Position numbers and translations under genes: made by a program. A stretch of 64,000 bases of DNA, from contig JACQDN010000031.1 in NCBI GenBank assembly GCA_016201105.1, positions 1 through 64,000 on the forward strand, read 5' to 3'. This stretch comes from Pseudomonadota bacterium (GTDB lineage: Bacteria > Pseudomonadota > Alphaproteobacteria > Micropepsales > Micropepsaceae). Position 1 is the stretch's first letter, and each line of letters opens with the position of its first letter. The notes beneath the pieces are model-generated. The model was not told the origin of the DNA, ran no database searches, and worked only from the letters and a program-made list of their open reading frames with translations. This document shows, piece by piece, positions 1 to 64,000 of this stretch.

Positions 1-49
1 CCACCCGAAATTTGCTTCGCAAATTTCGACCTCCCCGCAAGGGGGAGGT
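1..49. repeat. Dispersed palindromic repeat (partial, cut by window edge)
   Basis: Two adjacent hairpins. The first (6-28) has perfect arms CGAAATTTGC / GCAAATTTCG around TTC. The second (29-49) has ACCTCCCC / GGGGAGGT around a GCAA loop. The same two building blocks recur in the elements at 55594-55778 and 60519-60703, so this is probably a fragment or relative of that family. It lies 29 bp past the pdhB stop codon, between pdhB and whatever follows to the left, and could also act as a transcript 3' end. The family name is not known to me. Confidence 0.75.
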
Positions 50-77
50 GAAGAATTTGATCGTGTGCGCTCAATCA

Positions 78-1478
78 TTAGCGATAGCACACCGCTTTCG
101 CCGCCGCGACGATGTCGTCCACTGTCGGCAGCGCGAGTTTTTCGAGATTGGCGGCGTAAGGCATCGGCACGTCCCTGCCGGTGACTTTAAGCGGCGGCGC
201 ATCGAGATAGTCGAAGGCTTGTTCGACCACTTGGGCTGCGATTTCCGAGCCGATCGAGCAGATGGGCCAACCCTGCTCCACTGTGACGATGCGGTTGGTC
301 TTCTGCACCGAGGCGATCACCGTCGGAATATCGAGCGGGCGCAGCGTGCGCAGATCGATCAACTCGGCATCAATCCCTTCAGCGACAAGTTTCTCCGCCG
401 CCTCCAGGATCATGCCGACGCAGATCGAATGGGCGACGAGGGTGACATGCGTGCCCTGCTTCACCACCCGCGCCTTGCCGATGGGCACGATATAGTCGTC
501 CACTTTCGGCACCGGAAAGGACCGTCCGTAGACGATTTCGTTTTCCAGGAAGATGACGGGATTGGGATCGCGGATCGCCGCTTTGAGCAAGCCCTTTGCA
601 TCGGCCGCGAAATAGGGCGCTATCACTTTCAAGCCCGGCACCTGGGCGTACCAGCTTGAATAATCCTGGCTGTGCTGGGCGGCTACGCGCGCCGCCGGAC
701 CGTTCGGCCCGCGGAACACGATGGGACAGCCCATCTGGCCGCCCGACATGTAACGCGTCTTGGCGGCGGAGTTGACGATCTGGTCGATCGCCTGCATGGC
801 AAAATTCCAGGTCATGAATTCCACGATCGGCCGCAGCCCCCCGAACGCCGCGCCGACGCCCAGTCCGGTGAACCCATGTTCGGTGATCGGCGTATCGATC
901 ACCCGCATGTCGCCGAATTCTTCGAGGAGGCCTTGGGAGATTTTATAAGCGCCCTGATATTGCGCCACTTCCTCGCCCATCAGGAACACGGTCTTGTCGC
1001 GGCGCATCTCTTCGGCCATCGCATCGCGCAAGGCCTCGCGCACCGTCATGGTGATGAGTTCGGTACCGGCGGGAACGTCGGGCTCGGCCAAGTCATCCTT
1101 CGGGGCCCGCTGCGCGGGCACCTCAGGATGACGCGCTGGCGACTCCGCCATTGTTGGTCTGGATTTACCTTGCGGCTTGGCGTCGTCATCCCGAGGAGCG
1201 GCCGCAGGCCGCGTCCCGAGGGGCGAAACATCCTCGCCATTCTGAACCAGTGTGGCGATCGGTTGATTGACCTTCACCCCTTCGGTACCTTCCGGCACCA
1301 GCAGCTTGCCGATACGCCCTTCATCGACCGCTTCGAATTCCATCGTCGCCTTGTCAGTTTCGATCTCGGCGAGGATATCGCCGGACTTCACCGTGTCGCC
1401 TTCCTTGACGAGCCACTTGGCGAGCTTGCCCTCTTCCATCGTTGGAGACAGCGCGGGCATGAGAATATCGGTAGCCAT
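78..1478 (-). CDS. pdhB: Pyruvate dehydrogenase E1 component, beta subunit, with N-terminal lipoyl domain
   Basis: Beta subunit of the heterotetrameric E1 of pyruvate dehydrogenase, which decarboxylates pyruvate with thiamine diphosphate and passes the acetyl group to lipoate. Residues 1-80 are a biotinyl/lipoyl domain with the modified lysine K43 in ETDKATME. Residues 81-137 are a flexible linker. From about 138 the transketolase-like E1 beta domain follows ([18 protein letters not shown], then [17 protein letters not shown]). An N-terminal lipoyl domain on E1 beta is typical of alphaproteobacteria. The start ATG overlaps the pdhA stop by one base (TAATG), so the two are translationally coupled; pdhC probably follows off the left edge. 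The odd part is the linker: two REP-like palindromes at 1092-1132 and 1185-1224 are read in frame and encode residues of about 85-98 and 116-129. Confidence 0.97.
1092..1132. repeat. REP-like palindrome inside pdhB linker (copy 1)
   Basis: Imperfect 19-nt arms (1092-1110 and 1114-1132) begin GTCATCCT and end AGGATGAC around a three-base loop. The GTCATCC...GGATGAC frame with a GC-rich core resembles palindromes that are very common between genes in Rhizobiales and relatives (recalled, not searched). Here it is translated in frame as [14 protein letters not shown] in the PdhB linker. Confidence 0.8.
1185..1224. repeat. REP-like palindrome inside pdhB linker (copy 2)
   Basis: A second palindrome-type sequence with the core GCGGCC-GCA-GGCCGC and a GTCATCCCGAGG edge, 52 bp from copy 1. 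It is read in frame as [14 protein letters not shown]. Both copies end in the same Asp-Asp pair on the coding strand, as expected if both came from the same mobile palindrome in the same orientation. Confidence 0.75.
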
Positions 1479-2488
1479 TACGCCAGCACATCCGTGTAAA
1501 GCTCGCCCGCGGCGGGCTCAGGGCTTTCGGAGGCAAACTCGGCCGCCGTGTTGATGATGGCGCGGATGTCCTTGTCCACCGCTTTGAGGTCTTCGTCCTT
1601 GGCGATACCTTTTTCGACCAGGTGCTGGCCGAAATGGTCGATGGGATCGCGCTTCTCGCGCACGCTCTGCACTTCTTCGCGCGTGCGATACTTGGCGGGA
1701 TCGCTCATCGAGTGGCCGCGATAGCGATAGGTTTTCAACTCCAGAATGATCGGCCCCTTGCCGGAACGGCACCAGGCGATCGCCTCCAGCGCGGCTTCGT
1801 AAACCGCTTCCACATCCATGCCGTCCACTTCGCGGCCGGGAATGTTGAACGAGGCACCGCGCTTGTAGAAATGCGTTTCAGCGCTGGAGCGCTGGACGCT
1901 GGTCCCCATGGCATACTGATTGTTCTCGATCGCGTAGACGATCGGCAGCTTCCAAAGCTCCGCCATGTTGAAGGATTCGTACACCTGTCCCTGATTGGCG
2001 GCGCCGTCGCCGAAATAGGTGAGGCACACGTTGTCGTTCTTTTTGTATTTGTTGGAGAAGGCGAGCCCCGTGCCGATCGGCACCTGCGCGCCGACAATGC
2101 CGTGTCCGCCGTAGAAATTCTTCTCGGCGGAGAACATGTGCATCGAGCCGCCCTTGCCTTTGGAATATCCGCCGGCACGGCCCGTCAATTCCGCCATCAC
2201 GCCCTTGGGGTCCATGCCGCAAGCCAGCATGTGTCCGTGATCGCGATAGGCGGTGATGACCTCGTCGCCGTCCTTCAGCGCGGCCTGCATGCCGACGACG
2301 ACCGCTTCCTGGCCGATGTAGAGATGGCAAAAGCCGCCGACCAAACCCATGCCGTAAAGCTGGCCGGCCTTCTCCTCGAAACGGCGGATGAGGAGCATGT
2401 CGTGGTAGAATTTCTTGAGCAGATCGGGGCCGGCCGCGCGGGCGGCGTCGGATGTCCCGCCCTTTTGTGCCGCTTTGGCATCGGCCAT
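1478..2488 (-). CDS. pdhA: Pyruvate dehydrogenase E1 component, alpha subunit
   Basis: Alpha subunit of pyruvate dehydrogenase E1; it carries the thiamine-diphosphate/magnesium site. At 336 residues it has the usual length. The ThDP motif is GDGAANQGQ at 160-168, with the downstream ENNQYAMGT at 188-196. The conserved phosphorylation-loop region [10 protein letters not shown] is at 255-264. The ATG start at 2488 is followed by a short polar leader ([11 protein letters not shown]) before the catalytic domain. It is first in a pdhAB(C) unit that lies downstream of eno and ftsB, an arrangement common in alphaproteobacteria and fitting for glycolysis feeding acetyl-CoA formation. Confidence 0.97.
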
Positions 2489-2605
2489 TGAAAAGGCTCC
2501 TGTTTGCGGGCGGTTGTGGCAAGGCCCCCAGCTTTTGGCAAGCGTTGACGCTCCGTCAGCGAACAGTGTTCGGAATGGCGCTAAACCCTACCGATTTTTG
2601 GGAAT

Positions 2606-2917
2606 TCAGTGCTTCTCGCGAGGCACGGCAACCTGGCCCGGAACGCTGTCCAGCATCTCTTCGCGCGCGGTCTCTTCGACCATGTCGCGATCGCCCTTGC
2701 GCAGCAGCTCGATACGGCGCTGCAGGCGTTCGCGGCTGTCTTTCAGCTGAGCCAACTGCTCCTGCTGAACGCTCAGATGCGCGTTGGCGTCGTACAGCGC
2801 GAGCAGTCCGCGGGTGCCCCAGATCGTGTAGTAGCCAAAATAGGCAATAGACGCGGCGGCGATGGCCGGCATCACGCAAGCGGCAAAAACTCGGGTCACG
2901 CTGCGCCTGATTCGCAT
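2606..2917 (-). CDS. ftsB: Septum formation initiator / FtsB-like divisome protein
   Basis: A 103-residue bitopic membrane protein of the FtsB/DivIC family, which links FtsL and FtsQ in the divisome. It has a short basic N-terminus (MRIRRSV), a membrane segment at about 9-29, and an acidic/basic heptad coiled coil at about 44-75 (VQQEQLAQLKDSRERLQRRI). The C-terminal stretch AREEMLDSVPGQ corresponds to the AREKLGMV/PGE region of the family. The position between eno and pdhA is the standard alphaproteobacterial context and supports the call, since the primary sequence of this family is weakly conserved. Confidence 0.88.
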   Translation of the reverse strand: MRIRRSVTRVFAACVMPAIAAASIAYFGYYTIWGTRGLLALYDANAHLSVQQEQLAQLKDSRERLQRRIELLRKGDRDMVEETAREEMLDSVPGQVAVPREKH

Positions 2918-2997
2918 GACTGCGAACGAATCACGGACTGATTCGCACGGTCAAGCGCAAAGACGTTAACTTCGTTCAATTCTTCCGCCCTCAGGTC

Positions 2998-3219
2998 CTA
3001 TGGCCGCTCGCCTTTCATGGCGGCGTGGATCGCGTCTTCGCCTTCCGGACTGTGGATCCAATCTTCGGCGGCTTTCTTGGTCGGGAATTGCTGCGCCAGG
3101 CGATGCGGCTTGACGCGATCGGGCACCGGCAACAGGACTTCGTAGGTGCCCTCGAAGCGGGTGTCCCTGGTCAGCGCCGCAAAGGGCTGAGGCTTTTCGT
3201 ATTTTTTCTTGGCTTTCAT
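2998..3219 (-). CDS. Small conserved-looking protein of unknown function
   Basis: A 73-residue, basic, probably cytosolic ORF: no signal peptide and no membrane segment. It begins MKAKKKYEKPQPFAAL, has a central segment FEGTYEVLLPVPDRVKPHRLAQQFPT and ends with KKAAEDWIHSPEGEDAIHAAMKGERP. A GAGGT ribosome site sits 8 nt before the ATG. It lies 27 bp after eno and 80 bp before ftsB on the same strand, so it is likely cotranscribed with eno. The segment pattern could be a small alpha/beta domain. I do not recognise a family; the coding assignment rests on position, ribosome site and the lack of a competing frame. Confidence 0.65.
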   Translation of the reverse strand: MKAKKKYEKPQPFAALTRDTRFEGTYEVLLPVPDRVKPHRLAQQFPTKKAAEDWIHSPEGEDAIHAAMKGERP

Positions 3220-3246
3220 GACACATGACCTCGAGTTCGAAATTTT

Positions 3247-4551
<1,305 letters not shown>

Positions 4552-4683
4552 CTAGGCGAAGGGGTTGGCCCCTTCAAGGCGGCGCATTGGAGCACCGAAT
4601 CGCAGCGGATTTCCCGCGAATCTCACTACAGTCAGCCACAAGGCGCAGCCGATCTTGGCGGCCGCCATCGAAGGGGAAATGTC

Positions 4684-5109
4684 ATGACGGCCGTGCCCGC
4701 AACGCTGTGGACCTCAATGGTCACCATTCTCGCCATCCTCGTTTATTTCATGACCAGCGGCACCGTGGCCCGCATGCGTGCCAAACACGGGATCAAGGCG
4801 CCCGCGATGACCGGCCATGCGGAATTCGAACGCGCCGTGCGCGTGCAGATGAACACGCTGGAGGCGATGCCGATCTTCCTGGTGCTGCTTTGGGTAGCGA
4901 CAAACTATTCGCCTTGGATGGCGTGGCTGCCAGCGGCGTTCGGCGTCATCTGGACGATTGGCCGCGTTCTCTACATGCAGGGCTACATGGTCGATCCCGA
5001 AAAGCGCGGCACCGGATTCACGATCAGCATGATCGCCAATCTCGGCCTGCTGATCCTGTCGGTCTGGGGAATCGTGAACGCCTGGATGGCTTTGAGCGCT
5101 ACCACCTAA
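4684..5109 (+). CDS. MAPEG-family membrane protein (copy 1)
   Basis: A 141-residue integral membrane protein of the MAPEG family (membrane-associated proteins in eicosanoid and glutathione metabolism), whose bacterial members are often glutathione transferases or peroxidases. Four hydrophobic segments are visible (about 8-26, 57-75, 77-100, 115-136). The family signature E-R-x-x-R-x-x-x-N-x-x-E reads FERAVRVQMNTLE. RVLYMQGYMVDPEKRGTG is the conserved loop before the last helix. The start follows a GAAGGGGAAA ribosome site. It is followed 14 bp later by a paralogue. The substrate cannot be read from the sequence. Confidence 0.9.
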   Translation: MTAVPATLWTSMVTILAILVYFMTSGTVARMRAKHGIKAPAMTGHAEFERAVRVQMNTLEAMPIFLVLLWVATNYSPWMAWLPAAFGVIWTIGRVLYMQGYMVDPEKRGTGFTISMIANLGLLILSVWGIVNAWMALSATT

Positions 5110-5123
5110 CCAAGGAGAACACG

Positions 5124-5540
5124 ATGGATCCTCGCACAGTCTATTTCAGCGAGATCATCACGCTGCTCGCGGTCGTGCTCTATTACTTTGTCATGGGTGC
5201 GCGCGTCGGCATGTTGCGGGGAAGGCACGGCGTAAAAGCGCCGGCGACAACGGGTCATCCCGCCTTCGAACGTGCCTATCGCATTCATTGCAACACGGGC
5301 GAACAATTGATCGCTTTCTTCCCGGCGTTGTGGCTCGCGACGATCCTGTTTCACGGGCAGTACTGGTTGCCGGCGGCGTTCGGGGCGATCTTTCTCGCCG
5401 GCCGCGTGCTCTACATGCAGCTCTATACGGCCGATCCCGAGAAACGCACCGCCGGCGCCTTCACCACCATGGCCGGGATTCTCGGACTGATCGTGCTCGC
5501 GGCCATCGGGCTGGTGCAGAACTGGGGCGCGATGGGTTAG
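5124..5540 (+). CDS. MAPEG-family membrane protein (copy 2)
   Basis: A 138-residue paralogue of the preceding gene in the same operon, with an AAGGAG ribosome site at 5112-5117. The MAPEG signature is FERAYRIHCNTGEQ, and the RVLYMQLYTADPEKR loop is nearly identical to copy 1, so the pair arose by tandem duplication or duplicate acquisition. This copy has a cysteine next to the conserved asparagine (HCNTGE), which copy 1 lacks. The 3' end overlaps the converging kdsA stop by four bases. The pair sits between eno and kdsA, which are near neighbours in many relatives. Confidence 0.9.
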   Translation: MDPRTVYFSEIITLLAVVLYYFVMGARVGMLRGRHGVKAPATTGHPAFERAYRIHCNTGEQLIAFFPALWLATILFHGQYWLPAAFGAIFLAGRVLYMQLYTADPEKRTAGAFTTMAGILGLIVLAAIGLVQNWGAMG

Positions 5541-6376
5541 CGCTTCTTCTTGGCGATCTGGTCGAGCGCGACCAGATCGCTGAGAATTCCGGGCATGTCT
5601 TTCAGCCGGATCATGTTCGGTGCGTCGGACATCTTGGTGTTGTCCGGATCTTCGTGCGTTTCCATGAACACGGCGGCGACGCCGACGGCCACGGCCGCAC
5701 GCGCGATGTAGGGCGCCATTTCGCGGTTTCCCCCGGACGACGTGCCCTGCCCGCCGGGTTTCTGCACAGCGTGCGTCGCATCCATCACCACCGGCGCCCC
5801 GAACTTGGCCATTTCCGGCAGCGACGTCATGTCGACGACGAGCGTGTTGTAGCCAAAGCTCGCACCGCGTTCGGTGACGAGCACGTTGGGATTTCCCGCG
5901 CCGGTGACCTTCTCGATCACATTCTTCATGTCCCAAGGCGCGAGGAACTGCCCCTTCTTGACGTTCACGATTCTGCCGGTTTTCGCCGCGGCGACGATCA
6001 GATCGGTCTGGCGGCAGAGAAAAGCCGGTATCTGCAGAATGTCGACCGCTTCGGCAACGGGCGCGCATTGCTCGCGCTCATGCACGTCGGTGAGCACGGG
6101 CACGCCGAAGTGAGAGCGGATCTCCGCGAAGATCGGCAGCGAATCTTTAAGGCCCAGCCCACGCGTGCCGCCGGCGCTGGAGCGATTGGCCTTGTCGAAG
6201 CTGGTCTTGTAGACCAAGCCCACGCCCGCTTTCGCGGTCATCTCTTTCAGCGCCGACACCATCTCGAAGGCATGGGCGCGGCTTTCGAGCTGGCAAGGCC
6301 CGGCAATGATCGTAAGTTTGAGATCGTTGCCGAATTCGACCGATCCGGCTTTGACGTGTGCGTTGGGCTGGGTCAT
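5537..6376 (-). CDS. kdsA: 3-deoxy-8-phosphooctulonate (KDO-8-P) synthase
   Basis: Condenses phosphoenolpyruvate with arabinose 5-phosphate to KDO-8-phosphate, the first committed step to the KDO of lipopolysaccharide inner core. It has 279 residues, the usual size. Family marks include AGPCQLES at 25-32, the KTSFDKANRSS phosphate loop, TDVHE, and DATHAVQKPGG near residue 197. Cys28 in AGPCQLE is the position of the metal ligand found in the metal-dependent KdsA class, so this enzyme may be metal-dependent (inference). The ATG at 6376 precedes the short leader TQPNAHVKAGS. Confidence 0.98.
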   Translation of the reverse strand: MTQPNAHVKAGSVEFGNDLKLTIIAGPCQLESRAHAFEMVSALKEMTAKAGVGLVYKTSFDKANRSSAGGTRGLGLKDSLPIFAEIRSHFGVPVLTDVHEREQCAPVAEAVDILQIPAFLCRQTDLIVAAAKTGRIVNVKKGQFLAPWDMKNVIEKVTGAGNPNVLVTERGASFGYNTLVVDMTSLPEMAKFGAPVVMDATHAVQKPGGQGTSSGGNREMAPYIARAAVAVGVAAVFMETHEDPDNTKMSDAPNMIRLKDMPGILSDLVALDQIAKKKR

Positions 6377-6541
6377 GGGCGATTTCTAGAGCAGACCTCG
6401 CCGTATTTCATACTCTTTTCTTTCCGTGGCGGCCCCATTTGGCGCCCGCTTTGGTGAACGGCCCGGCGAAAAACGCCGGATCAGCCCTGCTCTTGCGCGG
6501 CTCTGCTGTTTGCGGTTTCTGCGGCGCAACGGAGACAAATC

Positions 6542-6880
6542 ATGGATAAGAACCGCAAGCGCGAAATGCTGCGCGAATACAAAGAGCGCAAACAGCAGCA
6601 AGGCGTTTACGCCGTTCGCTGCGCGGCGACGGGCGCGGTGTGGACCGCCGTCAGCCGCAATCTCGACAAACAGCACAACACCACCTGGTTTCAGCTGCGC
6701 CAGGGCGGCCACCCCAACAAGGCGATGCAGGCCGCGTGGAATGCCCATGGCGAAGCGGCGTTCGCCTACGAAATCCTGGAAGAGGTGAAAGACGACAATC
6801 CGCTTCTGATCGCATCGCTGCTGAAAGATCGCGAAGTGCAATGGCGCAAGGAATTGAACGCCGAGAAGGCGGTCGGTTGA
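6542..6880 (+). CDS. Small GIY-YIG nuclease-like protein
   Basis: A 112-residue protein beginning MDKNRKREMLREYKERK. From residue 21, GVYAVRCAATGAVWTAVSRN matches the start of a GIY-YIG fold of the type found in many small alphaproteobacterial proteins annotated as GIY-YIG nuclease family. The motif is degenerate: GVY is present, but the partner YIG strand reads VWTAV and I see no convincing catalytic arginine and glutamate arrangement. It could therefore be a non-catalytic nucleic-acid binding relative. It stands alone between kdsA and the accessory module, with an AACGGAGA ribosome site. The role is unknown. Confidence 0.7.
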   Translation: MDKNRKREMLREYKERKQQQGVYAVRCAATGAVWTAVSRNLDKQHNTTWFQLRQGGHPNKAMQAAWNAHGEAAFAYEILEEVKDDNPLLIASLLKDREVQWRKELNAEKAVG

Positions 6881-6981
6881 CGCGAAAAGGTCTGCAGAAA
6901 ACCCAAACGACACACACCGGCCTATGCGGGAGCGCTCGCGATCCGCGGCCGGTCGCTCGCCGGGCGCAAGGGCCGCTTCGA

Positions 6982-7650
6982 CTACTTGCTCGCGGGGTCG
7001 CCGTTTGCCGCTTTGACTCGCCTGGGCCGGCGGACCGCTCTCACCTTCCCGCTCCTTCCGCCGCCGCAAAAGAACTGATCGCCGCCATCGGACTCGAGGC
7101 CCGACACGCTCATGCCGGCCGGCATCTCGAGCCTCTCCAGGACTTCTCCCGTTCGAGGATCGACTCGGCGCAATTCGCTCTCATCATTTTCCAAGGCGCC
7201 GTGCCAGAGTTCGCCGTCACTCCAGGTGACCCCGGTCACGAAGCGGTTGGACGCGATGGTTCGAAGTATCGTCCCTGTTTCCGGATCGATCTGATGGATC
7301 TTGCGGTCCCGATACTGGCCCACCCAAAGCGTCCCTTCGGCCCACGCAAGCCCCGAGTCGCCGCCACCGCCCGGCGCCGGGATCGTGGCGAGCACACGGC
7401 CGGTCTTCATATCGATCTTCTGGATACGATCCTCGGCGATCTGAAACAGGTGCTGGCCGTCGAAGGCCGTTCCGGCATGCGCGGCGACATCGATCGAGCG
7501 CACGGTCTTCCCGGTTGCAGGATCTAACGCGTTCAGTTTGTCTCCGGACGCAAACCAGACTTGCCGACCGTCATGCGTGACCCCACCCACTTGGGCGACA
7601 CCCGGGAAGGGTCCATACTCGCGCACGATTTCGGCTGCCGATCGTTTCAT
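6982..7650 (-). CDS. Beta-propeller protein (Vgb / glutamine-cyclotransferase-like)
   Basis: A 222-residue protein made of repeated propeller blades: VGGVTHDGRQVWFASGDKLNALDPATGKTVRSID, then GTAFDGQHLFQIAEDRIQKIDMKTGRVLATI, then SGLAWAEGTLWVGQYRDRKIHQIDPETGTILRTI, then VTGVTWSDGELWHG...LRRVDPRTGEVLERL. The unit W/F-x-G...I-x-x-I-D-x-x-T-G is that of Vgb lyase and glutamine cyclotransferase-type propellers. There is no signal peptide, so it is probably cytosolic. It starts 9 bp after the TPR/winged-helix gene stop and is clearly cotranscribed with it. Ligand and activity are unknown. Confidence 0.8.
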   Translation of the reverse strand: MKRSAAEIVREYGPFPGVAQVGGVTHDGRQVWFASGDKLNALDPATGKTVRSIDVAAHAGTAFDGQHLFQIAEDRIQKIDMKTGRVLATIPAPGGGGDSGLAWAEGTLWVGQYRDRKIHQIDPETGTILRTIASNRFVTGVTWSDGELWHGALENDESELRRVDPRTGEVLERLEMPAGMSVSGLESDGGDQFFCGGGRSGKVRAVRRPRRVKAANGDPASK

Positions 7651-7659
7651 GCGCCCATC

Positions 7660-8880
7660 CTAGTCACCCGGCATTGAAGCGGGAAGTAACAAGGCTGTCG
7701 TGAATCCCGGCACCGGCGGGGTCATCCAACGGCGCGTTCGCCCGCGACCAAACGACTGCACCTTGCCTGCTGCAGCAAGGTCGTCGAGGGCTCGCTGCAC
7801 GGTGCGCTGGCTGGCGCCGAGCGCGAGAGCCAGGGCCGAGCTCGACCACGACTCACCGTCGGCGAGAAAAGCGAGCACCCCCGCATGCTGCTCTTCGACG
7901 GGCCGCGCCAGCACGACGATCTCGCGTGCACCGCGCGGCGCCAGCGCAAACCCGCCGCTCGTCGCGCTCACATCGGCCAACGTCCGCAGCATTCTGCGAA
8001 GCCGTCCAATTTCGACGCGCAACCGCGCGCGATGCGATTCATCGGCGTGCTTGGCTCGGAAGGCGCGCGCGACAAGCGCACCCCTCGACACGTCCGCGGG
8101 CCACGCTTCGCCCAACGCACGGGCGAGCGCGAACAACACCGGACGCCTTGCGAGCGAGATCACCGTGCCCGCGTGACGCACGGCATGACGGCACGCGTCC
8201 ACGACAAGCGCCTTCGACGCCAGCAACGCTTCGACCTCCGCGAGCAGGAGGGGCCGCTCCTCGCTGCGCGCAATCAGGCGCGCGGCCGGCGTGTTCAGGA
8301 CGAGGGATGCGCTTTCGACCTCGGCGCTCAACGCCGGGATGCCGGCGCTGAGCGCGGCACGTTCTGCCCGAGCGAGAGCCGCGCGCGCCGTCTTTGTCCG
8401 CAAACGTCGCATCGCGATCCCCGCAACGACCAGTTCGTGCGCGGCCATCAATGCGGGCGGGAACGGCGCAGGATCGAGTTCGGCAAGGGCCCGCTCGGCC
8501 TCGTCGAGGCGCCCAATCAAAAGCAAGCGCCTGACCTCGAGATACCGCGCGTGCGCCGCGTTCACCCGGTCCCCGTGCGCTTCGAGCGTCGCCCTTGCTG
8601 CGTCGAGCGCTTTCGTAGGCCAGCTCAGGTCGCGCGAGACGAGCGCGATTTCAGCCTCGGCGACAACACACCTCGCGCGGGCTACAGCCTCCTTCGGACC
8701 GAAGGCACGCGCCGCGCTGCGCACGAGCGCCTTCGCTCGAACGAAATCGCCGAGCTGCGCCATCGCGATGCCTCGAAGCGCGAGCGCCGGCGCGTCGGTG
8801 CGCAGGGCGACCCGGTTGAGTGCACCGAGTGGATCACCCGCCGCCAGCGCACGCGCCGCCGCCGTGATCAACGAGTCCAT
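7660..8880 (-). CDS. TPR-rich protein with C-terminal winged-helix DNA-binding domain
   Basis: A 406-residue, very Ala/Arg-rich protein. Residues 1 to about 180 consist of helical repeats of TPR type (ALAAGDPLGALNRVAL, ALALRGIAMAQLGDFVRAKAL). A helical middle region follows. Residues of about 335-390 look like a winged helix (SWSSSALALALGASQRTVQRALDDLAAAGKVQSFGRGRTRRWM). Probably a cytosolic transcription regulator, upstream of and cotranscribed with the propeller gene and divergent from the DUF899-DUF2182 pair across a 125-bp intergenic region. Similar genes occur beside Vgb-like propellers in other Proteobacteria (recalled). Base usage looks more GC3-extreme than in the flanking core genes. 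Confidence 0.72.
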   Translation of the reverse strand: MDSLITAAARALAAGDPLGALNRVALRTDAPALALRGIAMAQLGDFVRAKALVRSAARAFGPKEAVARARCVVAEAEIALVSRDLSWPTKALDAARATLEAHGDRVNAAHARYLEVRRLLLIGRLDEAERALAELDPAPFPPALMAAHELVVAGIAMRRLRTKTARAALARAERAALSAGIPALSAEVESASLVLNTPAARLIARSEERPLLLAEVEALLASKALVVDACRHAVRHAGTVISLARRPVLFALARALGEAWPADVSRGALVARAFRAKHADESHRARLRVEIGRLRRMLRTLADVSATSGGFALAPRGAREIVVLARPVEEQHAGVLAFLADGESWSSSALALALGASQRTVQRALDDLAAAGKVQSFGRGRTRRWMTPPVPGFTTALLLPASMPGD

Positions 8881-9005
8881 CTGGTTCCCGCCACACTTGT
8901 CACTCCCACCTCTCGATACCCGCTCCTAATTTATCTCACGACCATCAACCAGCAGTTCGTACCGGGGACGGTACGGGCGGCAACGGACACAACGGAGAGA
9001 GTACG

Positions 9006-9767
9006 ATGACAGGACACAAGACCGGAACACGTGCAGAGTGGCTGGCAGCGCGGCTCGAGCTGCTCCCGGCGGAGAAGGAGCTGACGCGGCGCAGCGACGA
9101 GCTGGCGCGGCAGCGTCAAGAGCTGCCGTGGGTCCGGGTCGACAAGAAATATACGTTTGAGACCGACGAAGGCAGCGTCTCGCTGGCAGACCTCTTCCAA
9201 GGGCGCTCGCAGCTCCTCGTCTATCACTTCATGTTCGGACCCGACTATAAAGCAGGGTGCGCGACCTGCTCGACCATCGCGGACGGGTTCAACGGCTTCG
9301 CCGTCCATCTGGCGAACCACGACGTCACGCTGTCGGCGGTGTCGCGGGCGCCGCTCGCCAAGCTGCAGGCGTTCAAGCGGCGGATGGGGTGGACGTTTCC
9401 CTGGGCGTCTGCGTCCGGCGGCGACTTCAACTTCGACTTCAACGTCTCGATCACCGAAGAGCAACAGCGCAAGGGCGGCTTCGAATACAACTACCGCCCG
9501 AGCAAACAAATGCCGAACCCAAATCCGCAGAGTCCTCCCTCCAAATTCGCGGCGATGGCTGGAACCGACACCGCCACCTACGCGCGCGAAAGGCCGGGCA
9601 TGAGTGCATTCGCGCACGAGGACGGCGTCGTCTATCACACGTATTCCACCTACGCGCGCGGGCTCGACGGCCTCTGGGGCATGTACCAGTGGCTCGACCG
9701 CGCACCTAAAGGGCGCAACGAAACAGGCGGCTGGTGGCGCCACCACGACGAGTACGAAAAGCGTTGA
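9006..9767 (+). CDS. DUF899 family thioredoxin-like protein
   Basis: A 253-residue member of the DUF899 family, a thioredoxin-fold group. After a charged helical N-terminus (AEWLAARLELLPAEKELTRRSDELARQR) it shows VDKKYTFETDEGSVSLADLFQGRSQLLVYHFMFGPDYKAGCATCSTIADGF. The CATC pair is the redox-type CxxC position. Further marks are the FNFDFNVS stretch, the VYHTYSTYARGLDGLWGMY segment and the C-terminal WWRHHDEY. It is the first gene after the divergent intergenic region and stands 29 bp from the DUF2182 gene, with which it is probably cotranscribed. Substrate unknown. Confidence 0.9.
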   Translation: MTGHKTGTRAEWLAARLELLPAEKELTRRSDELARQRQELPWVRVDKKYTFETDEGSVSLADLFQGRSQLLVYHFMFGPDYKAGCATCSTIADGFNGFAVHLANHDVTLSAVSRAPLAKLQAFKRRMGWTFPWASASGGDFNFDFNVSITEEQQRKGGFEYNYRPSKQMPNPNPQSPPSKFAAMAGTDTATYARERPGMSAFAHEDGVVYHTYSTYARGLDGLWGMYQWLDRAPKGRNETGGWWRHHDEYEKR

Positions 9768-9796
9768 GCCAAGCCGCGGGCGGAAGATCTGAGCGC

Positions 9797-10579
9797 ATGA
9801 TTTCGGAGCGAGCCTTCTTCGGCGTCTCGGCGCTGCTGTTTGTTGCCAGCGCGGCGCTGACGATCGTCTGGTGTGCGTCCATGCCGGCGATGGACGAAAT
9901 GCCAATGCCCGGCGGCTGGACGATGTCGATGGCGTGGATGCCTGGACAGGCCTGGCCCGGCGCTGCGGCTTCGTTCCTCGGCATATGGGTCGTGATGATG
10001 ATAGCGATGATGTTGCCATCCTTGACACCAATGCTGTGGCGCTACCGTCAGGCCGTCGGCAAAACAGGCACGAGGCATCTCGATCGGCAGACCGTGCTGG
10101 TGGGTGTGGGTTACTTCTTCGTCTGGACGTTGTTCGGGGTGATCGCGTTTCCTCTGGGCGTTGCGTTGTCGGCGATCGAGATGCAGCAGCCGGCGCTAGC
10201 CCGCACCGCTCCGATCACGGTCGGCGTGGTCGTCTTGATCGCCGGCGCGTTCCAGTTCACCGCGTGGAAGGCGCGTCACCTCGCTTGCTGCCGGGGGGCG
10301 CCAGGGAGCGGCTACGCGTTACCGGCGACCGCCGGCGCGGCCTGGCGACACGGCCTGCGCCTCGGCCTCCACTGCAGCTCCTGCTGTGCCGGTCTGATGG
10401 CGATCCTCCTGGTCATCGGGGTCATGGACCTTCGCGCGATGGCTGTCGTGACGGCAGCCATCACAGCCGAACGTCTCGCACCGGCCGGTGAGCACATCGC
10501 GCGAGCTACCGGAGCCGTCGTCGTCGCGGCGGGGTTGGTCGTGATCGCGAAGGCAACCGGGCTTCTTCAGCCAACTTAA
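9797..10579 (+). CDS. DUF2182 family integral membrane protein, Met- and Cys-rich
   Basis: A 260-residue membrane protein of DUF2182, annotated in databases as a predicted metal-binding integral membrane family. The ATG at 9797 follows a GGAAGA ribosome site. The first loop is methionine-rich (MPAMDEMPMPGGWTMSMAWM), followed by the family signature GIWVVMMIAMMLPS. Cysteines cluster in HLACCRG and LHCSSCCAGLM before the last helices. About six membrane segments are visible. The Met-rich loop and Cys pairs suggest binding of a soft metal such as copper, but that is inference. The 3' end is 12 bp from the converging CBS-domain gene. Confidence 0.85.
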   Translation: MISERAFFGVSALLFVASAALTIVWCASMPAMDEMPMPGGWTMSMAWMPGQAWPGAAASFLGIWVVMMIAMMLPSLTPMLWRYRQAVGKTGTRHLDRQTVLVGVGYFFVWTLFGVIAFPLGVALSAIEMQQPALARTAPITVGVVVLIAGAFQFTAWKARHLACCRGAPGSGYALPATAGAAWRHGLRLGLHCSSCCAGLMAILLVIGVMDLRAMAVVTAAITAERLAPAGEHIARATGAVVVAAGLVVIAKATGLLQPT

Positions 10580-10591
10580 TTGAACTGGACC

Positions 10592-11032
10592 CTAGTGCCG
10601 CTGCATTCCCGTGTGTTGTCCACCGGGCGCGACGACAGCCGTCAACGCTTCGCCGACGGTGGACGGCCCATAGGCAAGTGCTGCATCGGCGATGGAGATG
10701 ACGCCGATCAGTCTCTTGTCGCGGCTCATCACCGGCAGCCGGCGCACCTGAATCTCGCCCATGTTCTGCACGACGTCGCCGATGTCGTCGTCTTCGAAGC
10801 AGTATTTGACGTCCTTCGTCATGACGTCGCGCACCCGCACCTCCCCACCTTTGCCCTGCGCGAGGCAACGCACCACGATATCGCGGTCGGTGATCATGCC
10901 GATCAGCCGGTCGTTTTCGTGCACGGGGAGAAAACCCACGTCCTGCTGGGCCATCAATTGGGCCGTTTCTTCGATCGAGGCGTTGGCGGGGATCATGTGA
11001 ACGCCATACGTCATGGCTTCATTGACCTTCAT
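10592..11032 (-). CDS. CBS-domain pair protein
   Basis: A 146-residue cytosolic protein made of two CBS domains: KVNEAMTYGVHMIPANASIEETAQLM...LIGMITDRDIVVRCLAQG and VRDVMTKDVKYCFEDDDIGDVVQNM...LIGVISIADAAL. CBS pairs bind adenine nucleotides and regulate partner proteins. Two in-frame ATG codons compete (11038 and 11032). The AAGGAG ribosome site lies 1 nt from the first but 7 nt from the second, so 11032 is preferred. It lies downstream of pyrG on the same strand after 133 bp. The partner is unknown. Confidence 0.92.
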   Translation of the reverse strand: MKVNEAMTYGVHMIPANASIEETAQLMAQQDVGFLPVHENDRLIGMITDRDIVVRCLAQGKGGEVRVRDVMTKDVKYCFEDDDIGDVVQNMGEIQVRRLPVMSRDKRLIGVISIADAALAYGPSTVGEALTAVVAPGGQHTGMQRH

Positions 11033-11165
11033 GGCCATGCTCCTTGTTTTGCGAGTTAGGGCAGATGGTTCCGGTTCGCCGCCAGCCATCTCCCATGCTG
11101 GCAACAACGCCAGTGGAAGGCGGTTCCCGCGGAATCGGACTATTTCATCAATGTGATCGGTGGCG

Positions 11166-12794
11166 TCAGACCAACCGGCTCTGATGCACTGCCGCATTGA
11201 TGAACGAGGCGAACAGCGGATGGGGATCGAAGGGGCGCGATTTCAGCTCGGGATGGAACTGTACGCCGATGAACCAGGGATGATCGGGAAACTCCATGAT
11301 TTCCGGCAAGCGGCCGTCCGGCGACCAGCCCGAAACCTTCATGCCCTTTTGTTCGAGCAGTTTTGTGTACTCGGTGTTCACTTCGAAGCGGTGGCGGTGG
11401 CGTTCTGAAATCGTAGTCGTGCCGTAGACTTCCGCAACCCGGCTTCCCGGCGTCAGGACGGCCGGATAGGCGCCAAGGCGCATAGTGCCTCCCAGATCGG
11501 CGTCAACCGAGCGCACTTCCCTTTGATTGCCCTTCACCCATTCCGTCATCAGGCCGATGACGGGATGTTTGGGCGAACCGTTCTCCGTTGTGCCCGCGCC
11601 TTCCAATCCCGCCAGATCGCGCGCCGCCTCAATCACCGCCATGTGCAGTCCGTAGCAGATGCCGAAGAACGGCACGTTGCGCTCGCGCGCGAAGCGCACG
11701 GCGGCGATCTTTCCTTCCGTGCCGCGCTCGCCGAAGCCGCCGGGCACCAGAATGCCGTTCACGTTTTCGAGAAACGACGCTGCGTCCGAACGCTCGAAGA
11801 TCTCGCTGTCGATCCACTCCATGTGGACCTTCACATTGTTGGCGAGCCCGCCATGGGTGAGCGCCTCGGACAGCGACTTGTAGGAATCTTTCACCTGCAT
11901 GTATTTGCCGACGACGGCGATCTTCACCTCGCCTTCCGGATTCTTCACCCGGTCCACCACCCACTGCCAGCGCGACAGATCCGGCGCCGGCGCATCCTTG
12001 ATGCCGAACACTTTCAGGATCTGGGTATCGAAGCCGACCTTGTGATAGGCCAGCGGCGCTTCGTAGATCGTCCGCAGGTCGAGCGCCGGAATGACGCGCT
12101 CCGCCGGCAGATTGCAGAACAACCCGATCTTGCGGCGCTCTTCGTCCGGAACGGGATGGCTGGCACGGCAAAGCAAAACATCGGGTTGGATTCCGATGGC
12201 GCGCAGCTCCTTTACCGAATGCTGCGTCGGCTTGGTCTTCAGCTCGCCCGCGGCCTCGATGTAAGGCACCAGCGTCAGATGGACGAAGGCGTGGTGCTCG
12301 CGCCCCAGATCGTTGCCGAGCTGGCGAATGGCTTCGAAGAACGGCAAGCCTTCGATGTCGCCCACCGTGCCGCCGATCTCGCACAGCAGGAAATCCACAT
12401 CGTCGCAATTGGCGAGCGCGAATTCCTTGATCATGTCGGTGACGTGCGGGATCACCTGCACGGTGCGGCCGAGATAGAGGCCTTTGCGCTCCTTCTCGAT
12501 GACCTGCTGGTAGATGCGGCCCGACGTGATGTTGTCGGATTTCGCCGAAGCAACGCCGGTGAAGCGCTCGTAGTGGCCCAGATCAAGATCGGTCTCGGCC
12601 CCGTCGTCGGTCACGTAGACTTCGCCGTGCTGGAACGGCGACATCGTCCCCGGATCGACGTTTAGATAGGGATCGAGTTTCCGCAAGCGGACTTTGTACC
12701 CTCGCGCCTGCAAAAGCGCGCCGAGTGCGGCGGACGCAAGACCTTTTCCCAAGGAAGAGACCACGCCGCCGGTGATGAAGATCAACCGGGCCAT
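11166..12794 (-). CDS. pyrG: CTP synthase (glutamine-hydrolysing)
   Basis: Makes CTP from UTP with glutamine as nitrogen donor. It has 542 residues, the usual length. The N-terminal amidoligase domain opens with [21 protein letters not shown] (P-loop) and [19 protein letters not shown]. The C-terminal class I glutaminase domain has [10 protein letters not shown], the nucleophile cysteine in [14 protein letters not shown], and [12 protein letters not shown] with the catalytic His and Glu. GICYG replaces the more common GIC(L/F)G, a tolerated variation. It is transcribed alone or with the downstream CBS gene; in relatives pyrG lies near secG and tpiA, as here. Confidence 0.99.
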
Positions 12795-12898
12795 GGGAGT
12801 TCACCATAAGCATGTGGTGCGGGACGGCTCAAGCGGAAAGATTCCATGCGCAAACGCTTGAGGTTTCCCGCGGAAAACAACGCCTTGCCGCCGCGAGT

Positions 12899-13429
12899 TC
12901 AGATTTTGGTTTTGCCCGCGCCGCGACGGTTCTTGTTTTTCGGTCTCAACCGATTCGGGGCGGCTGGCGCTTCGTCCAGGGAAACCGGCAAGGAAAGCCC
13001 GACTTTCACCCGGTCGAGCACCACATGGGTCTCATAGCGCGCGACATGCTGGCTCATCTCGAACCACTCCCTCGCAAACTCGCCATAGGCCTCCATGCTC
13101 GGCGCGGTCACCACCAGCACGAAGTCCTGGCTGCCGGTGACATGGTAAATCTGCTGCACCTGCGGCAGTTCGCGCATCTGACGCTTGAAGCGGTCGAGAT
13201 GCGGCGGCGGCGCCGCCATGCTGAGCGTGACGATACAGGCAATGGGCACGCCGACCGCCGCGCCGTCGAGCTGCGCGACTTCGGCGCGGATAGCTCCGCT
13301 CTCGCGCAAGCGCTTCAGGCGGCGCTGCACGGCGGCCGCGGAAAGCCCCACCGCGGCGCCGATCGACTCCGCGATACGGCGCGTATCGCCTTGATAATGT
13401 GCGAGGATTTTGCGGTCGATCCGATCCAT
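12899..13429 (-). CDS. Lrp/AsnC family transcriptional regulator
   Basis: A 176-residue regulator. Residues 1-50 are an Lrp-type winged HTH (MDRIDRKILAHYQGDTRRIAESIGAAVGLSAAAVQRRLKRLRESGAI). The RAM/AsnC ligand domain follows (GVPIACIVTLSMAAPPPHLDRFKRQMRELPQVQQIYHVTGSQDFVLVVTAPSMEAYGEFAREWF). The first HTH helix differs somewhat from the usual LDxxDxxIL pattern. A highly basic C-terminal tail of about 20 residues (RLRPKNKNRRGAGKTKI) is not part of the family core. It is divergent from the serine hydrolase gene with 104 bp between them, so it may regulate that gene or itself. The effector amino acid is unknown. Confidence 0.92.
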   Translation of the reverse strand: MDRIDRKILAHYQGDTRRIAESIGAAVGLSAAAVQRRLKRLRESGAIRAEVAQLDGAAVGVPIACIVTLSMAAPPPHLDRFKRQMRELPQVQQIYHVTGSQDFVLVVTAPSMEAYGEFAREWFEMSQHVARYETHVVLDRVKVGLSLPVSLDEAPAAPNRLRPKNKNRRGAGKTKI

Positions 13430-13533
13430 CGAGGCCCCAGATGCGGGAAAACCGCAATTATTCCCTCAAGAATGCGGCAAGACGCGTTGACGGTGCGGCT
13501 AACCTACCACGGCAATGGTTTGAGGCGTCCCCC

Positions 13534-14655
13534 ATGTTGCGTTTGTCCCCGTTGGTTGCCGGCGTTTGGTTGATCGCGGCTGCCGCCCAGGCGGCGAGCC
13601 TTCCCTCGCCACCCGATCTGCACGACGGCTTGCCCGTCGCCTCCGCGGTCTTGTCGGGCTTGCATCCGGCCCCGCTCGCCGCCCTCGCAGGCGCCATCGC
13701 GCGCGGTGACTATCCCAAGACCACCGCCGTGCTTGTGGTTCGCGACGGCAAACTCGTGTTCGAGGGATATTTCGGCGAGGGCTCGCGCGATCTGCTCAAC
13801 AACACCCGCTCAGCCACCAAGTTCTTCACCACCCTCGCGCTCGGGGCCGCGATTCAAGACGGCGCCATCGCGTCGCAACGCGCGCCGGCCTTTTCCTACC
13901 TTGCCGGGCTCAAACCGTTCCGCAACGACACGGCGGACAAGCAAGCGATCACGATCGAGGACATGCTGACGATGTCGTCCGCGCTCGATTGCAACGACAA
14001 CGACGACAACAGTCCCGGCAATGAAGACAAAATGCATGAGCAGCAAAACTGGACGCGCTGGGCCGTCGACCTGCCGACCATGCCGGGATATTTCCGCGAC
14101 ACAGCCGGTCTTGGACCCTGGCGCTACTGCACGGCGAACGCTTTTCTCGTGGGCCAGATCATCGAGCGGGCCACGCACACGCCGGCCGATCGCTACGTCG
14201 AGAGCAAAATCCTGCATCCGCTTGGGATCGCAAAGTGGAACTGGTCCTATTCGCCTTCGCACGAAACCATGATGGGCGGCGGGCTAGAACTGCGCGCGCG
14301 CGATCTGGCGAAGGTCGCCTGGATGCTGGTCGATGACGGCCGCTGGAACGGCACACAGATCGTTGCCAAATCCTGGGTCGATTCCGCGTTCACCGTCCGG
14401 CGCGCGTCACGGCCTGACCAGAACTACGGTTATTTCGTCTTCGAGGGAAACTACAGAACCGCCTGCGGAGCGCATCCGGTTTGGTACATGGCCGGCAATG
14501 GCGGCAGCCAGATTCTCATGTTGCGCGACATGCGCACGGCGATCATCGTGACGCGCCAAGCCTACAATGTTCATGGCTCGTCTTTTCAGACCGTGGATCT
14601 GCTGGAGAAATACGTGCTGCCCGCGCTGCCCTGTACGGCCGCGAACAAGTCCTGA
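13534..14655 (+). CDS. Secreted serine hydrolase of the beta-lactamase / penicillin-binding-protein fold
   Basis: A 373-residue exported protein. The signal peptide is about residues 1-21 (MLRLSPLVAGVWLIAAAAQA), which fixes the start at 13534. The class C beta-lactamase fold shows the S-x-x-K catalytic pair S93/K96 in TRSATK, a YCTANAF segment at the Y-x-N position, and GNGGS near the C-terminus in place of the K/H-T-G strand. Such periplasmic proteins include esterases, D-aminopeptidases and peptidoglycan hydrolases; the exact activity cannot be told. The gene is divergent from the Lrp/AsnC regulator and ends one base from the converging secG stop. Confidence 0.88.
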   Translation: MLRLSPLVAGVWLIAAAAQAASLPSPPDLHDGLPVASAVLSGLHPAPLAALAGAIARGDYPKTTAVLVVRDGKLVFEGYFGEGSRDLLNNTRSATKFFTTLALGAAIQDGAIASQRAPAFSYLAGLKPFRNDTADKQAITIEDMLTMSSALDCNDNDDNSPGNEDKMHEQQNWTRWAVDLPTMPGYFRDTAGLGPWRYCTANAFLVGQIIERATHTPADRYVESKILHPLGIAKWNWSYSPSHETMMGGGLELRARDLAKVAWMLVDDGRWNGTQIVAKSWVDSAFTVRRASRPDQNYGYFVFEGNYRTACGAHPVWYMAGNGGSQILMLRDMRTAIIVTRQAYNVHGSSFQTVDLLEKYVLPALPCTAANKS

Positions 14656-14656
14656 C

Positions 14657-15001
14657 TTAAGGCGTGCTGGGCACGGACGGTTTCTGATCCTTTTTGGGCG
14701 CCGGCTGCAGAGGCAGGACCTTGGCCGGACCCGCAGGCTGCGTGTCGAGGATGGATGTCGGGGCCGTCGAGCCGCGCAACGCGAGCACGGTCAGACCGAG
14801 GCTGCTCAAGAAAAACAGGATGCCCAGAATGGCGGTGGTGCGCGTCAGCGTATCTGCGGCGCCGCGTGGACTGAAAAGACCTCCAAGGCCGGAACCGCCG
14901 CCGCCCATGCCGAGCGCTCCGCCTTCGGAGCGCTGCAACAGCACCACGATGATGAGCGACACCGCGACGATGATTTGGATAATGAGAAGAACGGTCTGCA
15001 T
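14657..15001 (-). CDS. secG: Protein translocase subunit SecG
   Basis: Third subunit of the SecYEG translocon. It has 114 residues with two membrane helices (about 3-21 and 56-76) joined by the Gly-rich loop QRSEGGALGMGGGGSGLGGLF, which is diagnostic, followed by RGAADTLTRTTAILG. The C-terminal tail is Pro/Ala/Lys-rich and longer than in E. coli, as often in alphaproteobacteria. It lies between pyrG and tpiA as in many relatives, but a receiver-domain gene separates it from tpiA. Confidence 0.97.
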   Translation of the reverse strand: MQTVLLIIQIIVAVSLIIVVLLQRSEGGALGMGGGGSGLGGLFSPRGAADTLTRTTAILGILFFLSSLGLTVLALRGSTAPTSILDTQPAGPAKVLPLQPAPKKDQKPSVPSTP

Positions 15002-15102
15002 CGGTTGACTGAAGGGCCGGGGCGGTTTCGAGGGGCGGGTCTTAAACGAAACCGCGCCTCAAAGAAAGGCTCGCCAAAGGCCCGCGGAAACAGGCGGAAA
15101 AC

Positions 15103-16053
15103 CTAGCTCGCCATCGCCGTCTGGGTGCGGGCGGCGACCATGGCAACCGTTGCGTCGATTTCCGCCAGATGGTCGCTAGTGGATTTCTCCGGCGCGAACA
15201 CCTGATGCAGGTTCAGCGCCGCGTGCCCCAAAAGGTGCATGGAGGCGTTGCGGTCGACCCCCGCTTCCAGCCCTTCGATCGCGGCCAGAATGGATTCGCA
15301 CCAGTCGACCGCGGATTCGACTTCGGTGCCCAGGCAGCGCCGCGCCACCGATTTGGTGACGTTGCGCAATTTCAAAAGGTCGACATCGAACTTGGACGTT
15401 CCGGGCAGGCTCGCCTGCATCAGCCGCCATAGCACGCAGATCTGAAACGCATCGCGACGAAGCTTCTCCGCCGTCAGACGCTCGCGCGCCACGCGCAACT
15501 GCGCATCGAGACGTGCGGTGATCTCTTCGGCGGAAAGCCGTTCCAGCGCTTTCAACTTGAGCGAGTTGGGAGGATCGAAGAGCTCGACATTGCTTTCGCG
15601 CCCCGGATCGCGGCGGCGATCAGGACCGACATATTCCGAAGTGACGACGAAACCCTTGCGCCGCTCGATGTGGGTGCGGATGCGCTGGCCAATCACGGCG
15701 GTCGAGAACGGCCGCAAGATGAGATCGTCGGCGCCCGAATTGATAACGCGGCTGACGAGCGAATTGCTGTTCTCCCACGCCGTCACGATGATGACGATGA
15801 AGGGATTGTAGCCGCTGGTGCCCTGGCGAAGATTCTGGATCGAGGCGCAGAGTTCGTTCTCGGCGCCTTGCGCTTCGCACACCGCCAGATCCGGCGGGCG
15901 GCGCTTGATGGAATCCTCGAAGGCTTCGATGGTCGAGGCCACTTCGAAATGACGGAAGCCGAGATTGTAAAGTGCAGCGCGCGTCGCGGCGCGGTTGGCC
16001 GACACCGGATCGTAAATCAGCGTTTCTGCGCTGTCGTAGGCGAGCCGTGTCAT
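15103..16053 (-). CDS. Degenerate receiver-domain protein with helical C-terminal region
   Basis: A 316-residue cytosolic protein; the ATG at 16053 is preferred over an upstream TTG. Residues 1-120 have the fold of a response-regulator receiver (TLIYDPVSANRAATRAALYNLGF ... PPDLAVCEAQG ... FIVIIVTAW ... GADDLILRPFS). The phosphoacceptor Asp position holds Glu (E60), and the conserved Lys is Arg (R114); Thr91 is kept. It probably works without phosphorylation. A YVGPDRRRDPGR motif at about 147-158 and a long helical region to the end follow. There is no DNA-binding domain and no adjacent histidine kinase. The partner is unknown. Confidence 0.8.
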   Translation of the reverse strand: MTRLAYDSAETLIYDPVSANRAATRAALYNLGFRHFEVASTIEAFEDSIKRRPPDLAVCEAQGAENELCASIQNLRQGTSGYNPFIVIIVTAWENSNSLVSRVINSGADDLILRPFSTAVIGQRIRTHIERRKGFVVTSEYVGPDRRRDPGRESNVELFDPPNSLKLKALERLSAEEITARLDAQLRVARERLTAEKLRRDAFQICVLWRLMQASLPGTSKFDVDLLKLRNVTKSVARRCLGTEVESAVDWCESILAAIEGLEAGVDRNASMHLLGHAALNLHQVFAPEKSTSDHLAEIDATVAMVAARTQTAMAS

Positions 16054-16148
16054 GCGCGGCCGGATTCCCAAATTGCGCTAACCGGCGGTAATCATTGCCT
16101 GACGCGAGTTAATGAAGCGTGGGCCGCTCAAAAGATGGGATGGAAGCG

Positions 16149-16898
16149 TTAAGAATTTCGCGCCGCGGCTTCGAAAATTGGCTGGAAATCGCTCGCCTTC
16201 AGACTGGCGCCTCCCACCAGTGCCCCGCCGACTTCCGGCAAGGCGAGGATTTCCCTGGCGTTGGAAGGTTTGACGGAACCGCCGTAGAGAAGGCGCACAT
16301 CCTTGGCGTGCGCGCCCAGGCGTGCGATCAACCGCTTGCGCAGATGGGCGTGCATCTCCGCAATTTCCGAACTTGTGGGCGTGCGGCCGGTGCCGATCGC
16401 CCAGACCGGTTCATACGCGATGACGATCGATGAGATGGGCGCTTGCTGCGGAACGCTGCCTTCGATCTGACGGGCAACGACGTCGAGCGCTTTGCCGGCG
16501 TTGCGCTCGGCTTCGGTCTCGCCGATGCAGACGATGGCGACGAGACCGGCGCGGTGCGCGGCGTTCGCCTTGGCCGCGACGGTCGCGTCGGTTTCCTGGT
16601 GATATTGGCGGCGCTCGGAGTGCCCGACGATGACAAAGGCGGCGCCCGCATCCTTCAGCATCTCGGCGCTGACATCGCCGGTGAACGCGCCGGAGATTTC
16701 CGCCCGACAATCCTGGCCGCCGATGGCCAGACACTCCTTCGCCGTCGCAACCGCTCGGGCAATCAGTGTCGCCGGCGGACAAATCAGAATATCGGCATGC
16801 GGCGGATGCGAAGCCACATGATTTGCGATGACGTCGAGCTCGGCGAGCGAGGCGCCAAGCCCGTTCATTTTCCAGTTGCCGGCAATCAGCTGACGCAT
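16149..16898 (-). CDS. tpiA: Triosephosphate isomerase
   Basis: Interconverts dihydroxyacetone phosphate and glyceraldehyde 3-phosphate. It has 249 residues in a TIM barrel. Catalytic residues are in place: K10 in GNWKMNG, H93 in VGHSERR and E163 in AYEPVWAIGTG. The phosphate-binding LLYGGSVKPSNA and GGALVGGASLK are near the C-terminus. It is divergent from ppiD across a 193-bp region. The 95 bp between it and the receiver gene hold no gene. Confidence 0.99.
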   Translation of the reverse strand: MRQLIAGNWKMNGLGASLAELDVIANHVASHPPHADILICPPATLIARAVATAKECLAIGGQDCRAEISGAFTGDVSAEMLKDAGAAFVIVGHSERRQYHQETDATVAAKANAAHRAGLVAIVCIGETEAERNAGKALDVVARQIEGSVPQQAPISSIVIAYEPVWAIGTGRTPTSSEIAEMHAHLRKRLIARLGAHAKDVRLLYGGSVKPSNAREILALPEVGGALVGGASLKASDFQPIFEAAARNS

Positions 16899-17091
16899 GG
16901 GATATTGGTTAGCGGAGAAATTCGATCAGAAGAAGTCGGGCGCTGCGACTTATGCCCAATCGGGGTGCGGATCATGCGTCCCGATGCCCCCAAACCGGCC
17001 GTTTCCCTGCCTTGCCCGGCCCCTGCCCCATCCCTATCATCCGCCGCCTTTTGCCGCCACGCCATTACCGCCACGCTTGGGATTTGCATTC

Positions 17092-18978
17092 ATGCTTCAA
17101 GAATTGCGCAAGTACACGCGGTCCTGGGTGGCGTCACTCTTCATGGGGGCGCTGGCACTCAGCTTCGGACTGTGGGGCATCAACAACTATTTCCAGGGCC
17201 GCACGGACACCAGCGTGGCCGTCGTCGGCGGCGTGGAGATTCCGATTCCCGAATATCAGCGCGACTTCCAGAATATGTTGAAGCAGCGCCCCAATCCCGA
17301 CGGCTCGCCGATGACGGTCGATCAAGCGCGCAAACTCGGCCTCCCGGCCCAATCGCTGGAGGCGATGATCTCGCGCCAGGCGCTGGACAATCAAGTGCGG
17401 AAGCTGGGCCTGATTACGAGCGACGAGCGCATCGTCGAGCAGATGCATGCGATTCCCATTTTTGCCGGGCCCCAAGGTACGTTCGATCGCCAGACGATGG
17501 TCAGCGTGCTGCAGCGCTATGGATTTACCGAACAGCAATTTATCGAGAACTCGCGGGCGGACGTCACGCGTTCCCAACTCCTCGATGCGACGAATAACGG
17601 CTTCTCGTTTCCTTACGGCTATACGCGCGCGCTGTATGCCTACATTTCGGAACTCCGCGCGGTGGAATATATCGTGATGCCTGCATCGGCCGCCGGCGCG
17701 ATTGCGACGCCCGATGACGCAACAATCCTCGCCTACATGAAGGCGCATGCCGATCGTTTCAGCACGCCGGAATATCGCGTGCTGACCTATGCCTCGATCG
17801 GCCCCGAAGATCTTCTCAGTCGCGTCCAAGTCACCGATCAGCAGCTCAAACAGCAATACGAACTGGATCAAGCGAAGTACCAGGTGCCGGAAACCCGCGA
17901 CGTACAACAGCTCACCTTCCCGGACGAAGCGTCCGCAAAGGCTGCGAGCGCGAAGATCCTGTCGGGTAAGAGCTTTGCCGACGTCGCCAAAGACGAGAAA
18001 AAGACCGACGCCGACATTGCACCCAGCACCGTGGTGGAAGCAGACCTCGGCGGCGAACGCGGCAAGGCCGCCTTCGCGCTTGCCGAAGGCGGCACTTCGC
18101 TACCGGTCAAAGGCACCTTCGGTTGGGTGATTTTTCACATCGCCAAAATCACGCAAGGCGTGAACAAATCCTTCGACAGCGTGAAGGACGATATCCGCAA
18201 GGAAGTCGGTGTTCAGCTCGCCCAGTCGAATATCAGCGATATGATAAACGCCTTCCAAGATGCACAGGCTGCCGGCGAGACGATTGACGAAGCGGGCAAG
18301 AAAACCGGCATGCACATCACCCATATCGCTGCGGTGGACCGCAATGGCCTGGGTCCCGACGGCCAGAAAGCGAACGTGCCCGCAGATCCCGATTTCATGA
18401 AGCAGGTCTTCACGGCCGAAATCGGCGAAGACGGAAACGACTTTCAGACCAAGGACGGCCACACTTACGTCATCAAAGTGACCGGCGTGACGCCGCCCAA
18501 GCTGAAACCGATCGCGACGGCGAAGGCCGAGGTTATTGCCGCGTGGCAGAAGGAACAGGCCCGCAAGCAGCTGGACTCCAAAGCCAAGCAATTGGCGGCG
18601 CAGGCGACCATGCAGCAGAGCCTGGCCAGTGTCGCAAAGATGTTGGCGGCGACTCCGAAGATTCTCGGTCCTCTCAATCGCGCTAGCAAGGACATGCCGC
18701 TGACCTCACAGCTCGTCCAGAAAATCTTCAGCGCGAAGCCGGGCACGGCGGTTTATGACGCCAGCGCCGACGGCAACGGCATCGTCATCGCGCGCGTGAT
18801 CGGCGCCATCCATCCGCCGAATACCGGAGCCGATCCGCAAGTGGCCGCCATCGGCCAGCAACTGGGCAGGCTCATCGCCGACGACTTCTCGCGCACGCTG
18901 GCCAAGAACGCGCGCGATCTCGAAGGCGTGACGATCAACCAGAAGAACGTCGACGGCGTGACGGGCGAAGGTTCGTGA
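17092..18978 (+). CDS. ppiD: Peptidyl-prolyl cis-trans isomerase PpiD-like, SurA N-terminal domain
   Basis: A 628-residue inner-membrane periplasmic chaperone of the PpiD/SurA_N type. A single membrane anchor lies at about 11-32 (SWVASLFMGALALSFGLWGINN). The SurA_N-like segment follows, including VEIPIPEYQRDFQNML and QSLEAMISRQALDNQVRKLGL. One parvulin-like domain is visible (LTFPDEASAKAASAKILSGKSFADVAKDE ... FALAEGGTSLPVKGTFGWVIFHIAKI). It assists folding of proteins that leave the Sec translocon. The gene starts the ppiD-trpE segment, 10 bp before trpE, a conserved alphaproteobacterial pairing. The start at 17092 is chosen for the short cytosolic N-terminus. Confidence 0.95.
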   Translation: MLQELRKYTRSWVASLFMGALALSFGLWGINNYFQGRTDTSVAVVGGVEIPIPEYQRDFQNMLKQRPNPDGSPMTVDQARKLGLPAQSLEAMISRQALDNQVRKLGLITSDERIVEQMHAIPIFAGPQGTFDRQTMVSVLQRYGFTEQQFIENSRADVTRSQLLDATNNGFSFPYGYTRALYAYISELRAVEYIVMPASAAGAIATPDDATILAYMKAHADRFSTPEYRVLTYASIGPEDLLSRVQVTDQQLKQQYELDQAKYQVPETRDVQQLTFPDEASAKAASAKILSGKSFADVAKDEKKTDADIAPSTVVEADLGGERGKAAFALAEGGTSLPVKGTFGWVIFHIAKITQGVNKSFDSVKDDIRKEVGVQLAQSNISDMINAFQDAQAAGETIDEAGKKTGMHITHIAAVDRNGLGPDGQKANVPADPDFMKQVFTAEIGEDGNDFQTKDGHTYVIKVTGVTPPKLKPIATAKAEVIAAWQKEQARKQLDSKAKQLAAQATMQQSLASVAKMLAATPKILGPLNRASKDMPLTSQLVQKIFSAKPGTAVYDASADGNGIVIARVIGAIHPPNTGADPQVAAIGQQLGRLIADDFSRTLAKNARDLEGVTINQKNVDGVTGEGS

Positions 18979-18988
18979 GCAAAGACCG

Positions 18989-20515
18989 ATGGCGATCGAA
19001 CCTGATTTTGCGGCCTTCGAGCGGGTCTATGCTTCGGGGCGTCCTCAAGCGCTTTACGCGCGACTGATCGCCGATCTGGAAACGCCGGTCTCGGCGTTCC
19101 TGAAACTCGCCGAAGGACGCGACAACGCCTTTCTGCTGGAAAGCGTGCAAGGCGGCGAAACGCGCGGGCGCTATTCCATCATCGGACTTAAGCCCGATCT
19201 CATCTGGCGCTGCCGCGAGGGCAAAGCGGAGATCAACCGCAACGCGCGCGCCAATCCCGGCGCGTTTATGCCGGCCGATAATACGGAGCGCCCGCTCGAG
19301 TCCTTGCGCACGCTGGTGAACGCGACGCGCATGGATTTGCCCCCCGCCCTGCCGCCCATGGCAGCCGGCCTGTTCGGCTATCTCGGCTACGACATGGTGC
19401 GTTTCATCGAGAAGCTCGGGCCGCCGCCGCCCGATCCGCTCAACCTGCCCGACGCCATTTTGTTGCGCCCGACGATCGTGGCCATTTTCGACAACATCCG
19501 CGACGAGATCACGGTGGTATCCCCGGTTTGGCCGGAAGCGGGCGTCGATGCACGCGCCGCTTATGCGCGTGGCTCGGAACGGCTGATGGATGCCATCGGC
19601 GACATCGAGCGGCCTGCGCCGGCCGCGGCCCCGCCGCCGGAAAACCTGCCGGCCTTCAGCGCCATCGATTCCAACATCAGCCACGACGACTATCTCGACA
19701 TCGTGCGCCGCGCCAAGGAATACATTCGCGCAGGCGATGTCTTTCAGGTCGTGCCGAGCCAGCGATTTCGCAAACCCTTCGCGCTGCCGCCTTTCGCGCT
19801 CTACCGCGCGCTGCGCCGCCTCAACCCCTCGCCCTTTCTCTATCACTTGGCGTTTCCCGGATTTTCCATCGTGGGTTCGAGCCCGGAAATCCTGGTGCGC
19901 CTGCGCGACGAGGTGGTGACGATCCGTCCCATCGCCGGCACACGCAAGCGCGGCAGCACGGCGGAGGAGGACGAAGCGCTCGGGCACGAATTGATGGAAG
20001 ATCCCAAGGAGCGCGCCGAACATCTCATGCTGCTCGACCTCGGCCGCAACGACGTGGGCCGCGTTGCCGCCGTCGGCAGCGTCAGGGTCACCGACAGCTT
20101 CTTCATCGAGCGCTACAGCCATGTGATGCACCTGGTCTCCAATGTCGAAGGCAGGATCCGTCCCGGCCTCGATGCCATCGATGCGCTCGCGGCCGGACTT
20201 CCCGCAGGCACGCTTTCGGGCGCGCCGAAAATCCGCGCCATGCAGATCATCGACGAATTCGAAAGGGAAAAACGCGGCGGGGCCTATGCCGGCGCCGTCG
20301 GTTATTTCGCCGCCAACGGCACCATGGACACCTGCATCGTGCTACGCACGGCGGTGGTCAAAGACGGCATGATGTATGTGCAGGCGGGCGGCGGCGTGGT
20401 CGCCGACAGCGATCCGGAAGCCGAATATCAGGAGACCGTCAGCAAGGCGAAAGCGCTGATGACGGCGGCCGACGAAGCGGTGCGCTACGCTTCAGCCGCG
20501 CGGCGCGGGCAGTGA
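18989..20515 (+). CDS. trpE: Anthranilate synthase component I
   Basis: Makes anthranilate from chorismate with ammonia supplied by TrpG. It has 508 residues. The tryptophan feedback site motif LLES occurs in FLLESVQGGETRGRYSIIG, so end-product inhibition is expected. The chorismate-binding domain shows PIAGTRKRGST, DLGRNDVGRVA, GTLSGAPKIRAMQIIDEFE and YAGAVGYF. It starts 10 bp after ppiD. I see no Trp-rich leader peptide or attenuator in front of it. 146 bp separate it from trpG. Confidence 0.99.
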   Translation: MAIEPDFAAFERVYASGRPQALYARLIADLETPVSAFLKLAEGRDNAFLLESVQGGETRGRYSIIGLKPDLIWRCREGKAEINRNARANPGAFMPADNTERPLESLRTLVNATRMDLPPALPPMAAGLFGYLGYDMVRFIEKLGPPPPDPLNLPDAILLRPTIVAIFDNIRDEITVVSPVWPEAGVDARAAYARGSERLMDAIGDIERPAPAAAPPPENLPAFSAIDSNISHDDYLDIVRRAKEYIRAGDVFQVVPSQRFRKPFALPPFALYRALRRLNPSPFLYHLAFPGFSIVGSSPEILVRLRDEVVTIRPIAGTRKRGSTAEEDEALGHELMEDPKERAEHLMLLDLGRNDVGRVAAVGSVRVTDSFFIERYSHVMHLVSNVEGRIRPGLDAIDALAAGLPAGTLSGAPKIRAMQIIDEFEREKRGGAYAGAVGYFAANGTMDTCIVLRTAVVKDGMMYVQAGGGVVADSDPEAEYQETVSKAKALMTAADEAVRYASAARRGQ

Positions 20516-20661
20516 GCGAAGGCCACCAGGCGCTTTGGCGAGAGTTCTTCGCTTGTTTTGGGCGAATCAACGGGCCTCGCTCAATGGGCCGATAGGAAAC
20601 CCGTCCCCGCACCTGTCAACGGACGGGGGGCGTGCTAGAAACCGCCCTTCGCGAGGCGAGC

Positions 20662-21252
20662 ATGATCCTGTTGATCGATAATTACGACAGCTTCACCTAC
20701 AACCTGTTCCACTTCCTGTCGGAACTGGGGGCAGAGGTGCGCGTCGTGCGCAACGACGAGGTTTCCGTGGCCGGCGTCAAGGCGATGCGGCCCGAGGGAG
20801 TCGTGATTTCGCCGGGACCCTGTACGCCCAACGAAGCAGGAATCTGTCTCGATCTCATCGCGCAAGCCAAAGGCGATCTGCCGATCCTAGGCGTCTGTCT
20901 CGGCCATCAAGCCATCGGCCAAGCCTATGGCGGCAAGGTCGTGCGCGCGCCGGCGCCGATGCACGGCAAGATCAGCCGCATCCATCACACGGGCAAAAGC
21001 GTCTTTCGCGGATTGAACAACGATTTCGAAGCCACGCGCTATCATTCGCTCACCATCGAGCCCTCCAGCATGCCGAACGCGCTGGAGGTGACGGCCACAA
21101 CGAAGGACGGCGTCATCATGGGCGTGATGCACAGGAACCATCCCGTGCACGGCGTGCAATTCCATCCCGAGAGCATCGCCTCCGAACAGGGGCATGCTTT
21201 GCTGCAGAATTTCCTCAACATCGCGCGCGAGCATGCGCGCGCGCCGGCATGA
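20662..21252 (+). CDS. trpG: Anthranilate synthase component II (glutamine amidotransferase)
   Basis: Glutaminase subunit that supplies ammonia to TrpE. It has 196 residues; the start at 20662 gives the family N-terminus MILLIDNYDSFTYNL, and a GAGG lies upstream. The class I triad is visible: nucleophile C79 in GVCLGHQAIGQ and the His-Glu in VQFHPESIASEQG. The upstream region 20516-20661 has no gene. It contains a CCCGTCC / GGACGGG inverted pair at about 20600-20628 that could be a weak hairpin before this gene. The gene ends in an ATGA overlap with trpD. Confidence 0.98.
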   Translation: MILLIDNYDSFTYNLFHFLSELGAEVRVVRNDEVSVAGVKAMRPEGVVISPGPCTPNEAGICLDLIAQAKGDLPILGVCLGHQAIGQAYGGKVVRAPAPMHGKISRIHHTGKSVFRGLNNDFEATRYHSLTIEPSSMPNALEVTATTKDGVIMGVMHRNHPVHGVQFHPESIASEQGHALLQNFLNIAREHARAPA

Positions 21253-22277
21253 GCCGTGAAGATTTCGCGCCTGCTCTAGACTTGGTGTTGAGCGGCAAGA
21301 CGCTCGACGCCGAGCAATCCGCGCATGCCTTCGAAGCGATCATGACCGGCCGCGTGCAGGAGAGTGATCTCGCAGACTTCCTGCGCGCCATCGCCAAACG
21401 CAATCCGACCGTACCCGAAATCGTCGGCGCCGCGCGCACGATGCGCGCTCATATGCGCTCGCTTGAGGCGCCCGCCGACGCCATCGATCTCTGCGGCACC
21501 GGCGGCGATGGACACGGCACACTCAATATCTCGACTGCCACCGCGTTCGTCGTGGCGGCTTGCGGCGTTCCAGTCGCCAAGCATGGCAATCGCAGCGCGT
21601 CGTCGCGCACAGGAACAGCCGACGTCCTCGAAGCTTTGGGCGTCAACATTCAGGTCACACCAGCCGGTGCGGAAGTCTGTCTGCGCGAAGCCGGGCTCTG
21701 TTTTCTCTTCGCGCCCGCCTATCACACCGCGATGAAGCACGTCGCCGCTGTGCGCAAGCAACTGGGCATCCGCACGATCTTCAATCTGCTCGGGCCGCTG
21801 TGCAATCCGGCGAAAGTGAAACGGCAATTGCTGGGCGTCTATGGCCGCGAATGGATCGAACCTTTGGCCCATGTGCTCAAGGAGCTCGGAACGGAGAACG
21901 CCTGGGTTGTGCATGGCAGCGATGGGCTCGACGAATTGACGACGACCGGTGTCACCCACGTCGCCGCGCTGGAAGGCGGCAAAGTTTCACTGCGCGAAAT
22001 TTCACCGGAAGAGATCGGTGTGAAGCGTGTTGCGCTGGCCGAGCTTAAAGGCGGTGACGTACAGGAAAATTCGGACGCCTTGCGCGGCCTCCTGAGCGGT
22101 GCAAAGGGGGCCTATCGCGATATCGTGCTGCTGAATGCGGCCGCCTCGCTGGCGATTGCGGACAAGGCCGTCGATTTGAAAACCGGCGCCGCCATGGCTT
22201 CCGCGACCCTCGACAGTGGCCGCGCGAAAGCCGTGCTGGAAAAGCTTATTGTGTGCTCCCAGAGGGCCGCCCCATGA
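21249..22277 (+). CDS. trpD: Anthranilate phosphoribosyltransferase
   Basis: Transfers phosphoribosyl from PRPP to anthranilate, the second step of tryptophan synthesis. It has 342 residues. The PRPP loop is [20 protein letters not shown], followed by [25 protein letters not shown] and later the [13 protein letters not shown] segment. The start overlaps the trpG stop and the end overlaps the trpC start (ATGA at both), which points to translational coupling through the whole trpGDC-moaC-moeA chain. Confidence 0.99.
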
Positions 22278-23074
22278 CGATCCTCGACAAGATCGCCATC
22301 TACAAGCGCGAGGAGATCGCGGCGGCGAAAGCGCGCGTGCCGCAAGCTGAAATCGAAAAGCGCGCGGCCGCCGCCGATGCCCCCCGGGGATTTCGCAAAA
22401 CCTTGCTGGCTAAGCGCGACAAGAAGCAAACCGGCCTTGTCGCCGAGATCAAGAAGGCGAGCCCCTCCAAAGGCCTCATCCGCGCCGATTTCGACGTGCC
22501 GGCCTTGGCGCGCGCCTATGAGCAAGGCGGGGCTGCGTGCCTTTCGGTTCTCACCGATGTGCCGTCCTTTCAGGGCGCGCCGGAATATCTTTCGGCCGCG
22601 CGCCAAGCTTGTGCCCTGCCCGTCCTGCGCAAGGACTTCATGTTCGAGCCCTATCAGGTGGCAGAAGCGCGCGCTTGGGGCGCGGATTGCATTCTCATCA
22701 TCCTGGCAAGCGTGACAGACATCGAAGCGCGCGCGCTGATCGACGAAGCCCGGCGCTGGAACATCGACGTACTTGTTGAAGTCCACGACGACGCCGAACT
22801 CGATCGCGCGCTCAAACTGGGCAGCGACCTAATCGGCATCAACAATCGCGACCTGCACACGTTCCACACCGATCTTGCCGTCACGCTCCACCTTGCCCCG
22901 CGCATTCCCAAGGACATTCTGGTGGTGGCGGAAAGCGGACTTTCGACGCAAGGCGATCTCAAGCGCCTCTCCGATATGGGCGTGACCACATTCCTGATCG
23001 GCGAGAGCCTGATGCGCCATGCCGACGTCGCCGCCGCGACGCGCGCCCTGATTGGCGCTAACATCCGGCCATGA
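22274..23074 (+). CDS. trpC: Indole-3-glycerol phosphate synthase
   Basis: Cyclises carboxyphenylaminodeoxyribulose phosphate to indole-3-glycerol phosphate. It has 266 residues in a TIM barrel, monofunctional (no TrpF domain). Family motifs are [20 protein letters not shown] near residue 60, [33 protein letters not shown] and VAESGLST. The ATG at 22274 lies inside the trpD stop overlap. An upstream in-frame start would extend far into trpD and is rejected. Confidence 0.99.
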
Positions 23075-23856
23075 ACAAGCTTTCGCATCTCGACGAACAC
23101 GGCGCCGCGCGCATGGTGGATGTCTCTGCCAAGGAGACAACCGACCGCGAGGCCGTGGCCGAAGCCTTCATCGTGCTCTCGCAAGAGGCTTTCGAGGCCG
23201 CGCTCTCGGCCGACGCACCCAAGGGCGATGTGCTGGCGGCCGCGCGCCTCGCCGGCATCATGGCGGCGAAGAAAACGCCGGATCTCATTCCGCTCTGCCA
23301 CCAGATCGCGCTGACGAAAGTGGGCGTGGACTTCGAGCCGGACGCCGAACGCAACGCCTTGCGCATCGTGGCGACGGCAAAGACCTCGGCGCAAACCGGC
23401 GTGGAGATGGAAGCGCTGGTGGCGGCAAGCGTGGCGGCGCTGACGGTCTACGACATGGTCAAGGCCATCGATCACGGCGCGACAATCGAAAATGTCCGGC
23501 TGGTGACCAAGACGGGCGGCAAGAGCGGTACCTACATCGCAACCAAACGCGCTGTTGGCGCTCAACGTCCTAGACCCACGACGCCCCGGGGGCGCGCGGC
23601 GCCGGCCACCTTGATGGGCGAAGTTGCCGGTCCCCGACAGACCGACGGCGCGAAAGAGCGCGAAGCTTTTCGCGCTTTCATGACCAATCATCGCCTGCGC
23701 GCCACCGATTGGGCGAAACAGGCCGGCATTCCCGCCGCACTGATCTACGCCTTCCTTACCGGACGCGCGCGCTCTCTTCCCGCCGACGCGGCTGAGAAAC
23801 TTGCGCGCGCCGCGCGGGTACGCATCGAAGACCTATTCGGCAAAGGCCGGAGATGA
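23071..23856 (+). CDS. moaC: Cyclic pyranopterin monophosphate synthase MoaC with C-terminal HTH-like extension
   Basis: Second step of molybdenum cofactor synthesis. Residues 1-160 are a complete MoaC domain, with the catalytic and binding residues at their standard places: K51, H77 in PLCHQI, E112 and E114 in TGVEMEAL, D128 and K131 in YDMVKAID. The protein does not stop there but runs to 261 residues. A Pro/Arg-rich linker (about 161-195) leads to a helical domain (196-257) whose core [38 protein letters not shown] reads like an XRE/Cro-type HTH. MoaC is normally about 160 residues. Overlaps by ATGA with trpC and moeA on both sides. Confidence 0.95.
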
Positions 23857-25049
23857 TTTCCGTCGACGAAGCCGTTCAGCGCATCACCGCGGCCTTCGCA
23901 GCGGTGCAAAGCGAGACGGTGGGAATCGCGCAAGCGGCCGGCCGCGTGCTCGCGAAGGATGCGTACGCCCGCGCGATGCAACCGCCCTTCCCGGTCTCTT
24001 CGATGGACGGCTACGCGGTGCGTGCGAGCGACGTCGCCAAAGTCCCGGCGACATTGCGCGTGACCGGTTCGGCGCCTGCCGGACATCCGTTCGGCGGGAA
24101 AGTCGGCGCGGGCGAAGCGGTGCGCATCTTTACCGGCGGTGTGGTGCCCGAGGGCGCCGATGCCATCGTCATTCAGGAGGATACCGAGACGAGCGGCGGC
24201 AACGTCATCATCAAGGAATCCTCGAAGCTTGGCCGTCACATCCGCGTCGCCGGATTGGATTTCAAACCGGGCGACGTGCTTGCGGCGGCAGGAAAGCGGC
24301 TTTCAGCGCGCGATGTCAGCCTTCTGGCGGCGGGCGACGTTGCGGAAGTCTGCGCGCGCCGAAAACCGCTCGTGGCCGTAGCGGCGACAGGCGATGAGCT
24401 TTCCCGGCCCGGCGAACCGCGCAAGCCGGGCGGCATCGTCGCTTCGACCGGCTATGGCCTGAGCGCGCTCATCGAAAAATGGGGCGGCACGCCGATCGAC
24501 CTCGGCATTCTTCCGGACAAAGTGGAAGAGATCGCGCGGCTGCCGAAACTCGCGGCGGGCGCCGATCTCATCGTGACCTTGGGCGGCGCCTCGGTCGGCG
24601 AGCACGATCTGGTTCAGCGCGCGCTCGGCCCTGAAGGTTTCGAACTCGATTTCTGGAAGATCGCGATGCGCCCGGGAAAACCGCTGATCTTCGGACGGCT
24701 GGGGAAAATTCCGTTGCTCGGGTTACCGGGCAATCCGGTGTCGAGTTTCGTCTGCGCGGTTTTGTTTCTGCGCCCCGCCATCGCCGCGTTGCTCGGGACC
24801 GAGATGCGCACAGATATCCTTTCTGTCCGCGCGGCGAGAGATATCGCCGCAAACGACAAGCGCCAGGACTACATGCGCGCGCGCCTTGAAATCCGCGACG
24901 GCGAAATCTGGGCCGAGCCTTTCGCCGTTCAGGATTCCTCGATGCAGCGCGCGCTCGCCGAAGCCGATGCACTCATCATCCGCAAGCCGAATGCGCCGGC
25001 CGTGAAAGCGAGCGGGCGTGTGGATGTTCTTCACTTGGGCGACATCTGA
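23853..25049 (+). CDS. moeA: Molybdopterin molybdenumtransferase
   Basis: Inserts molybdate into adenylylated molybdopterin. It has 398 residues with the MoeA domain order. The N-terminal domain contains PPFPVSSMDGYAVRASD and FTGGVVPEGADAIVIQED. The MPT-binding domain contains VAATGDELSRPG, TGYGLSALIEKWGG, TLGGASVGEHDLV and LLGLPGNPVSSFVCAVLFLRP. The C-terminal beta domain ends with NAPAVKASGRVDVLHLG. The start overlaps the moaC stop. The moaC-moeA-lexA order is common in alphaproteobacteria and is not known to have a functional reason. Confidence 0.98.
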   Translation: MISVDEAVQRITAAFAAVQSETVGIAQAAGRVLAKDAYARAMQPPFPVSSMDGYAVRASDVAKVPATLRVTGSAPAGHPFGGKVGAGEAVRIFTGGVVPEGADAIVIQEDTETSGGNVIIKESSKLGRHIRVAGLDFKPGDVLAAAGKRLSARDVSLLAAGDVAEVCARRKPLVAVAATGDELSRPGEPRKPGGIVASTGYGLSALIEKWGGTPIDLGILPDKVEEIARLPKLAAGADLIVTLGGASVGEHDLVQRALGPEGFELDFWKIAMRPGKPLIFGRLGKIPLLGLPGNPVSSFVCAVLFLRPAIAALLGTEMRTDILSVRAARDIAANDKRQDYMRARLEIRDGEIWAEPFAVQDSSMQRALAEADALIIRKPNAPAVKASGRVDVLHLGDI

Positions 25050-25083
25050 TCTCGCGTCTGCGCCTCGCCCCAGATTTTGTGCA

Positions 25084-25112
25084 TTGACCCCCCTGGAGAA
25101 CTAAAGTAGAAC
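25084..25112 (+). promoter_or_regulatory. lexA promoter with overlapping SOS box
   Basis: The sequence GAACTAAAGTAGAAC at 25098-25112 is an exact alphaproteobacterial LexA operator (GAAC-N7-GAAC). A sigma70-like -35 TTGACC at 25084-25089 and a -10 TAGAAC at 25107-25112 with 17-bp spacing can be drawn so that the operator covers the -10. This predicts that LexA represses its own gene. The lexA ATG follows after 76 bp with an AAGGGAG ribosome site. Confidence 0.88.
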
Positions 25113-25188
25113 GATTCTCCATGTTTCGGCTTTGTTCAGGCTGCTTCGGGCGGCCGGATTCGAGCCTAAACCCCAAGGGAGACATGGC

Positions 25189-25932
25189 ATGCTGACCCGC
25201 AAACAGTACGAACTCCTCATGTTCATCCATGAGCGCGTGCGGGAGAGCGGTATTCCCCCCTCCTTCGACGAAATGAAGGACGCGCTGGATTTGAAGTCCA
25301 AATCCGGCATTCACCGCCTCATCACGGCGCTGGAAGAGCGCGGCTATCTTAGGCGCATGGAAAAGCGCGCCCGTGCGCTCGAGATCCTCAAATTGCCGGA
25401 GAACATGTCCGACACCCAGCGCCCTGCCACGACACGCAGCCAAGCCCAGAGGCTGGTCCATCCCCCTGGCGCCCGCGCCCCGCGCGGCGACACCCGCATC
25501 CCCGCCGATACACGAGGCGGCACAACGCGGCGCGGCGGCGACGGCGAAAGCTCGGTCGGTGTTCCCATCCTGGGCCGCATCGCGGCCGGCACGCCCATCG
25601 AGGCGCTGCAGAACAAGGTCGGCGAAATGCCGGTGCCCGGCAGCATGATCGGCCGCGGCGATCACTATGCCCTGGAAGTGACCGGGGATTCGATGATCAA
25701 TGCCGGCATTCTGGACGGCGACACCGTGGTCATCCAGCAGATCGACACTGCCAACACCGGCGACATCGTGGTGGCCCTCGTCGACAATGCCGAAGCAACC
25801 TTGAAGCGGTTGCGCCGGCGCGGCGATTCCATTGCGCTGGAAGCGGCGAACCCCGCTTATGAAACGCGGCTCTACGGCGCAGACCGCGTGCGCATCCAAG
25901 GCAAGCTCGTCGGCCTCATTCGCCGCTACTGA
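25189..25932 (+). CDS. lexA: LexA repressor of the SOS response
   Basis: A 247-residue self-cleaving repressor. The start at 25189 gives the family N-terminus [17 protein letters not shown] after AAGGGAG. Residues 1-65 are the winged HTH ([23 protein letters not shown]). Cleavage is expected between A133 and G134 in GRIAAGTP. The Ser-Lys dyad is S168 (TGDSMINAG) and K206 (ATLKRLRRR). The linker between the domains is long and rich in Arg/Pro/Gly (about residues 75-122). An SOS box lies upstream. The 3' end overlaps comEC by seven bases in convergent orientation. Confidence 0.99.
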
Positions 25933-28109
25933 TCCGGTTTCGACTTTCGACTCCACGGCCGCTCGCCACGCGCGGCTTGCGCGGTTTCGACGCGGAGATC
26001 GCCGCCAAGCCACACGGCAGTCGCGCCGTTTGTCGCCAAATCGAAACGGTCGATGATCAGGCGCGGACCGTTGCAGCGATCCCGTACCGCAACGGCGCTG
26101 ACGACGATGGCGACGCGGGAGCAGTCTTCGCTGAGCGCGTCGTCGCGGGTCACGGCGGCAACGAGGTCGCCGGACTGCGCTTTGGCGATGCAACCGTTGT
26201 CGTCGCAGCGCACGCCTTCCTGGGGTTTGCCGACGGCATCGAACGGATCGCGCGAATCGCCGTCGCGCTTCAGCCAGTTTTCGGCGGCATAGTCGTCAGT
26301 GGGCTCGCGCAGGAAGGCGAGCCGGCCGTCCGCGATGCGCACCGCAACCGTTTTGGCATCTTGCGAGATCAGAAGATCGGGCGGACGCGTCAGCAAGGCG
26401 CCGATGACGGCGATGGCCACGGGCGCCAAGCCGAGCCAGCGCCATTCCTTGCGCCAAAGCGCGATCCACAGTCCACCGGCGGCCGCCGCGATCACGGCCC
26501 AAGCCGGCCACACCGGAACGACAGAGGCCGCACCCGGCAGCTGCGCCACCCACTGGGCAATCGCCAGCATGAGGCCGACACCTTTGCCCATCACGATCAA
26601 CGGCAAACGGTCGAGCCCGAACGGCATCAGGATCATGGCCACGGTGGCCGCCGGCATGATGACGATGCCGATGACCGGCTCGGCCAGGAGATTTCCGAGC
26701 AATCCGAATTGGGAGGCGCGATCGAAGTGGAAGATCGCGAACGGCGCGGTCGCTAGCGTCGCGACAATGCTGGTGACGATACCCGCCAAAACATAGAACC
26801 CGATCTTCGCAAAGATCGTCCGGGGCAACCCGCTTTCGCGTCTCGCCTGTCGCGCCCGCTGCCACTCGGCGAGCGCAATGAGACCAATCACCGATGCGAA
26901 GGACATTTCGAAACCGGGGTCCACCAGACTCTCGGGGGCGAAGAGAAGAATGAGCGCCGCGGCCAGCGCGACCGAGCGCATCGATATCGCGGGCCGGTCG
27001 ACCAGGATCGCCGTGAACATCATGAAAAGCATGATGTAGGAGCGTTCCGGAGGCGCACCCATCCCGCTGACGATGAGATAGAACGTGGCGCCTAACAGCG
27101 CAGCAGCAGCCGCCCACTTTTTGATGGGATAGTTGAGGGCGATGGCCGGAACAAGCGCGAGCAAGGCACGCACGATCCAGAAGAAGAACCCTCCGGCCAG
27201 CGCCAAATGCAGGCCCGAGATCGAAAGGACGTGAGCAAGACCGGAATCGCGGAAGGCGTCCTGTGCATCCTGGCTGATGGCACCGCGTTCGCCGGTAATA
27301 AGAGCGGCCGAAATCGCTCCGTTCTCGCCCGGGATCACCGAGGCGATGCGCGCCGTCATCGCGTCGCGAAGGTCTTGGACTTGGGCGGACAGTTCTTCAC
27401 GCCAGGTGTTCGGCCGGGGTGGCGCAATCGCGCGCGGTTTGCCGTAGACATAACCAACCGCGCCGATCTGTTCGAAAAAAGCCCAGCGCGCGAAATCGTA
27501 GTCCGCCGGCGCGGAAGGTTCAGGCGGAGGAAGCAGCACGGCCGTCACCTGCACCCAGGTGCCCGGCACGAGCGGCTCGGTGCCGTAGCGTTGCGAAATG
27601 CGAATTCGTGCCGGCGTCCGGTCAGCGGCCAATCGCGCGATGGACAGATTGGACAGCATCATGCGCGTGCCCTCGCCGTGCGCTTCGGCATTTTCGATGC
27701 GCCCTTCGATCGGTACCGGTCCGATGCGGTAGGAAAGGACCGGCGCGTCGAGCGTGTCTGTTCTCAATTTCGCGACTGAGAAGCCGATCAGCGACGCGGC
27801 CAGCAACCCCAGAAACAGCCGGGGCCACGGTCGGTCGCTTCCCGCCGCGGCGATGGCGATAAGGAGGCCCGCAAATCCGAGCGGGGCAGCAAGCAAAAAC
27901 GTCGGCTCGACTGGCAAAAGGAAATAGAGACCGATGCCGGCGGCGAGCGCTGCAGGAAGCCACAGCGCCCAGCGGTCGCGTTCCTTCAGCACAGCCTCAC
28001 GCAAACCCGAAAGCGTGAGTGTGGCGGGCCACGAAAGAACCGGCGGGCGAAACCGCCGCAGCGATGGAAACGGGCCTACCCCCACGTTACCGACTTTGCT
28101 AGACGCCAT
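25926..28109 (-). CDS. comEC: ComEC/Rec2-type membrane protein without metallo-beta-lactamase active site
   Basis: A 727-residue polytopic membrane protein. Order: N-terminal membrane helices; an OB-like soluble segment ([21 protein letters not shown]); the Competence domain with [35 protein letters not shown] and [19 protein letters not shown]; then a soluble C-terminus. ComEC forms the channel for single-stranded DNA uptake. In many homologues the C-terminus is a metallo-beta-lactamase nuclease with HxHxDH. Here the tail of about 160 residues ([22 protein letters not shown] onward) lacks that motif and is shortened. No other competence genes are in the window. It is divergent from gltX with 25 bp between starts. 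Confidence 0.9.
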
Positions 28110-28134
28110 CGCTCCCGGGTCCTATCAGAGCACT

Positions 28135-29547
28135 ATGTCCAACGAGAAGAAACCCGTCCTGCGCTTTGCGCCCTCGCCCACCGGATATCTCCATATCGGC
28201 GGCGCCCGCACGGCCCTGTTCAACTGGCTCTATGCGCGCCACACCGGCGGCACCTTCCTGCTGCGCATCGAAGACACCGACCGAGCGCGCTCCACCCCTG
28301 AAGCGATCGAAGCGATCCTCCTGGGCATGGACTGGCTTGGGCTCAATTGGGACGGCCAGACCATCTATCAGTTTGCCCGCGCCGGACGGCACCGCGAGAT
28401 CGCCGAGCAATTGCTGCGCGAGGGCAAGGCCTATCGCTGCTACGCGACCGCCGAAGAGCTGGAAGAGATGCGCGCCAAGCAGCGCGCCGAAGGAAAGCCC
28501 GTGCGCTATGACGGACGCTGGCGCGACAAAGCGCCCGGTCCGGCCGAGGACGGCAAGCCTTACGTCATCCGCCTGCGCGCGCCGCAAACCGGCGAGACCA
28601 TCGTGCACGACGCGGTGCAAGGCGACGTGCGCTTCGGCAACGATCGGCTCGACGACATGATCCTGCTGCGCTCGGACGGCACGCCTACCTATATGCTTGC
28701 CGTCGTGGTGGACGATTTCGACATGGGGGTGACGCATGTCATCCGCGGTGACGATCATCTGAACAACGCCGCGCGCCAGTTGCAGATCGTCCAGGCGATG
28801 GGCTGGCCGGTGCCGGTGTACGGCCATTTGCCGCTCATCCACGGCCCCGATGGCGCCAAGCTTTCAAAGCGCCATGGCGCGCTTTCCGTCGATGCCTATC
28901 GCGATATGGGATATTTGCCGGAAACGATGAGAAACTACCTGCTGCGGCTCGGCTGGAGCCACGGCAACGACGAGATCATCTCCACCGAGCAAGCGATCGT
29001 CTGGTTCAATCTCGAAAATATCGGGCGCAGTCCCTCGCGCATGGATTTCAAGAAGCTCGACAATCTCAACGGCCACTACATCCGCGCGATGGACGATGGA
29101 GCCTTGGCGGATATCGTTCTTCAGCACCTTGGGCGGCAAAATCCACCGGTGCTGTTGGATGCAGAAAAGAAAGCACGATTGATATCCGCCATGCCGGGCT
29201 TGAAAGAGCGTGCGAAGACGGTCCTCGAACTCGCGCAGGCCGCCGAGTTTCTCTACACGGACGGACCGCGCACGCTGGACGATCAGGCCGCCAAGCTCCT
29301 CACCGGCGAGGCCAAGGCCGCCATCGCGGCACTGATCGACACTTTCGGCTCCACGCAGTGGACGGCCACCAACCTGGAAGAAAAAGTGCGCGCCTTCGCC
29401 GAGGCCCAGGGCCTGAAACTCGGCCAAGCGGCGCAACCGTTGCGCGCCGCGCTCACGGGAAAGACGACCTCGCCTCCGGTATTTCAGGTTCTGGAAGTCT
29501 TGGGCCGGGAAGAGTCCCTTATTCGTTTAAGGGCTTGGGCTGGGTGA
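28135..29547 (+). CDS. gltX: Glutamyl-tRNA synthetase
   Basis: Class I aminoacyl-tRNA synthetase that charges tRNA-Glu (and often tRNA-Gln in bacteria of this group). It has 470 residues. The HIGH signature is HIGG at 20-23 in [22 protein letters not shown], and the KMSKS loop is KLSKRHG. The anticodon-binding helical domain is at the C-terminus. The start at 28135 is chosen because the long upstream extension would run through the comEC start region. Some relatives have two gltX paralogues; whether a second exists cannot be seen here. Confidence 0.98.
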
Positions 29548-29585
29548 AATTGCCGTGAGAAAGGCGGGGAAATCGTGCCAGATAG

Positions 29586-29615
29586 GTGACGGCGTTAACT
29601 GAGCCGTCTTATAAT
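29586..29615 (+). promoter_or_regulatory. Putative sigma70-like promoter of gltA
   Basis: A perfect TATAAT at 29610-29615 stands out in GC-rich sequence. A weak -35 match GTGACG at 29586-29591 lies 18 bp upstream. It lies in the 120-bp gap between gltX and gltA, about 50 bp before the gltA ATG. Confidence 0.5.
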
Positions 29616-29667
29616 TGCTGCAGTGCGAAATAAGCGGCGCGGGGGCTCGCGCCAGACAGGAGCGCCC

Positions 29668-30981
29668 ATGAGCATGAGGGAAAGCAAGGCTGTACCCGCC
29701 GGGAAAGCCACTCTGAACTACAACGGCAAGTCGGTCGACCTGCCGGTGTTCTCCGGCAGCGAAGGGCCGAACGTCGTCGATATCCGCAAGCTCTACGGCG
29801 ATGCGGACATTTTCACCTACGATCCCGGCTTCACTTCGACGGCCAGTTGCGAAAGCGACATTACGTTCATCGACGGTGACAAAGGCATCCTGCTCTATCG
29901 CGGTTATCCCATCGATCAGTTGGCCGCACATTCGAGCTTCCTGGAAGTCTGTTATCTCCTGCTGCATGGCGAGCTCCCGAGCAAGGCGGAGATGCAGAAG
30001 TTCGATCGCGCCATTACCATGCATACGATGGTGCACGAACAGCTGGCCGCATTCTTCCGCGGCTTCCGGCGCGACGCCCATCCCATGGCGGTGATGTGCG
30101 GCGTGGTCGGAGCGCTCTCGGCGTTTTATCACGACTCCACCGACATCAACGATCCGCGCCAGCGCGAGATCGCGAGCCATCGCTTGATCGCGAAAATTCC
30201 GACGATCGCCGCGATGGCCTACAAATACACCATCGGTCAGCCCTTCGTGTATCCGCTCAACAACCTCGGCTATACCGAAAACTTCCTGCGCATGACCTTC
30301 GCGGTGCCGGCGGAAGAGTACAAAGGCAATCCCGTGCTCGCCAAAGCGCTGGATACCATCTTCATCCTGCACGCCGATCACGAGCAGAATGCTTCCACGT
30401 CCACCGTGCGTCTTGCCGGTTCGTCGGGCGCCAATCCGTTCGCCTGCATCGCCGCCGGCATTGCCTGCCTCTGGGGCCCAGCCCATGGCGGCGCCAACGA
30501 AGCAGCGCTGAAGATGCTAGAAGAGATCGGATCGGTGGAGCGCATTCCGGAATTCGTGAAGCGCGCGAAGGATCCCAACGACGACTTTCGCCTGATGGGC
30601 TTCGGCCATCGCGTCTACAAAAACTACGATCCGCGCGCCACCGCGATGCAGGCCCAGACGCACGCCGTGCTGGACGAAGTCGGTCACCAGGACGACCCCC
30701 TCTTGAAGGTGGCGATGGAGCTGGAGCGCATGGCGCTACAGGACGAATATTTCGTCAAAAAGAAACTCTATCCGAACATCGACTTCTATTCCGGCATCAC
30801 ACTGCGCGCGCTTGGATTCCCCACCAGCATGTTCACCGCGCTGTTTGCGCTGGCGCGCACTGTGGGCTGGATCGCGCAGTGGAAAGAGATGATCGAGGAT
30901 CCGCACCAGAAGATCGGACGGCCGCGCCAGCTCTACACCGGCGTGAAACAGCGCGATTACGTGCCGCTCGCCAAGCGCTGA
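29668..30981 (+). CDS. gltA: Citrate synthase
   Basis: Condenses acetyl-CoA and oxaloacetate, the entry to the TCA cycle. It has 437 residues, the long hexameric type I form of Gram-negative bacteria. The start at 29668 has GGAG 5 nt upstream. Family marks include [12 protein letters not shown], the [15 protein letters not shown] histidine segment, [11 protein letters not shown], and [14 protein letters not shown] with the catalytic His. [13 protein letters not shown] is near the C-terminus. The last 25 bases overlap the 3' end of lpxB on the other strand. Confidence 0.99.
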
Positions 30982-32156
30982 GCGTGGACGAAATCGAGAA
31001 GCGCACGGGCCGCTCTCAGGCTCGGCGCTTCTTCGCCCCGTCCTAAGAGCTTCGCCGCTTCGTCCAGGCTTTCGAGCTGGACTGCCCGCGCCTCAGAATC
31101 CAGGAACAGCGGCTTTAGCGCAGCCACGATATTCTCCGGCGTGCAGCGCGATTGCATGAGTTCGGGCAAAGCCTCGCGGTCGAGCAGAAGGTTGGGAAGC
31201 GCCGCATATTTCACGCTGATCAGCGGGCGGTAAAGCGCGTAGGTCAGCCACCCAAGTTTATAGACGACTACCATCGGCTTGCGTGCCAGTGCCAGCTCCG
31301 CCGTCACCGTGCCCGATTTCGCCAGCGCCACATCGGCGGCATCGAACGCCGCAAAACGGTCTTGCTCGCCCTCGATGACATGGAGCGGCGTGGGCCAATC
31401 TTTTGTCTGTTCGCGCACGGCCTGGGCAACATGCGCTACGGCCGGAAGGATCGTCGCGAGGCCCGGCACCTCTTTCGCCAAGCGCTCCACCGCTTGGCGC
31501 ATGACCGGTAGAATGAAGCGGATTTCATTGATCCGGCTTCCCGGCACCACGAGCAACAACGGTGCCTTCGACGCGATGCCGCGCTGTGCCCGCAGCAACG
31601 GGCCGTCCCTCATATAGACGGCACGCTCGATCACCGGATGGCCGACAAATTTGGTGCGGATGCCGTATTTCTCGAAGAACGGTACTTCGAAAGGAAAGAG
31701 CGCCAATACCAGATCGATATATCGCGCCATCTTGCGCGCCCGGTATTGCCGCGACGCCCATACCTGCGGCGCCACATAGTTCACGGTCATGATCCGCGAA
31801 TCCAGACGCTTGATGCGCTTGGCGATACGATGGGTGAAGTCGGGACTGTCGATCAGCACCACAGCATCGGGACGCGACGAAATCGCGAAATCCGCGGCCA
31901 CGCGCACGCGTCTGAGAATTTCCGGAATTTGCGGCACCACCTCTGCCAAACCCATTACGGCGGTGGCATCGAGCGGATAGAGGCTCTTCAAGCCTTGACG
32001 CTCCATGGCGCGGCCGCCGACGCCGGCAATCGTGACGCCGCCCCCCGCGATGGATTTGAGCGCGGACATCAGTTCGCCGCCGAGCTGATCGCCCGATGGT
32101 TCGCCTGAGATGAGCATCAGCGAGACCGGTTTGACGAGCGCCGTGCCCTCATTCAT
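30957..32156 (-). CDS. lpxB: Lipid-A-disaccharide synthase
   Basis: Joins UDP-2,3-diacylglucosamine and lipid X to the lipid A disaccharide, as a peripheral inner-membrane enzyme. It has 399 residues. The N-terminus carries [18 protein letters not shown]. Later [23 protein letters not shown] is the GT19 family donor-site region, and [16 protein letters not shown] is also typical. It is the last gene of the lpxD-fabZ-lpxA-lpxI-lpxB run and its start overlaps the lpxI stop by eight bases. The 3' end overlaps gltA by 25 bases. Confidence 0.98.
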
Positions 32157-33000
32157 CGGCGAAGCGACCGGGGGCGTATCCCATCACAAACAGACCGAGC
32201 CGATCGGCTGTCTCGATCAGGCGCGATTTTCGCATAATGAGCGAGGAGCCCGCTTCGACGGCGATGCCGGCAAGGCCGCCTTCCGCCGCCAGCTCCACCG
32301 TGCGCACGCCGATGACGGGAAGATCGACGCGACGTTCCTGCCTGGGTTTGGGTGACTTGACCAGCACGCCGCGGCGGGTCTTTTGCGAGCCTCGAACAAC
32401 GAGCGGCAAATCCTTGAGCCGCGCCAGCATCGCGTCCGTGCCTTCCGCGGCCTCCACCGCGAGCACGAGGCCATCGGCAACGGCGGCCGCCTGGCCAATG
32501 TCGAGTTCGCCCATGCGGCGCACGACCTTGGCCGCCAAGGCCATATCCTTTTCGGCCTGAGTGTCAGGCCTCAGGCGCCCATAGACGCCTTCCGGGGCGA
32601 TGAGATCGGGGGCCGCTTCGGCCGTGCCGATCACCTTGAAGCCTTCCTTCTCGAAGAGGCCGAGAGCCGTGCGCATAAGATTGTCGTCGCCCAAAAGCGC
32701 CGACGCGGCGACCTTCGCCACGGCCATCATTCCGCGCCCATCCAGGCTGATGGATTTCCACTCGGGACGTGTGACGCGCCCTGCAAACGTCAACCGGTCG
32801 CAACCGGCCTTCTTCAGCAGATCGAGCGTCTTGCCGAGTTGGCCGATGCCGGACCACGCATGCGGAACGGCGTCGAAAACATCTTTATCCGCCATGCCTT
32901 CGATCGCGACGACGAAGTAGTCTTCGCGACGGTCGCGTACGGATTCCGCAATCGCGATGGGTAGTTCGCCGCCGCCTGCAATGATGCCAAGCGCCGCCAT
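32149..33000 (-). CDS. lpxI: UDP-2,3-diacylglucosamine pyrophosphatase LpxI
   Basis: Hydrolyses UDP-2,3-diacylglucosamine to lipid X. LpxI (old DUF1009) replaces LpxH in alphaproteobacteria. It has 283 residues. Typical segments are GIIAGGGELPIAIAESV at the N-terminus, LTFAGRVTRPEW, and the C-terminal KSPKPRQERRVDLPVIGVRTVELAAEGGLAGIAVEAG. It lies between lpxA (3-bp gap) and lpxB (8-base overlap), the classical place, which makes the assignment firm. Confidence 0.96.
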   Translation of the reverse strand: MAALGIIAGGGELPIAIAESVRDRREDYFVVAIEGMADKDVFDAVPHAWSGIGQLGKTLDLLKKAGCDRLTFAGRVTRPEWKSISLDGRGMMAVAKVAASALLGDDNLMRTALGLFEKEGFKVIGTAEAAPDLIAPEGVYGRLRPDTQAEKDMALAAKVVRRMGELDIGQAAAVADGLVLAVEAAEGTDAMLARLKDLPLVVRGSQKTRRGVLVKSPKPRQERRVDLPVIGVRTVELAAEGGLAGIAVEAGSSLIMRKSRLIETADRLGLFVMGYAPGRFADE

Positions 33001-33003
33001 AAA

Positions 33004-33819
33004 TTATTCTTCGCCTTCATCGTCGCTGCCGTCGCGCCGGGCTGGACAGATCGGCCGGCCAGGCCTGGCGAGAACGAACGAGACGACGTCCTGCACTTCG
33101 GCGACATCGGGCCATTTCTCGCCGGCCCGTCTTGCTTTGTCGGCGATCCTGCCCTCGCCCTCGAGAAAGATCGCGCGGAAGGCTGCTCGCAGCGCATGAA
33201 TGTTGGGACGCGGAACGCCGCGGCGGCGCAAGCCGATAATGTTGAGGCCACCCAGGCGCACATGCAGCCCGATCGCCATGCCGTAGGGAATGACATCGGT
33301 GCTGATGCCGGAGAGACCACTGATAAACGCGTATTTGCCGACGCGGCTGTGCTGCTGGCCCGCGGCGAGACCGCCGAAGATCACCCCATCGCCCACTTCC
33401 ATGTGTCCCGCCAGTTGCACGCCATTGGCCATCGTGACGTCGTTACCGACGACGCAATCGTGCCCGATATGGCTATAGGCCATCAGATAGCAGCGCTCGC
33501 CGACTTTGGTGACCTGATGGCCGCGCTTGCTGCCGGCACTGATCGTGACGCTCTCGCGGATTTCGTTGTCCGCGCCGATATCAAGACGCGTGCCGGCCGC
33601 GTCGCCCTTGCGGATCTGCGCATCGCCGCCGAGAACGGCGAAAGGATGCACGATTGTGCGCGGGCCGACCTTCGTCGTTCCGCCGACGACGACATGCGAA
33701 ATCAGCCGCGAGCCCTCGCCAAGCTCCGCGCCTGAGCGAACGATGCAAAAGGGACCGACCTCGACACCCGCCGAAAGCCGCGCGCCGTCTTCAACGATCG
33801 CTGTTGGATGAACCGCCAT
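33004..33819 (-). CDS. lpxA: UDP-N-acetylglucosamine O-acyltransferase
   Basis: First step of lipid A synthesis: transfers a 3-hydroxyacyl chain from ACP to UDP-GlcNAc. It has 271 residues. It begins [27 protein letters not shown], followed by left-handed beta-helix hexapeptide repeats. The catalytic histidine is in LMAYSHIGHDCVVGND, and GLSGISTDVIPYGMAIG is the acyl-chain region. The C-terminal helical domain contains LRRRGVPRPNIHALRAAFRAIF. The start lies 29 bases inside the 3' end of fabZ, a long overlap for this gene pair. Confidence 0.98.
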   Translation of the reverse strand: MAVHPTAIVEDGARLSAGVEVGPFCIVRSGAELGEGSRLISHVVVGGTTKVGPRTIVHPFAVLGGDAQIRKGDAAGTRLDIGADNEIRESVTISAGSKRGHQVTKVGERCYLMAYSHIGHDCVVGNDVTMANGVQLAGHMEVGDGVIFGGLAAGQQHSRVGKYAFISGLSGISTDVIPYGMAIGLHVRLGGLNIIGLRRRGVPRPNIHALRAAFRAIFLEGEGRIADKARRAGEKWPDVAEVQDVVSFVLARPGRPICPARRDGSDDEGEE

Positions 33820-34306
33820 TGGAATCCGATGAGCCGCTGATCATGGCGCTGAATTCCGCTTCGGCACAAAGCGTTTCGCCGACATAGGCCTTTCCTTCGA
33901 AGCGCCAGACTGGCCTGCGATGCTGCAAGAGGTTCACCGTCATGCGCAATAGATCGCCCGGAACCACCGGTTTTCTGAAGCGAGCTTTGTCGATGGCCAT
34001 GAAATAGACGCGCCGGTTTTCCACTTCGAGGCCAAGCGAATGCATCACCAAGGCACCGGCGGCCTGTGCCATCGCCTCCACGATGAGAACGCCGGGCATC
34101 ACGGAGAATTCCGGAAAGTGACCGCGAAAATGAGGTTCGTTGTAGGAAACCGCCTTGTAGGCCGTCGCGCTCTGGTTGGGCACGATGTCGGTCAGCTTTT
34201 CGATGAAAAGAAACGGTTCGCGATGCGGCAAGATCTTCTTGATCTGCTCGACATCGAGCGTAACGCCGCCGACAACTTCGGTCTTTTCAGCTTCCATCTT
34301 ATCCAT
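33791..34306 (-). CDS. fabZ: (3R)-hydroxyacyl-ACP dehydratase
   Basis: Dehydrates beta-hydroxyacyl-ACP in fatty acid elongation. It has 171 residues in a hot-dog fold. The active-site histidine is in [26 protein letters not shown], with the catalytic Glu in the last part. At about 150 residues the conserved fold ends; the remaining tail [15 protein letters not shown] is a Ser/Asn-rich extension that lies mostly in the overlap with the lpxA start. Linked to lpxA and lpxD because both pathways share 3-hydroxyacyl-ACP. Its start overlaps the lpxD stop by eight bases. Confidence 0.98.
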
Positions 34307-35330
34307 TCTTCGACTTTTTACCCTGCCGGGCGGCCACCGCCATATCCCTAAGCCATTCCTTCACCGGCCGCGCCGGCACGCCGCCGTAATCCTGTCCGCC
34401 GGCAAGTTCGCCCGGGAAGACGCCGGTGCGGCCCGCCAGCCGCGCGCCGTCGCCGATTTTTACGTGATCCGCCAAGCCGGCTTGGCCCCCCAGTACTACA
34501 AAGTCGCCGAGATCGCAGCTACCGGAAATGCCGACCTGCGAAACAATGATGCAATGCCGCCCAATCCGGGTGTTGTGGCCGATCTGGACAAGATTGTCGA
34601 TCTTGGTGCCCTCGCCGATTACTGTATCGCCGATGGCGCCGCGATCGATGGTCGAGCATGCGCCGACCTCGACCTTGTCCTGAATGATGACTCGGCCCAA
34701 TTGTGGGATCTTTTCATGACCTTTGGCGCTGGAGGCAAAGCCAAACCCGGGCGAGCCGATTTGCGCTCCGGGGAGAATCAGCACGCCGTCACCGACATAG
34801 GCGTGCGTGATGGTCACATTGCTGCCGATCTCGCAGTCACGTCCGATCGCGACGCCGCGTCCGATGACCGTGTTTGGACCGATGCGCGTTCGTTCGCCGA
34901 TTTCGGCGAGCGGTCCGACCACGACACCGGGACCTAGAACCGCATCTTTGCCGACGCGCGCGCTGGGATCGATCGGCGCTTTCTGTGGCCACGATGCCAA
35001 ACCGTTTTCCAGATAGAACGATCGCGCCGCGGCCGCGAAAGCGTGTTGCGGCGAGGCACAGACGACAGCGACGGTGGAACTGGGCACAAGACCCAAGGCC
35101 GCCATATCTGCGGTTATCAGGCAGGCACCGGCCTGCGTCTTGGACAGTGCCTGCTTGGCAGACTTGCCGATGCAAAAAGCAAGCTGGGTCGGCCCGGCGC
35201 CTTCCAGCGTGGCAACGTCGTCGATTTTGGTGTCGCCGTTTGCGCCCGCGGGAAGCTGCGCGCCTATGCGCCCACACAAGTCCGCAAGCTTGAGCGGCCC
35301 GCGATTGTCGTAGAAGCGTGGATCGGCCAT
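34299..35330 (-). CDS. lpxD: UDP-3-O-(3-hydroxyacyl)glucosamine N-acyltransferase
   Basis: Third step of lipid A synthesis: adds the second 3-hydroxyacyl chain to the amino group. It has 343 residues. It has an N-terminal uridine-binding domain ([23 protein letters not shown]) and a long left-handed beta-helix of hexapeptide repeats ([22 protein letters not shown]). The catalytic His is in [18 protein letters not shown]-terminal helix follows [15 protein letters not shown]. The gap to skp is 46 bp. Confidence 0.98.
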
Positions 35331-35376
35331 GAACCGATGAGCGCAGGCGTTTCTAGCCGCCTGCGCTCACTTTCCA

Positions 35377-36009
35377 TTATTGTTGCTGGCGCGGCAGCTG
35401 CACGCCAGGCGGCGGATCTTGCGCCACGACTTTGACGCCCGGCATTTTCTGGTCGAGTCGCTGAATCGCGGTGCGCGTGATGTCGATATCGATCGTGCCC
35501 AGAACGATCGCATTGCGATCCAGGAGCAGGTTTGCGCCCTTCTCCTTCATGATGCCCTGAAGGATCGGCGCCAAGGCTTGCTCGATCTTAGAGCGCGCAA
35601 TGAGCACGCCATACTGGATCTGATCCTGGCGCTTCTGAACGGCTTTCTGGAAACCCGCTTGCTTGTTCTCGAAATCCTTGATCTTCCGTGCCTTCACGTC
35701 GGGCGCGAGAATCGCGATCTGGCGCTGAAGATCGGCGCCGTCACGGCGCAACTGATCACCCTGCGCCTTGAACTCTTTCTCGGCCTGCTGTGTCATTGCG
35801 GTGACCTGCTCGACGATATTCGCGCCGACTTTGGACGCACGCAAAATCGCGTTGCGGTCGATCGCCACAATTTTCGGTGCGGGCACGCCGGTATTTGCCG
35901 GCGGTGTGTTCTGCTGGGCCATTGCAGCGGGCACAAGGCCCGCGACGGCAAGACCGGTGGCGAGCAAGGCGGCTTTTGCCACCTTGCCCAGGAAAGCTTT
36001 GTTTGTCAT
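35377..36009 (-). CDS. skp: OmpH/Skp family periplasmic chaperone
   Basis: A periplasmic holdase that carries unfolded outer-membrane proteins to BamA. It has 210 residues with an N-terminal signal peptide (LLATGLAVAGLVPAAMAQ, cleavage near residue 31). The body is a long charged helical hairpin (about 70-155: EKEFKAQGDQLRRDGADLQR ... ENKQAGFQKAVQKRQDQIQ), as in Skp. The C-terminal tail is Pro/Gln-rich. It stands 4 bp after bamA, the standard order bamA-skp-lpxD. Confidence 0.93.
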   Translation of the reverse strand: MTNKAFLGKVAKAALLATGLAVAGLVPAAMAQQNTPPANTGVPAPKIVAIDRNAILRASKVGANIVEQVTAMTQQAEKEFKAQGDQLRRDGADLQRQIAILAPDVKARKIKDFENKQAGFQKAVQKRQDQIQYGVLIARSKIEQALAPILQGIMKEKGANLLLDRNAIVLGTIDIDITRTAIQRLDQKMPGVKVVAQDPPPGVQLPRQQQ

Positions 36010-36013
36010 GGAG

Positions 36014-38380
36014 TTAGAGTCCTGTTCCTGCGCTGAATCGAAGAATTTCTGTTTTGTCGTAGCTTTGCTTGATCAAAGGCACGCCAATGTCAATCTGAAC
36101 CGGTCCGAATGGTGACTTCCAGCCCACACTGAGACCCGCCGACATGCGGAATCCCATGTTGTCTTTAACACAGCTTATGATCGTACAGGGAGGGACACCC
36201 TGGTCGATATGGCCCAAAGTGCCGAAATCGGTAAATAGCGACAGGCTGATGCCGTAGTCCGTCGGCAGGAAGTCCGGCAACCTTGCTTCAGCAGAGCCAA
36301 TGACATAGGCGTCGCCGCCGATGGCCGAATTGGGGCCGCCATGGAGATCGCGGGGGCCGATGCCCGCGACCTTGAAGCCGCGGAAGCTGTCGCCGCCCTT
36401 AAAGAAGCGTTCGTTCAACCGGACACTCTGGCCGCCATAGGCCTGAATGTATCCGCCACGAATGACGATTTTACCGATCAAATCGTCCCAGATCAGCGGA
36501 GCATATTTGCCAAAAACCGATTCTGTGCGGATGTATTTGAGCGATCCCCCGAAGCCAGCGAAGTCCTGACTGAATTGGAAGACGATACCCTTATGCGGAC
36601 GGATCGGGTCGTCCACCGTGCTGTAGGAATAAGAATAGCCAAGCAAGGACGTCTGCGCAGTTCCCGCGGCCAGACGCACGGCGAGAGGCGCGTTCGTGAA
36701 GGGGTGGATCGTATCGGTGCGATAAGTGTAGCGCAGACCGACGCTCCCGTATTCCGATGTGGGAAAACCCAGGCGAAGGCCGGCGGCGCTCGAGTCACCC
36801 TGGTAGCCCGCCTGATCGAAGTTCGAGAGCACTTTATAGAGGTCGAAGCCCGCCGAGACCGGACGATCCAAAAAATATGGTTCAGTGAAGCTAAGCTGGA
36901 ACTCCTTGCTGATCTGCGACGCCGAGAGGCTGACGCGCACAAACTGGCATCTGCCGAAGAGGTTTCGTTCGGTGTAGCTGAACTGGCCAACGAACGAACT
37001 CGTCGAGGAATAGCCGGCGCCGAGAGAAAGCTCGCCCGTCGACTGTTCGGTGACGGCGACATTCAGAACAGTCTTGTCGGGCGCCGAGCCTTGCGTGGGC
37101 TTGATGTCGACATCCTTAAAGAAGCCGAGGCCGCGGATGCGGGTGCGGGAGCGGTCCATCAACACGCGGTTGAAGGCGTCGCCCTCCACCATGCGGAATT
37201 CGCGGCGGATGACCTTGTCCAGCGTGCGCTGATTGCCCGTGATATTGATTTTTTCGACGTAGACGCGCGGGCCCTGCTCGATGTTGAAGATCACTTCGAT
37301 CGTGTGCGTGGCGCGATCGCGTTTGATACGCGGGTGGATCTCGGCAAACGCGTAACCTTTGGTGCCGGCCGCGTTGGTCAGCGCGTCGATCGATTTGTCG
37401 ATCTGTTCGGCGTCGTAGGTCGAGCCGTCCTGGATGGGAACGCTGGGACGCAACGTCACGGGATTGAGTTCGCGGATCTTGGAATCGATCGTCACCTTGC
37501 CGAATTTGTAGAGCTCACCTTCGCTGATCGTGAAGGTGATGTAGAAATTCTGGCGGTCGGGGGTCAGCTCGGCGACGGCGGAGACGACGTTGAAGTCCGC
37601 ATAACCGCGTTTGAGATAGAAGCGGCGCAGCTGCTCGCGATCGAATGTGAGCCTGTCCGGATCGTAGTTGTCGTTGGAAGAGAGAAACTTCCACCACTCC
37701 GACGTTTCCGTCGCAAGCTGGGAGCGCAACGTGTCGTCGTCGAACGCTTTGTTGCCGAGGAAGGAAATGCGCGCGACACCGGTGGTCGGACCTTCCATGA
37801 TCGAGAAAATCAGATCGACGCGATTTTGCGGACGCTGGATGATCTGCGGATCCACGGTCGCGGCGAACTTGCCGTTACGGCGATAGAGTTCGATGATGCG
37901 CTGGACGTCGGATTGGACTCTGGCGCGGGTAAAGACCTGGCGCGGCTTGAGCTGGACTTCCTTGGTCAGATCCTTTTCGGAGACTTTGCTGTTACCCTCG
38001 AACACGACCTGATTGAGGATCGGATTTTCGACGACGTTGATGGTGAGCGCCGAACCGTCCCAATTGAACTTCACATCCGAGAACAACCCGGTCGCGAACA
38101 ATGTCTTGAGCGAACGGTCGGCAGTCTGCTCGTCGTAATTGTCGCCCTGGCGGAACGAGAGATACGAAACGACGGTGCCCGCTTCGATACGCTGCGTGCC
38201 GCGCACGACGATCTGCTGGATCACCGGACCCGCGGGTTCGGCGGGTGTGGTTGTCTGCACCGGTTGCGATTTGGTGTCCGCCAACTGGGCGAACGCGGCG
38301 GCCGGCGTCAAAAGCACAAGGGCGGCCAGAACGGTTGCCGCGCGCCAAGACCGGGCGAAAAGAAGGGCGTTGAGGCTCAT
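36014..38380 (-). CDS. bamA: Outer-membrane protein assembly factor BamA
   Basis: Central beta-barrel of the BAM machine that inserts outer-membrane proteins. It has 788 residues. A signal peptide ends near residue 32 (LLTPAAAFAQLA). Five POTRA domains follow, seen in IQQIVVRGTQRIEAGTVVSYL, NPILNQVVFEGNSKVSEKDL, ARISFLGNKAFDDDTL, FTISEGELYKFGKVTIDSKI and VYVEKINITGNQRTLDKVIRR. The C-terminal barrel has the conserved FKGGDSFRGFKVAGIGPRD loop and FGPVQIDIGVPL near the end. It lies between rseP and skp as in most Gram-negatives. Confidence 0.98.
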   Translation of the reverse strand: MSLNALLFARSWRAATVLAALVLLTPAAAFAQLADTKSQPVQTTTPAEPAGPVIQQIVVRGTQRIEAGTVVSYLSFRQGDNYDEQTADRSLKTLFATGLFSDVKFNWDGSALTINVVENPILNQVVFEGNSKVSEKDLTKEVQLKPRQVFTRARVQSDVQRIIELYRRNGKFAATVDPQIIQRPQNRVDLIFSIMEGPTTGVARISFLGNKAFDDDTLRSQLATETSEWWKFLSSNDNYDPDRLTFDREQLRRFYLKRGYADFNVVSAVAELTPDRQNFYITFTISEGELYKFGKVTIDSKIRELNPVTLRPSVPIQDGSTYDAEQIDKSIDALTNAAGTKGYAFAEIHPRIKRDRATHTIEVIFNIEQGPRVYVEKINITGNQRTLDKVIRREFRMVEGDAFNRVLMDRSRTRIRGLGFFKDVDIKPTQGSAPDKTVLNVAVTEQSTGELSLGAGYSSTSSFVGQFSYTERNLFGRCQFVRVSLSASQISKEFQLSFTEPYFLDRPVSAGFDLYKVLSNFDQAGYQGDSSAAGLRLGFPTSEYGSVGLRYTYRTDTIHPFTNAPLAVRLAAGTAQTSLLGYSYSYSTVDDPIRPHKGIVFQFSQDFAGFGGSLKYIRTESVFGKYAPLIWDDLIGKIVIRGGYIQAYGGQSVRLNERFFKGGDSFRGFKVAGIGPRDLHGGPNSAIGGDAYVIGSAEARLPDFLPTDYGISLSLFTDFGTLGHIDQGVPPCTIISCVKDNMGFRMSAGLSVGWKSPFGPVQIDIGVPLIKQSYDKTEILRFSAGTGL

Positions 38381-38431
38381 CCATCCGTCTCAAAAGACCG
38401 TGCAGGAGGCTTTCCGGCAGCGGCGTGTGTT

Positions 38432-39571
38432 TCAGAATAGATTTGGCCGGACGAGATCGTTCCAGGTCGTCAACAACAACAACCCCAGCACAACCGCCAA
38501 CCCCAGCCTAAACCCGACGTCCTGAGCCCGTTCCCCGAGCGGCCGGCCCATCGCCGCTTCGCATCCATAATACAGAAGGTGTCCCCCGTCGAGGATAGGA
38601 ATCGGAAAAAGGTTTATCAGCCCGATGCTTACAGAAATGAGAGCTGCCAGATAGATCAGCGCATAGGGGCCCTGTGAGGCCGCACTTTTCGAGACCTTGG
38701 CGATGCCGATAGGGCCGCTCAGCTGGGTGGTGTCGGCCCGGCCTGAGATCATCCGGCCCAGATAGGTAAACGTGGTGTCCACGATCGCCCATACCTCGCT
38801 CACAGCCGCTTCGGGAGCCTTTGCCAGAGGTACCGGCACGTAGAGGGTGTTTTGCGGGGTCATTGCGTAGGCAACGCCGATGCCTGTGAATGTTACAGGC
38901 GTTCCATAGATATCCTTGGTCAAGATGGATCGCGGCTTGATGGTGACGTCAAATGACTTGCCACCGCGCAGTAGCTGAACATCAAGAGGCTTTCCTTTGC
39001 CGGCCGCTACCGCATCACGGACATCGCCAAAATAAGTGAGCTTCTTGCCGTTGACGGCGACGATCTTGTCGCCAGCTTTGATGCCCGCTTCGGCCGCAGG
39101 CGATTTCGGCGTCACATCGCCGACATAAGTTGAAGCCGTTCTGGCGCCGACAAATGCAAAGAGAATCGTAAGAATAACGACTGCAAGAATGAAATTCGCG
39201 ACCGGACCGGCGGCGGCCACTGCGGCGCGCTGATAAACCGGACGCAGAGGATAAGCGAACTTGCGCTCGTCTTCAGAGAGGCTTTTCACGTGCTCGCGAT
39301 CGGGCACGCTGGCCGCATCGAGATCGCCGAAGAACTTCACGTAACCGCCCAGCGGAATCCATGAAATCTTCCATTGGGTGCCTTTGCGATCCATCCATTT
39401 GACGATCGCGGGGCCAAAGCCGATCGAGAACGTCTCCACGCGAATACCGAAAGCGCGCGCCATCGAAAAATGGCCGAGCTCGTGAAAAAACACCACGACG
39501 GTGATCACGAAGAGAAAGGCGGGCAAGCCCAAAGGCGCCCAATCGATCAGGCCGCGCAACGCTGAGAACAT
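38432..39571 (-). CDS. rseP: RIP metalloprotease RseP (site-2 protease)
   Basis: Membrane-embedded zinc protease that performs intramembrane cleavage, for example of anti-sigma factors. It has 379 residues from the ATG at 39571, preceded by GGGAG; an upstream GTG is less likely. The zinc motif is H30-E31-x-x-H34 in FFHELGHFSMARAF, and the third ligand is in LFPIPILDGGHLLYYG. One PDZ domain is visible (TPKSPAAEAGIKAGDKIVAVNGKKL). Four membrane segments. It lies between dxr and bamA, the classical position. Confidence 0.97.
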   Translation of the reverse strand: MFSALRGLIDWAPLGLPAFLFVITVVVFFHELGHFSMARAFGIRVETFSIGFGPAIVKWMDRKGTQWKISWIPLGGYVKFFGDLDAASVPDREHVKSLSEDERKFAYPLRPVYQRAAVAAAGPVANFILAVVILTILFAFVGARTASTYVGDVTPKSPAAEAGIKAGDKIVAVNGKKLTYFGDVRDAVAAGKGKPLDVQLLRGGKSFDVTIKPRSILTKDIYGTPVTFTGIGVAYAMTPQNTLYVPVPLAKAPEAAVSEVWAIVDTTFTYLGRMISGRADTTQLSGPIGIAKVSKSAASQGPYALIYLAALISVSIGLINLFPIPILDGGHLLYYGCEAAMGRPLGERAQDVGFRLGLAVVLGLLLLTTWNDLVRPNLF

Positions 39572-39595
39572 TTCAACTCCCACACCTTTGTTTCG

Positions 39596-40807
39596 TTATG
39601 CTGCCATCGTGCGGCAGATGTCTTTTGCGACGCTGCGTGCGCGCCCATCGACGGCCAGCACCGCATCGAGATCGCTCGTCTCGCCGTTCGACGCGTTGCG
39701 GTCCGTGGCCAAGGTCTCTTCCACGACGCGTGGAATGTCGAGAAACCCGATCCGCCGCCCCAGGAAGGCCTGGACCGCCACTTCGTTGGCGGCGTTGAGG
39801 ATCGTAGGCGCATGCCCCCCTGCCCGCAAACACTCTGTCGCCAAACCAAGGCAGGGAAACCTTTGCGCATCGGCATTCTCGAACGTCAATTTTTGCAATG
39901 CGGCCAGATCAAGGCGCCGCGAAGGGGAGGAAATGCGCTGCGGCCAACCAATGGCGTGCGCGATGGGCGTGCGCATATCGGGCGCAGAAAGGTGCGCCAA
40001 CGTCGAACCGTCGATGTAGCTGACCAGGCAGTGCACGACGGATTGGGGATGCACCAGGACGCCCAACTTTTCCGGCGGCAGGGAAAACAGGAAATGCGCC
40101 TCGATCAACTCCAATCCTTTGTTCATCAAGGTGGCGCTGTCGACGGAGATCTTGGCACCCATCGACCAATTGGGATGGGATATGGCTTGCTCGGGCGTGG
40201 CACTTGCCATGCGTTCGCGCGCCCATTCGCGGAACGGCCCGCCGGATGCCGTCAGCGTGAGTCTTTCGATCGCATGCGCCTGGCCGGGATCGAGCACTTG
40301 AAAGGCGGCGTTGTGTTCGGAGTCGACGGGAATGATGGTGGCATTCGCTTGCGCAGCAGCTGCCCGGAAGAAATCGCCCGCGGCAACGATGCATTCCTTG
40401 TTGGCGAGCGCGATGACGGCGCCGCGCTTCACGGCAGCGAGCGCCGGCGCCAATCCTGCCGTGCCCACGATCGCCAGCATCACGATATCGGAAGGCCGTG
40501 ATGCCGCTTCGATCACCGCATCGCGTCCGGCCGCAACCTCGACACCGGTTCCGGCGAGCGCCTCTTTCAGGGCTTGAAATTTGCTCTCGTCGCCGATGAC
40601 GGCCAGGCGCGGATGGAACTCGCGCGCCTGCTGTGCCAGCGCCGCGACATTGGAGTGCGCCGTCAATGCCTGAAGCGGAAGCGCGTCTTCTCCATATGTG
40701 GCGCGGGAGTGGCGCACGATGTCGAGCGTGCTCAAGCCAACCGAACCGGTGCTGCCCAGAACCGTAAGCGAACGGGCAAGCGTACGAGCGGTTTGAGGGA
40801 TCGTCAT
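39596..40807 (-). CDS. dxr: 1-deoxy-D-xylulose 5-phosphate reductoisomerase
   Basis: Second step of the MEP isoprenoid pathway, producing MEP with NADPH. It has 403 residues. The dinucleotide loop is GSTGSVG at 18-24. Substrate and metal sites are seen in ALANKECIVAAG, VDSEHNAAFQ, TASGGPFREW, HPNWSMGAKISVDSATLMNKGLELIEA and HPQSVVHCLV. The ATG at 40807 overlaps the cdsA stop (ATGA). A longer in-frame reading upstream through cdsA is a shadow and is not used. Feeds isopentenyl units to UppS two genes upstream. Confidence 0.98.
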   Translation of the reverse strand: MTIPQTARTLARSLTVLGSTGSVGLSTLDIVRHSRATYGEDALPLQALTAHSNVAALAQQAREFHPRLAVIGDESKFQALKEALAGTGVEVAAGRDAVIEAASRPSDIVMLAIVGTAGLAPALAAVKRGAVIALANKECIVAAGDFFRAAAAQANATIIPVDSEHNAAFQVLDPGQAHAIERLTLTASGGPFREWARERMASATPEQAISHPNWSMGAKISVDSATLMNKGLELIEAHFLFSLPPEKLGVLVHPQSVVHCLVSYIDGSTLAHLSAPDMRTPIAHAIGWPQRISSPSRRLDLAALQKLTFENADAQRFPCLGLATECLRAGGHAPTILNAANEVAVQAFLGRRIGFLDIPRVVEETLATDRNASNGETSDLDAVLAVDGRARSVAKDICRTMAA

Positions 40808-41730
40808 GGTGCCGCCCCGAACAAGGGATCGATACCGATCGCAAAGACCAGCAACGCGACGGCAGGAGCCACGAAGAGCGTTGAATCGATGCGATCCAGC
40901 ACGCCGCCATGGCCGGGGATCATGTGGCCGCTGTCCTTGCGGCCGAAAATGCGCTTGATCCAGGATTCGAAGAGATCGCCGGCATGCGCGACAAGGCCGA
41001 GGCCCACGCCGTAGATCGCCGCCGAAACCGGATGCCCGCCCAGCGCGAAAATCAAAATCGCCTCGGCGGCCGATGCGCAGACGATGCCGCCGAGAAAGCC
41101 GGCCCATGTTTTGTTGGGCGAAATAACGGGCGCGAGCTTCGGGCCTCCCAGAATGTTCCCGGTGAACAAGGCACCGGTGTCGGTCGCCCAAACGGCAGCG
41201 AACAAACCGACCACCACCCAAAATTCGCCAAGACCGTGCATACGCAGCGCGACGATCAAGAGCGCGGGAACGGCGATGTAGACCACCCCGAAGGCCTGCC
41301 ACAGCGGCGCCTTGCGCAAGATAAGACCCAGGAGAAGATTTATCGCAGCACCCGCCCCGATCACCGCCAACGGCCAAAACGCCTGCGGGGGAACGATCTG
41401 CGCTGCTTCAGCCAGATAGATCGCCACACCGAACATCGCCACGATGGTCAGCGCCGTAACGAGGAAGAACGGCAGATAGCTTTCGCCGGTCACCATGCGG
41501 TGCCATTCGCGCGCCGCCGCAATCGTGACGACCGCGATGAAAATTGCGAAGGGATCTCCCCACCACAGAAGTCCCAGCGCCGCGCTCGCCAACAGCAGGC
41601 CAAAAAAGGGCCGCGTCAGCCAATCCACGTTCGGCCTCCAAACGGATACGCGTTTGGCCGGCCGGCCTTTATCGGAGCCCACTTTGCTTGGGCCGAATTT
41701 CGCTTGGACGGTTTCAGGGGTGGTACTCAA
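40804..41730 (-). CDS. cdsA: Phosphatidate cytidylyltransferase (CDP-diacylglycerol synthase)
   Basis: Makes CDP-diacylglycerol from CTP and phosphatidate, the branch point of phospholipid synthesis, in the inner membrane. The signature region DSGHMIPGHGGVLDRIDS lies near the C-terminus, with about seven membrane helices before it. There is no ATG near the expected N-terminus. The best start is TTG at 41730, which overlaps the uppS stop as TTGA and gives 308 residues beginning (M)STTPETVQAK. Longer readings would run far back into uppS. It then overlaps dxr by ATGA. Confidence 0.96.
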   Translation of the reverse strand: MSTTPETVQAKFGPSKVGSDKGRPAKRVSVWRPNVDWLTRPFFGLLLASAALGLLWWGDPFAIFIAVVTIAAAREWHRMVTGESYLPFFLVTALTIVAMFGVAIYLAEAAQIVPPQAFWPLAVIGAGAAINLLLGLILRKAPLWQAFGVVYIAVPALLIVALRMHGLGEFWVVVGLFAAVWATDTGALFTGNILGGPKLAPVISPNKTWAGFLGGIVCASAAEAILIFALGGHPVSAAIYGVGLGLVAHAGDLFESWIKRIFGRKDSGHMIPGHGGVLDRIDSTLFVAPAVALLVFAIGIDPLFGAAP

Positions 41731-42527
41731 GCGACAGCTTCCGGCGAGACCGCACCAAACCGCCGCTCGCGCTGGGCATAGCTTTCCAGAGCGTCGAGAA
41801 ATTGCTTGGGCGAAAAATCCGGCCACAGCGTGTCGACGAACAGAAGTTCCGCGTAAGCCGATTGCCACAAGAGAAAATTGCTGAGGCGGCGCTCACCACT
41901 GGTACGGATGATAAGATCGGGATCGGGCAGATCCGCCGTGGAGAGCTTCGCGGAAAAAGACTGCGGCGTGATGCTGGCCGGATCGAGGGTGCCATCGCGC
42001 GCTGCCTCAGCGAGCGCGCGCGCGGCCGCGGCGATTTCTTCCTGCGAGCCGTAGTCGAAAGCGAAGGTCAGATTGAGGCCGGCGTTGGCAGCGGTGCGGC
42101 GCTCGCAATCTTCGATCATTTCCAGAATATCGGTCTCGGCACGCGAGCGATTGCCGATGATGCGAAGACGCACATTGCGCGCGATCAGTTCGTCGACGTC
42201 GCTGCGGAAATAAGAACGGAAGAGACCCATCAGATGGTTCACTTCCGTCGGGGGCCTTTTCCAGTTCTCCGACGAGAACGCGTAGAGGGTCAGATTTTGC
42301 AGACCGATGTCGGTTGCGGCGCGGACGATGCCGCGGACCGCCGAAACACCTGCGACATGGCCGGCCGCGCGCGGCATATGTCGCGCGCGCGCCCAGCGCC
42401 CGTTTCCATCCATGATGATGGCGACGTGTCGCGGCAGGTCTGCCGTTTTGGCGAAGTCTGCCTTTTGGGCCAACTCTGCCTTGGGGGCCAGCTCTGCCTT
42501 AGAAGAAGGGGCGCTCATCGTTGCCAC
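41727..42527 (-). CDS. uppS: Undecaprenyl diphosphate synthase (cis-prenyltransferase)
   Basis: Makes the C55 carrier lipid precursor for peptidoglycan and LPS. Conserved stretches are HVAIIMDGNGRWARARHMPRAAGH with the catalytic Asp, TLYAFSSENWKRP, and ISGERRLSNFLLWQSAYAEL-type region (read here as RTSGERRLSNFLLWQSAYAE), followed by LWPDF. The enzyme core begins at about residue 31. It is preceded by an unusual repetitive leader with four similar units (SSKAELA, PKAELA, QKADFA, KTADL). Start is either GTG 42527, which has AAGGA 10 nt upstream, or ATG 42518. The stop overlaps the cdsA TTG start. Confidence 0.97.
   Translation of the reverse strand: MATMSAPSSKAELAPKAELAQKADFAKTADLPRHVAIIMDGNGRWARARHMPRAAGHVAGVSAVRGIVRAATDIGLQNLTLYAFSSENWKRPPTEVNHLMGLFRSYFRSDVDELIARNVRLRIIGNRSRAETDILEMIEDCERRTAANAGLNLTFAFDYGSQEEIAAAARALAEAARDGTLDPASITPQSFSAKLSTADLPDPDLIIRTSGERRLSNFLLWQSAYAELLFVDTLWPDFSPKQFLDALESYAQRERRFGAVSPEAVA
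42438..42509. repeat. Tandem 18-bp repeat at the uppS 5' end
   Basis: Four units of 18 bp (42438-42455, 42456-42473, 42474-42491, 42492-42509), each beginning (G/C)TCTGCC on the plus strand. Units 1-3 are clear and the fourth is degenerate. On the coding strand each unit gives six residues of the type Lys-Ala-(Asp/Glu)-(Leu/Phe)-Ala. Unit number is a multiple of three bases, so copy changes would keep the frame. Confidence 0.8.
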
Positions 42528-42566
42528 TCTAGACGTATCCTTACTCGGATCGCTTAACGCCGGATA

Positions 42567-43133
42567 TCAGACCTGCATGATTTCCTGTTCTTTGCCATGC
42601 AGGGTCGAATCGATGTCCTTGATATGGACGTCGGTCAGTTTCTGAAGTTCATCACCCAATTTATGGTGCTCGTCCCGGCCGATCTTGTGGTCTTTCTCGG
42701 CCTTTTTGAGGATTTCCATGCCGTCGCGCCGCACATTGCGGACCGCGATGCGGGCCTGCTCGGCATATTTGTGAGCGAGCTTCACCAATTCCTTGCGGCG
42801 CTCTTCGTTCAGCTCCGGGATCGGAATGCGCAAAAGCTGGCCGTCGATCTGCGGATTGAGGCCAAGCCCCGCATCTCGGATCGCTTTGTCGACGGACTTT
42901 ACCAACCCCTTGTCCCACACCTGCACCGTCAGAAGGCGGGATTCGGGCGTGGAAACCGTGCCGACCTGATTGATCGGCATCTCGCTGCCATAGGCGTCCA
43001 CCGAGACGGGATCGAGCAACGCCGCGCTGGCCCGTCCGGTGCGCAGGCCGGAGAATTCGGTCTTCAGCGTCGCCACGGCACCCTGCATGCGGCGGTTCAA
43101 GGCGTCTTTGTCATAACCGGCTACATTTGCCAT
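42567..43133 (-). CDS. frr: Ribosome recycling factor
   Basis: Splits post-termination ribosomes together with EF-G. It has 188 residues, the usual length of about 185. Typical stretches are [50 protein letters not shown] (read in parts), [33 protein letters not shown] and the C-terminal [16 protein letters not shown]. It lies between pyrH and uppS, the classical order. Confidence 0.98.
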
Positions 43134-43194
43134 TTGACCCTCTTGCGATGCCCCGAGATACCCTTCTCGGAATACTTGGGGCGATTCCGGTATT

Positions 43195-43920
43195 TTAGCT
43201 CCGTTCCTCGATGATGGTGGAGCGGCCTTCGCCCCTTAAGACCGCAGCCAGTGCGCCCCGGTTGTGGATCGAGAAGACCACGATGGGGATCTTGTTCTCA
43301 CGCGACAAGCTCACGGCAGATGCATCCATCACTTGAAGATCCCGAGCCAAGACCTCGTGATAGCTCAGGGAATCGAAGCGTTCCGCATTGGGCACCTTCT
43401 TGGGATCGGCGGAGTATACGCCGTCAACTTGAGTGCCTTTGAACATGGCTTGGCAATTCATCTCGGCGGCCCGCAGCGCGGCGGCGGTGTCCGTCGTGAA
43501 GAAGGGATTGCCGGTGCCCGCAGCAAAGATCACCGCCCGGCCCTTCTCCATGTGGCGAATGGCGCGGCGGCGGATGTAAGGCTCGCAGACCGTGCTCATG
43601 GGGATGGCCGACTGCACGCGGCTGGGCACGCCGGAGCGCTCAAGCGCCGCCTGCATGGCCAGCGCGTTCATCACCGTGGCCAACATGCCCATGTAGTCGG
43701 CGGTGGCGCGATCGATACCCTTGGCGGCACCCGAAAGGCCGCGAAAGATGTTGCCGCCGCCGATCACCATGCAGACCTGCGTGCCGCCCGCGACGGCGTC
43801 GTGCACGTCGGCTGCGATACGATCCACCGTTTCGACGTCGATCCCGTAGGATTGGGCGCCCATGAGGGCTTCACCGGAGACCTTCAGGAGTATCCGGCGA
43901 AACTTCGGTTCAGCACCCAT
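43195..43920 (-). CDS. pyrH: UMP kinase
   Basis: Phosphorylates UMP to UDP. It has 241 residues of the bacterial amino-acid-kinase fold. [14 protein letters not shown] is the N-terminal nucleotide loop, followed by [52 protein letters not shown] and [20 protein letters not shown]. It supplies the pathway that leads to CTP (pyrG, 30 kb away) and to UDP-sugars for lipid A. Position tsf-pyrH-frr is standard. Confidence 0.98.
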
Positions 43921-43942
43921 GCTCGCTCCCCGTATGGCGGGA

Positions 43943-44866
43943 CTAGTGACCCGCCATCGATTTTACTTCATCGGCAAAGTCGGACTCGACCTTCTCGATG
44001 CCCTCGCCCACTGCGTAGCGGACAAAGCCCGAGATCTCGACAGGCGCGCCCAAATCCTTCGATGCTTTTTCCAGTACCTTGGAGATCTGAGTTTCGCCAT
44101 CAATGACGAAGGTCTGCGAAAGAAGAACGGACTCCTCATAAAACTTGCGCATGCGCCCTTCGAGCATCTTCTCGATGACGTTTTCGGGTTTTCCGGACTG
44201 GCGCGCGATGTCGGCCTGCACGGCGCGTTCGCGGTCCACTACGTCTTTGGACAGATGGGCCGGCGTCAGCGCCAGAGGGGCGGCGGCCGCGACATGCATC
44301 GCAAGCTGCTTGCCGAGTGCGGCGAGCTTTTCCTTGTCGGCCGAAGATTTGAGCGCCAGCAGCACGCCGATCTTGCCGAGTTCCGGTGACGCGGCATTGT
44401 GCACATAGGCCGACACGACGCCCGGCGACACCGCGATCGCGGTCGCGCGGCGCACGTTCATGTTCTCGCCGATCTTGGCGACGAGATCTTTGAGCGTTTC
44501 TTCCACCGTATTGCCGGTGGAATGTTTCGTTTTCAGCACCGATTCCACGTCGCCGCCGGCCGCCAGCGCATAGCGCGCGGCGTCTTTCACGAAGTCCTTG
44601 AACTGGTCGTTGCGGGCGACGAAATCGGTTTCCGAATTGACTTCGACAAGCGCGCCGGCATCGCCGCCGACGGCCACGCCGATCAGACCTTCCGCCGCCA
44701 CGCGGCCGGCCTTCTTGGCGGCCTTGGAAAGCCCCTTCTTGCGCAGCCAATCGATGGCGGCTTCCATGTCGCCAGACGTCTCGTTGAGCGCGCTTTTGCA
44801 GTCCATCATCCCCGCGCCGGTCTTGTCGCGCAGGTCCTTGACCATGTTCGCGGTGATATTCGCCAT
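43943..44866 (-). CDS. tsf: Elongation factor Ts
   Basis: Guanine-nucleotide exchange factor for EF-Tu. It has 307 residues. The N-terminal UBA-like part shows [22 protein letters not shown], the EF-Tu contact motif [12 protein letters not shown] follows, and the dimer core includes [21 protein letters not shown]. Start ATG at 44866, 15 bp after rpsB. The rpsB-tsf-pyrH-frr order links translation factors and is nearly universal. Confidence 0.98.
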
Positions 44867-44881
44867 CTTGAACTCCGTGGC

Positions 44882-45664
44882 TTATGCGGTGGCGCCGGTT
44901 TCGGCGGTGGTTTCGGGCGCAACCGTTTCTGGCAGCGTTTCGGCCTCGCCGACATCGACGCCCTGCTCGACCTGGCTCTGCGACAGCCCGTCGATGATCG
45001 CGCGGGCGACGAGATCGCAATAGAGCGCGAGCGCGCGGGCTGCGTCGTCATTGCCCGGAATCGGATGGGTGATGCCGTCCGGATTGCTGTTCGAATCCAG
45101 AATGGCGGTGACCGGAATGCCCAGCTTCTGCGCTTCGGCAACAGCAATGGCCTCCTTGTTCGTGTCGATCACGAACAACATGTTCGGCAGGCCGCCCATT
45201 TCCTTGATGCCGCCCAGCGCGCGTTCCAGCTTGTCGCGTTCGCGCAAAAGGCCGAGCAATTCCTTCTTCTTGAGGCCCGAGCTTTGCGCCGAAGTCAGGG
45301 TCTCTTCGATGGTGCGCATGCGCTTGATCGAGTTCGAGATCGTCTGCCAGTTGGTCAGCGTGCCGCCGAGCCAGCGGTGGTTCACATAATACTGCGCGCA
45401 GCGTGTCGCGGCGGCCGCGACCGGCTCGGAAGCCTGGCGCTTGGTGCCGACGAAGAGGATGCGCCCGCCGCCGGCCGCCACGTCGCGCAGCGCGACGAGC
45501 GCCTGATGCAGCAGCGGAACGGTCTGCGTCAGATCGAGGATGTGGATGTCATTGCGCGAGCCGTAGATGTAGTGCTGCATCTTCGGGTTCCAGCGCTGGG
45601 TGCGATGGCCGAAATGCGCGCCGGCCTCGAGCAGCTGACGCATGGAAAAATCTGGCAATGCCAT
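44882..45664 (-). CDS. rpsB: 30S ribosomal protein S2
   Basis: Small-subunit ribosomal protein. It has 260 residues from the ATG at 45664, which gives the family start [28 protein letters not shown]. Other stretches: [90 protein letters not shown]. An Ala/Glu-rich C-terminal tail follows. It is the first gene of the long minus-strand cluster and is preceded by a leader and a promoter-like sequence at 45779-45807. Confidence 0.98.
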
Positions 45665-45778
45665 TGGAAAACGTCTCCTTTTCCGGTTAGCCAAGCGCGA
45701 GGAGTCACCCTTTCGGGCACCGGACGGGGATGGAGCAACTCGCCCCACGAACCCACCCTCGCGCGCGGAATGGCCGGG

Positions 45779-45807
45779 CTTATAGGGGGGCTATTCCCGA
45801 TAAGCAA
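45779..45807 (-). promoter_or_regulatory. Putative promoter and roughly 110-nt leader of rpsB
   Basis: On the minus strand, TTGCTT (45802-45807) and TATAAG (45779-45784) are 17 bp apart, a good sigma70-like pair in GC-rich DNA. Transcription would start near 45772 and leave an untranslated leader of about 110 nt before the rpsB ATG at 45664. The leader can form at least one CCC-GAAA-GGG hairpin (45707-45716 region). Whether it is an autoregulatory S2 leader is unknown. The rest of 45808-45920 shows nothing clear apart from the aminotransferase upstream region. Confidence 0.5.
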
Positions 45808-45920
45808 GGCGGCCGCCGGTGGAGGGCGAAAAAGCAAGAGGAATGGGGCCTTAACCCTCGCGGAACGGCCATGCGCGTATGTCTTCTTTCAAGGTTCTGC
45901 CTAGGGCATAGATTGCCGCC

Positions 45921-47126
45921 ATGACTCTCTCTCCGCGCATCACCAAGTCCCCTCTTCGCCCGACAATCGTCAACCTCGTCCCCAACGGCATCGGCGCGGT
46001 GTCGTCGCTGGCGCTGGGCGAGCCCGACATCATTCCTTTGTGGTTCGGCGAAACCGATCTGGTCACGCCCGATTTCATTCGCGACGCGGCCAAGCGCGCG
46101 CTGGACGAAGGCCGTACCTTCTATACCAACGCACGCGGCATCGTTCCTTTGCGCCAAGCCATCCGCGCCTTCCACAAACGCACCGTGAACGTGGACGTCG
46201 ATCTGGAGCGGATCACCATTCCCGGCGCCGCCATGATGGCGGTGGTCACCGCGCTGCAATGCGTGGTGGAGACGGGCGACAACATCGTCTGCGTCTCGCC
46301 GGTGTGGCCGAATATTTTCCAGGCGGCGGAAATGTGCGGCGCGGAAGTGCGCTTTGCACGGCTGGAAGAAGACTGGACGTCCGGAAAATGGCATTTCAAT
46401 CCGCAGACGTTGTTCGACGTCTGCAATGCGCGAACGAAAGCCGTCTTCATCGCCTCTCCAGGCAATCCCACCGGCTGGACAGTGACGCGCGACGAACAGA
46501 AGGTCGTGCTCGATTTCTGCCGCGCCCGCGGCATTGCAATTCTCAGCGACGAAGTCTACGGCACGCTCACCTATGACGGCAGTCCGCATGCGCCGTCTTT
46601 CTTGCAAGTGGCTGAAAACGACGACGCGGTGTTCGTCATCAACAGTTTCTCCAAGCCCTGGGCGATGACGGGCTGGCGCATCGGTTGGCTGGTGCATCCC
46701 AAGATGTTGAGCGAACAGATGTGGGTAATGTCAGCGGCGAACAACACGGGTGCCACCACTTTCGCGCAATGGGGAGCGCTGGAAGCGCTTTCGCCGCGCG
46801 GCGACGCATTCAGGGGCGAACTGCTGGAGCGCTGCCGCATCGGACGCGACACGACGCAGAAATTCATCGATTCCCAGAACCGCATACGCTGGATCAGGCC
46901 TGAAGGCGCGTTCTACGGCTTTCTCCACGTCGAGGGGATGCGCGACAGTTTGGGCTTCGCGAGCAACCTGGTACGCAATGCGCGCGTGGGCGTGGCGCCG
47001 GGCTCGGCGTTCGCCCCATCGGACGACACGGCCACGGATTCCTATATTCGCATCTGCTTTGCGCAGGACGCAGAGCGCCTGACGAGCGGACTGGAGCGGC
47101 TTGGCGCCGCCGTTGGCCGCCTTTAA
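45921..47126 (+). CDS. Pyridoxal-phosphate aminotransferase (class I/II)
   Basis: A 401-residue fold-type I PLP enzyme, cytosolic. PLP lysine is in NSFSKPWAMTGWRIGWLVHP. Other marks: the GEPDIIPLWFGETDLVTPDFI N-terminal part, ASPGNPTGW, LSDEVYGTLTYDG and the C-terminal SYIRICFAQ arginine for the substrate carboxylate. Related to aspartate/aromatic aminotransferases of the AspC/PatA type; the substrate is not clear from sequence. It is a single gene divergent from rpsB with 256 bp between them. PGNPTGW and an FGETD start instead of the usual GEPD-F make it a variant subgroup. Confidence 0.92.
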   Translation: MTLSPRITKSPLRPTIVNLVPNGIGAVSSLALGEPDIIPLWFGETDLVTPDFIRDAAKRALDEGRTFYTNARGIVPLRQAIRAFHKRTVNVDVDLERITIPGAAMMAVVTALQCVVETGDNIVCVSPVWPNIFQAAEMCGAEVRFARLEEDWTSGKWHFNPQTLFDVCNARTKAVFIASPGNPTGWTVTRDEQKVVLDFCRARGIAILSDEVYGTLTYDGSPHAPSFLQVAENDDAVFVINSFSKPWAMTGWRIGWLVHPKMLSEQMWVMSAANNTGATTFAQWGALEALSPRGDAFRGELLERCRIGRDTTQKFIDSQNRIRWIRPEGAFYGFLHVEGMRDSLGFASNLVRNARVGVAPGSAFAPSDDTATDSYIRICFAQDAERLTSGLERLGAAVGRL

Positions 47127-47209
47127 CGTTTTGCCAATGACAATTCCGCAATGATCATACGGGATTGTGACCACGCCCGGCCTTTGCATCTAAGAGCCCG
47201 GAACGCCAA

Positions 47210-49447
47210 ATGCGCGGGAGTTGCTTCGGCTGGGGGATGCGTTTGCGTCAATTTACTGCGCGCCGTGCGGAACGACTTGCACTCGTTCTCTTTGCGCTGA
47301 TCGCCCTTGGCGCACCCACGCTCGCGCGCGCAGATAATGTCGTGGCGCGCGATTTTTCGACCTATCGTCCTAGTATCGCCGCGACGCGCATCTCGTCCAA
47401 GGATGCGCCGAAGATCGACGGCGATATTTCCGATGCCGTCTGGAGCAAGGCACCGGTCATCGACGAGTTCTATCAACTCGAACCGCATGAAGGTCAGCCT
47501 GGCAGCGCCAAGACGGTGGTTCGCATCCTCTATGATGAGAATAATCTCTACTTCGCGCTGCGCGCCTACGACGATCCTTCGCAGATCACCGCCAAGGTGA
47601 AAGTGCGCGACGGCGAGATCGACCAGGATGACGTTTTCCGCATCTATCTCGATCCGAACATGACACGGCGCGATGCGTACGTCTTCGAGGTCAATCCTTT
47701 GGGCGCGCGGCGCGAAGGCTTGATCCAGAACAATTCGGATGTGCTCTACGAATGGAACACGCTGTGGGACGCGAAAGCGAAGATCGTATCGGACGGCTGG
47801 GCGGTGGAAGTCGCCATTCCGTTCCGCAGCATTTCCTATGAACGCGGGCGGAAGGATTGGGGCTTCGATCTCTTCCGTTTGATCAGGCGCAAGAACGAAC
47901 GCATCCGTTGGTCCGCGATCGACATCCGCATTCCGTCGCGAGACGTGTCGCGCTCCGGCACGCTGACGGGAATCGAGGATCCCGCGGAAGGCTTGGGCCT
48001 GGAAGCCAGGCTCTTCGGCACGCTGAGATATCGCCGCGTCTGGGACAAACCGGGCGATGCCGATGCCAACGCGCGGCCGAGCGGCAACTTCTACTACAAG
48101 CTCACGCCGGATCTGACGAGCACGCTGACGTTCAACACCGATTTCTCGGATGCGCCCCTCGACGCGCGGCAAGTGAACATCACGCGTTTTGCACTTTTCT
48201 ATCCCGAGACGCGGGATTTCTTCCTTCAGGATGCCGCCGCTTTCGAATTCGGCGGCAACAACATGAACAACGACCAGAACGCGCGGCCGTTCTTTTCCCG
48301 TAATATCGGTTTGGTGAATGGAACCGCGACCGATTTGAATGCGGGGCTGAAGCTCTCCGGCCGGTACGGCGGCTTCGATATCGGCGCACTTTCGGTGAAG
48401 ACCGCCGATTCGCCCGGCGCACCGGGACAAATCCTTTCGGCGGTGCGGGTGACCACGCCGGTGCTCGAAGAATCCAAAGTCGGCCTCATCTATACGAACG
48501 GCGATCCGACGGGCGAAACCAATAATCAAGTCGGCGGCGCCGATTTTCAGTACCGCAACTCTCATGTGTTCGGCAGCAATACGCTGGAAGGCGACGTCTA
48601 CTACGAGCGCAGCAAATCGAGCCTGTTCGGCGACGACGATTCCTGGGGCTTCAGCGTCAACTATCCCAACGAACCGTGGAACGGGAATTTCCGCTTCAAG
48701 CAGGTGGGCGACAACTTCGCACCCGCGCTCGGCTTCGTCGCGCGGCCCGGCATTCGCGAATACAACGGCCAGATCGTCAACCGCACGCGTTTCTCCGACG
48801 GCTATGTGCGCTGGGTGGAAGCCGGGACATGGTGGGACATCTTCACCGGTCTCGACAACAACCTCCAATCCCGTCTCAACGGCGCGTGGACGGGCGCGTT
48901 TACGAACGACGGCGATTTTTTCCTTTTCGAAACCTGGAACGACAACGAAAGAGTATCGGCGCCGTTCACATTGCCGAGAAACGTCGTGGTACCGGCGGGA
49001 GACTTCACGTTCGAAGTTTTCCACGGACGCGTCGAGAGCTCCTACAGCCGCCCGGTTGCGCTCATCCTCGATGTGCAGTGTTGCGGTTTCTTCAACGGAC
49101 AACTGCTGCAGACCGATACGACGCTCGATATTCGGCCGGACTCTACGTTCTCCTTCAAGCTGCGTCACATCATGGATGCGATCGACCTGCCTTCGGGCAA
49201 GGTCACGATCCACATCGGTTCGATCAACGCCGGCGTGAATTTCACGCCCGACATGCAGCTTCTGGCACAAGCCCAGTACGACAACGTCAGCGATCAGTTC
49301 GGGTTCTCGCTGCGCTACCGCTGGGAGTTTTCCCCGGGATCGGAATTGCTCGTGGCCGCGGGCGACAACGCGACGATTGCGGGCGGCCGCTACCTTTCGC
49401 ACGAAAGCGCGCTCTCGATCCGGCTGGGGCACACGTTCAGGCTATAG
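47210..49447 (+). CDS. DUF5916 / CBM9-like outer-surface protein
   Basis: A 745-residue exported protein. The signal peptide is RLALVLFALIALGAPTLARA; the start is 47210 or 47237. Residues of about 60-250 resemble the family 9 carbohydrate-binding-like domain at the front of DUF5916 proteins (PKIDGDISDAVWSKAPVIDEFYQ, YDENNLYFALRAYD, DQDDVFRIYLDP, WAVEVAIPFRSISY). The rest looks like a beta-barrel (alternating strands such as FYYKLTPDLTSTLTFNTDF, LYYPETRDFFL-type FALFYPETRDFFLQDAAAFEF), ending in SIRLGHTFRL. The C-terminal aromatic/Leu end fits outer-membrane insertion by BAM. No known substrate. It is a single gene converging on dnaE. Confidence 0.88.
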   Translation: MRGSCFGWGMRLRQFTARRAERLALVLFALIALGAPTLARADNVVARDFSTYRPSIAATRISSKDAPKIDGDISDAVWSKAPVIDEFYQLEPHEGQPGSAKTVVRILYDENNLYFALRAYDDPSQITAKVKVRDGEIDQDDVFRIYLDPNMTRRDAYVFEVNPLGARREGLIQNNSDVLYEWNTLWDAKAKIVSDGWAVEVAIPFRSISYERGRKDWGFDLFRLIRRKNERIRWSAIDIRIPSRDVSRSGTLTGIEDPAEGLGLEARLFGTLRYRRVWDKPGDADANARPSGNFYYKLTPDLTSTLTFNTDFSDAPLDARQVNITRFALFYPETRDFFLQDAAAFEFGGNNMNNDQNARPFFSRNIGLVNGTATDLNAGLKLSGRYGGFDIGALSVKTADSPGAPGQILSAVRVTTPVLEESKVGLIYTNGDPTGETNNQVGGADFQYRNSHVFGSNTLEGDVYYERSKSSLFGDDDSWGFSVNYPNEPWNGNFRFKQVGDNFAPALGFVARPGIREYNGQIVNRTRFSDGYVRWVEAGTWWDIFTGLDNNLQSRLNGAWTGAFTNDGDFFLFETWNDNERVSAPFTLPRNVVVPAGDFTFEVFHGRVESSYSRPVALILDVQCCGFFNGQLLQTDTTLDIRPDSTFSFKLRHIMDAIDLPSGKVTIHIGSINAGVNFTPDMQLLAQAQYDNVSDQFGFSLRYRWEFSPGSELLVAAGDNATIAGGRYLSHESALSIRLGHTFRL

Positions 49448-49494
49448 CGCGTTCGCTTCCACCGGCTCCCCCCGGAACAGGTCCGGGGTCGCCG

Positions 49495-49694
49495 CCTCCC
49501 CGCTTTGCGGCTAGGGCATGCACAGATCTTTCAGAGTCTTTCCAATGGGTTGGCGAAAGAGTTCGAAGATACGCTCACTTTTTGACCGTCGACATTCGCA
49601 AAAATTTGGTGGGCGACATGAGCTAAGTCATTGATGACGATTCTTTTTTTGAACCGAAGAGAAGTGTGCATGCCCTAGCGCTTTGCGGGGGAGG
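49495..49694. repeat. CCTCCCC-type hairpin, interrupted by the MITE-like element
   Basis: If the 168-bp insert and one target copy are removed, the sequence closes into one hairpin: left arm CCTCCCCGC (49495-49503), loop TTT, right arm GCGGGGGAGG (49685-49694). This resembles the CCTCCCC hairpin at 29-49. It lies between the converging DUF5916 gene and dnaE, so it may once have been a terminator, though no T-run follows. Just upstream, CCCCGGA/TCCGGGG with an ACAGG loop (about 49471-49489) forms a further small hairpin. Confidence 0.7.
49511..49678. mobile_element. MITE-like non-autonomous element (168 bp)
   Basis: Perfect 14-bp terminal inverted repeats CTAGGGCATGCACA (49511-49524) and its complement (49665-49678). 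They are bounded by a perfect 10-bp direct repeat CGCTTTGCGG (49501-49510 and 49679-49688), as expected of a target-site duplication. The 140-bp inside is less GC-rich than its surroundings and has no credible ORF. It lies 21 bp past the dnaE stop, on the side of the converging DUF5916 gene. The parent transposon cannot be named from the ends alone. Confidence 0.85.
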
Positions 49695-49699
49695 AAACT

Positions 49700-52600
49700 T
49701 CAGACCGATTCCACGGCGGCCACGCCCGGCAGCGATTTGATTGCGCCTTTCATGGCCGCGGTCACCTGCTGCTTTTGCGGCAGCTTGATCTCGACTTCCC
49801 GTCCGGCGCTGCCGGGCACGACAATCGTGACAATGCCTTTGCCCGGCTGGCGCAATTGCCCGGCGATGGCGTTGAGCGTGCTGGTATCCTCCAGATAAAT
49901 GCGCAGCCCTTCGCCGGCATCGGCGGCCGCCTTTTCCAGATCGGTGGCCGAAACGGCGCGCAGCTTGAGTTCGTCGCCTTCCCACGTCGCCGTTGCCTTC
50001 AGCAGCACCGATTTTCCCGCTTCCAGCAAGGGACGCGACGCCGAAAGCACTTCGGGAAAGAACATCACTTCGAACATGCCGGTGGGATCGGAGAACGAAA
50101 CAAAGGCGTAGTTCTGGTCGTTGCGCCCGCGCCGTTCGGACTTGCGGATGATGGTGCCCGCGAGCAGCACCAGGAACGAGCTTCTGCGGTCCTCCAGGAT
50201 TTGCGCGTACGTCGTGGCCTGCATGCGGGTGAGCGCGGTTTTCGAATTGTCGAGCGGATGACCCGACAAATAGAAGCCGATGGCGCTGAACTCTTCGCCA
50301 AGCCGCTCATGCGAAGGCCATTCGTCGACCTCGACCAGGCGCAGATCGTCTTTGTCGGATGCCACTTCGCCGAACAGCGTCGACTGGCCGCTTTCGCGCT
50401 CGCGCGTGGAACGCGCGGCATCGCCCAAAATGATGTCGGCGGATTCCACCAACTGGCGCCGATTGCGGCTGAGGCCATCGAAGGCCCCTGCCCGCACCAG
50501 GCTTTCGAAGGCGCGCTTGTTGACGAGCTTGGGGTCCACGCGGCGCGCGAAATCCGCGATGCTGCGGAACGCTCCTTCGGCGCGGCGCACCGCCACGACA
50601 TGTTCCATCGCCTGCTTGCCGACACCCTTCACGGCCGCAAGCGCGTAGAAGATGAGACCCTTCTGCGCATCGCAAGCGAAATAGGATTCGGACCGGTTGA
50701 TGTCCGGAGGCAGCACGCGCACGTTCAGCCGCTGCGCTTCCTGCTTGAAAATGTTGAGCCGATCGGTGTTGCCGATATCCAGCGTCATCGACGCGGCGAG
50801 AAATTCGACCGGGTAGTTCGCCTTGAGATAGGCGGTTTGATAAGCGACCTGGGCATAGGCCGCGGCGTGGCCTTTGTTGAAGCCGTAGCCCGCGAATTTC
50901 GCGGCCTGTTCGAAGATCTGCTCCGCAATCGACGGCAAAATGCCTTTCTCGCCCGCGCCTTTGATGAAACGGTCACGGTGCACTGCCATTTCGGAGGCGA
51001 TCTTCTTGCCCATGGCGCGGCGCAGAAGATCCGCTTCGCCCATGGAATAGCCAGCAAGCTCGCGCGCGATGCGCATGACGTCTTCCTGGTACGTCATCAC
51101 GCCGTAAGTTTCGTTGAGCAACGGCTCGAGCGCGGGGTGCAGATATTCCGGCGCCTCCTTGCCGCGCTTGCACGCGACATATTTCGGAATCGAATCCATC
51201 GGGCCGGGACGATAGAGCGCCACCAGCGCGACCAGATCGTTGATGTGGTCGGGCTTCATCTTGCGCAACAGATCGCGCATGCCCGCGCCTTCCATCTGGA
51301 AGACGCCGACACTTTCGCCGCGTGCAAGCATTTCGAAGGTAGGAGAATCCCCGAAATCGATATTCTGAGTGTCGAGATCGATGCCGCGGCGCTTGAGCAG
51401 TTCCTCCGCTTTGGCGATGACAGTAAGCGTCTTCAGACCCAGGAAATCGAATTTCACCAGACCGGATTTTTCGGCGTCCTCATAGTCGAACTGGGTGACC
51501 GGCATTTCCGAGCGCGGATCGCGATAGAGCGGCACCAACTCGTCGAGCGGGCGGTCGCCGATCACTACGCCGGCCGGATGGGTCGAGGCATGGCGATAAA
51601 GCCCCTCGATCTTGCCGACGATGGAGAAAAGCTGCTGCGCCAGCGGCTCTTGGTCCACCATGCCTTGCAGGCGCGGTTCGCTGTCGATGGCCTCCTGCAG
51701 ATGAATCGTCTTGCCCGGCGGATTGGGAATGAGCTTGGCGATGCGGTCGACCAGGCCCAGCGGCATTTGCAGCACACGGCCGGTATCGCGCACCGCCGCG
51801 CGCGCCTGCAGCGAGCCGAGGGCAATGATGTGCGCCACGCGATCGCGGCCGTACTTGTGCTGCACGTAACGAACGACCTCGTCGCGCCGCTCCTGGCAGA
51901 AATCGATGTCGAAGTCCGGCATCGAAACGCGTTCGGGATTGAGGAAGCGTTCGAACAGCAGACCGAAGCGGATGGGATCGAGATTGGTGATGTCGAGCGC
52001 CCAGGCGACCAGCGATGTGGCGCCGGACCCGCGCACGCCGACGGGAATGCTCTGTTGGCGTGTCCACTTCATGAAATCGGACACGATCAGAAAGTAGCCG
52101 GGGAAATCCATCTTGATGATGACGCCGAGCTCGTATTCGAGCCGGTCGCGATAGACCTTCTCGTCGGCGAACATTCCATGTGCCTTGAGCCGCGCGGTGA
52201 GGCCTTCCTCGGCCTGCTTGCGCAACTCATCGGCGGGCGAGAGGCCGGACTCCGGTACGAACTGCGGCAGGATGGGATCGCGTTTTTTCGGGCGGAACGC
52301 GCAGCGCTTGGCGATTTCGATCGTGTTCTCGATCGCTTCGGGCAGATCGGCAAACTGCGCCACCATTTCCGCCGCGCTCTTGAAGCGGTGCTCGCGCGTC
52401 AGCCGGCGGCGGTCCTGCTGCGAGACAAAGGTGCCATCGGCGATACAGAGCAGCGCATCGTGAGCTTCGTACATGTCGGCCTTGCCGAAATGCACATCGT
52501 TGGTGGCCACGAGCGGAAGCCGTTTGGCATAGGCCAGATCGACCAGCTGATCTTCCGCCGCACGCTCTTCGGGCATGTTGTGGCGCTGCAATTCGACGTA

Positions 52601-53131
52601 GAGCCGATTCGGAAACATCTGGACCAGGCGGTCGAGCAATTCTCTGGCAGCTTCGGGCTGTCCCTCCACGACGAGGCGGTTGAGCGGCCCTCCCGGTCCC
52701 CCGGTCAGCGCAATCAGCCCCCCGGAATGGGCCGCCAGCATATCGGCCTTCACATGCGGATAATCGCCCGGCTCGGCGCCGAGATAGGCCGTACTCAGGA
52801 GTTTGATAAGATTGCGGTAGCCGAGTTCGTTTTGCACCAGCAGCGGCAGATAGGGCGGGCGCTCGCGCACCATTCCGGCCACGGGCTGTTGCATTTGCAG
52901 ATCGACCGACAGCAGACAGCCGACGATCGGCTGCACGCCTCCTTTCACCAGCGTCTCGGTGATCTCGTAGACGCCGAAGAGATTATTGACGTCGGTGACG
53001 GCGACAGCGGGCATTGCGCCCGCGAGCGCCAGTTCGGCGATATCCTTGGGCCTGAGCGCGCCTTCGAGGAGCGAATAGGCGCTCTTGACCCGAAGGTGCA
53101 CGAACGCAGCGGTCTTGCGCTCCTCCGCCAT
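49700..53131 (-). CDS. dnaE: DNA polymerase III alpha subunit
   Basis: Replicative polymerase catalytic subunit. It has 1143 residues from the ATG at 53131; a TTG two codons upstream is less likely. The N-terminal PHP domain starts HLRVKSAYSLLEGALRPKDIAE. The polymerase active-site aspartates are in MPDFDIDFCQERRDEV. A GVRGSGATSLVAW loop, the tandem HhH region and the C-terminal OB-fold domain (LVLLAGTIIRKSERRGRNDQNYAFVSFSDPTG) are all present. DnaE1 type, not the ImuC/DnaE2 type judging by length and tail. Upstream are lolC-lolD, the normal alphaproteobacterial neighbours. Confidence 0.98.
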   Translation of the reverse strand: MAEERKTAAFVHLRVKSAYSLLEGALRPKDIAELALAGAMPAVAVTDVNNLFGVYEITETLVKGGVQPIVGCLLSVDLQMQQPVAGMVRERPPYLPLLVQNELGYRNLIKLLSTAYLGAEPGDYPHVKADMLAAHSGGLIALTGGPGGPLNRLVVEGQPEAARELLDRLVQMFPNRLYVELQRHNMPEERAAEDQLVDLAYAKRLPLVATNDVHFGKADMYEAHDALLCIADGTFVSQQDRRRLTREHRFKSAAEMVAQFADLPEAIENTIEIAKRCAFRPKKRDPILPQFVPESGLSPADELRKQAEEGLTARLKAHGMFADEKVYRDRLEYELGVIIKMDFPGYFLIVSDFMKWTRQQSIPVGVRGSGATSLVAWALDITNLDPIRFGLLFERFLNPERVSMPDFDIDFCQERRDEVVRYVQHKYGRDRVAHIIALGSLQARAAVRDTGRVLQMPLGLVDRIAKLIPNPPGKTIHLQEAIDSEPRLQGMVDQEPLAQQLFSIVGKIEGLYRHASTHPAGVVIGDRPLDELVPLYRDPRSEMPVTQFDYEDAEKSGLVKFDFLGLKTLTVIAKAEELLKRRGIDLDTQNIDFGDSPTFEMLARGESVGVFQMEGAGMRDLLRKMKPDHINDLVALVALYRPGPMDSIPKYVACKRGKEAPEYLHPALEPLLNETYGVMTYQEDVMRIARELAGYSMGEADLLRRAMGKKIASEMAVHRDRFIKGAGEKGILPSIAEQIFEQAAKFAGYGFNKGHAAAYAQVAYQTAYLKANYPVEFLAASMTLDIGNTDRLNIFKQEAQRLNVRVLPPDINRSESYFACDAQKGLIFYALAAVKGVGKQAMEHVVAVRRAEGAFRSIADFARRVDPKLVNKRAFESLVRAGAFDGLSRNRRQLVESADIILGDAARSTRERESGQSTLFGEVASDKDDLRLVEVDEWPSHERLGEEFSAIGFYLSGHPLDNSKTALTRMQATTYAQILEDRRSSFLVLLAGTIIRKSERRGRNDQNYAFVSFSDPTGMFEVMFFPEVLSASRPLLEAGKSVLLKATATWEGDELKLRAVSATDLEKAAADAGEGLRIYLEDTSTLNAIAGQLRQPGKGIVTIVVPGSAGREVEIKLPQKQQVTAAMKGAIKSLPGVAAVESV

Positions 53132-53260
53132 TGCCAAATCGATTCCCGTTCACGAAAAGCGCGTCCAGTATCGGCATGACGCCGCCAGGCGCGACCTCGG
53201 CCGCGCGTTCATCCACAGTCTATTGGCACAGCTCGTTGGAGAGCGGCCGTGTGGCCCGAG

Positions 53261-53365
53261 TTAAGCGGTGGCCAAGAACGCCTGCAGCGCACTTGCCACG
53301 TAGAACGAGAACGTCACGAAAACCACCAGCCCCAAACCGGCTGCGGTGTCCTTAGCCCAGGCCAT
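53261..53365 (-). CDS. Small single-span membrane protein (34 residues)
   Basis: A short ORF with a strong GGGAGG ribosome site 5 nt before its ATG (53365) and TAA at 53261. The peptide starts MAWAKDTAAG, continues with a hydrophobic segment LGLVVFVTFSFYVASALQAF and ends LATA. So it is one membrane helix with a short charged N-terminus. It lies between lolD (130 bp upstream) and dnaE (129 bp downstream) on the same strand. I do not know a family. Its ribosome site and clean hydrophobic pattern argue that it is real despite its size. The remaining parts of 53132-53495 show no other gene. Confidence 0.6.
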   Translation of the reverse strand: MAWAKDTAAGLGLVVFVTFSFYVASALQAFLATA

Positions 53366-53495
53366 GAATTCCTCCCTCAACATTCGAGGGGTAAGAGTGT
53401 TCTCTCTCCGTTCTGGCGTCAAGAACAAAGTAGGAACAACTCTGGAGTCCGGTCGCCTCTTGGCTAAGGGGCTGTTTTCGATAATAAAATCACCG

Positions 53496-54209
53496 TCAAG
53501 CTCCAGGTTTAAGCTTGCCGCCGTCGATCAGTTTGCCTTCATGCAGGATCAGCGTGCGATCCATCTTCACGGCGAGCTCGAGATTGTGCGTGGCCACCAG
53601 CGCGGCCACGCCTTCGGTTCGCACCAGATTGACCAGCACCTGAAACACGCCGGCCGCAGTGCGCGGATCGAGATTGCCGGTGGGCTCGTCGCAGAGAAGC
53701 AGACGGGGATGATTGGCGACGGCACGCGCCAGCGCGACGCGCTGCTGCTCGCCGCCGGAGAGCTGTGCGGGGCGATGCTCGAGACGCTGACCGAGCCCAA
53801 CCAATTCCAGGAGCCGCTGGGCTTCCATCTTCGCCAGCTTCTTGCGCTTGCCGGCGATCATCTGGGGAATGACGACGTTTTCCAGTGCGCTGAACTCGGG
53901 CAGTAGATGATGCGCTTGATAGATGAAGCCGATACCATCGCGGCGGATGCGGGTGCGCTCGGCGTCCGGCATTTTCGACGCCGCATACCCGCCAACGAAG
54001 ATCTCGCCGTTGGTTGGCGCTTCCAGCAGCCCCGCCATGTGCAGCAGGGACGATTTGCCCGCGCCCGATGGCCCGACAAGCGCCACCAGCTCTCCCGGCA
54101 CCAGCGCGAGGCTGACGTTGCGAAAGACCTCCAGCGAAGCCGGGCCTTGCTTGTAGACGCGCGAGACGCCTTGCAGGCGCAACGATGCGGCGGCGAACGC
54201 GTCACTCAT
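53496..54209 (-). CDS. lolD: Lipoprotein-releasing ABC transporter ATPase LolD
   Basis: ATPase of the LolCDE complex, which extracts lipoproteins from the inner membrane for transfer to LolA. It has 237 residues. Walker A is GPSGAGKSS, the signature is LSGGEQQRVALARAV, Walker B is LLLCDEPTGNLD, and the H-loop is ATHNLEL. The start overlaps the lolC stop by eight bases, which supports one complex with the permease upstream rather than a MacB-type pump. Confidence 0.96.
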   Translation of the reverse strand: MSDAFAAASLRLQGVSRVYKQGPASLEVFRNVSLALVPGELVALVGPSGAGKSSLLHMAGLLEAPTNGEIFVGGYAASKMPDAERTRIRRDGIGFIYQAHHLLPEFSALENVVIPQMIAGKRKKLAKMEAQRLLELVGLGQRLEHRPAQLSGGEQQRVALARAVANHPRLLLCDEPTGNLDPRTAAGVFQVLVNLVRTEGVAALVATHNLELAVKMDRTLILHEGKLIDGGKLKPGA

Positions 54210-55554
54210 AGCGCAGGGCCTCCACCGGATCGAGCCGCGCCGCGCGCCAGGAGGGAATGATCGTAGCGAGAAAGGACAAAGTAAGCGCCATGATCAGCAC
54301 GGAAATCACTTCATCCGGCTCCATCTTCGCCGGCATGCGGCTGAGGAAGTAGATTTCGGGATTGAACAGCGTCGTGCCGGAAAGCGACGACAAGAACTGC
54401 CGCAGTTCTTCGATGTAAGAGCAGAAGAGCACGCCAATGAGAAAACCGAGTAGCGTACCGACCACGCCGATGCTCGCGCCGGCGATGAAGAAGATACGCA
54501 TCACCGCGCCGCGCGTCGCCCCCATCGTGCGCAGAATGGCAATATCGCCGCTCTTGTCCTTCACCAGCATGATGAGGCCGGAAATGATGTTGAGCGCGGC
54601 CACCAGGATGATGAGCGTAAGGATGAGGAACATCACATTGCGCTCGACCTGCAGCGCGCCGAACAGGCTGGAATTCACGTCTTGCCAGGACGTCACACGG
54701 TCATAGGGGCCGGCCGCGGCGGAAATGCTGTTGAGAAGGCGGTCGCCCAGATTGTCCGGATCGGCGACCATGATTTCCAGGCCGCTGACCGTATTGTCCA
54801 GATTGAAATAGAGCTGCGCTTCTTCCAGCGGCATGAAGACGAATGTCTGATCGTATTCGGTCATCCCGATGCGGAAGGTGCCGGCGATGGTATAGCTCTT
54901 CACCCTTGGCGTGGTGCCGAACGGCGTGACGTTGCCGCGCGGCGCGATCAGCGTGATCGTCATGCCGGGATAGAGGCGGAGCTTATCGGCCAGGCGCGCG
55001 CCGATGATGACGGACTCCCCACCCTGGAAACGCCCCAGCGCACCCGGCGACAGCGTGTTCGAAACCGTGGTGAGCGATTTGAGATCGGCCCGGCGCATGC
55101 CCCGCACCAGTACGCCCATGGAGACGCCATCGGATGAGGCCATCACCTGCCCGTCCACGATAGGTGCGACGCGCGTAACCCCCGGAACGGCGCGTACGCG
55201 CGCGGCCACAGCGTCAAAGCTGGGGAGATTGCCCGAAGCGCCCTGCACGACAACATGGCCGTTGAGGCCAAGGATGCGGGAGAGCAATTCGTGACGAAAC
55301 CCGTTCATCACCGACATGACGATGATGAGCGTCGCAACGCCCAGCGCGATGCCAATAAAGGAAATAATAGAAATGACCGAGACGAAGGCTTCTTTGCGGC
55401 GCGGGCGCAGATAGCGCAGCGCGATCATCCATTCGAACCGCGAGAACGGCCGTGTCGAGCGGCCTGTCGTCGGCGCGCGCGCAACCCGCTGCGCATCGTG
55501 TTTCGGTGCGCCACCGAGGCGGGCGGCGATATCGATGTCGGCACGTTCGGCCAT
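54202..55554 (-). CDS. lolC: Lipoprotein-releasing ABC transporter permease (LolC/LolE type)
   Basis: A 450-residue FtsX-fold permease. The N-terminal cytosolic stretch (about 1-40, RSTRPFSRFEWMIALRYLRPRRKEAFVSVI) is followed by membrane helix 1 and a large periplasmic domain (GHVVVQGASGNLPSFDAVAARVR ... LYPGMTITLIAPRGN). Three C-terminal helices follow, with ILRTMGATRGAVMRIFFIAG. Alphaproteobacteria often have a single permease that serves both halves of the transporter, which fits. The ATG overlaps the TGA of a relic of an antitoxin-like gene (TGATG). proS is the usual upstream neighbour. Confidence 0.95.
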   Translation of the reverse strand: MAERADIDIAARLGGAPKHDAQRVARAPTTGRSTRPFSRFEWMIALRYLRPRRKEAFVSVISIISFIGIALGVATLIIVMSVMNGFRHELLSRILGLNGHVVVQGASGNLPSFDAVAARVRAVPGVTRVAPIVDGQVMASSDGVSMGVLVRGMRRADLKSLTTVSNTLSPGALGRFQGGESVIIGARLADKLRLYPGMTITLIAPRGNVTPFGTTPRVKSYTIAGTFRIGMTEYDQTFVFMPLEEAQLYFNLDNTVSGLEIMVADPDNLGDRLLNSISAAAGPYDRVTSWQDVNSSLFGALQVERNVMFLILTLIILVAALNIISGLIMLVKDKSGDIAILRTMGATRGAVMRIFFIAGASIGVVGTLLGFLIGVLFCSYIEELRQFLSSLSGTTLFNPEIYFLSRMPAKMEPDEVISVLIMALTLSFLATIIPSWRAARLDPVEALRYE

Positions 55555-55586
55555 CAGGCGGCTACTTTGAGTTTGAGACCCAAGGC
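55554..55586 (-). pseudogene. Relic of a second antitoxin-like HTH gene (last ten codons)
   Basis: The minus-strand reading ends ALGLKLKVAA-stop, exactly the last ten residues of the intact HTH gene at 55814-56107. Six codons differ, all at the third position only, so the copy diverged while it still encoded protein. The similarity stops within a few bases of the palindromic element at 55594. The relic's TGA overlaps the lolC start as TGATG. Best read as the 3' remnant of a lost paralogue. Confidence 0.7.
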
Positions 55587-55593
55587 TACACCT

Positions 55594-55778
55594 CGACCCT
55601 CCCCTTGAGGGAGGGTCGAAATTTGCGAAGCGAATTTCGGGGAGGGGTCATTCCGTGCCGTCGGAATTGATGCTCCGTGAAATTCACGAACTTTGCTTTT
55701 GAAGACCCGGCATGACCCCTCCCCGAAAAATCTTCGGCTCTCGCCTCTGATTTTTCGACCCTCCCTCAAGGGGAGGGT
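55594..55778. repeat. Composite palindromic repeat, about 185 bp (copy A)
   Basis: Symmetric structure. Outer hairpin CGACCCTCCC / GGGAGGGTCG (55594-55618), inner hairpin based on CGAAATT/AATTTCG (55617-55639), then GGGGAGGGGTCA; a short core; then the mirror image with TGACCCCTCCCC (55713-55724), hairpin CGAAAAATC / GATTTTTCG (55724-55757) and ACCCTCCC / GGGAGGGT (55758-55778). The outer 26 bases of both ends are perfect inverted repeats. It has a close relative in opposite orientation at 60519-60703. It separates the lolC-side relic from the orphan antitoxin gene. No ORF of its own. Confidence 0.88.
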
Positions 55779-55813
55779 TGATTGGAATTCAGACTTCGTG
55801 CGCCAGCCCGATA

Positions 55814-56107
55814 TCACGCAGCCACCTTGAGTTTAAGACCTAAGGCTCGCATCACTTCCAAAACAGTCGTGAACTTAAGACTTCGATTGTGTGACAGCGC
55901 CCAGCGGAGACTTTTGCGTTTAAAACCAGTTTTCTTGGCAACAGCCGTTAAGCTCCGCGACCTTGCAATATCGGCTAAAACTTCTGCAATGAGTTTGGGA
56001 TCGCCATCTTCCCAAGCCGCACTGAGATATGCGGCGGCATCCCTCTCAGTTTTTATGTACACCGCTGGATCCCAGAGGGTCGTTTTCACAGGGGTAGCTT
56101 TGCTCAT
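55814..56107 (-). CDS. Orphan antitoxin-like HTH protein (addiction-module antidote family)
   Basis: A 97-residue cytosolic DNA-binding protein. The pattern LWDPAVYIKTERDAAAYLSAAWEDGDPKLIAEVLADIARSRSLTAVAKKTGFKRKSLRWAL...FTTVLEVMRALGLKL is that of the putative addiction-module antidote family (HigA-like, downstream partner of RelE/HigB-type toxins). Residues of about 52-70 are the HTH; the usual SRESLYKAL is KRKSLRWAL here. No toxin gene is next to it: proS ends 14 bp upstream. A relic of a second copy is at 55554-55586. A long upstream extension in the same frame is only a proS shadow. Confidence 0.85.
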   Translation of the reverse strand: MSKATPVKTTLWDPAVYIKTERDAAAYLSAAWEDGDPKLIAEVLADIARSRSLTAVAKKTGFKRKSLRWALSHNRSLKFTTVLEVMRALGLKLKVAA

Positions 56108-56121
56108 TTCTCGCTCAACCC

Positions 56122-57441
56122 TTATTTGGCGAAGCGATTGATCGTCTCGGCGAGCGAAAGTTCTTCCTTCGCCCCGCTTTTGCGCACTTTGATCTCGACT
56201 GTGCCTTTTTCGAGGCCGCGCGGGCCCACCACGATCTGATGGGGTATGCCGATGAGATCCATGGTGGCGAACTTGGCTCCCGGGCGGTCGGACGTATCGT
56301 CGTACAGCACGTCTCGTCCGGCGGCGGTCAATTTCGCGTAAATCTCTTCGCAGGCCTTGTCGGTCGCGGTATCGCCGGCCTTGAGGTTGAGCACGGCGAC
56401 ATCGAAGGGCGCCACCGGCTCGGGCCAAACAATGCCGGCATCATCGTGGCTGGCTTCGATGATGGCGCCGACCAGACGCGACACGCCGATGCCGTACGAG
56501 CCGCCTTCGATCGGTACATCCTTGCCGTCCGGGCCGGTCACGGTCGCTTTCATCGGTACCGAATACTTCGTGCCGAAGTAGAAGATCTGTCCAACCTCAA
56601 TACCGCGCGCGTTGACGCGCTTGTCCGGCGGGACCTCCCGCTCGAAGCGCGCGGCTTCGTGCACGTCCGACGTCGCCGCGTAGAGCTCCGTGCGCTGGCG
56701 CACGATGGGTTCCAGATCGGCGTCGAAATCCACGTCCTCGCCGGGGACAGGCATGTCGAGCAGGTCCTTGTGACAGAATACCTCGCTCTCGCCGGTGTCG
56801 GCCAGCACGATGAATTCGTGACTGAGATCGCCGCCGATGGGTCCGGTTTCCGCGCGCATCGGGATCGTCTTGATGCCCATGCGGGTAAAGGCGCGCAGGT
56901 AGGCGACATACATCTTGTTGTAGGACCGGCGCGCGCCCTCTTTGTCGAGGTCGAAGGAATAGGCATCCTTCATCAGGAATTCGCGGCCGCGCATCACGCC
57001 GAAACGCGGGCGCACCTCGTCGCGGAACTTCCACTGCGTGTGATAGAGGTTGAGCGGCAGCTGTTTGTAGGACTTCACATAGGCGCGGAAGATTTCCGTG
57101 ACCATGTCTTCATTCGTTGGTCCATAGAGCAGCTCGCGATCATGGCGGTCCTTGATGCGCAACATCTCGGGACCGTAAGCATCGTAGCGGCCCGTCTCTT
57201 TCCAAAGATCGGATGGCTGCAGCGTCGGCATGAGGATTTCGATAGCGCCGGCGCGGTTCATTTCTTCGCGCACGATCTGCTCGATCTTCTGCAGCACCCG
57301 AAACCCGAGCGGCAGCCAGGCATAGATGCCGGCCGCTTCCTGGCGGATGAGACCCGCGCGCAGCATCAGGCGATGGGAGACGATCTGCGCCTCGGACGGC
57401 GTCTCCTTAAGGACCGGCAGGAAGTAGCGAGACAGGCGCAT
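56122..57441 (-). CDS. proS: Prolyl-tRNA synthetase (short, alphaproteobacterial type)
   Basis: Class II synthetase charging tRNA-Pro. It has 439 residues, the short form without the large editing insertion typical of alphaproteobacteria. Motif 1 region is [26 protein letters not shown], motif 2 is [25 protein letters not shown], and motif 3 is [21 protein letters not shown]. The C-terminal anticodon-binding domain follows. Order proS-lolC-lolD-dnaE is typical; here the antitoxin-like gene and a repeat have been inserted behind it. Confidence 0.98.
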
Positions 57442-57578
57442 GGCGCATCGATTCCAAGTATATTGGTTATATGCACGTTCTACGGAACCGGCGGCACAAG
57501 GGCAATCGGCCTCTGACGAGCCAGCCGTGGTTCCGATTTTGACGGGCGGATAGACAGTTTTCTGCGAGGAGGGACATC

Positions 57579-58220
57579 ATGACGACTTCGCGCCGGATCA
57601 TCGTTCTCTTTGGCCTGACCCTTGCGCTGATCCTGCCCGATCTCGGCCCTACCCGCTTCTTGCCGAATGTCGCCGGTTTCGATCCGGCCTTCGTGCACGA
57701 ATGGTTCTGGTGGGGTTTGCTCGCCGTCGTCTTGTTCTACGTTTTGTTGGTCGAGGCGCGGCCCCTGTCGTCGATCGGATTCAAACGGCCGGGCTGGGGT
57801 GTGCTTTGGGCGGTCCCGGTAGGCATTCTGCTCGTCGCCGGGATCGTCGCGATCTACGCGGTTGTGTTCCCCGCTTTGCATCTCGAGGCCAATGTGAATG
57901 CCGGCAAAGCCATCATGGCGCAGCCGTTTTGGTTTCGTTTCCTGCTCGTCACGCGCGCGGCGTTCATGGAGGAGACCTTGTTCCGCGGTTACGGCATCGA
58001 GCGATTGGACGAATTGACGGGCAATCGTTGGCTCGCCGGCTTGCTCACTTGGGCCGCGTTCACACTCGCGCATCTGAGCACCTGGGGTTGGGCACAGCTC
58101 ATCGTGGCCGGATGGGGCGGGCTGGTGCTGACCGCCCTCTATCTATGGCGGCGGAATTTGCCGACCAACATGCTGGCGCACTGGATTACCGACGCGGCGG
58201 GTTTTTTGCTGCCGCACTGA
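57579..58220 (+). CDS. CPBP-family intramembrane glutamic endopeptidase
   Basis: A 213-residue polytopic membrane protein of the CPBP (CAAX protease and bacteriocin-processing) family. The three family motifs are present: EETLFRGYGIERL (EExxxR), FTLAHLSTWG (FxxxH) and NMLAHWITDA (HxxxD/N). About six membrane helices. A strong GAGGAGG ribosome site lies upstream of the ATG. It is a single gene in the proS-rnj interval; bacterial members act in peptide processing or as self-immunity proteins, but the role here is unknown. Confidence 0.92.
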   Translation: MTTSRRIIVLFGLTLALILPDLGPTRFLPNVAGFDPAFVHEWFWWGLLAVVLFYVLLVEARPLSSIGFKRPGWGVLWAVPVGILLVAGIVAIYAVVFPALHLEANVNAGKAIMAQPFWFRFLLVTRAAFMEETLFRGYGIERLDELTGNRWLAGLLTWAAFTLAHLSTWGWAQLIVAGWGGLVLTALYLWRRNLPTNMLAHWITDAAGFLLPH

Positions 58221-58226
58221 GAGACG

Positions 58227-59864
58227 TCAGCGTCCCACCGCCGTCATACCCTGAAACGGCACCTGATCGCCCATGTTTTCGATCAGCGCGCGGATGTCGA
58301 TAGGCGGCGGATCGTTGATGCCGGAGCCTTTGACGTGCTTGTTCAGCTCGTCGATCGAAAAGCCCATCTGGATGTCGTAGGTGCGGTCGGGCTGGTTGCG
58401 CAGACGCTGTTCGGCCACATACCACTTGCCCTTGTCCTTGCCGTCCGGGCAAGAGGCGCGCTCGTCGCCCTCCCCGCCCCAACGCAATTCGACGCAGTGA
58501 TAGGGATCGAACGAGATCTTGAACATACGGCGGATCAAGTCGTCGAAGGTCATCGCCACCGGGCGCTTGCCGGAGCTGAGATAGGTGATGGTGCAGGTTT
58601 GCGATTTCTGATCGTAAGCCTTGAGCAGATCGCGCCTCAGATCGACGCCGTCATAAACGATACGCGGATCGCGGTGGATCCACAGATCGATCATCTCGGC
58701 CATGTCCTTGTAGAATTGCGCGGTGGCCGTTTTGATGCGCGCATCGCGCGAGGGTGTCGAATATTCCTCCCACTCCTCGTTCGCCGAACCGTAGATGTTG
58801 TCCGGCAGGCGCGAAGGATGCGCCTTGTTGGCGATACCGTCCTTGATCGCAAGATCGACATATTGCGCGCGATCGTTGAGATCGTTGCACAAGGTCTGCA
58901 TCGTCATATTCATTTCGTAGATGGGGTTGTAATCCATCTTGCCGCCGGAAACCGCAACACGGACGTATTCATAGAACCCGAGCTCGATGTCGTTGTAGAT
59001 CCATTTCGCCTTCTTCACGTCGAGCTTCGGGTTGTCCTGGGTGCCCGAATACTGAATCAGCGAATAATCGGGAATCTGATCGTTCTCCGCCATCGCGATA
59101 TGCCCGCCGAGCAGAACGCCGAACTTGTCGCGGTGAGCGCCGACAAGCTTCATCGGCCGCCAATTCTTGAAGCCGCCGCCGAGGCGCGCGGGGCTTTGGC
59201 CGAACTGCGCTCCGTAGACGCTGCGGGTAATCGTGAAATCGGGATGCGCGTCCATGTAGTAGGCGCGGCCATCTCCATCGACCTTGTAGACGATGCCGAC
59301 ATGACCGTTCACGTCATAGACGATGGTACCGGGGTGGATGGAGCCCGGCTGTATTGCGGGCGAGTAGAAATCCGACAACACACCCTTCTTTTCGCTGGCA
59401 TCGGTGCGATAGGTGCCGGAGAAAACGGTGCTCAAGAGTTCGAGCAGCGCATTGGGCCCGTTGATGCCGCCGCCGCGGTCGACGATGTCGTGCCGGGAGG
59501 TCGCCCGGTTTGCCGTCTTGGTATAGCGAAGATCGCCGCCCTCGCCGCTCACTCCGTTCACGAAGCCGAACGGCAGGCCATTTTTCCAGGCGTAATAGGC
59601 GCGCAGGAGATAGGGCAGCTTCGCGCAATCGACATCGATATCGACAAAGGATTGATCGGTGTTGCGGAAGGGATTGGCGGGATTGCGCAGGCAGCTTTGC
59701 GAGGAGCTGCAATTGGTTTCGCCGATGGCTTGCACGAAAGCGGAGAAGCCTTTCTCGTCGGCTTCGCTCCAATGGTCTTTCTTGATGCGCCACGAAGCGG
59801 CATCCGCGCTCGCCACGAGCACCGGACACAAAAGAAAAATCGCCGCGAAGAACGCCGCGCGCAT
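58227..59864 (-). CDS. Large secreted protein of unknown function
   Basis: A 545-residue exported protein. The ATG at 59864 gives a clean signal peptide (MRAAFFAAIFLLCPVLVASA). The mature part has ten or so cysteines, including NCSSSQSCLRNP near the N-terminus, and a segment SIHPGTIVYDVNGHVGIVYKVDGDGRAYYMDAHPDF that resembles the G-H-V core of NlpC/P60 or CHAP-type cysteine peptidases. I cannot place a matching catalytic cysteine with confidence, so an enzymatic role is only a possibility. It lies downstream of a second secreted unknown on the same strand. The two probably form an operon. Confidence 0.75.
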   Translation of the reverse strand: MRAAFFAAIFLLCPVLVASADAASWRIKKDHWSEADEKGFSAFVQAIGETNCSSSQSCLRNPANPFRNTDQSFVDIDVDCAKLPYLLRAYYAWKNGLPFGFVNGVSGEGGDLRYTKTANRATSRHDIVDRGGGINGPNALLELLSTVFSGTYRTDASEKKGVLSDFYSPAIQPGSIHPGTIVYDVNGHVGIVYKVDGDGRAYYMDAHPDFTITRSVYGAQFGQSPARLGGGFKNWRPMKLVGAHRDKFGVLLGGHIAMAENDQIPDYSLIQYSGTQDNPKLDVKKAKWIYNDIELGFYEYVRVAVSGGKMDYNPIYEMNMTMQTLCNDLNDRAQYVDLAIKDGIANKAHPSRLPDNIYGSANEEWEEYSTPSRDARIKTATAQFYKDMAEMIDLWIHRDPRIVYDGVDLRRDLLKAYDQKSQTCTITYLSSGKRPVAMTFDDLIRRMFKISFDPYHCVELRWGGEGDERASCPDGKDKGKWYVAEQRLRNQPDRTYDIQMGFSIDELNKHVKGSGINDPPPIDIRALIENMGDQVPFQGMTAVGR

Positions 59865-59939
59865 TGGAAGACATCCCACCGCCACCGGAGTGAGCGTCCC
59901 AGCGGACTTACGCCCGGTCAAGCCGGAACAGCAGCGTGG

Positions 59940-60380
59940 TTAGTGGGTTTTCGAGTTCTCTGCGGGCGCCTGCGGAGGTTCCCCCGGACAGGTGGGATCG
60001 GGATTGAGCGCCTGGCTGATCCCGTTCACCGCGATTTTCACCCGGACCCGGTCCAGGTTGCGCGAATGGGTCAGGATTTCGGGGACAACGGTCTCGCTCG
60101 CCATGCCGACCGTGATGGAATCGGATGGAACATCGGCGGAAACGACGGGATTTCCGTACACATCCGAGCCGCCCACATAATCGACGCCGGTCGCCTTCTG
60201 GCAGGGTCCGTCCCAGCTATCGATGCCCGTGAGGATGGAATCCGGGCGGGTGGAGACCCCCGCGAGAGCGTCTCCCAGAAGGGGCATGACGAAGCAAAAG
60301 GCGGCTGCGACGAAGATCGCGCCCGAGGGAAAACGCCCCGACCAAAGCCGCCTCGTGAAATATTCGTGCGTTCGCCTCAT
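59940..60380 (-). CDS. Small secreted protein of unknown function
   Basis: A 146-residue protein with an N-terminal membrane/signal segment (FPSGAIFVAAAFCFVMPLLGDALAG). The mature portion contains two cysteines (GPCQKATG and DPTCPGEPP) and a C-terminal Pro-rich tail. It is 75 bp upstream of the larger secreted protein on the same strand, so the two are probably cotranscribed and could interact. No family recognised. The ATG at 60380 follows an AAGGGTGA ribosome-like site. Its N-terminus includes an Arg-rich MRRTHEYFTRRLW that could also be read as a cytosolic leader or Tat-like start. Confidence 0.65.
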   Translation of the reverse strand: MRRTHEYFTRRLWSGRFPSGAIFVAAAFCFVMPLLGDALAGVSTRPDSILTGIDSWDGPCQKATGVDYVGGSDVYGNPVVSADVPSDSITVGMASETVVPEILTHSRNLDRVRVKIAVNGISQALNPDPTCPGEPPQAPAENSKTH

Positions 60381-60436
60381 TCACCCTTCTCAGAAATTGC
60401 GTGACTTCTCGGTCGAAGCCAAGTATGAACCTCGTC

Positions 60437-60508
60437 CATAAACAGACCGTGTCTTTTCGAGAGCGGCCAAGTTCAGGGAGTTGGCAAAGGCCGGGCAACC
60501 GGCCTTTT
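60437..60508 (+). ncRNA. Candidate small RNA ending in the 60486-60508 terminator
   Basis: A promoter-like pair, GTGACT (60401-60406) and TATGAA (60424-60429), 17 bp apart on the plus strand, would start a transcript near 60437 that ends at a perfect GC-rich stem with T4. That gives about 72 nt with no ORF of note. No protein gene on the plus strand needs this terminator: the nearest upstream plus-strand gene ends at 58220. This is a prediction only. Confidence 0.22.
60486..60508 (+). terminator. Rho-independent terminator-like hairpin without an obvious gene
   Basis: Perfect nine-base arms AAAGGCCGG / CCGGCCTTT around a GCAA loop, followed by one more T. The structure is nearly symmetric, so it could act in either direction. 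Neither neighbouring gene ends here: the minus-strand secreted genes start to its left and azgA starts to its right. Confidence 0.6.
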
Positions 60509-60518
60509 GCATTTCTCC

Positions 60519-60703
60519 ACCCTCCCCTTGAGGGAGGGTCGAAATTTGCGTCAGCAAATTTCGGGGAGGGGTCATGCTGCGCCCTTCAAAAGCAACCGAC
60601 CTATTTTCAGGAATCAGATCTTTTCAGCAACACGGCACGACCCCTCTCCGAAAAATCTTCGGCTGCCGCCTCAGATTTTTCGACCCTCCCTCAAGGGGAG
60701 GGT
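60519..60703. repeat. Composite palindromic repeat, 185 bp (copy B)
   Basis: Same architecture as the element at 55594-55778, inverted with respect to it. ACCCTCCCC-loop-GGGAGGGT at 60519-60538, a perfect CGAAATTTGC/GCAAATTTCG hairpin (60540-60563), GGGGAGGGGTCA, a core, and the mirror half CGAAAAATC/GATTTTTCG ending in GGGAGGGT at 60703. The cores of both copies share CTTCAAAAGCAA and CGGCACG once one is reversed. It lies 22 bp upstream of azgA, so it forms most of that gene's 5' region. Confidence 0.88.
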
Positions 60704-60725
60704 AAAAGAAGAATCGGGGGACGCG

Positions 60726-62015
60726 ATGTTCGAAAAACTGTTCGGCTTGAAGGCGAATCACACGACGCTGCATCGCGAGCTGGTGGCGGGCGCGACCACC
60801 TTTCTCACGATGGCTTACATCATGTTCGTTAACCCGAAGATTCTGGCGGCCGCCGGAATGGATGAGGGCGCGGTGTTCGTCGCGACTTGCGTCGCTTGCG
60901 CCATCACGACGCTCATCATGGGCCTCTATGCGAATTTGCCGGTAGCGCTCGCGCCCGGCATGGGCCTCAACGCCTATTTCGCCTTCACGGTCGTGCCCGC
61001 GCTCGGCGGCGACTGGCGACTGGCGCTCGGCTGCGTCTTTCTCTCGGGCATTCTCTTCGTCGCGCTGTCGATTTCACCGGCGCGCGAATGGATGATCAAT
61101 GCCATTCCCAAAAGCCTGAAACTCGCCATCGCCGCGGGCATCGGGCTCTTCCTCGCGCTGATCGGCTTCATCAATGCAGGCATCGTCGTTGCCAGTCCTG
61201 CCACCTTGATCCGGGAAGGTGTGCTAACCAGCCCGAAGGTCTGGATTGCCGCGGGCGCTTTCGTGCTGATGTTCGCGCTGGCGGCGCGCGGCGTGATCGG
61301 CGCGGTGCTGATTGGCATCGTGGCGGCGACCATCATGTCGGTGATTGCGGGGTTGCAGACCTTTTCCGTCATCGCCGGCGTGCCGCCTTCGATCGAACCG
61401 ACCTTCCTGCAGATGCATTTCGGCGGCGCCTCGGGCGCGGCCATCGCCACGGTCGTCTTTGTGTTTCTCCTGATCGACATGATGGATACGTCGGGCACAC
61501 TGACCGCCGTGGCCCATCAGGCCAAACTGCTCGACGCCAAAGGCCACCTGCCCAATGCGCGCAAGCCGCTGACGACCGACGCGCTCGGCACCGTGATCGG
61601 GGCTGTGCTCGGTACCTCGCCCGTCACCGCCTACATCGAAAGCGCAGCCGGCATTCAGGCCGGCGGACGCACGGGATTGACGGCTGTGGTTGTCGCCGCA
61701 CTTTTTCTGCTGAGCCTGTTCTTCAGCCCGCTGGCGACCGCCGTCCCTGCCTACGCGACAGCGCCCGCCTTGGTGTTCGTCGCCGCGCTGATGGCGAAAG
61801 GCCTCAAGGACATCGATTGGGACGATCTGACGGAAGCTGCCCCCGCGCTTGTCACGGCGATGGCCATTCCCTTCACCTTCTCCATCGCGGCCGGCATCGG
61901 GCTCGGCTTCATCTCCTACGTGACGATCAAATTGGTGTCCGGCCGCGCCAAGGATGTGAACGCCGCCGTCGCCATCATCGCCGCGGCGTTTGTGGCGAAG
62001 ATCGTGTTTGCGTAG
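60726..62015 (+). CDS. AzgA-type purine (adenine/guanine/hypoxanthine) permease, NCS2 family
   Basis: A 429-residue inner-membrane transporter. Marks of the AzgA branch of nucleobase-cation symporters are the N-terminal ELVAGATTFLTMAYIMFVNPKIL, APGMGLNAYFAFTVV, the central FVFLLIDMMDTSGTL with the proton/substrate Asp, and ALGTVIGAVLGTSPVTAYIESAAGIQAGGRTGL. About 12 to 14 membrane segments. The ATG at 60726 has GGGGGA immediately upstream. No purine riboswitch is visible in front of it; the 5' region is taken up by the palindromic repeat. Confidence 0.95.
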   Translation: MFEKLFGLKANHTTLHRELVAGATTFLTMAYIMFVNPKILAAAGMDEGAVFVATCVACAITTLIMGLYANLPVALAPGMGLNAYFAFTVVPALGGDWRLALGCVFLSGILFVALSISPAREWMINAIPKSLKLAIAAGIGLFLALIGFINAGIVVASPATLIREGVLTSPKVWIAAGAFVLMFALAARGVIGAVLIGIVAATIMSVIAGLQTFSVIAGVPPSIEPTFLQMHFGGASGAAIATVVFVFLLIDMMDTSGTLTAVAHQAKLLDAKGHLPNARKPLTTDALGTVIGAVLGTSPVTAYIESAAGIQAGGRTGLTAVVVAALFLLSLFFSPLATAVPAYATAPALVFVAALMAKGLKDIDWDDLTEAAPALVTAMAIPFTFSIAAGIGLGFISYVTIKLVSGRAKDVNAAVAIIAAAFVAKIVFA

Positions 62016-62045
62016 CCCTCGCCGACGGAATCAGCGCTCGATGTT

Positions 62046-62894
62046 CTACTTGTGCGCTTTCTGCGGCTCCGCTTTCCGAATTGCCCTCAATTCGGAAACC
62101 AGGTTTAAATCCTTGAGATACGGCGCGATTTCATCGACGGGCAATACAACCTCTTCCGCACATGCTTGAACGGCATGCGGCATAACGGGAGAAACGACGA
62201 GTCCCTTTTCCGATTGTAGCCAGAGAACGACTTCGTCGGAAAACTCAAACGGATCTTGACCGTCGACCACTTCGCGGCAGTTGTCAGACTCGTCGACCAG
62301 CCCTTTGGCTACCTGGCGCTTGAATTTCGCCGTGTCGGCAACGGTCCAGGGATAGTGTTTTCTGTACAGTTTCGAGAGAATCGATGGCCGAGAATTGGCC
62401 GTGCCGTCGGAACTTTCCGTCGGAAGGAATCCCGGCTTGAACAGTTTTCCCCATACCAATTCGCTTCCCGTCGAGAGATCGAATGCTATCGGCGACAATT
62501 CACCGAAGTTCGGATGCGGGCCGCCGCAATTCTCGCTGGTATTCGTCTGGATGCTGAGATAGCGACTGGACAAATATACCACGTCCACTTCCACCCAATA
62601 ACTGTCCTTGTCGGGTTTCTGGCTCGCTTCTTTGAGATCGCTCAAGCAGTCAGCATATTCCGTTCTCGCTTGTTTTTCCTTCGCGGCGAGCGCGGCGTTC
62701 ACGCGCGACATGACCTTGGCATCGGGGAAACGGATCAAGCGAGGATAGACCGCCTTGGCGCCCGCGGAGTGCAGCGGCACCACCGTCATCGAAGGCGTTG
62801 GTACTGCAAAGCTAGTTTCGCATGACATTGTCGCAAGGATCGCTGCACACAGAATGCTGGCAAATGCTGATTTGAATTCTACGGTCATATCCAT
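62046..62894 (-). CDS. Secreted RsiV/DUF3298-like protein
   Basis: A 282-residue exported protein. The ATG at 62894 follows GGAGGTGAT and gives a signal peptide (SAFASILCAAILATMSCETSFA). The C-terminal half has the GGPHPN...AFDLSTGSELVWGKLF pattern of DUF3298/RsiV-type domains (GGAHP, then D-x-x-T-G-x-x-L-x-L-x-D/K-L-F). A pair of cysteines (C-x in DNCREVV and QACAEEVV) may form a disulfide. It lies directly downstream of rnj and its start overlaps the rnj stop, so it is translationally coupled. Function unknown. Confidence 0.75.
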   Translation of the reverse strand: MDMTVEFKSAFASILCAAILATMSCETSFAVPTPSMTVVPLHSAGAKAVYPRLIRFPDAKVMSRVNAALAAKEKQARTEYADCLSDLKEASQKPDKDSYWVEVDVVYLSSRYLSIQTNTSENCGGPHPNFGELSPIAFDLSTGSELVWGKLFKPGFLPTESSDGTANSRPSILSKLYRKHYPWTVADTAKFKRQVAKGLVDESDNCREVVDGQDPFEFSDEVVLWLQSEKGLVVSPVMPHAVQACAEEVVLPVDEIAPYLKDLNLVSELRAIRKAEPQKAHK

Positions 62895-64000
62895 ATCACC
62901 TCCACCCTGGTTACCGGCTTCTTGCCCCACACGTCGGCGGCTCTGCGGCGCGCGGCGCGGCGGACGGCTTCTTTGAGCGCGTCCTCGTCACCTTTCTTGG
63001 GATTGTAGCGGCGCACCGCTTCGGCGACAGCGTCGTGGATGTCGCCATGTACCGCTTCGGGAATGCCTTCGAGCATGATCGCCGGCTCACCTGCGATGCG
63101 CCCCTTCTGGTCCAGCACCAGCGTGATGCCGATGAACCCGGCGTAACCGATGGCGCGGCGGTTGCGCGCGACGCCGACGCCGGCTTCCACTTTCACCCGT
63201 CCATCGAGATGCACGCGCCCTGAGGGCACTTCGTCGATCACTTGCGCGCGCCCTGGCGCCAGGCGGAGCATCTGGCCGTTCTCGATCACCACCGCCTGCG
63301 GCACCTGCAGCGAGCGCGCCAGGCGCGCATGCTCCGACATATGACGAAGCTCGCCATGCACCGGCACAGCGACCTTCGGGCGCACCCAGCGATACATTTC
63401 CGACAGTTCTTCGCGGCAGGGATGGCCGGAGACGTGCACGAAGTGATCCTCGACGGTCAGCACTTCCACACCCAGCGCGGAGAGCTTGTTGTGCAATTCG
63501 TGGATGGCGATGTCGTTGCCCGGGATGATGCGCGAAGAAAAAATCACGGCATCGCCCGGCCCCAGCGCCACATTGGGATGGTCGCCCGAGGCGATGCGGG
63601 CGAGCGCCGCGCGCGGTTCGCCCTGGCTGCCGGTGCAGAGATAAAGCACGCGCGACGGCGGCAGATGCGCGGCATCGGCTTCGTCGATAGTGGTGGGAAA
63701 GTCGGCGAGATATCCGGTTGCTTTCGCGGCGCCCGTGATGCGGTGCATGGAGCGGCCGACCAGCGCCACGTCCCGGCCGTTGGCGCGCGCGGCTTTGGCG
63801 ATAGTGTCGAGGCGCGCGACGTTGGAGGCGAATCCCGTTACCGCCACGCGGCCTTTCAGCGTGCCGATCAACTGAGAGAGGCTTTCCTTCACGCGGGCTT
63901 CGGAGCCGGAATGACCCTGCACCAGCGCATTGGTGGAATCGCAAACCAGCGCCAGCGCACCTTCGTCGCCCAATCTGCGAAACGCGTCGCCGTCGGTGGG
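62885..64000 (-). CDS. rnj: Ribonuclease J (3' part; gene continues beyond the window)
   Basis: C-terminal 372 residues of an RNase J-type exo/endoribonuclease; the N-terminal metallo-beta-lactamase half with the metal motif lies beyond position 64000. The visible part has LGDEGALALVCDSTNALVQG, then GRVAVTGFASNVARLDTI, YLCTGSQGEPRAALARIASG, FSSRIIPGNDIAIHELHNKL, HVSGHPCREELSEMYRWVRPKVAVPVHGELRHMSEHA and the C-terminal domain with IMLEGIPEAVHGDIHDAVAEAV. No start is annotated because a codon TTG at 63973 is internal. In alphaproteobacteria rnj lies upstream of proS, as here. Its 3' end overlaps the RsiV-like gene. Confidence 0.97.
   Translation of the reverse strand, partial: PTDGDAFRRLGDEGALALVCDSTNALVQGHSGSEARVKESLSQLIGTLKGRVAVTGFASNVARLDTIAKAARANGRDVALVGRSMHRITGAAKATGYLADFPTTIDEADAAHLPPSRVLYLCTGSQGEPRAALARIASGDHPNVALGPGDAVIFSSRIIPGNDIAIHELHNKLSALGVEVLTVEDHFVHVSGHPCREELSEMYRWVRPKVAVPVHGELRHMSEHARLARSLQVPQAVVIENGQMLRLAPGRAQVIDEVPSGRVHLDGRVKVEAGVGVARNRRAIGYAGFIGITLVLDQKGRIAGEPAIMLEGIPEAVHGDIHDAVAEAVRRYNPKKGDEDALKEAVRRAARRRAADVWGKKPVTRVEVIWI

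Follow-up and report, generated by a model that had tools for sequence, protein, structure and literature searches.

A MITE at the apex of a REP-like palindrome behind dnaE, and a clade of IS50-like elements with matching ends and a similar target

Introduction

The entry of IS elements into REP palindromes is already known from several families. IS1397 and ISKpn1 target REPs at a fixed position with transposases unrelated to the one considered here, and ISPpu9, ISPpu10 and ISPa11 (IS110) as well as ISPsy8 (IS3) share a fixed REP position with the elements described below, again with unrelated transposases. Within the IS4 family the habit is represented by ISRm22 of Sinorhizobium meliloti, all copies of which lie at the axis of a REP palindrome, some without matching direct repeats, according to the relevant passages of a 2006 study (PMC1525189). 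ISRm22 has been placed in the IS4Sa subgroup (PMC2266710). The IS4 family as a whole makes direct repeats of about 10 bp, and the absence of a frameshift is one of its defining traits (PMC2266710). Members of its IS50/Tn5 subgroup have the end consensus CW------Y---CA-A--W-, a length of about 1.4-1.5 kb, direct repeats of 8-9 bp and a DDE transposase with the YREK motif, encoded by a single ORF without frameshift (De Palmenaer et al., 2008, PMC2266710). The CGTC REPs are reported to have no dedicated transposase, and their association with transposase genes has been regarded as merely fortuitous (Di Nocera et al., 2013, PMC3733652).

Here we describe a short element in a Micropepsaceae genome, found in a stretch of 64,000 nucleotides (contig JACQDN010000031.1, the window), together with the elements in other genomes that share its ends and its kind of target. 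The IS50-like clade to which these belong, its MITEs, some of them with REPs, and a conserved -1 frameshift are apparently new; no report of such a clade, of its REP-apex habit or of its MITEs was found in the open-access literature, to which the search was confined.

Results

The element is flanked on one side by a hypothetical gene that ends at 49447 and on the other by the 3' end of dnaE, which is on the minus strand with its stop codon near 49700. It spans positions 49511 to 49678 (168 bp, no strand assigned), has no ORF of its own and has a G+C content of 45%, against 62% for the window. Its left terminal inverted repeat, CTAGGGCATGCACAGATCT (49511 to 49529, plus strand), shows no misfit to the IS50-subgroup end consensus (PMC2266710, Table 1) and the right one, CTAGGGCATGCACACTTCT (49660 to 49678, minus strand), a single misfit; the two are perfect inverted repeats over 14 bp and agree at 17 of 19 positions over the whole end. 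The terminal sequence can also be given as CTAGGGCATGCACA. Two copies of CGCTTTGCGG, the target-site duplication, abut the element at 49501 to 49510 and 49679 to 49688 (both plus strand), and these belong to the left half, CCTCCCCGCTTTGCGG(GGGAGG) at 49495 to 49510, and the right half, at 49679 to 49694, of an interrupted REP-like palindrome (no strand assigned to either half). When the window was scanned for perfect 12-bp inverted repeats at a spacing of 60-3000 bp, bordered directly by a direct repeat at least 7 bp long, this was the only pair recovered (in two registers), and 20 shuffled windows gave none, so that the 14-bp inverted repeats and 10-bp duplication of the initial annotation are borne out. 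The boundary is formally ambiguous, because the direct repeat starts with C and finishes with G: ends of 15 bp (GCTAG...) and a duplication of 8 bp would fit equally. In relatives whose duplications do not start with C (AGGCCACAAG, GTTTATTAAG) the end is at CTA and the duplication is about 10 bp. Rfam and terminator scans returned nothing. Its ends, its direct repeats and a second genomic copy identify it as a non-autonomous IS50-type element: it is short, has terminal inverted repeats and a target-site duplication, carries no transposase gene and is present in more than one copy, while an autonomous partner with the same ends is found in other genomes, with none detected in its own genome or genus. 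The reading as MITE-like thus stands, with ends and target type common to many other genomes; it is a real MITE, and ordinary in kind.

Rejoining of the flanks gives CCTCCCCGCTTTGCGGGGGAGG, a hairpin with one bulged base, the left arm having four C and the right arm five G; the initial annotation, which had called this hairpin perfect, was slightly wrong in this respect. The rejoined site folds at -8.7 kcal/mol (z -1.7) and is only moderately unusual, 7% of local 34-mers folding equally well. The main point about the target, missed in that annotation, is that the hairpin belongs to a palindromic repeat: CTCCCCCGC-N4-GCGGGGGAG occurs in 68 uninterrupted copies in the genome, with none for the reversed control pattern, and the element interrupts a slightly degenerate member. 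This REP (CCTCCCCCGC...) has no CGTC tag and is of a different type from the CGTC REPs. The uninterrupted copies are often paired as inverted dimers at a distance of about 145 bp (for example C45:2160-2330, C11:79528-79698 and C16:60656-60825).

One further copy was recovered in the genome, likewise at a palindrome apex. Contig C37 ends in 67 bases that match the left portion of the element throughout (67/67); the contig stops inside this copy, as often happens at repeats, leaving its right side unseen, and the copy is preceded by CACCTCCCCCGCAACGGCG, half of the palindrome. Its right flank is predicted to be CGCAACGGCGGGGGAGG, and its reconstructed site is a perfect hairpin (-14.5 kcal/mol, z -6.1). 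This copy lies within a REP dimer, whose second REP it breaks, and the empty site is visible in aligned, uninterrupted paralogous dimers on C45 (two), C11, C67 and C47. Behind dnaE, the element is absent from all 27 related dnaE gene ends read (about 66-76% identity), and the hairpin and REP are absent from them too, so that none offers an intact site or an empty allele of the same site.

Elements with the same ends occur in other genomes. An exact match to the 22-base left end was found in a Rhodospirillales MAG (G069), and a search of this genome with degenerate ends alone yielded several diverse elements, all in palindromes, including L031 and L049, in which the duplication CGCGAAAGCG/CGCTTTCGCG lies within CGTCATCCCCGC-GCGGGGATGACG. 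A pattern of half-REP plus end, a search biased towards REPs, was matched in 24 of the 317 genomes examined from the same order. A 194-bp MITE occupies no fewer than four places in G621, and there is a 226-bp MITE in G623 and a 191-bp MITE in G656; in G195 a half-REP contains this left end. The MITE duplications in G621, G623 and G656 are nearly all of 10 bp, and in these three genomes and in G069 elements with the shared ends lie in a REP apex, flanked by a 10-bp duplication. Targets in the four genomes, and in G543 (see below), take the form CGTCATCCCCGC-loop-GCGGGGATCCA, and the flanks of L049, L115 and L119 have the CGTC tag, 8-9 bp stem, 4-5 base loop and CCA tail of CGTC REPs.

The MITEs of G621, G623, G656 and G069 (L112-L117, L119, L031) also carry CGTC REPs as cargo, mostly as inverted pairs. 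At L118 (G623:C273, 259-393) one element is apparently inserted in a REP inside another MITE, a nested REP-apex insertion, and a solo 23-bp left end inside a CGTC REP (L032, 6906-6928, in G069) appears to be a one-ended remnant. Exact 19- and 22-base end searches of viral contigs gave no match; a looser search gave one REP-apex copy (L037) and a chance match within a gene (L038). L036, L048, L060, L061 and L063 were likewise chance matches inside genes, and a plasmid search with the MITE as query returned only noise.

The initial annotation predicted that this genome or a close one contains an autonomous relative sharing these ends. Such relatives exist, as IS4-family elements of IS50/Tn5 type, in other Alphaproteobacteria; no transposase of their CTA-ended clade was found in the draft assembly or in 68 congeneric genomes. 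On contig C196 of G543 a 1475-bp IS with ends CTAGGGGATGCACACATCT / CTAGGGGATTCACACATCT, neither with a misfit to the IS50 end consensus, lies in a CGTC-REP apex. The protein it encodes has matches to the NCBIfam model NF033590, an IS4 transposase (E 2e-88), and to the Tn5 transposase in the PDB (2e-24), the Tn5 match running over residues 52-434. By eye, we noticed no resemblance between its interior and that of the window element. Further transposase-coding copies lie at REP apices on contig ends in G484 and G614, and tblastn against plasmids identified relatives in Sinorhizobium, Rhizobium, Bradyrhizobium, Ochrobactrum, Methylosinus, Nostoc, Kovacikia, Acaryochloris and Picosynechococcus. 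Every end of the plasmid relatives starts with CTA, and their duplications, where intact, are of 9-11 bp, mostly 10. In a tree, the CTA-ended elements are set apart by a branch with 100/100 support, on the other side of which lie Tn5 and the IS50 relatives with CTTTC ends. The end consensus, the IS length of about 1.4-1.5 kb and the DDE transposase with YREK motif (YRQRWTIEQFFRTLK in L111) are shared with the IS50/Tn5 subgroup (PMC2266710), whereas the CTA ends, the mostly 10-bp (9-11) rather than 8-9 bp duplication, the REP-apex target, the separate branch and a transposase split between two overlapping frames by a -1 shift are not. Since the transposase of most CTA-ended IS is not encoded in a single unshifted ORF, we refer to an IS50-like clade and not to plain members of the IS50 subgroup. 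The genome itself holds a complete IS50-type IS with an unshifted transposase gene at a contig start (G000:C58:1-1562, L067). This 1562-bp IS was considered as a partner of the MITE and rejected, as its ends (CTTTCGATTACCCACAATT) share about 9 of 19 positions with those of the MITE and it falls on the other branch of the tree.

In most CTA-ended IS the LGRFGDRRLEK motif is encoded in one frame and the transposase core in another, with a -1 shift at a run of A4-6G4-7 that lies between the N-terminal DNA-binding part and the core. The run was noted at 153-162 of the IS at L111 and in L135-L143, L150, L152 and L154; frames were called by script, and a few IS were assigned another frame owing to further gene breaks. 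Reading through the run restores the Tnp_DNA_bind domain in Nostoc L141 (E 2e-8), weakly in L111 (0.004) and not in L139. A Pfam PF14706 search for IS50 transposases in the order of G069 mostly missed them because the frameshift splits that domain. The conserved shift contradicts the stated IS4-family hallmark (PMC2266710). The name of one NCBIfam model, IS4_FS_Nterm, suggests, on a reading of the name only, that NCBI curators are aware of such cases.

Targeting was examined in 17 plasmid IS picked by transposase homology alone. Counting outer-arm pairs gave too low an estimate of the palindromes, and folding and arm permutation were used in its place. In 12 of the 17 the 34-base empty site is among the most stable 5% of local 34-mers (binomial P about 1e-12), compared with neither of two CTTTC-ended IS, a very small control. 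Permutation of right arms between sites reduced the mean stem from 6.8 to 4.8, and 0 of 1000 permutations reached the observed value; therefore the arms covary, their sequences differing while complementarity is kept. The centre of the duplication coincides with the palindrome axis in most sites; copies occupy a fixed REP position, as in known REP-targeting IS. Insertion at a hairpin apex, as claimed for the window element, proves general for the family, in copies found by their ends as well as in those picked by homology.

Discussion

It is very probable that the MITE behind dnaE was moved in trans, by an IS4-family transposase of the CTA-ended, IS50(Tn5)-like type, into the apex of a REP palindrome. 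Such a cut-and-paste DDE transposase would bind the 19-bp ends CTAN(2)GNATNCACANNTCT, and its transpososome would join these ends to a target of two-fold symmetry, in this genome the 68-copy repeat, with the two strand joints staggered by about 10 bp around the REP apex; gap repair would then duplicate the 10 apex bases. We infer that a transposase of the clade moves the window element, and from the 67-bp identity of its two copies that this movement was recent. The recognised feature is presumably symmetry or palindromy, as judged from present positions, which are also shaped by selection against insertions in genes.

Because the arms covary, one constant arm sequence cannot account for all of the targeting; recognition of a hairpin, recognition of two-fold symmetry and a preference for REPs in themselves are not told apart by this result. 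The hairpin could be incidental to the same element and clade, if the transposase had a simple C/G-rich CCC-N-GGG preference that frequent REPs happen to fit, and we give this reading somewhat less than an even chance. Comparable sequence preferences are those of IS231 and for the G/C ends of Tn5 targets. Most targets do have C-rich left and G-rich right arms, REPs are abundant (68 copies in this genome), a dimeric transposase favours symmetric sites anyway, and four or five of the 17 sites (L135, L136, L150, L152 and marginally L141) are not strong hairpins, the preference therefore not being absolute. Yet the arms vary and stay complementary (L133 CTTCTCTCCA, L131 GGTTCCCC, L049 CGTCATCCCC), stems are destroyed by right-arm permutation, and the axis is at the centre of the duplication in most sites.

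The initial annotation had hinted at structure-directed target choice. The data are compatible with it; REP sequence, or two-fold symmetry matched by a transposase dimer, explains most of them too. In its strict form, with an extruded cruciform or hairpin preferred over a linear symmetric site, we think it unlikely. Covarying arms and the apex position would agree with extrusion, as would 10-bp flanks that are reverse complements and not direct repeats in the G543 IS (L111), two G621 copies (L113, L114) and Rhizobium L139, and nearly so in L142. Most duplications, however, are direct repeats of the usual kind, close to one helical turn in length, as for B-form targets, and the inverted flanks can also be explained by quasi-palindrome correction, through template switching between half-REPs, or by recombination between copies, which the ISRm22 passages of the 2006 study propose for copies without matching repeats (PMC1525189). 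A non-mobile origin, as an inverted repeat formed by chance or as a composite hairpin of the dnaE terminator, suggested by the position directly behind the dnaE stop codon, is refuted by the second copy elsewhere in the genome and has next to no standing given the same ends and target in other genomes, the empty shuffles, the lack of any terminator-like site and the absence from all 27 relatives.

A similar habit is that of ISRm22, which likewise has a REP-axis target and some copies without matching direct repeats; it differs in its IS4Sa placement and reported 6-bp repeats, and MITEs go unmentioned in the passages concerned (PMC1525189). In contrast to the fortuitous association reported for CGTC REPs (PMC3733652), the IS clade and its MITEs sit in CGTC-REP apices, and some of the MITEs carry such REPs. 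Tentatively, and with more doubt than confidence, we propose a widespread clade, in Alphaproteobacteria and cyanobacteria, that picks palindromes by shape or symmetry, uses a conserved, programmed -1 frameshift and has MITEs whose CGTC-REP pairs serve as later targets. If this were true, MITE cargo would be a transposase-driven route for the spread of CGTC REPs, which have no known dedicated transposase. In the system described here a Tn5-like transposase, MITEs and REP palindromes, as a rule studied separately, come together, and extragenic palindromes serve as landing sites by which the element avoids genes. Arm covariation makes recognition of structure or symmetry by a well-studied type of transposase testable, with the Tn5 structures as template. 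Two IS50-type IS outside the CTA clade, in Pseudosulfitobacter (L168) and Halococcus (L169), likewise lie in palindromes, and the habit may thus extend beyond this clade.
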